This document shows, one piece after another, positions 1-49,336 of a DNA stretch of 49,336 nt. Every line of letters begins with the position of its first letter. Positions within the stretch are counted from its first letter, which is position 1. The notes under the pieces are model-generated. The model was not told the origin of the DNA and searched no databases. It was given only the letters and a program-made list of their open reading frames with translations. The DNA is taken from assembly GCA_000310025.1 (NCBI GenBank), contig FN649733.1:2495491-2544826 (forward strand), written 5' to 3'. This DNA is from Ectocarpus siliculosus (Eukaryota > Sar > Phaeophyceae > Ectocarpales > Ectocarpaceae). The translations under genes and the position numbers were made by a program.

Positions 1-310
1 GGTTTGAAAAATTGGGGGGGAAAAAAAAGGGGCCCCCGAGAAAAAAGGGAAAATGGGGGGAAAAGGGCCCAAAAACCCCCCCCAAAGCCGGAGGTTTGGT
101 TCCCCTTTTTCTTTTGAAAAAAAAAAGCGCCCCCAAAATTTTTCCGGGGGGGGGGTTCGGGGCAAAGGGGCCCTTGGGGGGGGAACCCCCCCAAGGGCCC
201 CAAAAAAAGGGGGGGCTGGGGGGGAATTTTGGGCCCGAAAAAAAAAAAACCCTCCCGGGGGCAAAAAGAAAAACCCCCGGGGTTCCCCCCCCCCCCCCCC
301 CCCCCCCCCC
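1..310. other. Low-quality, homopolymer-rich contig end
   Basis: The sequence consists almost wholly of runs of 4-20 identical bases (G, A and C blocks in succession) and ends in a long C run at about 285-310. It then turns abruptly into normal complex sequence. I see no codon structure or motif. This looks like miscalled trace or read-end sequence at an assembly edge, not real DNA composition. The next exon of the kinase gene on the minus strand should lie at or beyond this stretch. Confidence 0.75.
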
Positions 311-375
311 TCCGGCCAGCTACCCTAAACAGGGTTTCGTTTTCCCGGTGCGTATACCGTGTACACGAAGCTCAC

Positions 376-2373
376 CAGGTAGAGGTCTCTGAAGTTCTCG
401 TAGGCGGCCGGCATGAGGACGTCCCTCAGGTGTATGATCTCCTTGTGCCTAATGTGCCGCAGAATGTACATCTCCCGGTAGATGCGCTTCGCGTCCGCCT
501 GAGCATGGATGGCAATCGCGGACGACGAAGACATGAGAAGGGGAAAAGACGACACCATTAATCGTACTTGGCTGTAGAAAGGAAACACTGGTTGCCAGAT
601 ACAGAGGGGAAGGGGTTGTTACAGATGGTCAGCGATATGGGAACGACAACGTGGGACACCAGTTTCACGTTGCTGAGGGTGAGTCAACAGCGACGACGGA
701 AAACTAAAAAACACAGATTCGAAGCCCTGTCCAGACAGAGTAATCTGGAAAAATCCAGTGGCATCCAGCGTTGGCGCGGTAATCCAACCGACCCGAGTAC
801 CGACCACCTAGAGACCGAAATTCAACCCGCCGGTGCGCCTAGCCCCCAAGATCAACCGCGAATTTCTGCAGCCAACTTCCCTCATGGGAGGAAGAAACAG
901 GCAGTACCTATAGCGCATCTAACATCTTTGCTTGATCTAGAGACCGCCGGGAAGCCTTCATTCGCCAAAATTCCTCGGTGGCACCGCCACACCGCGAGCA
1001 AGCGCGCGCGGGTGCCCACCCACCCACCCACCTCGCTGTTGAAGACGTTGAGCACTCTCTTGATAGCGACGAGGCCTCCCGCTTTCAGGTCTTCGCACTG
1101 CGCCACCTCGCCGTACGACCCGCGGCCCAGAGTGCGGATAAACTGAAAATAAATCATCAGAACAGCGCGCAGGCAAGTAAGCCACCGGTGGGATTGGAGG
1201 GGAGTGAGTTGGTGTCAGCAGCGGGGGGTCCCGGACCCGACCCAACCGGGGGGGGCGGCGTAAGCCCGGGGCGGGGGGGGCGGGTACTCACAGTCGTGCA
1301 TGCCGTAGTCGCTAGACCATTGACCTTGCATCCCTACAAAGCCGGGACGGAGCACGCCGGGTTCTCACCGGACCAGGCTTTAACCGGGGGGGGGGGGCGG
1401 CAACAAACATATGCGCCTAACGTTGGAGATCTTCTTTCGGAGACTCCGTATATCACCAGTCTCCATCACTGAAAAAAAAAAACTTGCAGAAATACGTTGC
1501 ACGACGGAAACCTTTGGCGGGGGGAGCGGTGGACTGGGACTGGGGTATGTGGGGCACGAGAGAGGTGCAAGTGCATGCGCGGGGAGGGGAACCTTGCCAA
1601 GGGAAAACAATTCATTTTACTCGCCCTGTAACGGTTCCCGATGTCCCACTTGCTTCGCTTCCCGCGAGAGCGGGTCCCCGGGCCGGTTCCGCCCGACTCG
1701 GGAACGGCAGACCAAGGCGAAGACTCCTGCCGCTGCGGCCGCTCCTGCTGCCGCTGCCCCGGAGTTTCGCCGCTGCTTCTGTCGGGCGTCCCACCGGGGC
1801 TGTAGCCGGCCTCGCGGCCTTCGGGTTCGAGGCCACCGCCGTTGTTGTCGTCACGGTACGGAGAGCCTTCACCAACGTCGTCGACAAGCTGGGAACCAAA
1901 CAACAAAGATGCGCGGAGTGACGCGAAGGCGGGGGGGTATGAAGAAGGATTCCAGGCGGGTGCACATAGGGATCGTTCGCTTGAAGGTAACGGGGGCTGC
2001 TACAGCCAACACTCGGAGGACAGAGCGGTGCTGTGAATAATAATTTTCGCCGTGTATCGACAAGCACGGGGGCGTCTTCCGTAGTCTTCCCTCCGTGCCA
2101 CGGCCTCATGAGCCGTGACCGTTCGCACCGGGACAGGCTGGCCGCCACCCGAACTAATTCGTCCTTCCGTCGGAATGAGAGAGCACACATGCCCCTGTAC
2201 GGTTTCTGCCCACCACGTCCGCAGAAAGAAACCACGACCACGTTACAAGCATACTTTTGAGTGAGCGAGTGAGCACACACTCCCCCCCGAACGGTTTCTG
2301 CCCCCCAGGTTCGCAGAAAAAAAAAAACTGTCAGTATCACGTTTCTACGGGTGTACCAACCTCGTAAACATCG

Positions 2374-2411
<38 letters not shown>

Positions 2412-4570
2412 CCCCTCGTCCCCGACCTCCGTGTCGATGACATCCTCGTACAACGATGGCGGGGTCTGTTCAAGGTCCCTCAACCCGGCGACCACCCCCC
2501 CCCCTCCTCCCCCTCCGCCTTCTTCTCTTCCTTCTCCTCCGCTAGGCAAGGCTCGCCGTACATCGTGACGTCCGCTGTCAGACCGATCGCCTTCCCCGCC
2601 GTCGACAGCCCTTGCCGGGTCGCCCACTTCCTGCGGCCGCCGGCAGCGAGCGCTCTCCTCCTCGCCCGACACGCGGCGCTGAACCGCTTCGTCCGCGCCC
2701 TGCTCCCACGCAGCCTGGCTTCCCTCTCGTGAATCAGCACCTCCCGTGCTCGCCATGATCGCCGCCGCCGCCGCTGCTGCGCCGCCGCCTCCGCTCTCGT
2801 GAGCGCTCGCGTCCGTGGTCGTCTGCTCTGGCGTCGGAGACGGCGGCGTCTCCCGCGCTACGCCGCCACCGCTGACGCTCCGCTGTGGCTCCCGGCTGGC
2901 AGCAGTCTCGACGGTTGCGGGAGTGGTGGCGGCGGCAACAGTCGGCGGCGGCGGCGGCGGCCCCGCCTGCTGCTGCGGCGGGGTCACGCTTGCGGTGGTC
3001 GGGCTTTCGGCCGCGCTCGGAACAAACATCCCCTGGGACGACGAGGTGTAGACATAGCCAGCGCCGCCGCCGCCACCGGGCCTTGAGGCTACCGCTCTGG
3101 GTTCGGGGTGTGAAACCGCGGTCTCCACCGCCGCCGCCGCCGCCGTCGCCGAAGAGGGGTGTGGGGGAATGTTCTTAGCAAACGCTGCGTACGCCGCGTG
3201 AGGTGTCACCATGGGAGACGTCGCTTGGTTCTGGGACGGCGAAGAGGAAGACGGTGAAGGAAGTCGTGTTTGCGAGGGGAGGAAGGGGTGGGGGTTGAGA
3301 GATGGAAATGAGGGCTGGAGATACACGTGGAAAGACGGCGTGTGCGACAAATTTGAAGCAACTCGTGCGGGCAGGAAACAAGATGACACCTGCAGCATGA
3401 GGGTCACTTTCGGAAATCCCCACTGTTTCTTGTGTTTTCCGGTTTCGGTGAGGCGGGACTGCAGCCAACGATCCTCACGTTGCAGGAATGCTACAGTAGT
3501 ACGCCATGGGCCGCAACCCTGCTAATGACGGGGGCCGCAGCTAGGTATGCCCCGTTCTCCGACGCACACGCGCATTTCAGAACACCTACGATACTGCGGC
3601 ACAGCGCGCGACGAGGGAGAGCTGGAACACCCCCCCACCCCCAAGCTCCTACCCACACATACACACACACCAAGCTTTTTGACTCACCGCACGAAGGAAA
3701 AACGTCGAGGCTGGGGCCACGGTTACAGGTGACGTAATTTTTCCGGTACCGCCCGCCGATACAGCCCCCTTTGAGAGGGAGGTGACGCTCTGCTCGCTGC
3801 CCAGGAGCTGCCATGAGGTTCGAGGTTTGGTCGCAATCAAAGTTGTTGAAGCAGCGAGGTGTGTGAGGGGCCGAGCTAAAACATGAGAGCGCAATGCTAC
3901 GTGTATCTATCCATGACATCAGAGAGAAAAAATAGCATACGTAGCAGAAAGGCTAGCTTTTGTGAGAACAGGCGACGGTTCAGCAATGCAGGCTGACATT
4001 GGGTTCGCAAAGAGGCATCAATGCATGCGTCCCTGCAGAAAAGGGTACCATGTTGCACCAAACCTGGTACAGTCCACGTCAAATTTTCCTAGAATCTAGG
4101 CCACAACAGAGCAACAGCGCTCGAATCCAACAACTTGACGAGACAGACAGACACGAGGAACCAGGCATGCAAGTCTCCTGGTGCTGCTTAGCGGAACGCC
4201 CGCATGAACCCGCGGAATAACAGCAGTAGCAGTAGCAGCGTTTCCGTAAACATCAACAGAAACAGCACAGACAGGAACAGACAGACAAGAGCAGAAGCGA
4301 CAACGACAACGACACACGACGCAGGCACGCACGCACGCACACACACACAGCAAACGAAAACAGCAAACGCGGTCTAACCTGGTAGCCCTCTTCCCCGGTG
4401 AAAGAAACGCTCTTTCTCTGAAACTTCTTCTTATCCGGGAGGCCCCGCGCGCCCTCCAGTCGGACTCCTCCCGCGTCCACCCCGACACCCACCCCTCCCC
4501 CGCCGACCCCACCGGCGCTGCTGCCCATAGACTTGCGCGTTCGCTCGCCCGGTACCACCATATCTCCCAT
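376..4570 (-). CDS. MAPK-like serine/threonine protein kinase, 5' part, long disordered N-terminus
   Basis: Partial gene; the 3' end is off the left edge. Proposed exons, 5' to 3': 4570-4379, 3807-3688, 3389-2361, 1888-1625, 1142-1032, 498-376. All junctions are phase 0, giving 613 codons. The start ATG at 4570 has a good context (GCC before it, G after). Residues 1 to about 525 are low complexity: Gly/Val-rich, then Ser/Pro/Ala-rich with poly-Ala and poly-Gly, then a run of about 15 Asp. The kinase domain opens at WDIGNRYR. It continues with the glycine-rich loop RTLGRGSYGEV, the lysine motif VAIKRV, the alpha-C helix with REMYILRHIRHKEII, and LRDVLMP, the usual order and spacing of the MAPK N-lobe. 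The catalytic loop and activation-loop motif are not in the window, so the subfamily is unproven. The donor at 1625/1624 appears to be GC, not GT. The kinase exons are firm; the first two exons are less certain. Confidence 0.72.
1267..1385 (+). repeat. Dispersed G-run-headed repeat, copy 1 (truncated)
   Basis: A G-rich run (1267-1283) is followed by about 100 bp that match the copies at 38201 and 49000: CAGTCGTGCATGCCGTAGTC, then GACCATTGACC, ACAAAGCCGGGACGG and CCGGGTTCTCACCGGACC. The match stops at another G run at about 1386. It lies in the kinase intron 1143-1624, antisense to that gene. Confidence 0.85.
2368..2411 (-). repeat. Trinucleotide repeat coding for poly-Asp
   Basis: A near-perfect TCG/CGT tract on the plus strand, read on the minus strand as about 15 consecutive GAC/GAT codons near the end of kinase exon 3. 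It is a likely length-variable microsatellite inside coding sequence. Confidence 0.85.
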
Positions 4571-7421
4571 GGCAAAGGCGTTACGCTAGTAGCGTAGAAC
4601 GATCAGCAGCTGCCGAAAGAACGAAGGAGTCAGATACTTTCGTTTACTCCGTGCCTCTCGTGGTAGAGCACTGCTCTACAGGCTTGTTCCTGCTGCCCCC
4701 TGCTGAAGAAGGAGCGCTGAAGCGATCGGCCGGCACGCTACGAACGGCTGGGGAGATTCGACCCACCGGTTTCGCCACCTGCTCCGCCGGCCTCCGGGAC
4801 GATTTCTCGGAGCGGTTCTGCCCGCGGACGGGATGTCACTACATACAATCGACCGTGAACGGAGGCGCATCGTGGTGGTAGCGGGGGGTGGGGGGGATAG
4901 GGGTTAGAAGGGTGGTGGCCGTTCACTGGCACCGTCAGGATTCTGAGAGGAGGGCGTGTGGAGGGAACCTCCGAAGGCTGGAGGCGTAAAGGATCGTTGA
5001 AACGTACGAAGTACGACACTTGGTTGTATGCATACACACGGAGGCCGCGCTAAACACCCGCTGGCCGACGACCTATATTTGGTCCCCATGGTAAAGCAAG
5101 CGGCTCGTCAAAGGGGGCAGGCATGCTCCCACTCATTCCTGTGTGTTGCGATGCACATTCCTCCTTCCGAGCGTGCCTCGCGATCGGCACAACCCAACCA
5201 CAAAAAAAATCGTCCGCTTACCCTTTCGCGCATGCAGCTTAGGAAACACAAAGTAGTTTTGGCATCATCTACCCCGCTTCCTTTTCAAAAGGATGTTTGT
5301 GTGTAACTCACATCCCCAAGTCGATTGTTAGGTTTCGATACGACTACTGTGTTGGCACCGTTCTATACGCTGTCGCTAACTTCCGCCTTGGCTACATCTC
5401 GTACGTAGACACTCCGATTGCGCAGTCGGTGGGTTTGTACTTCGATGGATCGCGCTTTTGCCTTAGAATTGGGATCAGAGAACGCGCTTGAAAAACACCA
5501 CGAGAACAGCTGCGTGTGTTGCGTCTTTTGTGGGGGATTGACAATTTCACCATTGCTTTCCAACCGAGGCATACACCACCGTAGTTGTGTGTTGGCGGTG
5601 ACCGTGAAAAATTGAGCGTTCGCGGAATGATGCCGACAAAATACTGTCGTCTAAAATGTAGGCTGCAGCTGTGGAGATGACGTCTATGAAGGGTCACATT
5701 TCCTCGATTTCTGTCTGTCGAGGAGGATTTTCTCTGCTCATGTCGGCGCTGCGGTGAGATATCTGAGTTTGGTGGCGAAGACCCGAGTTCGATTCCGCCT
5801 CCCAATGTACCATGATGCTGGTACATTCAAGTGAGGGTACAATGGTGGGGGGTCAAGAAGGAAAAGCTACTGACTCGAACTTGTGGAGACTTAGTGGACA
5901 TGGCGAACCAGCAAAACACGTTCAGAATATTGTGACGACGTGAATCAACTCGCCGCCAGCCGCTTGGGTTCCCGCCACCCTTAGCCTGTTATGGAAGCAG
6001 CAAAGAGTATGCCAGCAGTCTTCAGCTGTAGCGTGCACCTGTAGTCTACCCACTTCGTATTTCTATATGCCCGGGGGGGTTTTGTGATGACTTGTCGAGG
6101 ACGATTCGCTCACGTTCACCTGCTTGTATGGAGCATCAGTGGTACTCTTGCTGTGGCCAGGGTTGAAACGCTTTGGTTATTATAGCACCAAAAGCCACGC
6201 TGTGCTTTTTCGCGGTACAACTATTGTATGCTATTGTATGCACCTGTGTGAGGGAAAAAAAAAAAAAATCATCACACGGCGGGACCAACCTTGGCAACGT
6301 AGGGTTATCTCTCAGACCCGCGGGAATGTAAACAACACATTCTGATGTGTACAACACACAGGGAAGGGTAGAAGTTGTGAGCAGGGTAATAGGTTGAGAC
6401 CGGCAGTAAGCGGGGACCGTTGCGACCACAACCCCTCCCAGAGGTTTCAGCAGCAAATCATAAATCATACCCCCGTTTGGAGACACGCCCCGCGGGCCGG
6501 AAGAAGCAGATAGATGTACATACCCCCCGAGCTCCTTGCCTTTGTCTTTCTCCGTGTCGGAGTTTTGGATTCTGATGCGGCTTGTTTTCCTTGATATGCA
6601 CCAGCACGGGTCGACAACATTCCCGAGCACTACCTCTGAGGGACTTGGGCACGGCCTCCCCCTACCATCCGGAATCCATCAAAGGTGCTCGCCGAGGCAC
6701 ATCTCGTACGCCGCCGGTAGCGGAGGTTCCACAGCAGCAACAGCTTTTGCGGAGTTATCTACTGCTGTAAAGTGCTTGCTTTTCTCCTGACCACATTCAA
6801 GTACTCACCACCGAAGCCAAGCTGGGTCACCTCGAGCAGGAGAGGAAGCGGACGGAACCACGGCAGCAGGGTCCTCCCCTACGAGTCCACGAGCCGCAAA
6901 GAGAGAAGCCCTTCACCAGCGCGTCCAAACAGTTTACGCCAAAGTCGGGGTCACGTGTCTTCGTAGATCTCACACACACGCCGCCGGGCCGCGCGGCCTG
7001 TTTACTGTAGATACGCACGAATCGCACCGACCGGTCTGTTCAAACGAATCAAGTTGTTGATATCATACGCGCGGCTAAGTACCACAGTCACACTCCGTCG
7101 CTGACGTCTTGGCCTCAACCCGCGCGGTTCCGGGCAGTGCTCTCGATGTTTGCTGGATGGGCGCGCGCTGTTGGTTGAGTATCTCTGGTCTGCAGCTCCT
7201 GGTCTGCCTCCGCGGCAGTGGAAAACCGAACACAGGCGTGTTCAAGACCATGCGGCCTCTCTTGTGTAACTGCCATTCACAGAATGGCGCCGATTTTGTG
7301 TAATTGTCGTCAACCTTCAACCTTCATATACCCACCAGAGGCCTCCGCAATATCCATATTGCTTGTGTTGGAAGTGTGCTAGTAGTGTACCTCGCCATTG
7401 GTGCACCCACATTGCTTAGGC
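4571..7421. other. Intergenic spacer between divergent kinase and DOMON genes
   Basis: The kinase (minus) starts at 4570 and the DOMON gene (plus) at 7422, so this spacer should hold both promoters and 5' UTRs. Open frames here are short, show no recognisable domain, and are not joined by convincing splice sites. I see no RNA gene. A short B-box-like motif near 5790 has no matching A box. Confidence 0.5.
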
Positions 7422-9919
7422 ATGTTTTCGCCGGTTGCGCGGATCGTTTTCGTGGTTGGACTCAGAACACTCGCGTCGATCGTACTGGCACAGCAACCTG
7501 CCGAGGTCGTTCTCACCACGGCATGCTCTGCGAGCGGATTGGTAGGCTACGATTACAAGGTGTTTCGCGAGAACCTTTCGGTGATATTTTGTTGTTGATC
7601 GCATAGCATTCTACCGTAAAAGTCCATGTAAAATGAATGTGAAACGTAACTTATATCCATATATATCCGAGCGTATGTACTTCGTACATGTAGTCTACGT
7701 GTTGTTTGAGCTTGCGTGGAGCTGCCAGTCTACAGGAACGTCTCATTGCAGTATGTATGGCTATATGCATACATGGTCGCCCCGGTGGTCTGGTTGGTAG
7801 CCTCGTAACCTTCTAGAGGTCAGGTCAGGGGTTCGAATCCCGGCGTAGGCGAGCTTTTCTTGCAAAGTGAGTTTTTCTCTCGCATCCGCTCCTGTGGCCA
7901 ACCAAGTGGATAGCGCTAGTTCGTGTGTACACAGAGGGAAGAGAGTGCTGAACTCTTCTCGCATTAAAAATTGAAGGCGAAGTACCGCAGGAGGGGAGGG
8001 TAGAGATAGGCTCTTCTGTGTGACCACGGGTTGGAGTAAACGGTACTAGTAGTGCTGTGAGCGCTGATTTGAAGTAAGAACAAAAAAAAAAAATACAGTG
8101 TATGTATGGCTATATTCAACATGGAGTGTAGACTAATGCTGCAGACCAACAGTAGCAATCAGTAGATAATTTCCCATCAACGTCTGTCGGTCCAAGAATC
8201 GACATGACACGCAGCACACCGTTGTATATGCCGCTGTGTACAAGTGCATCGTTCATTTGTACTATTTTGCTCTGCCAAGATAATAAGCGTCGGCCAGCCG
8301 ATAAATCATGTCCGGCGTCTGTCATTTGTTACCGAGGAACGATGCACGACCCATGTGACGCCATAAGGTTGAACCGCAGCTTGGTCTGCCGGTGCACTGG
8401 AACTTATCCCCGTATGACGAGGTCTCCTTGAAGGTATTTTCAGTTGACGCTTTGGGTCTCCGACTCATGTTTTTGTGTTCACTCGATCCACCCCTTCATA
8501 ATCTTACGCTCAGAAAACAAATCAACCAGTAGTACCTGGTAGACAACTTTTCTTGTAGGTTTATCCACCATCAGGGTGTCATGAAAATACTTGCGGCGAG
8601 GCAACCCACGGGCTACCTATTTTTTCGGCCTGCACCTTAAGGTACAAAAACAAGGCACAAATCAATGGCCTCACGAGCAGAATCACCGTGATTTTCCTAC
8701 CATAGGATATGCGCACAACATGTTCAGTTGGTCGCGAGTGGTGCGACCTCCTCTGGGTCTTTGTTAGTCTACACGACGTCATTAGTATTTAGTTTTTTCT
8801 GCTCTTTTCTTTGAGGAATCACAGATAGATGCCATCAATATATATTTTTGCAACGTGCAGGACAACAACAACAGCAACTTGACGAGAAGAGAAACGCGCA
8901 CCAACCATGTCTGTATCATCCGCAACAAGCAGGCCGTATCGGCTGACTTCAATGTGGGGTGGCTCGCCATCGGCTTTTCGTCGGATGGGAACATGATAGG
9001 CTCCGACGCCGTCGTCGGTTCCGTTGAAGGAGTACTCGAGTACTACCTCGGTTCAAAGGTGCGTAATCACTGTAGGAGAGGACTGACTCTCCCGAGAGTT
9101 GGCCGGAGAGAAGACCTTAGAATGTCTCAATGTCTCCGGTTGAAGTACGCTGTGGTGAGGGACAGTTTAGGGTTGGTAAAATGCTTATCGGCGCGAGCCA
9201 AACGCCGCGCGCGATGTCTCTTTTAGCGCGATGTCTCCTTTCTCCCTCCCCTTCCCTCAACCACCGACACGCCTTGAACCCAACCGCATGCCATCGAACA
9301 TGACTGTGCACGGCGGTGCCTACAGGGGCTTCCCGTTCAGCCACCGCTCTCACCCCTCGAAGCATCCATCCGGCCGTTCTCTGTGGACGAGCAAGAAATC
9401 ACGGGTGCGGTGCTCAAGAAGGACGAGAACGTCACCTCGCTGTCCTTCACGCGACCGTCAACCCCTGAGGTCGCTGGAAAGCAGGCCCTCCTTGCCGGGG
9501 CGGACACTTCGGCCATCTTGCTCTGGGCAGCCGGATCGGACGACTCTTTTGGCTACCACTTCCTCGGGCGCGGAGCTTTCAACAGTGACCTGGCTTGTAC
9601 GGAGGACCAACCCGTGGTAGAAGGAGACGTGGTGGAAGAAGACGCGGTGGAAGGGGACGAGCAGTCTGGCACTGAGGTCGGCCGCGCTGTGCCTCTTCTC
9701 ACCGAGGGGCCGAGCACATCTCCGTTCACGATGTTCTCCGTTAGCCCTAGTTTCGCCCCCGCGCCCCCTTTCACGGCCCAGCCGGCAGACGGTAGCACTA
9801 CGAGCGGGGCGTTGCCACGGGTACCAACAGCGGTTGTTGGCTTTGTCTGCAGATTTGCTGGGGTGGCCGCCCTGGGATTTGCTGCTGTCGAAGTGTTCTT
9901 CGCCTTTGCCGTTCTTTGA
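7422..9919 (+). CDS. Secreted DOMON-domain protein with C-terminal hydrophobic anchor
   Basis: Three exons: 7422-7580, 8933-9058 and 9326-9919; both introns are phase 0, giving 291-292 residues. The ATG at 7422 follows an in-frame TAG at 7383. Residues 1-23 form a signal peptide (hydrophobic core RIVFVVGLRTLASIVLA, likely cut near AQ-Q). The DOMON beta-sandwich spans about residues 43-190: YDYKVFRENLS, the diagnostic GWLAIGFSSDGNMIGSD, then LSFTRP, ILLWAAGSDDSFGYH and RGAFNSDL. DOMON domains are known to bind haem or sugars in extracellular or electron-transfer proteins; no partner redox domain (such as cytochrome b561) is visible, so the ligand is unknown. An acidic, then Ser/Thr/Pro-rich linker leads to a hydrophobic C-terminus (about the last 28 residues), suggesting a membrane or GPI-type anchor. 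The exon 3 acceptor could instead be 9340/9341, also in phase, five residues shorter. Confidence 0.8.
7751..8115 (+). mobile_element. tRNA-derived SINE with 16-bp target-site duplication
   Basis: The body is about 7767-8099. It is flanked by perfect 16-bp direct repeats, GTATGTATGGCTATAT, at 7751-7766 and 8100-8115. The head holds pol III promoter motifs: an A-box-like TGGTCTGGTTGG (7786-7797) and a B box GGTTCGAATCC (7830-7840), about 45 bp apart as in tRNAs. The ends TCGCC and GGCGA could pair like an acceptor stem, but the whole does not fold as a functional tRNA. A tRNA-unrelated body of about 230 bp follows and ends in A12 (8082-8093). It lies in intron 1 of the DOMON gene, sense to it. 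Perfect duplications imply a fairly recent insertion. Confidence 0.85.
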
Positions 9920-12823
9920 TTTCAGAGGAAAAGGTTTATTACTTGAGCACGATGCCAGATGCCACGGTCTCCCTCCACCAAGTACGAAGGCAGGGTATGG
10001 AAGAGCCTGATGGCACGTGCGTGCCTCTCCACGTCGCTATGGAGGGTAGTTTGGGGTCGCTGTCGAAGGCGACCATGGTTTTTGAAGGCGTTCAGCTATG
10101 CAGACTACATACGGTAATACGTTCTGCTGGTCAGGCTAGTCGATGTTGCGTGTGTGTGCAACGCGTGAGCAACGTTGCAATTCAAGCAATACTTTCAAGC
10201 AATATATCTCCCCACGTTCTCCTTGGTGCAAACATGTGATGGGACCTGAACTTTGCTGAAACATTCTACGAGCAAAAAAAGTGTACGTGCGCTTGGAAGG
10301 CTCCTTGGGGACAGTTTTTTCATTGCTCTTTTGTGAAATACCCTCACGGTACATGTTGTCTCCATTGTCGTTCGTTGTGGTGTAGTCAGAAATGGAGCGT
10401 GGCCCGTCGGAATCTTAGTCCAAGGTTGAGGCGCTAACAAAAAACGCCACTCTCCCCTACGATTGTTTCCGAGTCTTATTCGTGTTTGCCAATACCATAG
10501 GTGAAGTGGTGGGGCGCGACAATGAAAACAACAGTGTTGCGCCTAGTACCCCTCCTCCCTTGTCGCATTTCTCATGCACCTGTTTCTCCTTGCGCTCAAA
10601 AAATGTTTCGAAGTGTGTTCTTTTGTCGCCCATTTCCGAGTGAAAATCTTGTGGTGTTAGTTGTTGGGACTGAACGGGTCTGCGAGCTCACCAAAACAGA
10701 TCTCGATGAGAAGCGAGGCGGGCTACTGATTTTGAGAGGTTGGACCCAGCTGTGAGAGCTGTGACGCTTTGCGGTGATTGTCATACCATGGAGTATAGTC
10801 AACATGATCAGTAGGACGCGATTCGTACTGGCTGATCCGATGGCCGGGATGTGATGGTAGAAGACGAGAGTGCGAGGAGAGTGGGAGGGAGAAACGTCCT
10901 GGCCATTTCCACTCGAGAAGAGCAAGTTTATTGTCGTAGATGGGACAAACTGAGGAATGTAGTGCAGATGGAGAACTTTGAGTTGCAGTTGCATCGTTTT
11001 CGGAAAGCCGGCGTCAGGAAGAACAGATCTCGCGAGCCCCCCCCTTCTGGACACTATCCAAGGAGAGCACGTGCATCGTAGGTCGTCACGCTTGAGAGAA
11101 CGAACGAGGACTGAGTGTCTGTGCACGCCCAATGATACAAGAGTCGGCCAACATAGGTGGACACAAAGTAGTATTATAGCTTCTTTTCCCGCCCACTCAT
11201 CCCTTTTCTTTTGAAAGTGGGGGGACGGAAACTGGCACGAAATCCTTGGTTTCCTTTGATTGGTTTCTAGTTTTTCTCGTGGGGGTGGGGGGTCCTGATA
11301 TTTCCGAAAACCTGCGAGCAGTGGCAGCTGCAGTTGGATTTATTCGACTGGGTACACCTGACTCGTTAGCAGAGAGAAACAGACAGTTTTGAGGGGAGAT
11401 CAGGCGCGAGGCTAGCGTGTTCCTGGCGATGGCTCCTCCCTCCTTCTCTCTTTCTACACCCGGTGAAAAAAATCGATACTGAAGAAGAAAATAAAGAAAT
11501 CAACAAAATACGCTTATTTCTCGTGTGACGTACCCCAAACGTTCCAGCTATGTTGGGGTCGCTCGAGAACGTGTTTGACCGTTAATTCAAACCCTATCAC
11601 AACAGGCGGTCTCTTCTCCGCTATGTGTGCTGCACGTCTATTTCCTATGATACTGTTGTGTCGGCAATGTTACATACTACCATTTCTTCGTTTCGACGGC
11701 TCTCACGCCACCCTGTCGCTTGATAGACAAGCCTTTAGACTAATGCCGACAGCGAACACAGAAGAGATAAACCTTGACCCTTCGGTCCCAACTCCTTTTC
11801 ATCGCCCTAGCCATCGTTCACAGTTTCCGACCGTCGTGCACAGTTTCTAACTACCCTACGGCCTTGCATCTGCAATACAAGAGTTCCGATGCGAGGTCAC
11901 GGACGATAATTCCTGCGCGACGCATGTCAGTCATCCTTCCCTCAAGTTTACTCACGAACAACAAGCGTGTTCCGTTTCCAAAGATACGGAAAATTCCATG
12001 AAACCATTAGTTATATTAATATTAACATTCTGGACTCCTACTATCGGCAAGCGCTTGGCAAGCTTGGTGCGCTGCCCCCGCCCGTAACCCTACCCACGGC
12101 ACGGAGAAAGGTGAGGGAGGATCTATCGACCCTCGTCTAATCTACGCGTAAACGAGGGTGAGAAACAAGGCTTGGTATCAACATCTAAACGTACGGTCCG
12201 ATCGCCTTGAACCACAAATGTGCACATGTCGTCAAACGAGCTGAACAGGTTGGACACAAGCCAAACCCGCGATTTAGAGCTCGATACCTTTCGTTATTGG
12301 ACGCCACTGCAAGAGTTCAAAGGAACGATGCGCCCTTGCCGTTGCCGTAGCCTGCGTCGCATGTGTGTTGGCTTGCACGTGTCGAGATTGAAAGTTGCGA
12401 CCTTTCCCTATCGAAGCTAGCTCCTGTAGGCACTTCGTTGAGGATTCTTAGGAACAAACGACGTCGGCAGAGGGACTCTTCTCTGTTCTCTCTCCACGCC
12501 ATGCCGACCATGTATTGCGAACGGAGACAGTTTGCTCGGCGCTGTAGCTATGATCGAGATCACAAACGAGATAAATAAACAGGGACTAATGCGGCGGGCA
12601 TCTGTCGTCTCCAATCACGTACGCGAGCATTTCCTCCCCCTCTACCTCCTTCGTCCACTCAGGTGTTTGCCCGACGGACTTCGTTCGGAGTAGACGTGTC
12701 GTCTCCTAGGGTGGACTTGATGGTCTTAGAGGCCGTCTTATCGCGAAGTTGTGGAGCCGGGCCGCAGGTGCCCAAAAAACCAAGCCCTACTCCGTCCCTC
12801 TGTCCCTCCGTCCCTCTTTCCTG
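9920..12823. other. Spacer between convergent DOMON and phosphodiesterase genes
   Basis: Both neighbouring genes end here (stops at 9919 plus and 12824 minus), so this should be 3' UTRs and terminators. The longest open frame (10596-11132, minus, 178 codons) has no recognisable domain and no supporting splice pattern. I see no repeat element or RNA gene. Confidence 0.5.
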
Positions 12824-15800
12824 TCACGACGACGACCTTAGTGGCGGCGTCGGCCCTACCGACGACGGAAAGATTCTCTCCAAGGTGGATGTCGAACGCC
12901 TGCGGTGGGGCGATGACCCTGCGCTGCCACAGGAGCTGTCGTTACTCTCGTACGCGTTTCGTGGTGTTGTCGGGCCCCATTTCGCCGCTACCGATACCGC
13001 TGCTCCTGCTTCCTCTGCCGTCGTCGTTGTCGCCCCGCTACGGCTGGACAGGTCCAACCCGTCAGATACCTTGGCGCTTGATCCTTCAACGCCCCGAAGC
13101 CCAACGCCTGGTCTAATCCTCGCTTCTGATGCTCTTTCCTTTTCTTCCCCCCCACCCGCCACGCCCTCCTCCAGTGCCCTGTATACGTTGTTTGTCCCTG
13201 TTCGCGCCCCGCTTGAAGCGATCAAATCTACACCTACTGCAGCCATTGCCGCACGCTGCCGCGTGTTGTTATCTTGGTATATTCTTTCGTCTCCGCCATC
13301 GCCATCTCCGCAGCTGCCATCGGCGCCGGCTTCGCTTGGAGTGAGTTTTCCACCGCCTTGGGGCAAGTTCACGGCGTTCACCATGCTCGAACTATACGCA
13401 TTGACGTTAACAGGCAGCGCTGGTGGTGGCGGTGGAGGGGGGGTTGCCTGGGTTCCCGCCGGACAGGTCGCGAAGTCGAAGCTATTGTCGCCCGCTTTCT
13501 CCCTTGCGACCCACATGGCCTCGTTCCTCTGTTTGTCGCAAAAGGTTTTCGTTTTGGCGAGAGACTTGTTGGGTTGGTCTGTCACTTTGAATGGTAAGTG
13601 GAGAGACCAGGGTGCTGGAATATCGACCGATCAACTACTTAGGACCGCCGATTGTTTGTGGCAAGGGCGAGGAAGAGTGAAGCTTGACGGAATCATAGCG
13701 TGTGACCGCAACACTATGCCCAGCAGACACCAAACATCATTTACTTGTAAACGCGAGGAGAATCGAGATGCTGTAAGTATGTTTTTCCTTCCAAGAAAAG
13801 GGAAACATGCGCGTCGGAAGGACAGCCCGGGAGAGGAGACCTTCTTCGAGAAACCCAGACCAGAGCTTTGCCCGGTAGAGGATATCACGAACTTGTGATG
13901 TATGGGCTCCTGTAGTTCAGTTATCTCTACAATTCGGTGAGGTTGTCCGCACAACAATCAATCACGCATGCCGCGTCCATAGACCTCGCACCTCCTCCGC
14001 AAAACCGGGGCGAGTAGGGAAGGGGCAGATTCCTGCGAAGCTGAACGATGGCAGATTCGCCACGACCAACAGCGTGGCCTCTCACCTTAAGGTTTTTGGT
14101 GCACAAGTCTGCCGCCGGGCAGTCGAGGAACGCGACCCAGCTCTCGAAGAGAGGGTTGACCAGGAAAGAAATGAAATTTTTCTGTGACGAGGCGATGTCG
14201 GTGTTGTGGCGGTCGCAAAGCGGGGACGGCTCCAACCCGAGCGATTTTTCCTCATCCCCCTGTCGTTGTTGTTTGGATACACAATGAAAGCTCTTTAGCC
14301 GACGAAGGCGGGAGCGGTCCGTTTGCGAGGCAAGACAAGAGGTTGACGAACTTTGCGATTTTCTTCGTCAACAACAAAGAGTCGTTTCTTTTTTCAAGCG
14401 CAAGATTATGACTTTGTTCAAGGTTTCTAATAGCCGACAAACGACGAGGAGACATCCATCAGGTGCGGGGATTGGTACAGCACTATTGATTTGGCGCAGA
14501 TTGTTGGTAGATAGAGAAGATCATTCCAGGAGTAAACAGTTTGTGCCAACTCTAAGAGTCCAGTCGGAACTGTCACTAAAGCAGTACTTCTGCCGTACGT
14601 CGAAGCCCTATCGATAGCTACGCCTCCTGTTGGCTGTTCTGGAGCCCGGTGTGACCTGCTGCGCGTGCCGTGGTCGGTGCTTGCAGTGGTGCTTCATGGC
14701 TCTGCGAGTCGGTGCACCATCTACGAGTCAAGCTACTGTAGCAGAGTTGGACGCTGCTTTCGTATCTCACTTGCAAAAAGAATTCTTCGATGACGTCACG
14801 CGTCCAGCGGAGGTGCAGATCCGTCACCCGAGCCGGGTGTGAAATGTCCGCACTCTTGATACAAACCTTGCAAAGAAAAAACAGTATCCAAGCAATCGAA
14901 CACTGTGGTCATACATATACGGGTTCAGCGTTGAGGCCGCCGCGCGAGGTATTTTCGATTCGTGGTGCGAGCAAACATGTTACCCGTCAAATCCCAACTA
15001 CGTAGAGCTTACTTCGACTGAACGATTTCTTTATAATGAAAGAGTGGGAGAGCACGTTCCACCCAAAATCTCAGAAAATCACCCCGCTAACACCTGACGA
15101 AAGTTAAGCTTTCAAACGATGAACTGCGCCGACCGAGCGGCACCATCGGCACCGTCTGTATGGGCACCTTCATGGCGCACGCGTACGTCTTTGATCTCCC
15201 TTCGTTGACGAGAACCCCTTCACGTACATCCGCCAGGTGGCTATTGAACTCCCCGAGGACATCGAAGTGCTCCTTGAGGTCCGTCGCGAGGACCTTTTCC
15301 CGATTCGAGCGGGGACGGCAGTGGAGGGTGAAATCGGGCGGGGGGGGGTCGTCTCCGGGATGTTATTGTTGATATCCACCATTTCGGGGTAAGGAGTGAC
15401 CCAGACTTTCTACCGAAGAAATTGTCGAAAAGGTCAAACGAGAGGTGAAAATATGGCGAGTACTGAGCGCATATTGCCTGCTCATCTTCTCACCATAGAC
15501 ACCATGATGTGCCTTATCTCTTGCGCCGTAGCGGGAGCCAAATCTCGAAAGAAATTGCACTCGTCTTCTCTCAGCAGGAAGAACGCCTGCCGTGATCAAG
15601 AGGCAGCCACAGAGTCAGACAGAAGCACAGAAACACAGGGATGGGCAGGAAGAGAGAAAGAGAGAAAGAGACAACGAGAGAAAGAGAGAAAGAGGGCGTC
15701 AAGAAGGGTTGTGTTTGAACATTATCGAGCACGCTCGGGGGGCTGTACCGAGTTGTGTCCCCGTTGCAAACTAACCCCTAGCGCTTCCAACCATTCTCCA

Positions 15801-16563
15801 TCTGGGTTGCCTGGAGTAAATGAGACCCATCCCTCGTCTAAGTGAATGGAAGAGTGACCAACACGTAATAGAGAGTGTGTAGCGGAGGGAGGCGGGCATG
15901 TGTAGAAGACAAAGAGAACAGCGCAGAAAGACCGTGTCTGGTAGTCCCGACTTGAAAAGCAAGGCAATGTCTCAGAACAAAAGAGTCGAAACGCATATAG
16001 ATCGAAGTACAAAGCTACTTGTCCGGGGTTGTCCCGATCTCCACTCTCACTTGCCCATTCTCTCCCCTCTCTTCCACTGCTACTAGTGAAACTCAAAGAA
16101 CAGAAACGGAAGAAGGTGACAAGACCGCTTCCATCCCCCCCCCCCCTTCAGGTATACCAGCCGTAGGAGAGAGGAAGAGGAGGATAGACACACATGTCCA
16201 TGTGGCAAATCGGAGGAGAGTAGACCCCACATAGTTGGGGAGTGTGAGTTGTACAGGAAGGAAAGAGAGGATCTCGAGGAGGAAATGAGACAGAGAGGGT
16301 GTGACATGGACAAGTTTGGTAAATTAGACAACAGCGAAAAAACGATCGCGATAATTGGGGATAGATGGTGGGCACAAGAGGCCCTAGAGGACGGGGATAA
16401 GATGTGCAAGAAATTTTTATGGAGTTTGTGGCAGAAACGTAAAGAGCTCCCAAATGTTGGTGGTGTCTCGAGTAGGGGTAGGAACGGTGCTCCGTCTCGA
16501 AAGGGACGCGTGGTCAATGGTCAAATGACTACGGCAAGCAACAAATGAGTACGCCCCCCCCCC

Positions 16564-16631
<68 letters not shown>

Positions 16632-19600
16632 ACACGACCGCGCAAGAAATTTGAACATTGTTGGGCGCCCCACCTCAGACAGATGGTAGTTTTCGAGAAC
16701 GCTGACATCGTTGTACGTGATGGCCAGCTTATGCCCTATCCGGGTGAGGAAAGCATTGCTCCTCCCCGGGTGCTTGAAGTCGTGAATTAGCGAGCCTAGA
16801 AGTAGGGCGGCCACCTCCGCGTCCTGGAGGTGCTGCCCCAAGTTGCACACCTGGGGTGGGGTTTGCGCGGCGCTTCTTTACCCATTCTTGAAGCACGAGG
16901 TAATGTGAACAAGCGCATACGTACGAACTGCGACGATGCCTGGATGTTTGTACAACTTGTGCAGGGAAGGGCGAAGTGTCGTACAGCGGTTCCCTCCATG
17001 CTGTGCGGCGGCGAAGGTCACTCTGCATGAAGGGTCTACCTAAATATACTGTATGCAGTGTACGGCATTCAATGCGTACGACCCGGATGGAAAGGAGGTT
17101 GAAGCCGAAACCAGGGTCCAGACACAAAAGTTTTCAAGAGAAGCCCTTCGCGAGTGGGTAGTAGTGGAGAAGGAACTTGTCGAAGCAAAAGGAATTCCGG
17201 AATGTAGCCGAATTTTTTCTAGGTAGTAGCCTGATGAGCTCAATAAGTACTCGGGCATGCCGTCCAGAGGCAACCTTATGACCAGGTGTGGGCCGGAGCA
17301 ATTTTTTCTTCAAAAGTGGGGCTCAACTAAGCGTGCGACGAGGTCGGCATAAGGCACACACTTTGTTGCAGACTTGAGGTTCAGCCACTACTAGGTAGGT
17401 CAAAGAAGATAAAAATCTAACATTAGGCCACGAGAGCTGATGCTTAGACAAGGCAAGCTGGATTGAAGCTCGACACTTTCATGCTCCATAGACCAGGTCT
17501 GATTTCACCCTCTACGGTTTTGGATCGGAGACGGTATGGACAGCTCATGAGACACCAAACAAATCAGACAGCATTCAGAAGCATATTCGCTCTCAGCGAG
17601 TAGACGTGAACCATCTATCAGAATAAGTAGCGTGTTCATTTCTCCGGCTCAGCACGTACCACTAAAAAAAATATAACAAGCAGATTAACATTCCTCCTCA
17701 CACGAAAAACGACAGCACCAACAGCACCCCATGGTTCCCTCAAATCTCATTTCTACTCGCCTCCCTGCGTCCGCTTGGTCACGAAGGGGGGACATCAACA
17801 GGGATGAGAAGAGCATATTGTGTCGACCAAAATTACGGCCAATTGCGCTCCTCAACACGAAAAGCTCACTTTTAGAAAGTAGTGCACAGCCTGAGTGACA
17901 TCGGCCGCGTGTCGTCGGCTGTGGTAAACGTTGGTAACTCCGGCACCCTTCCCTGACCCATAGCCCTGCTCCACCTTGACCATAAAATTGTTGAAGTGAG
18001 GCTGCTCCTCCAACATTCCATTTCGTTCGTCCCCAAGGGGGTGGGGTGGGGGTACCGACGTGGAAACGTACACGTACGTAGAGGAGGGAAGGGGGGAGAA
18101 GATGATAGGGGACGGCGACATGGGGCGACGTGAGAAGTGTGTGGGTGTCCAGTTTTGCCTTTCTGTGGCATGGGGTCGACATTGCAGGACACGGAACGTC
18201 AGCCACTTTTCATCTGAGTTTTTATGTCTACGACATGAGCTGTTTCGTTTGTGATGTAATTATAGCGCAATCGTTCAGGGGGCGTGTTGTGAGGGAGTGG
18301 CATACCAGCACAGATGACGAAGGTGTACTGTAGTTGGCTTTAAAATCAAGCGGAAGGTACACGCAACAAAAGCCGCGGTTCGTGGCGACGTGACTGCAAC
18401 GGCACACGTTGCTCGACGCATATCACGCGAGGAGCATAATACGTACGCGAACCGCGCGACGACGTGTCCACACAGGAATGGGCATGATAGCACGTGTGCC
18501 ACAACTATCGGAAGTAACTGTAACATTCGCACCGTACACAAATATGCCCACGCCGAAGTATTGGTACTGCGGTACCATTCACGAAAGCTTGCCAACCACG
18601 AGCTAGTACCGCTACCGTTGCACGAAAGAAAGATCCATGCGATGGCGCGCTTGCGTGCACGCGTGAACTTATTTTACCTTGCTAAAAGCGAAGCACGAGA
18701 AAAGGTTGTGCTTTACCGCGAACAGGTACCCACTGAGGGTCACCAGCGGATGCCCCTGGGTCACTTCCTCCAGCTCGAATGGGTCGAAGTCCCATTGGTC
18801 CACCTGTCATGGTTCGTCGCGAAGAATATTAGGACACGCGAACCATTATGTCCCAGTACTGCTCATAACAACGGACAATACTGTCTCCATGCCACGATCA
18901 TGCAACAGTTGGTAACCTCGAAAACCCTCTGGCGGCTGTGTGGGTCATGAACACGGTGAGTTTTGAGTAACCCTACTTCCATCGATGACATTTCCGAAGA
19001 TATTGAGAACGGGATGATCAGGATATTCTTGGTATCGTCTCATCTACCGTGGACGCCAGTCTACACCTTCCGGTACATGCTTCACGCATCAGCCGGGGTC
19101 CTATTGGAGGAATTCTCCACCTTTCCTCCTGCCGTGCTTGCCTGCAACTTCTACTTACCGCGAGAAGGGTTCAGTCTGCTCTTCCCTGTTTTGTGTGTAC
19201 TCACGACTACATATTCGGTTTGCGCTTCAAGTTGCGAGTTTCTAGTTTGCTTTATCTCCGGAGAACCCGACCTACATACCTGGGGTCAAGACCGTGAAGG
19301 TAATTTCAAGGATAACCTGCGAAGATATCAAACGACTCCGTGCGCTGTTCTCCGCTAAACCGAACAAGAAACGGTGTGTTTGCCCCCGCCAGAGCGTCAC
19401 ACTTCAGCGCCCAAAAACGCGGGACGATAAAATCTGTTCTCCATCCTCGCGCGTGGGCGCCTTCTATGCGCCCCCAGACCAAGACGTGTTACCTTCGCCA
19501 ACACTGCCCGGACAGCGTTGTCTTGGATCGACCCCATCGTCGGCTTCCCGACCCCACCCCCGCCGAGCGCCATCGCCACGCCGATCATGTGCGAAGCCGT

Positions 19601-22600
19601 CGTCTCTTCGCTCGACGCGGACGCCGAGAGCTGGGACGACAACGGGGGCGACACCCAGAAGCTGGAGGGAGAGATCGCGGGGTCTGCCCCGACGCCGACC
19701 GCGAAGCTGGACCTCCCGCGAGCCCTGTCCTCGTCCTGGCCGTATCTTCACCGGTTGTTAGTTGACGGACCGGCCGAGCACCGGCCAAAGAAGAACGGCA
19801 GTGGACGGGAGGGCAAGTGTGTGTAATATCCAGTGATACTCGTGCTTATCCCCCACGCTTCCCGAGAAGGGGAGCTTGGATCCATTTTTTGTGAGACCGC
19901 CATTGACACCACCAGTACCAATCCGTCCGTTGCAAGGGACGGGAAATTCATTTCCATGCGTGGCGGTGTGTGTGTGCTTGATTTTTCGGCAGTGTTGTCA
20001 CCCTCAAGCCCGTGAAACTGGACACCGCAGAAGTAGACCCCTTGGCAAGCGTAGTACTAGGGGGCTCGTAAGGAGTGGTGCGATTTTTACGGGGGCGTAT
20101 CGGTCTAATATTTACGATAACAATGTCTGGATCTCGGTTCGATGTAGGAGCCCACACGAATACGAGCCCAACACATAGCAGGTTCAGAAGCAGAAACGAA
20201 AATCGTTGGTACACTAGGTTTTCAAACGAGCATGCTCGTGGTGTATACACATTTCTCACTCTTTCCAGTAGGCTTCGTTTCCTCGCTGTAGCGTAGCGTC
20301 CACGTAGATTTGCTTGTGCGCGAGCAGGGACTACCAAGGAAACAAACAACAGACGGGGAGAGGGGCAAGGGGCAACGGGCACAAGGCTTAGCGCAATTGT
20401 TGGCCGTCGGCCTCAGAACACGAGAGGTTCAATACTGCTTACAAAGTAAACAAGCGAAGCTCTCACTGTGGGTCTACCGCGGCGTTCGACATATTTCGCG
20501 CACGTTTAGGGAACCCCGCAAGCATTAAACTTGGGGACCCGCTCGTGCGCAGCAAAGCACCACCTTCCGGGTGAAATATGCTCCGACCCGTTCCACTAGA
20601 GTAAGCTCTCGGGGATAGAGTAGACCTCGCATCCGAACCGGGTAGGCGGGATTTGGAGGCTAGCGTTCGTTTTACCCAATGTAAGCAATAACTCACCCGC
20701 ACGCTCGACGATTTCGTCCCCCATGAATGGACACATTTTCGTGACTCGCAAAATTCGCATCCTGTCCTCACTGCTGTTGAATGAAATAAACGCCCAACGC
20801 ACTTATTCCTAAGACACACAATCCTTCTACTCCACGCATGATCACCACCAAATATCTTGTTGGGCCGGTTATCCGTACGTGAGCTACCGCGAAATATCTG
20901 GTGCGAGGAAACATAGGCACACGAGGTTTCTCACTGCAAATTTATCCTGGACTCTTAACCACGGACAGGGATGAATCTATCTGTGTTTCGTCCTTGAAAA
21001 ACAAAATGGAAGTGCATGCCCTTTCGTCAAGATCTTGAAAAACGGACCGTTGTTGGTCATTCTCACCAGGAGGCGCCGGAGAGTTCTCTTCTCGGCTGCG
21101 GTGAACAATCCAGAAGAATCTCGCACAACGCGATTGACCAGTTGATACAGCTGCACAGCCGGATTGGTAGAGATCTGCTCGCCTCCCCACGGCGAATGGG
21201 CGCGAAAAATAACATAAGTCAAGAACAAAAAACGAAAAATGTGTTTTGGCTGTCTCCCCTTCCGTTGTTGAACAACCAGTCTGGGTTTCCGTCTACCCAA
21301 CAACTCTGTACCCGGTACGAACGACCTTCCACTTACTTGGATCATACGCTGGATGGCACAAATTGTTTCGGATAGGGTGGGAAAACGATCACAGCGCCGA
21401 GCAAACAACGAATCATTACGAAAATCCCAGCAGAGTTACTCTTACGCCCACAAGCAGCCGGCGCCAGTTGTACAGATGTGTCCCAAGTGCTAACGCACAG
21501 GAACATGGGCTGCAGACTGCAACAAGGCGCAGAAGGCTATAATTTCTCTTTCGTCCTGTAACTTTAACATTTGTAGCGAATACACAAAAGGAGGACTTCC
21601 ACCGGGCAAGATGGATCAGACGCCGGGCAACACAACAAATGACCGGGTTTTCAGGGCAACACACAGCAGTGTACACCCGCAGCCTGTGAGGACACATCGT
21701 GGTTGCCGTGCTTATCCGTAGTCTGTGGACTGTCAGCCTCAGAGGCCGGGACGGGGCTCGTCGTTACGACGAAACCCTGGCAGACTGTGGATGACGAACC
21801 TCTTCTTACAGTCCTCCGGCAGCTGGACAAACCCGATTATTTGACACCCCAACCAAACTTTATCGCGACCAAGGTGTTGGCGTGAGGCTTTCGCCGCAGC
21901 ACACCTACCTGTGATTCTGAACGCCCCGACACTAAATGCCCACGCCTTAACGCTGCAATGCGCACGGTCCGCAGAAACAGCACCGCTGAGCCCACCCTCA
22001 CTGACACCGTCAGGCAACCCCCCCCCACGATCACGAACGCGTCCCACAAGTGCACCCTGAAGCGAAGCGAGAAGAAGGCCACGCATGGTCGATTGTCACG
22101 CCCAGCACACATTCACAGGCACAGGCCACACTCAACGCTGAAATTAGTTTGTCAAGCGGCATTGACCTCGCCATTGATACATCTACCGGTACCGGTACAC
22201 TGGGTTGGTTTTGGTATTATGCGCTTTGTCTATCGAGTAGGGATGGCACGTGGTGCCCGTGCCCCCAAGCAAATCATGAAACAATCGCGAAAATGTCTGG
22301 TATACAAGAATATACATAGTCTCCGAGATGCCCTTTGTCTATAAAAAAAGGCTGTTACTGCTGCTACTGAGATTAGGATGTGAAATTTCCCCCCCGAGCC
22401 ATGTCCAGTGACCAGTTGATGGGGGCTTGGCACAGCACAAACAAGACGTAATAACTCACAGGCGTTCGCGCGGCAGGAACAGGAAACGACTACATTTTCA
22501 CTTGGGAGGCGAGCTGGGTATGATATGCTGCTGCCCATGATAAAGCTCAAGGTCATCCAACGTGCGCGCACTAAGACCAAATCTTGTTGCCACCCTCTCA

Positions 22601-25182
22601 TGTAGGCTCTTTGATTAGGTGCTGTTTTGCTCTTGATAACAATTTTTTCTCGGACAACGATATTGCAGACGTCGACACCGTTTCATTTCTCGTTCTTGGG
22701 TGAGATGAATGACACCTGTCTACAGGATACCCACGGTAGTCCGCAACTGTGAACTTCTGCTTGGAATCTACGTGGAGAATAGGGCGAGTCTAGATTTGTG
22801 GCGAGCGAGCGTTGGCCCGTCCGCTGCCTACACAATGATGCCATTTTTCTCGGGCACCGGCACGGTTCCATGGCACGAGTTTGGCGTACAACGTGCATCA
22901 TGTCATTACTTCATTCATGCTGACATTGCCTTGGTGCTGACATATCAAACTGAGCGATTTCAACCCACCAATGGGAGAAATACGACGGGCCACACGCGTA
23001 CAGACGTAGCACAAGCTCCAAAGCGGCAGCTGCCGCCAACAACCATTGCGCCACCCAAATCCAGTCGGATTCTTGCCTGCTCTCGAACACATGTGTGTGG
23101 CAACAGAACGAAAAGAGTGCCAGTAAATAGAGCGCACACTCGAGTACCATTCGTGGGACGAGACAGCGGTGACAATTTTCCCGTGATGAATTGGGCAAGT
23201 TTATGTCTGCGTACATTTTGAACGACTCTCAGCGTGGTACAGGACTGGGTTCGACCAGTTTCAACACACCGACGTTGTCTACATGAACATGGGTGATTGG
23301 GATACTCCGTACAACACATCATTGGTTGAACCAGAAGTGCCATCTTCCTCCCGTTTGTACCCCCTCACCATTTTTGCCAACTAGCCGTTCGTAGAACGGC
23401 CAGAAGAAGGGCAACCGTGCTTGCTACTGCTGTGAATCCCAGGAAAAGCGCAGAATCAAGCACATGTTGCATGTATTGCTGTTCGTTGTCTTGTGATCTG
23501 GGTCAAGACATCGGCGACACGCGCGGGGGAATAACAAGGGGTCGGGAACCGGGGTGTTACATACATAAGATGGCAAAATCTTGAACAAAAAGACCTGGAA
23601 ACCTAACTCCCTTTACAAATACCGCTTTTGAGCGGTACGCTGCGCGTTAAGTTGGTTCCTCTGGGCGTGTGTATGCCGGCCAGCAGTTTCGGCTAGCCGT
23701 GGAGCGTAAACCGTGTCGAAGAAGACGCCACTTATTCTTGCGGAGTCTTGCCGATGAAGGGGGTGATGTGCAGCATAATAGACAAGCTGAACATACGGTC
23801 TACAGATGCTAACACACCTCTCTGTGCCAACTACTCTAGTACCGCAAAGGAAAATTGATACGTCGGTGCCAACAGTATTTTCTCTTTTTCTCTCTTTCTC
23901 TCGCTCTATGCTATGAGACAGCTGCCAAAGGTTTGCCGCGCCGCCGAAGGCAATGATGAATGGTGGAAATCGGCATTATTGGCACAGACAGTGCAACCTT
24001 TTCTCACTCAAATGTGTGCACGTGAATGACCTCGCCTCTCTACCATCGCCATGTGCGAACAAGACATGGGAACCGTCATTCTATTAGTCAATTTTGTTGT
24101 GCCAGTCACAATTTATCACAATACCGTAAACTACGGAGTTTCCCCCCCCTAGTCCAGATCCCCCCCCCCCCCATTACCTTTTCGGCCTGGAAGCATGGTT
24201 TCGTTGATTTAGCCCCGGGGTAGATCGTTTTCGACAAAAAAAAAAAACATCCCCCCAGGTTATTTCAATTTCCCCCCGGGGTACCAGTTCCCACGACTTC
24301 CCCCCGGGGGGGGGTGTATTTATTTCCCTTATTTTTTTAGTAGACTTTGTTGCATAGCGGAGCAGTGTGAACGGAGCTGGCGGGTACTCTCTGGAAGGCG
24401 GGCCCTTCCTCTTCTTGGAACAAGGAGGACAGAAACACCCCCCGCTGCTGTCCTCCTTGTTGTCTTCTTTCTCTTCGCCTTCGTTGCTCTTACGTTCCTC
24501 CTTAATCTGCTTGTTGAACTGAACGTTTCGCCACTCTCTGTGTGTGTGGTGTGTGGGCCATCAATATGTTGCACAACCCCCCGGAGGGGGGCTTCCCCCC
24601 GGGTTAGCGTTGCAAAAAAAAAGAAATAAATAACCCCCCGCGGTACGTCAATTTCCCCTCGGGGGGGTTGGTTTCAGAAAAAAAACGATCCCCTCCCCGG
24701 GGGCAAAACTCCGTAGTTTACGGTACACCAAAGCGCACAAGTGATCGCGACAGAATACCCTCGACGGCCAACACGGGACAAAAACAGCGCGACCACAACA
24801 CCGTGGGCGATGAAGTATATTAAGGCTGGAGGGTGAAAGAGTACGATGACCTCTAAGTACCCGCAACACGCGTATCGCACCTCACTCGGGCCGCGCCGGC
24901 TTTCTCCTCTTCTAGAAGCCTGAGCTGATTGGCCAACATCGACAGGCTTCCTCGACGAGCGCGGGCGGCACTGCTCCCCGCGTTTGACCCTGCCATGGGC
25001 ACTCCTGTCTCACCCACATCCACGCAAGATTTATTTCGACCTAAGGTCTTCGGCAGGCCTCTTCTGGGTACTACCTCGCTTGATCTCCGTCTAACTTTTC
25101 CCGTCGGGTCGCGTGCGGTGGGCGTTGTCGGCTTCACCCCTCTGTTCAAGGTCTTCCCGGCCTCGGTGCATGCTGGCTCCAT
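12824..25182 (-). CDS. Voltage-sensor-like membrane domain fused to class I 3',5'-cyclic nucleotide phosphodiesterase
   Basis: Fourteen exons: 25182-24886, 23225-22969, 22056-21909, 21174-21067, 20761-20697, 19745-19493, 18803-18678, 18001-17870, 16850-16674, 15586-15494, 15293-15168, 14866-14771, 14259-14086, 13528-12824. They total 2757 bp in frame (918 residues), with phases matching at every junction. Residues 1-120 are cytosolic-looking and basic (RRRSS, RRGSL). Four hydrophobic helices follow: S1 about 121-142; S2 154-176 (ALELVLRLYACG, then YFSH); S3 186-204 (LWDAFVIV); S4 208-223 (FLRTVRIAALRR). No S5-pore-S6 is seen. A linker (about 235-376) leads to the complete PDE domain: VDQWDFDPFELEEV; YHSRRHAADV (H445, H449); the metal signature HDFKHPGRSNAF (H485, D486, H489); YNDVSVLENYH; VLATD; KSADISHP (D601); EEFFLQ; and the purine-site ASSQKNF (Q652). 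A low-complexity tail of about 230 residues ends the protein. It would hydrolyse cAMP and/or cGMP. The PDE exons are near certain; exons 1 and 5 are the weakest. Confidence 0.88.
16484..16565 (-). repeat. Dispersed G-run-headed repeat, copy 2 (5' fragment)
   Basis: The reverse complement reads as a G run, CGTACTCAT, then TTGCCGTAGTCATTTGACC and GACGGAGCACC. This matches the first about 75 bp of the family consensus with several substitutions. It lies in a phosphodiesterase intron (15587-16673), sense to the gene, directly beside the CT microsatellite at 16567. Confidence 0.75.
16567..16630. repeat. (CT)n microsatellite
   Basis: About 32 uninterrupted CT units in a phosphodiesterase intron. 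On the gene's own strand this is GA-rich and lies about 45 bp after the donor site. Confidence 0.95.
24122..24725. mobile_element. MITE-like element with terminal inverted repeats
   Basis: CCGTAAACTACGGAGTTT at 24124-24141 recurs inverted as AAACTCCGTAGTTTACGG at 24706-24723, each flanked by TA, which fits a TA target-site duplication of the Tc1/mariner type. The element is about 600 bp. Its interior holds several C/G homopolymer tracts and A runs, some arranged similarly on both arms (for example GATCGTTTT near each end). A short open frame (24574-24329, minus) has no transposase motif I recognise, so the element looks non-autonomous. It lies in the first intron of the phosphodiesterase gene. 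Confidence 0.75.
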
Positions 25183-25393
25183 CGATCACACAGCAGTCCC
25201 GGGGACTCTCCCCACGCGCATGCCCTGCAGACAGATCCTGCAGGTCAGCCTCTCTATACCATGTGTACAGCAGTACGCTCTCAGCACTCTATCGGTACAG
25301 CCTGTAGACTATACCGTTGTGCTTCGCCCGGCGTGATGGTGTATACGCAACGGCATCAGGCTCAGGCTCATGCCCGTCCACGAGTCAGGCGAC

Positions 25394-25456
<63 letters not shown>

Positions 25457-25804
25457 CCCGATGGATCACCCCGTCGGATGATTCACCGTACACTGGATGG
25501 GCAGACTGTGAACACTACAAGGTGTGCGGGAGGGAGAGAGAGAGGGCAAGGTGGGAGTATGCGGTGTGTCTTGTCGTCGGTGATGACATCATCCCACGAC
25601 GACTACACATAAAACTGACAGTTTCATGCATACGTACGTGGCTTCGGGTACTCGGTTTGTCCAGTTCGCGTGGCCGCCACAAGCGGAGCAGAAGGGAGCT
25701 GGCACAGGGTCCGTAACACACGCGTCCAGAGAAACATGCAGCAAATAAGCTCGGCAGGGAGACTTGCGGCGCCATCGCCCTGTAGACGACACCACCACCA
25801 GCGT
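25183..25804. promoter_or_regulatory. Putative shared promoter region of divergent PDE and MGDG synthase genes
   Basis: The two proposed start codons (25182 minus, 25805 plus) are 622 bp apart in head-to-head orientation, so both promoters and 5' UTRs must share this interval. It contains the CT microsatellite at 25395-25456. I see no clear TATA box. If an unseen 5' exon exists for either gene, the true promoter lies elsewhere. Confidence 0.45.
25395..25456. repeat. (CT)n microsatellite between divergent genes
   Basis: About 30 CT units with one TTT interruption near 25445. It is pyrimidine-rich on the MGDG synthase sense strand and lies about 350 bp before that start codon. Confidence 0.95.
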
Positions 25805-28800
25805 ATGGCCTTCCGCGGACCTCTCTCGCTGCTTTGGCTAGCTCTGTCCGTGGGCACCGGACCGGTCGCCTGTTTCGTGGTTCTTCCAACCTCAACACCC
25901 GTTGCCGCCGCATCGCCTCTACCGAAGATCGTCCTAGGGTCTCAGCAGGGCGGGCGCGGAGCAGCGCGTAGCACCAGCAGCAGCGGGAGCCAGCGACGGT
26001 TGTACGCGTTCACTCGAAGGTCGGAGCAGGAGCGAAGAGCACTAGAACAGGCAACCGACGATGAGCAGGCAGCAGACGCATCATCTGCGCAACAGCAAGT
26101 CGAGGACAGCAGTCCAACTGCTGCTACCGGCAACTCAGCACAACATGCAGTAGCGTCAACCGGAATTCGGAACGCGAGGGCACTCCGAGCGGTGTCCGCG
26201 CTATCCCAAGGGAAAGGGTTTAGGGCCGCGGCCACGGCGCTCAGGGCGTCCGCGACGGGGTTGGATGTTGGGGTGCCGACGGAGGCAACGACGACGACCC
26301 GACCCAAGAAAATATTGATCATCATGAGCGACACCGGGGGAGGGCACAGAGCATCTTCGCAGGCGCTGAACGCGGCTCTCGAGAACCTCTACGGCGACCA
26401 GGTATGCATGCAGCGGCGGGGCGGCGAGGCATGGCAGCTTCTCCGCAGCCTATTCACAGGCGAAGAGGGTTCGAAACGTTTCAGGACGACTTGCGTAGTA
26501 GCGTATAAACGCGTTGCGGCGCAACTTCTACTTGTAAACAACCTCGGATCCATGCCTTGTGTTGCTCTGCTATGCGTATGCAGTCCCTCCCGTGTGTGTG
26601 CATATGGTGTGGTACTACATGCCATCCGAATGCGTAGGACCGGCTGGCTGCGCCGCCGCGAACGCTTGTTCAGGTCCACTCCTTGCTGCTGGAGTTCATG
26701 GCGTCGTTTGGCCTCGGGTGGTGGTTGCCTTGAATAGCTGCGTCAAGCAGCGCTAGCGCCGCCACTGCAGAAGTTGAAGTCTCTACTGTAGACTGCTGTG
26801 TCGGAAAAGGTAGCAGCAGCAGCCACGGCGGCGGTTGAAGGGTGCACAAGATCTCCAAGCTTTAATAGACAACTAGCCTTTGCGTTAATAACCATGGCCA
26901 CCCCCTTGCTTGTGTCGATGATAAACGCAAATGCTATTGTTGGCAATGATCCAACACCGCGTTGGGGACGTTTCTACATGTAAAAGCACCCCGCCCCCCA
27001 AATGCACTCACTTGCCCCAAATCACGTTGTACTCCAGATCCACACAGATATCGTGGACATCTGGACAGAGTACGGCCGGTTCCCCTTCGCCGAAGCCGTG
27101 CGGACGTACCAGTTTTTGGGGAAGCGCCCCTTCCTGTGGAAGCTTTCGTACGACATGGCCCGGTTCCCGCCCACCCGGTGAGTTTTGAGGGAGAGGATGC
27201 TGTCCCGCACTACAGAGAACGAACGAGGTCCGTACAGCATTGCAGAGGTTCCCTGTTTAAGAGATACTTTTTTTAGGGCCGGTTGCCCCGCTTCAGGCCC
27301 GTCAAATCGCTCGGCACAGATGGAATATTCAAGTCGTCTCATTCTCTGAATCGTGCCGGGTGCCCGATGCAAAAAGGCCGGTGGTTTTTCCCTTGGATTT
27401 TTTTTTTTTTTGTGCTTGACCATGGCGGCCTGAAACAAACAGGCTGCTGTATCTACCGCGGCAGCGGTGTACACACGCAAGACGCTCAATCGACCCAGTC
27501 CTATACCCCCCCCACGCTCCCTGTCGTGGTGGATGTTTACATATCTGCTACGCCCTCCCGCAGGCGGTGGGCAGAGGTAATGGCAAACCTGACGTGCCAC
27601 CGGAGCTTCCGAAGCTGCCTGGAGAAGTACGAGCCGGACCTGGTCGTGTCCATGCACCCCCTGTGCCACCACGTGCCCCTGAGGGTGCTAAAGAGAATAC
27701 GGGAGGACACGGGGTGAGCGCCATTTTTGTTTTTATAAGCAGCAGCAGCAGCAGCAGCAGTGGCTCGCGCACGCGGCGGCGGTGGCAACAGCAAATGAAG
27801 TATTCGTGCGTGCGGCACGGCAAATGGTGCTTGCTTGTCGGGCAGAAACGCCTTCTTTTTTTTAGTGATTGAGTAGAATGGCGATTATGCGTGCTCAGTT
27901 TTGTTTTGCACAACGGCGCGACTTGCAGAGCTAGATCTCGCTCCCACGACATTCGCACGAAGCCAACTTCAGCAACAGCCCGGGCTCGTGCCCTCACCCT
28001 TTCCTCACTCCATCCGATGCCCCGCCCTCGACACCTTATTCCTGCTGGCCTACGGCCGCAATTCGATGGTTGTTCGTTCGGCATCGAAACTCTGTCGTCG
28101 GATGGATGCACCGGCTGGGTCGGAATCCCTCTCTGGGTCTTAGGAAGGAGATTCCTTTCGCCACCGTTGTCACCGACCTCGGCTCGGCGCACCCAACGTG
28201 GTTCGACCCAAGGGTGAGAGATGCCGGCTCTTGCGGGCAACTGCTGTGCTGTGGCTGCTGCTTGTTGACGCCGAAACTGACAAACTTTGTTGGCCTTTTG
28301 CCGACTCGTGCACGGTGTATCGTGAATTAGTCACGGCACTTTCATGACAGTAAAACTCGTACAATCCTTGCTTCCTGCTAAAACAATTCTCCGCTTCCTT
28401 TGGTTCATGAAAAACTATGCGTTAGTGGTTGTAGATGAATCTTGCACTGCGGGGGGGCGTATTTGTGACATCTTGGTCTTAGGCATCTGCGGGTGGCGTT
28501 ACTGCCGTAAGCTCAATCCTTGATGTATCTGTAGTCTCTTGGTTGAATTGGTTGTCATCCTCAGCTACTCTTATCTCTTGCGGTACCTGCTGCCGGGCGT
28601 CTGCACTTTTGTCCGATTCAACGGCGGTATACCTCATTGTTGTCTATTTACTTGCATGCTCAAATTCCTCATGGCCATCGTAACCACCGTACGCGCGCGC
28701 GCTCGTGCCGGCCAACTGCGACAGGGAGACCTTACGTACGTACCGAGCGACGTGTTGAGAGAAAGGGCCCGGGCCAGGGGCATCCCGCAGCACAAGCTCA

Positions 28801-31800
28801 TGCAGTTCGGGCTTCCCGTGCGCGACGCCTTTTGGTGAGTGGCTTGGCAGGAGGTGCAGGTCGACTTTTGCGTTGTCGCGTGGGTTTTAACGCAGTGCTG
28901 TGCTATCTGCGGACCTGTACTTGTGCACGAGACTGTAGAGGCCTCGTCATTTTTTTCTCTTGGGCGGAGGAGCCCGCCTTTCGGTCGTTGAGCTTTGCCT
29001 TTCGGTCGTTGAGCTTTGCCTTTTTCACTCTCGAAACCCACAACGAGAAAAACTTAAATACACGTGCTGCGGCAGTGTTTCGCCCCCTTGGTCGTTGAGA
29101 TTTGCTTCTCTCTTGACACAACCACAAACGAGAGTCTGGAAACGCGCAGCAGCAGTGTTCCAAACGTGAGGGGCCTCCAAGCTTTTCAAAGTTGTTGTTG
29201 ATTGTCTCGCTCGCATCGTGCATGACTGCTGCTTGGCACGCAGAGGGGCACCGCGCCAAGCGCGGCGGCTGCTGCTCGGCCTGTGGCACCTTGCACGAGC
29301 ACGTGTGTGTTCCGCTGGCGCGGCTTCGTTTCCGTTTTGATAGTCTCTGGTCACGCCCCTTTCCCCGAACGCGTCCTTCGTTGCAGGGAAGAGTCGTCGG
29401 ACAAGCAAGCGGTGCAGCAGAGGCTGGGCTTGAAGGCGGGAGTGAGGTGAGAAGACGCGGTCCGAGCAACTCGCTCACCCTTTCTCTCTTTCTATTGTTG
29501 GTTTCTGGGCCAGCTAGGAATCCTGGGTGTGTGGCGTGTGTATGACTTTGGTCGAACGCTCGTCTTGTGTGGTGATGGCGGCGGTGGTGGTGGTGGTGGT
29601 CTAAATGGAACATAGCTACGCTTTTAGATTTTCCATCGGAAGCACACGCTCTCCCGTGTCACCCATGGTACGGCGGCGACGAAGTCGGTGCACCCGTGTG
29701 CGCATGCGCTGCGACGGCAGCAACGGGTACTGTCCTACAGCATCTCGTGGGGGTCTTTGATGTGAATATTTAACGCCCTCCCTCGCGTGCCCCCAATCCC
29801 CGCTCTGTGATTCTCGTTCTCTTTGGCGACGCCAGGACGGCGCTGATCGTGGGAGGAGGGGATGGCGTTGGCAAGCTGCATGACATCGCAACAAAGGTGA
29901 GCCCTACCTTGTCTCTCGACGCATTGGCAGGCAAGCCGTGTGTTTTAACGCTTTCCAAACGCGACCACGTTTTTCCGGATACAAAGGCATACCGTGAAAT
30001 TTCATTTAATGACAATCGGTTGAAATTTGAGGCGCGTTTTTTTTTTCGGGCCCGCAGAGGGTAGGGGACTAGGCCAGCCAAAAGGCCGTCGGAGAGCATA
30101 GGGCTAGGGGAGGATACGATTTCCGGAAATGGAACGCAAATCATCACGTGGTATTTTCGTGAGAATATCCTGCTGCTTCCGCTGCTGCTCATGCTGTTGC
30201 TGCTGTTGCTGCTGTTGTGGTAGGTCGCAGATCGGTTGGCCTCGGACCACCACCCGGGGCAAGTGGTGGTGGTGTGCGGCACGAACAACAAGATGAGGGA
30301 GGCGCTGGAGGCGCACGCTTGGCCGGGGGAAGGGAGCGGGGTTAACGTGCGGGTGCTGGGCTTCGTGTCTAACATGGACGAGTGGATGTCGGCGTCCGAC
30401 CTGTTGGTGACGAAGGTGATGAGGTGGTGGTGTAGGTACACGAGAGATAAGCCCGACCCCACGACAAGCCACGCTTGACGGCAGCTCAGGTAGAACAGAA
30501 CACAAGCACTTCGACACACGTATCTTTTGATGGTAGCATGCGCTTGCTGCGGGTTGATTGTTTGATTATTTGGGGTATCCGCTCGTCAGGTCTCGGGTCT
30601 CGAGGGTGATGTTGGTCGTTGCTCCCGTTTCGGTTGGCCTCCTCCTCTGAAAGTCCGGATGAGTCATTTCGGTCGAAGAAGAGCTTAGGTCAGGAGGATG
30701 CGAAGGTAACACCCGTACCTATGGATGATGCGATAGTGGCACCCCACCGCCGGTCTTGGTGTCGGTGTTAGCGCTCTTTAGGACATTGTTGAGGGTGCCG
30801 AGGCGACTGCCGTAGCACTTGCTCGGTCGCCGGTGTCTCCCAAGACAACTCAGATTCTGCTGGATACCACCCCCCCTCACCCGCGACCGCTAGCGTTACA
30901 CGCATTCTTCACACGAGAGAATCTATCTGCTTACACTCCGCGCTTGCTTGTTGTTGATACCTTGAACACGCCCGTCCGGGACAGGCTGGACCGGGGACAA
31001 TAGCAGAGGCGTGCACGAGAGGTCTCCCGGTTATCCTCTCCTCCTTCTTGCCAGGGCAGGTCAGTTCCTCCGCAGTTCAAGGACCCTTGCCCCCGTCGTT
31101 CGCGGAGCAGTATTTAGCAACCCCACTCGCAGTACTGCTGTACCATCCTTTTCTCGTTGGCTGTCTGCTGCGTTGAATCCTGCCCACAGCTCATGCATGC
31201 ACCGCGGAGGTTTGAATTGCCGTAGGAGTGCGGGCGAACTCACAGGAGGGCGATCGATGTTCAGAGCTCGATTGCTCCACAACGAGGAGGCTGCCAATGC
31301 CGACCTAATGTTGAAGGAAAGCTCTCGACGAAATCTTTTGCAAAACCACCCTTTTTTCAGGGGTTTTAGGAGTTTGATATTGGCACCCTACCTCCCTTCC
31401 TCCCTTGGTTTTGGAGAATCGAGCCTTAGGAAACGATCGCACGCGTGTGCGACCGCCCGCACGTGTATGATACTGCTGTAGGTGGGCGAGTACCCCAGCT
31501 TGAACCGCCCTGGGCTCAATGCTAATCGTCGCAATCCTGTGGTACGGCGGAGCTAAGCACCCCTCTCGTGGCGTCGACGCCGCAGATATCCGCGCCACAC
31601 GCAGCCCTGGCACCGCGATGAACAGCGAATCGCTCCCTGCTGTAACACGGGCGTGCTCTGTAAGGCGCAGGGCCAACTGGGGCGGGTCACATGTCAGAAC
31701 AGCGCAAATATCTCCCAGCGCTCACCCGTTGTCTTGGCTTCAGCAGTTTTGTTGTAGGCTCCGTGGATCACCCCCCCCCCACCTTCCCAAGCCTGGGTCG

Positions 31801-32331
31801 GCGAAACCCGGCATATAGCTCCGTCCCGCCATTTCGTGGGGATGTGAGGCCAATGGTCGAACGACTACGGCATGCGTTTGCATCAGTACGCCCCCACACC
31901 CCAATCTCCACGTTTTCTAGTACAACCGATTCTGTCTGTGGCTTAACCGTGCCTCTTGCTCCCCGATCTCAACGTTTTCGAGTACATCCAACCCTGTCCG
32001 GCTCTCACCCGTGCCTCTTCGTTCGTCGTGCCCTGCTTTCTCTCTACACCGTTTCTGCTTTTGCTTCCCTTGCGCGAACGACGCTTCCCAGGAGGCCGGC
32101 AACGTGCCGTACGTGACGGACAACCACTTCGGGCTCTACAGAAAGAAGCCGAGAGACATCGCCCACGAGGTGAGCGACCTCTTGGGGGACAGGGAGAAGC
32201 TGGAGGCGATGGGGCGGAACGCTAAGTCCATGGGGCGGCCGCACGCCACGCTGGACATCGCGAGGTCGTTGGTGTCCACCATGCTCCCGGGGACGACGGA
32301 GGTCGAGCAGCCCCCGTCCACCTCTATGTAG
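25805..32331 (+). CDS. MGD1: Monogalactosyldiacylglycerol (MGDG) synthase, plastid-targeted
   Basis: Ten exons: 25805-26401, 27038-27177, 27564-27713, 28144-28213, 28725-28834, 29387-29446, 29836-29896, 30224-30415, 30985-31059, 32092-32331. The total is 1695 bp, 564 residues, all phases consistent. The enzyme moves galactose from UDP-galactose to diacylglycerol on plastid envelope membranes, making the main thylakoid lipid. The N-terminus has a hydrophobic signal (LSLLWLALSVGTGPVA) and a Phe at the likely cleavage point (VAC-FVVLP), like the ASAF motif of complex plastids. A Ser/Arg-rich stretch follows. The synthase domain begins near residue 166 (ILIIMSDTGGGHRASSQAL), then PDLVVSMHPL, FATVVTDLGSAHPTWF, FGLPVRDAFW, ALIVGGGDGVGK and VVVVCGTNNKM. 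The GT28-type sugar-nucleotide site is TKAGPGTIAEA. Upstream in-frame ATG at 25736 is possible, but 25805 places the signal peptide best. The symbol follows the plant homologue. Confidence 0.95.
28976..29163. repeat. Tandem repeat in MGDG synthase intron 5
   Basis: GCCTTTCGGTCGTTGAGCTT occurs twice in direct succession. A third, diverged copy (TTGGTCGTTGAGATTTGC) starts about 95 bp on, and each long unit ends with GCGGCAGTGTTTC or GCAGCAGTGTTCC. This gives roughly two units of about 90 bp plus a short duplication. Confidence 0.75.
31806..31896 (-). repeat. Dispersed G-run-headed repeat, copy 3 (5' fragment)
   Basis: The reverse complement reads GGGGGCGTACTGATGC, GCATGCCGTAGTCGTTCGAC, CATTGGCCTCACATCCC, then GCGGGACGGAGC and GCCGGG, matching the family head. 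It lies in MGDG synthase intron 9, antisense to the gene. Confidence 0.75.
31897..32022. repeat. Two-copy tandem duplication in MGDG synthase intron 9
   Basis: Two neighbouring units of about 63 bp share ATCTCAACGTTTTC-type cores followed by TAGTACA or GAGTACA and end CCGTGCCTCTT. They lie between repeat copy 3 and the last exon. Confidence 0.7.
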
Positions 32332-34683
32332 CTAGTGCGCGGTGATGGGGCACATACCGACACATTGTTGTATGCGTAGTTTCCCGGAAAGGAAGCGAAC
32401 GAGACGTTGTTAGAACAGGGGACTTTTTTTTTTTTTTTGTTAGAAAGAAAGGCGATTATTCGTTTTTTAAGTCGTGGGGCTAGGTGGAGGAAGAGAGGCG
32501 GCGGGGGCACAAGTAAATACAGTCGATTCTGTGTCTTGCGTGGAGACTGCTGCTGCGGCTGCTATGCATAGCGCTCGCTGTGCGCGTTTGCAGTGTTGCC
32601 TGCCGCCTGGCGTGTTGCCGACGAGCGAACTGGTGGGCAGGAGAAAAGGCGGGTCGGCAAGCAAGTGCTGCTAGAGCGACAGCGGGGTGGGGCTGGGATC
32701 GGGGCGACAACTCGCTCGCGCGTGTTGAGTGTTTCCAGCTTCGACCTGACGCATTCTGCTGCTAATGTACATTTGTTTTCTGTGGCGACATTTATCGGTT
32801 GGTGCGCTGCGGTTAAAGACCTTTTCCCCTGACATGCGTTGGTGTTTGCGATTTGGCACGGAGAGGGAGGGCACTGCTTGCCAAGCAAGATCGAAGCACG
32901 GCTTTGTAGCAACCGCGTGAATGCCTCGTGGGTTATGGACGATTTGTTACTTATTTGTCTCTTTCATTTCGGTAGAACCAAACAGGGAACGACAGGTGTA
33001 TCTCGAAATAGAATTGAGGGCAAAGTGGCAGGGTAGGTAGGTTAGGGTCTGGGCGGAGGGGCGGGGAGCGGGGCGGCAGCATGGGACCCGAGACGGGGAA
33101 AAGCAGTGCAGTGACTATGGGGCGACCTGCGCAGGGTTGTAATCTGTTGTGTTCATGCGTACTGCTGTTCGCCGGGAATCAACCGGGCGCAGGTGTATGT
33201 GGGGTTGGGGGTGGGAAGCAGACAGAATACAGAAAAATGGGGGCGTGCGTGCGAGAGGGGAGAAAGAGACCCCGATTACTTGGTAAACTGGAACAAACAG
33301 TCCGTCGGAGCAGTCGTATGTAATTCAAGCCATGTGCTCCGGAAATATCATGAGCATGGCAGTTCACCTGGAGACGTCCGAGAGTGTAACAGCTCCCTGA
33401 CACTGCTGTTACTACAGTGCGGGCCCGCTCGTAAGAGGCACCTGTTTTGAGCAAGTCTCAAACGCCTGATGTGACTCAACGAATATGAATCGGTTACTTT
33501 CTAAGCTGCCTTATTCTCGACTTTTTTGTGTGGTGCCGGCGGTTTATTTTGTGGCCTCCGTACGTCGGTACCCGGGGGTCTACGTTCCGGGTAGAGTCTA
33601 ACCATACGAACCGTGGGGCGTTTACCCTCGCTTGTGCCCGAAACAAGACGGTCCGACTGTAGCACAGCAGTTCTTGTGTTCTTTGTGTGTGTCTGATCCT
33701 CTGCTTCCCTCTGCGGTGTTCGCGGCGTTTTTTACCCGCGGAAGGATTCAGGCTTACTCTTCATTCTCTGGGCGACTTGCGAACGACACACAAGAAAATT
33801 GAGCCGTTTGTGTACACACACATAAACGTGTTACATTCGCTACCAGATTTTCTCCCAATTCGTATGGTCCCGCCGATATTGGAACTCAAGTCCAAGAGTC
33901 AGAACGGCTCCAAAGAAATGGAGAGATATAACTTAGCATCGGAACAAAACATCGGGTTTTGGGGCACAAACAAAACACGAAACAAGTTATAATAGTGCTC
34001 CTGCCTCCTCGACATCCCCAAGTATTTCGTTCTGAACATACATAACATGGCCCATTCTGCGGCCTCTTGTTTTACATCCGCTCGACCCTGTTCACTACTA
34101 TTTAGCTCAGCCACTCGAAGTGAGCGGTTGACCCCAAGCGCCGTTTTGGTCAATTTTGGTCGGTCTCCTCAATAGATGCATCCCCCCCCTCCCGACCCCC
34201 AAGAACGCCAACATGTGTGACACACTGAAACCCGTGACAACTTTTTTTTTTGTCGCCGCTCTGGCCGGTCGAAAGATCATTCATTTCCAGGACGTGAGAG
34301 CTTGCGGGACGCAGTGCATGACTGCTGAGGTGACAATAAGCGTAGATAGTCGGGCTCTCGAGTACGAGTGTTGGCTTTGCTCCGGCTACGTCAGACAATA
34401 ACAAGCGCGTGAGCTCAAAGGTCCGTCGCGAAAAGCTGTAGCTAGCACACACACTGGCTTTGAGGTTTGATCGTATCCAACGCAGCACTGCACGCTGTTC
34501 CTTGCTGTCCTTGGCATGCCCTTGCCTGCTCTACCTGACTACCACCTGTTGCATCACTGACGCCCCGGCAACTGCAGGCGTGGTCACGGAGTCACTAGAA
34601 GTCGTAGCCCAGGCAAGACGGGACGAAGCAGGCGGCCAACAGGTTGCAGCAGCAGCAGCAGCAGCACAACGGGGAGCGGAACA
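32332..34683. other. Intergenic spacer between MGDG synthase and acetyl-CoA carboxylase
   Basis: This should hold the MGDG synthase 3' UTR and the acetyl-CoA carboxylase promoter and 5' UTR. The open frames are short and unsupported. A small GCA repeat (about 34646-34664) lies just before the carboxylase start codon. No RNA gene or mobile element is recognisable. Confidence 0.5.
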
Positions 34684-37600
34684 ATGGCGAACCAGCAGCG
34701 CGGCGCCTTCTACGGCTCGGTGGAGGAGTATGTCAAGGCCCGAGGCGGCAACAGGCCGATCAAGAAGGTCAGTAGCGCGTGCTTTATGGTGGCCGGGTAC
34801 ACGCTAGGCCTCTGGCGTGGTTACGTCTCGGGTGCTGTGTCTGCGTTAGTTAGGTGCGATACATGCACGGTTGGCACTGCTGCATTGTAAGAGGCAGGTG
34901 TGTGACGTTTGTGTTGCCGCACGTCAACAACTCTGGTGTGCACGGCGGTAGCTGCAGACACACAGGGCTTGACTGCTGCACACAAAGGGTAGGTGGCGAG
35001 TCGAATGATGCCAAGAACTCTTGCTCGATTGCCGGCTTGCTCGGTAGATAAATAGGTTTGTACAAGCGTGCCTGGGACGTGTTTTGTGTCCCCGCGGTCC
35101 CGGTCGTTTTGCTGCAATTCGCCGCGCACGCGCATACGTACTGCCGGCCCGCCCATCCCGCGAGAAGCCTGTTGCGTTGTCTGTGCCACAACGCCCGTGG
35201 TATTTTGGTCTCCACAACACCCTCCTGGTTCTCTCCGGGTCTCTATGCTGCCAGTCCTCTGTTTGTCCGCCTAGTAATGGTTGGCGTTGGCGAGGGAGCA
35301 GCAGAGAGGTTCGCGTGATGCGTGATGCGTCACGTCTCCTGTCACGACACTTCTTGGACCAATTCCGCCGCATTTTTAATTGCATGTATCCCCTCCGCCA
35401 GTACGGCGGTTTGTTGCAATTGTTTCGTGCCACTCCACCTACGAGCGCGTTGCCGTGCCAATTGGCGATGAAAGACGGCGTGGCATGGTATCCTCGCAAG
35501 CGTTAGCCTGCGCGGCTAGACTGCACCACCATAAATTCGTTGGCGGCGAGAGATGTTTACGGGAAATTTCCCGAGTTTTCGGGTGGATGGGGGTAGCGGG
35601 TAGCGGGCGGGTTCTACCGTAGCGGACGCCGACGGCGTTGTCTGTTGTGGGTGGCTATTTGGCAACGCGGGTTACTCTCCGTTCTCGCTAGGGCCCACAG
35701 CTTGAAATTGGTCAGTAACACCCCTCTGGTGGTGTCTACGGCTTGGTTCGCAAAGCCAGCAGCCGAGACAAAAGAAAGGCCGCTCGTGTTTATGACTCCC
35801 CGGCAATTTAGAAGTGTTTCATTCATTATCCCGTGGGTACAGCAGTATCTCGCAACAGCAGCATCCGCCTGCAGGACGGTCTTGACTGCTTCACTTGGGA
35901 ACACACTATTGTTCCGCCGTGGTGGCACCTGACGGCTTCCATAATTTCACAAAATATATTAGTTGCCGCGAGGAGGGTGTCACGGGTCCTTCCTCTTTGA
36001 CCCGCTTAGTAAGTGAACAATCAAGTCGAAGGCCGTTTGAGTATCAACATTCACGAACTACCAGAACCGTATCGAGATTGAACATAACGGCCTCGAGCAT
36101 CAAGAGATTTGGACGCTTCACATCGTCAGGGCGAACCATGACATACCTGGCAGGAAGTCGCTCTGGAGTGTCCCCACCAGATACGGCACGTATTGGTCAC
36201 ACCTTTTCCCACGCAGCAGCAGTGCGTTTTAGAGGGGTAGCACCTGTATGTTCGATTGATGTATTGCCTGTTTTGCCCTCAAATTGTTGACGGTATCCGC
36301 TTTCCACCCGCCGCCGGTCCTGCCCCGCCTTTTGGTCCGTATGTTTTGCTTTGTTTTTTTCTTCTCTCCGTCCGAACTCGGGCTCCGCTGGACGAACTTC
36401 CGCAACAACACGCCGACGACCCGTACCGGCAGATCCTCGTGGCAAACAATGGAATCGGCGCGGTTAAGGCCATCCGTTCCATGCGGAAATGGGTGAGAGG
36501 GAGGGACAAAGGGCGCCAGAGGGGTGGGGGGCAGAGACAGGCAGAGAGGATTGAAGCGAGGGGGGAGGGGGGGGCATGCTCATGTTTTGCATGTCTTAGT
36601 TCTTTGACCATTGACCATTGAGGCCCGGGGGGTGGCAGGAGTAGAGGGGAGGCAGCCTTTTGAGCAAGGGGTTACTCTTCTTGGAATTGTTGGGTGGGAA
36701 GAGCGATGCCGTGGCGAGACTCACGCTTCGACAGGCGTGCGCGGTATGCGGAATGGCTTGTGTGTCTTGTGTTCATTTTAGCGGGTTCTTTTTTTTACGC
36801 CACGACGGTTTTATTTTGGAGAATGTGCGCCTGCCGCACTCCTTTTTTCCGGCATAGAGCTGAAGCGGGTCCGATTACGATTAGCCCGGGCTAAGGTAGC
36901 AGGCCTGGACAGCGTGAGAAGAGAGGGTTTCATCAAGAATCAACCCATCTGTCAACGGGATCGGGTGCGCTACGGCGGTACATGCCGATGAGGCACCCAT
37001 CAATTGTGCCAGGGTGCTCGCAATGCCTGTGCCTAGCTACAGATGTTACCAACGGCTTCCCGCGTTGGCCACCTTATCCCAACGAGCCACCACTTATCAC
37101 ACGCGGAACTCCTCGTAAACCCCCATCCGTCCTATCGTGAAACCCATCCTGGCCGTAACCAAGGCATACGAGACGTTCGGGAAGGAGCGGGCGGTGCAGT
37201 TCGTGGCCATGGCCACGCCGGAAGACCTTCGGGCTAACGCCGAGTACATCCGCATGGCGGACGAGGTGGTGGACGTGCCAGGGGGCAACAACAGCAACAA
37301 CTACGCCAACGGTGGGTGGTGCTTTATTTTTTGTGTTTCTTCTTGTTAAGAAGAACAAGACGGAGTAGATTTGGTTTTAATGGAGGGAGGGAGGATCGCT
37401 CAAATAGTTGGGAGAGCGAACGAGCATCCCTTGAATATCTAAGAGAAGGAGCATTCCTTGAAGAGGGTCACAGCTCGAGGCACGCGGTCGGTCGTGCAGC
37501 TAACCAAGAACAAGCACCAACGGCGGAGGTCCCGAGCGTTTAGATCTTCTGACTTTACACGGAACCCCGCGTTGGCTTCTTGAGAGTCACACGGAGAGGG

Positions 37601-37690
37601 GGAATCGAAGCAACACCTGGGGGGTCGATCGACGGACGCGCTCTCTGTTTACTTCCGTGGTGGCTTGTATCATGTGGCCAATCTCTCAGA

Positions 37691-37751
<61 letters not shown>

Positions 37752-40700
37752 ACTCCTCTCATTGTTTAACCTCCGTTGCAAAACTTTTACCGGTGCCAAT
37801 GGGTCGACTCAAACACCTTGGTTCACCGGCTGATTCTTGCGCCGGCTCGACCGGAACGTGTGGATGACCTGCCCCGGGCGCGGATATGGATGAACCGCCA
37901 ATCGACGGATACGGAACGAATGGTTCCCACGGATGATGAATATGGAACTTGCGGCCCGTCGTGGTCTTAACGGAAACAGTGATGCTTATCGTCGAGATCG
38001 CGGAGCGCTGGCGCGTGGACGCGGTGTGGGCGGGCTGGGGCCATGCGTCGGAGAACCCGTTGCTGCCCGACACCCTGGCGGCCACCGCTAGGAAGATCGT
38101 TTTCATCGGGTGAGACGGGGGGGGGGGTACTCATAGTCGTGCAGCTGCCGTAGTCGGTTAGGCCATTGACCTCGCATCCCTACAAAGCCGGGACGGGGCA
38201 CGGGGGGGGGGGGGGGTACACATAGTCGTGCATGCCGTAGTCGTTTGACCATTGACCTCGCATCCCTACAAAGCCGGGACGGAGCACGCCGGGTTCTCAC
38301 CGGACCAGGCTCTCACATCACCAAGCGCGAAGCGCCGTGAGGTATTTGGCGAGTCGCATGAAGGGTGAGCTGCATCCTGCTAAGGGTGTTCGGCATCTTG
38401 TGCTTACTTCCTTGCGTACGGATGACAGCTACGTATGACTTAATTTATTTTCTGGTGCTTTCACTTCCGGAGACAGTTGTAAGCACGGTGTAACTGCCTC
38501 GAGGATGCTTGACCATTTAACACAACGTGGTGCGATCATCCCCCGTTGCGCGGAGTGAGGGTTCTCGACCCCGCACAACATGATCTACTCGACCACCATT
38601 ATGGTTACCGCCAAAAAAAAAACGAGGTAAAAAACAAAAACGGTAACCTGGTTGCCGAGTTCACGAAGTGAATTGACTTGTTTTACAACGTCGTTGCCAA
38701 GCGACGAAAACCCAATCCCGATGGCAAACACCGAGTGGGGGGCTTGTTTGACAACGTCGTTGCCAAGAGACGAAAACCCAAACCCCGATGGCAAACAAGG
38801 CCGGGGGGGGGGGTGAATGACTTAATTTATTTTCTGTTGCGTTCACTTCCACGGGGGGGGGAGGGTGATAAGTTTGTGGCAACGAGAGAAGGATGTCGAG
38901 TAGGAATTGAATCGGCATTAGATTGACATTTCCATTTTTTATCGTCGACAAAACGAGAGAGAGGGAGAACAACGTGTCTGTCTGATAGGACAACAACTCT
39001 TGTGACTACGAGAAAAAGACCTGGAGGAGGGATCGGCATTAAGATTGAGCGGCATTGCCACACCCCATCTTCGACGCACGTGGTCGCACCTACTCTTAAA
39101 GAAGAAAAATCGATGTGTCGGGGAATACAAGGGGGGGTAGTTTCTTACGTAGAGCTCCACCTACCCAAGAGGGTCGATCGGGGGTTGGATGCGTTTGCGT
39201 GTTTGTCGGCAGGTGTGAGAAGTTCCGGCGTGGTTCTTACCCTTACCCATGTGAACGACAACAACAAAAGGGATCTACAGTAGTAGTCTATCTGGAGAGA
39301 CCAGACGAAAAGGAAGGATGTGGTCGTGGTCACGTGGTGTGGTTTTTGCCTACTACATGGACGCTTTTGTTGTTGATGTCGGCGCAGCGGGATCGCCTAC
39401 GCAGGATTTTAAGAGTATCTAGAAAAAAGGATAGGGAGGGGGCACGCAGACCCTATCCCTATCCCTTACCCTTATCCCCAAAGCACGGATTTAATGCTTT
39501 ATCCCATATGTTTGCTTACTTAATCAATTGTGCTGCGTAGACTACTGGCGCAGCGATGCAGGGAGTGTCTTGCGCGACGTGCGAGCTCTGTGCTACCCCA
39601 AGCCCACGAGAAGGCCGTTTGTAGGTAGTTCTCACGGCAATGCGCACACCAACCAAGGCAGTGTGCGAAGTTTTTTTTTTTTTTCGTTTCTTAAGGGAGT
39701 GAGGGTTAGGCGATGAAGCTACACCAAGAGAACCGCGCAGATAACCCGCGACGTTGGATTGGGTGTTCATCTTGTGACCTCTCTTGCACATGTATATTAC
39801 CACGCCCTTCCTTCGTCCACCCGTTCGCAGCCATACGGCAGCTTCGACATTCCAACGCACCTCTCTTAACACGTGTAACCAAGCCCTCCCTCGTTCACCT
39901 GTTGTTGGTGCACGACGACGCCGCCACATCGAACGCCCGAACAGCCCCTCCGGCCCGCCCATGAGAGCCCTGGGAGACAAGATCGGGTCGACGATCATCG
40001 CACAGTCCGCCGGCGTGCCAACGATCGCCTGGAACGGCGACGGTCTCCACGTGAGTGGTATTTTTTGGGAAGACGGCAGTCGTCGGTGTGGTCGTGCGTT
40101 AGTCTCTTGAGAACGGGTGGGCCATGGTCATTGGCACAGGCTTGTTGTTTTTTCGGGGTATGAAGAAAGCATTTACTTATCATACCTGGAATACCCCGCC
40201 CCTGATTTCAGGTATACCCCCCACTTCTACCCGTCTAGTACTGTCTACCTCTCCGGGAGCGGGTGGGTGATGGGTCTTTTGCAACGGCAGTCGTTGGTGG
40301 TGGTCGTATGCATATGCACTGCTTTTTTGGCTCTCTGGGAGGGGGTGGGTCATGGTCCCTGGCAAGACCGGCATGTCGTCGGCGGCGGTCTTGTGTACTG
40401 CTGTTTAGCTCTCTGGGCAACCGGTGGGTCATGACCGCCCCCTGCGCCTGGTTCCTCATTACAACCGTCGAGGGAAGGGTGGAAAGCCTTTCCTCGCATG
40501 CGTGGCGCGTTGCGTCAACACGTGCTATGGAGCCACATTGCGTGGTGTGGCTCCCCTGACAACAGTGGCATCACCACAACCCGCCCGCGTCGTGGTGACG
40601 GTCTGAAAGCTTGGCCGGGTTGCCCTTGACAAGTTCATGACGGTCGCGCGCTTTTTTTCTTTATTCTTCTCTTGGGCAGAGAATTAGCAGCTATAAATAA

Positions 40701-40913
40701 CTCGCTCGTGTGGGTGATGAGGACTCTCGTTGCTCGTGTTGCTCGATAGAAACGATCCACACATGCATCCACAAGCACAATTTGTTGGGCACATTCCCTG
40801 CTTGGGGGGGTTAATTGGCCTGTGGCCACGAAAGGCGTGCGCGTCAGTTTCACCCGCTCTGCGGACGTTAAGAGGGCGCGGAGCAGAGGCCGGGACGTGT
40901 TTGATACGTCAAG

Positions 40914-40956
<43 letters not shown>

Positions 40957-43072
40957 CGACAACGACAACAACATCAATAACAATTAACAACAACAGTCAA
41001 CAACAACAACAACCACCACCACCACCACCACCACCCCTTCTTTCTGATGTTTCTGTCTCGACTGCCGTATGCGTCGCACAACAGGCGGACTACGCAGACG
41101 GCGGCATCCCCGACGACGTGTACGCCAAGGCCAACGTTACCACGGCCGAGAAGGCGGCGGAGGCTTGCGAGCGCATCGGGTTTCCGGTGATGATCAAGGC
41201 GTCGGAAGGGGGCGGGGGCAAGGGCATCCGCATGGTGAGCAACAAATGCCATCGTGTTTGTTGTGGTTGCCGTTGTCTACGCAGGGAAGAGGGGACTTTT
41301 GGGGGGGAGCTTGTAGGGGGGGGCGGGGCGGTGGCATCGCGGAGCCGTTGTCAATATAGTGTGTGATCGTTCGCCTGTAGATTCGGCGCGAAGGTGTGGA
41401 ACGCGTAGGGTTAGCCCGAGTGTGGTGCGAACAACGGTTGTTCCCCCGCACACCCTCTTCGCGTGCCTGCCACGTCTTATTCATCGTGGGACATCTTATT
41501 GATGGTGGCACAGCCGATGATCTTTGCATATGATCGCAGCAGCAACCCTTTCAGCCGCACGCCTACTTTTTTTTTCTTTTTTGTGGATGCCCCGGCAGTC
41601 GACTGGTGCATCGAAACAACGCTTTCACAGCTACTGCACAGATTGTGTTTGGATGAACACCACTATTTTTTTTTTTTTTTGTGCGCCGGCGGCGTCCGGA
41701 TGCTGTGTCACAGGTAGGGGAAGCGACGGGCGTGGCGGCGGCGTACCGGCAGGTGGCGTCGGAAGTCCCCGGCTCCCCCATCTTCGTCATGCGCCTCGCG
41801 CCCCGATCGAGGCACCTGGAGGTCCAGCTCCTGGCCGACACCTATGGCGAGGTGTGCATTGCTGCTGTACAGTGTGGTAACCAATTAGCGCTTAGGCAGG
41901 AAACGTGATCGTTAGGTAGGCTGAATCGTGTCCGTACGATAGATACCGCACACACACCGGGCTTGTTTTTTAGCCGCTATCGTTAGGTAGGTTGAATCGT
42001 GTGCATACGATAGACACCGCACACACACTGGGGACTTGTTTTTTAACAGCTATCGTCAGGTAGGTTGAATCGTGTGCATACGATAGATACCGCACACACA
42101 CCGGGGAATGGTTTTTAACAGCCCGATTACTGGTCCGCAGCAAAACAAAACACAACAGTGTCGGTGCCCGAAAGTGTCGGGAGGCGTTGCGACCGTGTTT
42201 CGTCGAGGGCTTTCCGAAAACGCATCGTTTCATTTCGGCGTCCTCTTTTTTATGTCGCGGAGAAATGGACCTTTTGAAGGATCGATCCAGCGGGCGGTGA
42301 CATCTTTCGCAAACCTATGGTACAGCTATTGTGCGCGCCCCCGTGCGCACCAATTCTTGCTGGGGGGACGTTACCTCCTTGCATTTTCGCGACGTCGTGT
42401 GTGTTGTGGACGCACGCTAATTTTTTTTGTCGTCGTTCGATGTTTTGCTTTTTTTTTTTTTCCGCGTGCGTTTGGGGGGGGTGCGTCTGGGCCAACCACA
42501 GGCGATCGCTCTTAACGGACGAGACTGCTCGGTGCAGAGGCGCCACCAGAAGATCATCGAGGAGGGCCCGGCTGTCGTGGCTTCCGCGGAGGCGTGGGGG
42601 AACATGGAGAGGTCTGCGGTGCAGCTCGCGAAGAAGGTGTGTGTGTGTGTGTACGTCTTTGTTATTAGCATCGACCGCGCTGACCGGCTGACCAATGAAA
42701 ATACGTCAGTCTTATTATAGTGCGGTTGAAATCACGAAACGCTTCTATCTGCCATGAACTGGGAGGGACCCCGTGAGGTGTGTGTGTGTGTGTGATAGCT
42801 GTTAGCATCGACCGCGAGATGTACATCTGGCTGATCGATGTAGACGTCATCGTGTGGTTGTGTGGTTGTGTGTGAGTGCGTGTGTATTATTTTCTTGGTG
42901 AGCGTCGACCGCGCTAACCGGCTGGCCAATGAAAAGACGTCAGTCTTGCAACGGGATAAAAGAACACGAACGTTTTCTAGTTTAAGGGTACGGGTGTGTG
43001 TGTGTGATAGCTTACATCGACCGCGCTATGTATATCCGGCCGACCAATGAATAGGCCTCAAGTGTTTGTGTG

Positions 43073-43109
<37 letters not shown>

Positions 43110-46100
43110 TTTTTGTGTTGTTGATTTGGCACGGACCACGCTTTACGGCCCTAATCTGTTGTATGTTATCGTTGTTGTTGTTGTGGTTGATTCCCCCTCA
43201 AAGGTGGGGTACTGCAACGCGGGTACGGTGGAGTACCTGTACTCGATGGACGCCAAGGACTTCTTCTTCCTGGAGCTAAACCCTCGCCTGCAGGTCGAGC
43301 ACCCCGTCACGGAGATGATCACCAAGGTGCGGAGGCGCGTTCCGGCGTAAGAAAAACGTACATCACACATTATATATAGTACGAAAGCATACCAAAGTCT
43401 GTGGTACGGAGGCGTGTTCGCGCGTGAAAAAAGAGCACGATAGCACCGTGATGTTTTCTTTTGTGAGGTTCATGCTGGTGTTTTGAACCGTTTGTGATGT
43501 GGCACGGAGGCGTTGTTCGTGCGTAAAGAAAAGCACGAAAGCATCGTGCTGGTTTGTGAGGTTCGTCCGTGGTGTTTTTGTGTGACATGTGAAAAGGGCA
43601 TCCTGTGGGGGCCGCCGAGGGGCTACAAGAGCTCTCGGCAGAAACTGCTACTGTTGATACAGGCAGTGTTCACGAGATGTTCGCATTTTATGTTGTGTCA
43701 CAGGGGCGAGTGCGATGAGTAGAGGATGAAAAAAAAAAAAAAGTGGTGGTTTGCACGTTAAGACGTTACAACGAACATGAGGTCCGGCGCATGCTGTGGT
43801 TTGGTGGCACTGCATAGAGTAGTCTCAGTTGAGGGTTTATGTTAACACAAACGTAGCCCGTTCGGGCGTCTCCTTGTACCCCACCACCACCAACGCCGCT
43901 GCTGCCTTTACCGCTCCTGCTACCGCTCCTGCTCCTGCTCCTGCTTCTGCAACCGCCGCTTCTACCTCTCTACTGCAAACTCTACCGCTACCGCTATCCC
44001 TACAAAGGTAAACCTGCCGGCGGCGCAGCTCCAGGTGGCCATGGGCCTCCCCCTCCACATGATCCCGGACATCCGCCAGATGTACGGCCGCGAGCCTCAC
44101 GGCACCGACCACATCGACTTCGCTAACGGTGAGAGGGGGAGAGAGACGCAAGAAACTTGTCTTCATGCACGAAGCGGGAACTGAATGTATCAAGAATAAC
44201 GCCTTCGGGGGAGTGGTTCCGGCTCTTGTGCTTCCCGTGGGGGGGGGGGGGGGCGTAACCTTAGGTAGGTTAGGAACATTTGATTTGACAGTTGCCCATG
44301 ACTCAATTTTTTCGTGATGCGCAAAAAAATTGGCCACCCCACGAAGCAACACACGCAGCAGAGCGTACGTACACACGTTACGATATTTTGTTGATACCCC
44401 TTGTTCCCTCCTCTCCTTTTCGTCACCCCATCCCTGTCTTTTCTGTCTCCTTTTGCCACCCCCCCGCTCGTTCTTCTTTTTTTTCGGTGGTGCTCTTTTT
44501 TCGCAGAGGAACGGCCACCGGCGCAGGGCCACTGCATCGCCGTCCGTATCACCGCCGAGAATCCCGACCAGGGTTTCCAGGTAAGCGATAGCATCTCATG
44601 TAGTTCGTTACTCCATGCGTAACCGTTGCTCGGAATTTCAACTCACCACCTTTTATTGTCCTTCCTCCTCCACGGAGCAGACACCGGAGACATGCCGGTG
44701 GTGAGTGTTGACTACGATGTCATGCGCCATAGTCACTTCTCCATTGATAAGAGGGGGCCTGGGGTTGCCGTGTGCACCAGGACAAGGGACGGCGAGTAGG
44801 CTATACTCCGTATCCGTTAGCGGTGGGCCAATTTAGTGGAAGGTGCTTGTGTGGTTTTTTGTATCCTCGTTCATTGTCCCCCCCCCCCCCTCCCCCCCCT
44901 TGCTCCGACGCCCGCTTTCCCGCCCCCGTCCCGCCTACCTAAACGTTGGAACGTGATGATTTGCTGCACACCTTGGATGTGACGCGACGGGATCGTGCGA
45001 TGCGGTGGGATCGGAATTGTTTGCGCGGCGCGATGGGATGGGTGCGGTGGTGTTGAACCTCGAATCGTCTTCGGCGCTTGGAACGTAGCCCACCAGCGGC
45101 ACGATCAAGGAGCTCAACTTCCGCTCCACGCCCGACGTGTGGGGATACTTCAGCGTGGACAGCTCGGGGTGGGTATTTCAGCACGTTTTGCGAAACAGCA
45201 GATTGGTTGTTCGTGTGGGTGTTGGCCGGTAGTTGGTACTGCAGTTTAGCTTTTTTTTCGTGCACGCCGCTAAATAGCGCTATAGCGATTGGTTCTGTCC
45301 GGTCGCGTTGGTTCTGTTGCCTACTCGTGCGTTCTTTGCAGGGCCCAAATATCGCTGCGTTCGCGTTTAGCTTGTCTAGGATGCCTCTAAGCCTCGCCTC
45401 TCCGACCTGGTTGCCGTTTTCTCTTGCTAACTACAGTGCTATTCACCGAACGGAGATTTTCGGTACAGTCTCAGTTTCTTACTATCTTGTCGCCACCGCC
45501 GAGCGATAGACACCTCCTCGTTGTGTGGGTGTAAGTTAGTCGTAGGATCCGCCGCTAAGCTGTGTTTACTTGTCCCTGGTTTCTTGTTTCCCGGTAAAAG
45601 TTGGGCCTAACCGTATCTCAACAGTTCTTTTCTCAAGAGCGGGCCGGCACAGCAGTACTGGCTATACGACTTACGAGACTACGGTGCTCTTCCTTTTACC
45701 CCACCTCGCAACTTCCTCCACACCGTCCGTTGATCTATTTACGGTAGCAGTCCGTCCCATTTACCGTGGCGGTGTAAGGGTCAGATGTTGTTATGTCATG
45801 ATGATTTCGACGCTATGTGCCGATAGGATCAACAGAAGATGTTAGGTGTGGGTTAAGATCCCTCCGCGCTCCGCGTGCGATCGCCCCCCGTATCCGTCCT
45901 CGAACCCCACCCCCCCCTTTGCTCCGGGATAAAACCGCGGGAACCCCATTCTGACCCCCCTCCCTCCCTTTCGGAACTCGTCCTGTCCCGTGCCCCCTAC
46001 TACCCCTTCTCCGCTACGTCAACGTCATTTTGTCCTTTGTTCCCGCCGCGCCCTCCCTGTTTTCTTGCCCGCGTGCGTGTTCGTACCGCCAAAAAAAGAT

Positions 46101-48310
46101 TGGTGCACGAGTTCGCCGACTCTCAGTTCGGTCACTTGTTTGCGAGGGGGGGGGACCGCGAGACGGCGCGCAGGCACATGACGGTGAGAGCACGCTGCAG
46201 CGCTCTCGCACTGCTGCCGTACGGTCGTGGCTAGTGGTATCGTTTTTCTTGAGCGTGTGTTTTGTGGTTTTCGAATGCGTTACACCCCATACATTCCGTT
46301 CCTGGTATTGTTTTCGTATTTGTATTTGTTTGCGCTCGAGCGTTGTGTAGCCGGAGAGGAACGGTCTTTCCCTGTGGTGTGCAAGACGGGGGCACCGTAC
46401 ATTCGTCGCGTGTGTTGGTCGCCATCGATGGCATAGTCTTGCGGCGTATTTTTTCGTTGCCCTTCTTCACTGCTGTGTTACTTCGTGTGAGTCTATGCTT
46501 GTCACCCGGTTATCGGTTTCGAAGTGTGCGATAACCGTACGTCTATGCTCTATTGTTGCGTATCACACGATGGCGGTCGCTTTCCAAGTGTGCGATGACG
46601 ACCACACCAACCAACCCAACCGCCGTACATGTAGCACGCCGACGACACGCCCACACACGCCAACCAACAACCACCGACCGGCAGGTTGCCCTGAAGGAGC
46701 TCTCCATCCGAGGGGACATCCGCACGACCGTCGAGTACATCGGGGAGGTGCTTCAGAGCGAAGATTTCATCGCCAACAGGATAGACACGGGTTGGTGAGT
46801 CGGCCTGCTGAGCGCTTTCACACAACGCCGGGATGCCAAGCTCAGCCAATGCATGCTGTCAAAAGAGCAGCGAGAGGGGGGAGGCAGTGCGGGTTAACTA
46901 CTGTGGAGCCCCTCCCCTTTCTCTTCGGGTGCACTTTAGGACGAGAGCTTAGTTGAATCTAGGACCCTTTTTTTCTGTGATCCTCTCGTTGTAAACAGTT
47001 TTTCTCTGGTCGATTGGGTGTTATTTCTTGTTTGCTCTCCACACGCGTTCGCCGCGACCCGCCCTTTTCCTCCGCCGCGCCCTGACGGATGTCCCCTGCC
47101 TGATGCCGACCGAAGTTAGACCATATCACCACCCTCCTCCTCCTCCTCCTCCTCCTCCTCCTCCTCCTGATGACGAACTTAAACCAAATCATCACCCCCC
47201 TCAGCCTCTTCCTCGTCCTCCTCCTGATGACATGAAACCAAATGAGCACCCCCCTCAGCCTCTTCCTCGTCCTCCTCCTGATGGCATGAAACCAAATAAG
47301 CACCCTTCTCCTCCTCCACCACCACCTTCTCCTCTTCCTCGTCCTCCCTCAATCCCTCCCTCCCTCCCTCCTAATCTCTTGTGTGTTCAGGCTGGACGTG
47401 CGCATCGCCGCTGCCAAGGACGGGTCCCTCCTCGCCACGCGGATGCGGAAGGTGGACAGCCACCTGGCCGTGGTGGCCGGGGCGGTTATCCTGGCCCACG
47501 AAGACGTGGAGAAGCGGACGCAGACGTTCCTTGAGATGCTCGGCAAGGGTAAGCTAGCTCGACTCTGATGTTGCTCCTCTTTTGTTCGTTGTTGTGTTTT
47601 GCCTGCTTTTTATTTGCAGATATATATTTACAAACACAGGAGAGAATTCCCGTTCGAGACAAAACCACAGCAGTGGTCGAAGGGGATGCGAATGGAAGAA
47701 ATCCAGACGAAGTTTTTTTTATCGGGCTGATTGTGAAGAAAGAAGAGAGGTATGTAGAGTAGTGTTTTTCAAAATTTGCCTTTCGGGCACACAATGGCCG
47801 CTTCTTGTTGGCGTCGTGTGTACCTCTCGAACCGCCCGACTTTTCTACGTTCTTCTTTGCGGCGAGTCCACGCGGGGGTGGGGAGGGGGGCGATCAGGTG
47901 CCAGGTATGCCTGCCCTCCTAGCCAAGACAACACGGTGTGTACGCCCTTGCGTCGTCCTTTCTTTCAGTTCTCACCACCGCTTCTTTTCTCTCAAAACAC
48001 GATAATATTTGTCTCAACCCTCACTCACCCTCTCACTCTCCAGGGCTCCTGCCGCCCAAGGAGCTGCTGGCTACCTCGAAGACTGTGGACCTTATCTACG
48101 AGGGGGTCAAGTACAGCCTCGTCTGCTGCCAGGCCGGGCCCCGTTACTTCACCGTGACCGCTCTCAAGGGCGACGAGGGGAAGGTCGGCGGCGGGAACGC
48201 GCTGGTGGAGGCGCAGTGCAGGCCGCTGGCGGACGGGGGTTACCTGCTGGTTATCGCTGGGAAGAGCCAGGTGGGCGAGGGGGGAGGAGGCAGGGACAGA
48301 GAGAGGGAGG

Positions 48311-48358
<48 letters not shown>

Positions 48359-48421
48359 AAGGAGGGACAGGGACAGAGACATACGCAGACAGCCAGACAG
48401 AATGACCGGAATATAGCGAGA

Positions 48422-48466
<45 letters not shown>

Positions 48467-48966
48467 GAGAGGGACAGAGACGTAGACAGACTGACGGAAC
48501 GACGGGGAAATCTAGTAAGCCAGAGAGAGAAGAAGAAGGATGGAGAGGGACGGAGACATAAAAGACAAGAGAGAGACAGGCAGACAGACAAGACAGGGAA
48601 AGATGAAGAGAGGGAGAGGGAAGGAGAGAGCCAAAAGGGAGGCCCAGCGTGGGTGTTTCTTTTCTGAAGAAGCCACGTAAGAAATTCCAGTCAACCATCA
48701 AAACCGTTGCAACAGCAACACAACAGCTAAATCTTCCGCCCGCCGCCCGTTCCCCACCACGGAACACGAAAACCTTGTTGTCGATGCCACGTTGTGTTTC
48801 ATAGGTGGTGTACGCCAACCAAGAGGCGTCGGGGCTCCGGCTGTCGGTGAACGGCAACACTTGCGTGTTTACCAAGGAGTACGATCCGGCCTGCCTCGAC
48901 ACGGACGTTGCCGGAAAGCTAGCCCGCAGGGTGGTGGCGGACGGGGCAAGGGTGAAGGAGGGAGAG
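34684..48966 (+). CDS. ACC1: Acetyl-CoA carboxylase, multidomain type: biotin carboxylase part (3' end off window)
   Basis: Seventeen exons: 34684-34767, 36433-36492, 37164-37311, 37980-38109, 39945-40050, 41085-41234, 41714-41851, 42502-42636, 43204-43326, 44008-44128, 44507-44580, 45089-45168, 46099-46183, 46685-46794, 47391-47548, 48044-48270, 48805-48966. They encode 697 residues with all phases matching. The enzyme carboxylates acetyl-CoA to malonyl-CoA, the committed step of fatty-acid synthesis. Biotin carboxylase motifs in order: [16 protein letters not shown] (29-), [30 protein letters not shown], the ATP-grasp loop [13 protein letters not shown] (214-226), [43 protein letters not shown] (341-), then [12 protein letters not shown] and [17 protein letters not shown]. 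The last exon ends [11 protein letters not shown], the lead-in to the biotinyl domain; the biotin lysine (MKM) should be in the next exon, outside the window. The protein begins [11 protein letters not shown] with no signal or transit peptide, so this model reads as cytosolic. The symbol is by homology. Confidence 0.96.
36560..36640 (+). repeat. Dispersed G-run-headed repeat, degenerate copy 4
   Basis: A G-rich run is followed by CATGCTCATGTTTTGCATG, TTAGTTCTTTGACCATTGACC and a G run. It resembles the family head with gaps. It lies in acetyl-CoA carboxylase intron 2, sense. Confidence 0.5.
37692..37748. repeat. (CT)n microsatellite in acetyl-CoA carboxylase intron 3
   Basis: About 28 CT units, uninterrupted. 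Confidence 0.95.
38117..38200 (+). repeat. Dispersed G-run-headed repeat, copy 5 (head fragment)
   Basis: A G run 7 bp into acetyl-CoA carboxylase intron 4 is followed by GTACTCATAGTCGTGC, GCCGTAGTCGG, CCATTGACCTCGCATCCC and GCCGGGACGGGGCACGG. It is cut off after about 80 bp by the G run of the next, longer copy, so two heads lie in tandem. Confidence 0.9.
38201..38544 (+). repeat. Dispersed G-run-headed repeat, copy 6 (long)
   Basis: A run of 15 G is followed by more than 320 bp nearly identical to the copy at 48987-49336, including CACCAAGCGCGAAGCGCCGT, CTGCATCCTGCTAAGGGTG, GACTTAATTTATTTTCTGG and GCGATCATCCCCC. The right boundary is not definable, because the second long copy runs off the window. 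No long open frame and no terminal inverted repeat is evident. Confidence 0.93.
38678..38853. repeat. Two-unit tandem repeat plus an internal fragment of the G-run family
   Basis: Two units of about 65 bp (AACGTCGTTGCCAAG...CGATGGCAAACA, each ending in a G run) lie at 38678-38812. They are followed by GACTTAATTTATTTTCTG...GCGTTCACTTCC at 38819-38850, an isolated internal piece of the dispersed repeat with G runs on both sides. All lie in acetyl-CoA carboxylase intron 4. Confidence 0.8.
40073..40440. repeat. Diverged tandem repeat in acetyl-CoA carboxylase intron 5
   Basis: Recurring blocks: GGCAGTCGTCGGTGTGGTCG (40075), GGCAGTCGTTGGTGGTGGTC (40286) and GGCATGTCGTCGGCGGCGGT (40370); and GGTGGGCCATGGTCATTGGC (40117), GGTGGGTCATGGTCCCTGGC (40344) and GGTGGGTCATGACC (40423). 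Spacing is irregular, so the array is old or partly deleted. Confidence 0.65.
40915..41034. repeat. (CAA)n and (CCA)n microsatellites
   Basis: About 13 CAA units, a mixed CAA/CGA stretch and about 8 CCA units, ending about 50 bp before the acceptor of acetyl-CoA carboxylase exon 6. Confidence 0.93.
41907..42122. repeat. Three-copy 72-bp tandem repeat in acetyl-CoA carboxylase intron 7
   Basis: Each unit contains ATCGTTAGGTAGG or ATCGTCAGGTAGG, TTGAATCGTG, ATACGATAGA, ACCGCACACACAC and a T run. The copies differ at only a few positions. ATCGT...ACGAT within each unit is a short inverted repeat that could form a hairpin. Confidence 0.92.
42637..43062. repeat. GT-rich tandem repeat array at the start of acetyl-CoA carboxylase intron 8
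   Basis: A GT tract that itself supplies the donor site of exon 8 is followed by units containing CATCGACCGCGCT, CCGGCTGACCAATGAAAA and ACGTCAGTCTT. Further GT tracts lie near 42780, 42850 and 42995. There are about four irregular copies of roughly 100-130 bp. Confidence 0.8.
43326..43600. repeat. Diverged repeat units after the exon 9 donor of acetyl-CoA carboxylase
   Basis: GGTGCGGAGGCGCGTTCCGG, GGTACGGAGGCGTGTTCGCG and GGCACGGAGGCGTTGTTCGT begin near 43326, 43402 and 43502. Each is followed by an A-rich stretch, and the second and third go on with GAGCACGA or AAGCACGA. The first unit starts at the donor site itself. Confidence 0.7.
47118..47330. repeat. (CCT)n plus 57-bp minisatellite in acetyl-CoA carboxylase intron 14
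   Basis: About 12 CCT units are followed by three copies of a unit containing CTCGTCCTCCTCCTGATGAC, ATGAAACCAAAT and CACCCCCCTCAGCC. The pyrimidine-rich array leads into the acceptor of exon 15, so it may also act as an extended polypyrimidine tract. Confidence 0.88.
48317..48463. repeat. Two (GA)n microsatellites in acetyl-CoA carboxylase intron 16
   Basis: GA tracts at about 48317-48354 and 48418-48463, separated by a GA-rich degenerate stretch. Confidence 0.93.
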
Positions 48967-48986
48967 GTGAGAATTTTGCGCGCGCA

Positions 48987-49336
48987 GGGGGGGAGGCGGG
49001 GGGGGGTGTACTCATAGTCGTGCATGCCGTAGTCGTTAGACCATTGACCTCGCATCCCTACAAAGCCGGGACGGAGCACGCCGGGTTCTCACCGGACCAG
49101 GCTCTCACATCACCAAGCGCGAAGCGCCGTGAGGTATTTGGCGAGTCGCATGAAGGGTGAGCTGCATCCTGCTAAGGGTGTTCGGCATCTTGTGCTTACT
49201 TCCTTGCGTACGGATGACAGCTACGTATGACTTAATTTATTTTCTGGTGCGTTCACTTCCAGAGACAGTTGTAAGCACTGTGTAACTGCCTCGAGGATGC
49301 TTGACCATTTAACACAACGTGGTGCGATCATCCCCC
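48987..49336 (+). repeat. Dispersed G-run-headed repeat, copy 7 (long, runs off window)
   Basis: It starts in G-rich sequence about 20 bp after the donor of acetyl-CoA carboxylase exon 17. From GTACTCATAGTCGTGCATGC to the window end it is nearly identical to copy 6, with about a handful of substitutions (for example GCGTTCACTTCCAGAG here against GCTTTCACTTCCGGAG). Sense to the gene. Confidence 0.93.

Follow-up and report, generated by a model that had tools for sequence, protein, structure and literature searches.

The window analysed here, a stretch of 49,336 nucleotides of Ectocarpus siliculosus contig FN649733.1 (positions 2,495,491 to 2,544,826), carries on its minus strand a gene at positions 12824-25182 whose predicted product joins a cytosolic N-terminus, membrane helices, a linker and a cyclic-nucleotide phosphodiesterase (PDE). 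Alignment of the exon chain to orthologues gives a corrected model of 15 exons and 915 residues, in place of the 14 exons and 918 residues of the initial annotation, with GT-AG borders in 14/14 introns. Exon 1 (24881..25182) encodes the N-terminal cytosolic region (residues 1-101) with the PKA-like site RRGS (Ser79), and its product is 99% identical across residues 1-100 to P0001, a 912-aa protein of Ectocarpus sp. 12 deposited as 'unnamed protein product'. The S1 helix (residues 113-138) lies on exon 2 (23369..23497), which has GT-AG borders and matches P0001, P0003, P0029 and P0002. The S2 helix (149-173), with Glu164, is placed by orthologue alignment on exon 3 (22969..23076), and exon 4 (21909..22056) holds both S3 (182-202, with Asp185) and S4 (203-222, with Arg209, Arg212, Arg217 and Arg218). 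The cytosolic linker follows, conserved in exon 5 (21067..21174) and in exon 6 (20260..20330; SLLAHKQIYVDATLQRGNEAYWKE) and variable in exon 7 (19493..19745). The PDE fold begins on exon 8 (18678..18803; VDQWDFDPFELEEV) and continues through exon 9 (17870..18001), with His442 and His446 (YHSRRHAADV), exon 10 (16674..16850), with His482-Asp483 (HDFKHPG), exons 11 (15494..15586) and 12 (15168..15293), exon 13 (14771..14866), with Asp598 (SADISHP), and exon 14 (14086..14259), with the purine-pocket Gln649 (SSQKNF). Exon 15 (12824..13528) encodes the end of the PDE, a low-complexity C-terminal tail and the stop codon.

The main correction concerns S1. The initial annotation, by giving the span 23225-18678, implied an S1 exon that is apparently wrong, and it apparently missed the conserved one. 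In the orthologues of Ectocarpus, Scytosiphon, Laminaria and Undaria (P0002, whose species is taken from the label Undpi1), the S1 helix follows the pattern [VA]LDS...LLLAV.RT, and its coding sequence in the window is 23497-23369. The exon starting at 23225 in the first exon chain was dropped, since alignment to P0001 puts S1 at 23497-23369; with the S2 exon of the orthologues running from 23076, the segment 23225-23077 reads as intron. A further exon of the first chain, 20766-20697, was also dropped after the P0001 alignment. The corrected model is 93.9% identical to P0001 over 911 aligned residues (N-terminus 99%, membrane part 88.9%, linker 92.9%, PDE 98.7%, tail 88.1%). The uncorrected model was already 80% identical over the full query length, and the rise from 80% to 93.9% is partly circular because the model was corrected with P0001, which is a prediction too.

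When the own assembly (189 Mb, 492 contigs) was searched with the membrane part and linker, all five matches at E<=1 fell inside the window, and no paralogue was found at that threshold. The intron between exons 10 and 11 contains a long (GA)n run (~16560-16640), beside which a plus-strand frame of 142 aa (16120-16548) resembles by eye the tail of a reverse transcriptase; a Pfam scan of this frame gave no match at E<=0.1. A divergent neighbouring frame on the plus strand of the window (~25800-26740) holds IMSDTGGGHRASSQAL and is presumably MGDG-synthase-like; a Pfam scan of a piece from it also gave no match at E<=0.1. The assembly contains other PDE genes as well: two similar ones (L044 and L045) lie ~34 kb apart on opposite strands of C17, with upstream frames that look GAF-like by eye, and the region before the PDE gene of C26 is mostly N.

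Fusion across relatives and the phosphodiesterase domain

The initial annotation assigned the membrane helices and the PDE to one minus-strand gene, which is borne out by the single-protein match to P0001 and by the fusions in orthologues. P0001 and the partial P0003 are single models covering both the membrane part and the PDE, and the partial Laminaria model P0029 holds the membrane part, the linker and the first PDE motif. A search with the voltage-sensor-like domain (VSD), linker and PDE start alone returned four proteins only, all already known, whereas a profile search reached members outside the brown algae; each protein search scored just the 8000 candidates sharing most words. The profile search revealed the same module order in two environmental proteins, P0025 and P0028, as well as in P0026 (Chrysoparadoxa australica) and P0027 (Tribonema minus, in a model without S3-S4); a single 745-residue frame of P0025, from a 2,763-base contig, contains every module. 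Conservation across the family extends to the linker, PAVQLY...EKK.LR.L..LLAH.QIYVD...RGN..YWKEYG. In a midpoint-rooted PDE tree of 27 rows, built without P0005, P0029, P0032 and P0036, the 14 rows of the family cluster together (support 100/100), in a bootstrap that is not fully settled and with several outside rows on long branches. Taken together, the shared order, the linker conservation and the PDE grouping in several lineages argue for a fusion common to algal lineages rather than a local accident. As predicted from these models, brown algae and no fewer than two further algal lineages keep the fusion, and the assignment of the two modules to one gene is well supported. Six relatives, P0030-P0035, begin within S3 and have a single remaining S4 arginine; they would be either 5'-truncated gene models or a lineage losing the VSD.

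The class I PDE domain that the initial annotation saw behind the membrane part is indeed complete, with a PDEase_I match at E 1.2e-74 (Pfam), the motifs with His442, His446, His482-Asp483 and Asp598, which hold the metal-binding H, H, D, D and the general-acid His, and the invariant purine-binding Gln649. Residue 601, on exon 13, is His in all 14 family rows showing the motif, at the position of the purine-pocket Asn in PDE4. With His601 at that position, the predicted enzyme could hydrolyse cAMP, cGMP or both, and its substrate preference may be unusual. Neither a PTEN-like phosphatase nor a cyclase domain was found in the full protein, where PDEase_I and Ion_trans were the only Pfam matches at E<=10.

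Ahead of S1, an RRxS motif (residues 76-79) is present in 9/9 members having N-termini. R-R-x-S is a PKA or PKG consensus, as in the PDE4 long forms. With S1 starts set by eye, its distance to S1 is 34-37 residues in 7/9 and 51 in P0002; in P0005, a model without S1, it lies 28 residues from S2. The first 100 residues have otherwise diverged (25.6% and 33.7% identity to the window in P0002 and P0005), and RRxS arises in 7-23% of shuffled single N-termini. Because the members are related sequences, its conservation is suggestive only. P0025-P0028 have a further RRxS after the linker.

Voltage-sensor homology of the membrane part

Pfam, named by the initial annotation as a check on both domains, is clear for PDEase_I and close to the limit for the membrane part: Ion_trans matches the window segment (1.7e-5, 24.6 bits) just below the curated cut-off. 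A value of 26.1 bits, above the cut-off, came from a segment of the wrong exon model and is superseded. Seven of ten isolated membrane-plus-linker segments match Ion_trans at E<0.001: besides the window, these are P0001 (4.2e-5), P0005 (4.6e-4), P0026 (1.7e-6), P0025 (7.4e-4), P0028 (7.3e-4) and P0027 (9.5e-4). The isolated segments of P0002, P0003 and P0029 gave no match. One of the ten, P0026, passes the curated cut-off; its entry in the protein database also shows PF00520 as a precomputed domain. Full-length scans found Ion_trans in 7/16 proteins, 0/16 above the cut-off. In the window segment, Ion_trans overlaps with a weaker Pfam match to DUF6297 (E 0.0037).

The Ion_trans matches cover profile positions 2-112 of 241, that of the window ending at 104-105, and the later part of the profile, which represents the pore, is unmatched. 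Hydrophobic stretches lie at residues 112-142, 148-175 and 180-216, the last merging S3 and S4. No further strong hydrophobic stretch that could form an S5-S6 pore module was found in the window protein, the only other one (652-670; 1.33) being inside the PDE, and a channel with a pore is ruled out by this hydrophobicity. The structural model of P0001 displays four helices (H117-138, H148-178, H180-198 and H200-221) at low confidence, with block pLDDT values of 48-76 in the membrane part, good values in the PDE and values under 50 for residues 703-912. Rows of the VIA-align lie almost wholly in 341-694, and the absence of a family from them is no evidence.

A single-sequence search of the PDB with the VSD gave nothing significant, the best match (0.097) being a sodium channel. 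Searched with a profile of eight members, the PDB yielded 105 sequences at E<=10, and the names of the best 60 are without exception those of ion channels or sensor proteins. Among these 60 are calcium and sodium channels, voltage-sensor phosphatases, a hydrogen channel, and 'Ion channel' and 'Ion transport protein' entries that we take to be an Hv1 chimera and bacterial sodium channels. The L-type calcium channel Cav1.2 reached 1.3e-10 with its repeats summed (7e-4 for the best single one), Ci-VSP ('voltage-sensor containing phosphatase') 6.9e-7, TPTE2 2.4e-3, the hydrogen channel (Hv1) 3.9e-4 and an 'Ion transport protein' 2.2e-4. The reversed profile, used as a control against the PDB, gave 0 matches at E<=10. 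A profile search had been proposed as a test of the voltage-sensor reading, and its outcome favors homology to voltage sensors.

The same profile was compared with 2,198 open frames from chosen loci of the own genome, many of them picked for Ion_trans. After the window exons, the best matches are channel frames (L032, 5e-5), while the best reversed frame reached 0.92; at E<=10 there were 52 forward and 22 reversed frames. The L032 channel frame carries an S2 Glu and an S3 Asp in register with those of the family. The profile also finds the Tribonema P0027, absent from its build, at 8.7e-20. Homology of the membrane part to the voltage-sensor domains of Cav channels, Ci-VSP and Hv1 is, at the level of sequence comparison, well supported.

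Sensor residues and readings of the membrane part

Residues were counted in eight members, including P0005 despite its missing S1 and leaving out P0030-P0035 (which start inside S3), P0002 and P0027 (whose models miss helices) and P0004 and P0036 (without the region). Glu164, Arg168, Gly173, Tyr176, Trp180, Val188 and Arg209 are invariant. The S2 acid reported within ALELVLRLYACG is thus confirmed as Glu164, kept in 8/8, and the S3 Asp reported in LWDAFVIV as Asp185, a position that is acidic in 8/8 (Asp in 7/8, Glu in P0028). The Arg-bearing S4 reported in FLRTVRIAALRR is also present and proves charge-poor. Its sequence in the window, R209-T-V-R212-I-A-A215-L-R217-R218, places charges at 0 and +3 and Ala at +6, and does not contain at least three Arg/Lys at every third position; R209 and R212 are the only ones in register in the S4 of all nearest members. 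Arg212 is kept in 7/8 and replaced by Cys in P0028, which has the first Arg only, and the +3 Arg is missing in 6/6 of P0030-P0035. Position +9 (218), an Arg in both the window and P0005, is occupied by Leu in P0001, Lys in P0003 and Gly in P0029, so that the outer S4 Arg varies within the genus Ectocarpus.

The aromatic plug of S2, three residues before the acid, is classically Phe. No aromatic residue occupies it in the window, where it is Ala161; Ala is found in the window, P0001, P0003, P0005 and P0029, the five nearest members having S2, and Phe (F-x-x-E) in P0025, P0026, P0027 and P0028. The VSD is also less conserved than the PDE (88.9% vs 98.7% to P0001). The charge-poor S4, the Ala at the plug and the S4 decay suggest a reduced sensor, although the S2 and S3 acids and the first Arg are kept, and the membrane domain may be a former voltage sensor.

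The initial annotation went on to propose a voltage-sensing phosphodiesterase. Its foundations, one gene and voltage-sensor homology, hold, and control of the PDE by voltage is what we would infer from them: through a VSD-PDE protein, the electrical state might set cAMP or cGMP levels directly. To voltage regulation of some kind we give an even chance. The protein would be a membrane-bound class I cyclic-nucleotide PDE with a poreless S1-S4 voltage-sensor domain as its sensory module and the PDE at the cytosolic face of the membrane. The weakly charged S4 would move against Glu164 of S2 and Asp185 of S3. The conserved helical linker would transmit this displacement to the PDE, and membrane potential would thereby tune local cAMP (or cGMP) breakdown, with putative PKA feedback on the enzyme via the conserved RRxS ahead of S1. 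A shallow voltage dependence would be expected from about two gating charges in register. The more specific proposal, a natural family of voltage-gated PDEs in brown and related algae in which a low-charge VSD would switch cAMP/cGMP hydrolysis with PKA feedback at RRxS, is tentative and stands slightly below an even chance.

Voltage-sensor homologues that no longer sense voltage occur in TRP and polycystin channels. The membrane part could similarly be a true homologue that has become a membrane anchor, a dimerisation module or a ligand- or partner-binding module placing the PDE at the membrane, a reading that we consider a serious one at somewhat under an even chance. It would account for the few S4 charges, the variable outer Arg, the brown-algal Ala at the S2 plug position, the further S4 decay in P0028 and P0030-P0035 and the lower identity of the VSD than of the PDE. 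However, Glu164 and Arg209 in 8/8, the acid at 185 in 8/8 and Arg212 in 7/8 amount to a charge set beyond what a plain anchor would need, and the distant P0025-P0028 retain F-x-x-E in S2. Quite improbable is a VSD that itself conducts protons or cations in the manner of an omega pore, the PDE then being attached to a conducting sensor. In favor of it, the family profile also matches Hv1, S4 lacks the charge at +6, and gapped rows of S4 arginines can give omega currents, according to PMC10651576. Least probable of all, a mistaken joining of two neighbouring genes or a gene-prediction artefact, which could appeal to a locus known here from gene models alone, without a transcript, and to a first exon chain that held wrong exons yet stayed in frame, is rejected in view of the orthologues, with identical order and fusion in models of several genera and a 2.8-kb contig and a conserved linker between the modules.

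Known systems and meaning

Ion channel/adenylyl cyclase fusions of Plasmodium, Paramecium and Tetrahymena were reportedly described by Weber in 2004. As far as the partial sources go, such channel/cyclase fusions likewise carry a voltage-sensor-like domain on a cyclic-nucleotide enzyme, stramenopiles included, but make the messenger that the window PDE would break down. The nearest published kind found is an Ion_trans-cyclase protein of Phytophthora, as it appears in the excerpt of PMC12223298. Ci-VSP and TPTE2, whose sensors are matched by the family profile, likewise join S1-S4 to a cytosolic enzyme; theirs is a PTEN-like phosphatase, whereas that of the window is a cyclic-nucleotide PDE. 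The window S4 also has fewer arginines than the four of Ci-VSP given in the excerpt of PMC10651576.

On the PDE side, the oomycete GPCR-PDE bigrams also place a multi-helix N-terminus on a stramenopile PDE, in the available parts of PMC5784254 and PMC6033456. Their N-terminus is of the GPCR type and, in the part of PMC5784254 available, restricted to oomycetes; the window protein has no seven-helix GPCR N-terminus, having three to four membrane segments with VSD homology. The choanoflagellate rhodopsin phosphodiesterases share the direct fusion of a membrane sensor to a PDE, with a light-sensing rhodopsin in place of the VSD (PMC8774190, in excerpt). In Euplotes genomes, PDEase_I and Ion_trans genes are always adjacent, according to the excerpt of PMC8670190. 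The catalytic domains of human PDE4, PDE1, PDE7 and PDE8 come without a VSD. P0039 of Saprolegnia diclina (1219 aa) has an N-terminal PDEase_I and a C-terminal guanylate-cyclase domain, with hydrophobic stretches (by eye) between them, so that messenger would be made and broken in one chain; it gave no match to the family VSD profile at E<=10 and none to Ion_trans at E<=1.

No VSD-PDE was found among the literature matches listed, in searches mostly broader than the exact architecture, nor were the phrases voltage-sensing, voltage-sensitive, voltage-dependent or voltage-gated phosphodiesterase found in the literature searched; preprints and most subscription papers lie outside it. The word phosphodiesterase is absent from the reviews of voltage-controlled enzymes and voltage sensors examined. 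VSD-phosphatases and VSD-cyclases are already known, and a VSD-PDE is, as far as these searches show, undescribed.

In the literature searched, VSD front ends occur on phosphatases and, by architecture, on some cyclases. A PDE with a VSD would place cAMP/cGMP under electrical control with no need for ion flux, in a complex multicellular lineage. Brown-algal gametes reportedly use cAMP in pheromone-dependent phototaxis, to judge by the title of a report cited in PMC7935092. If true, a voltage-gated PDE would be the degrading counterpart of the stramenopile VSD-cyclases. Even if voltage-insensitive, the predicted protein would represent a conserved architecture and might supply voltage-to-cAMP tools with a natural part.
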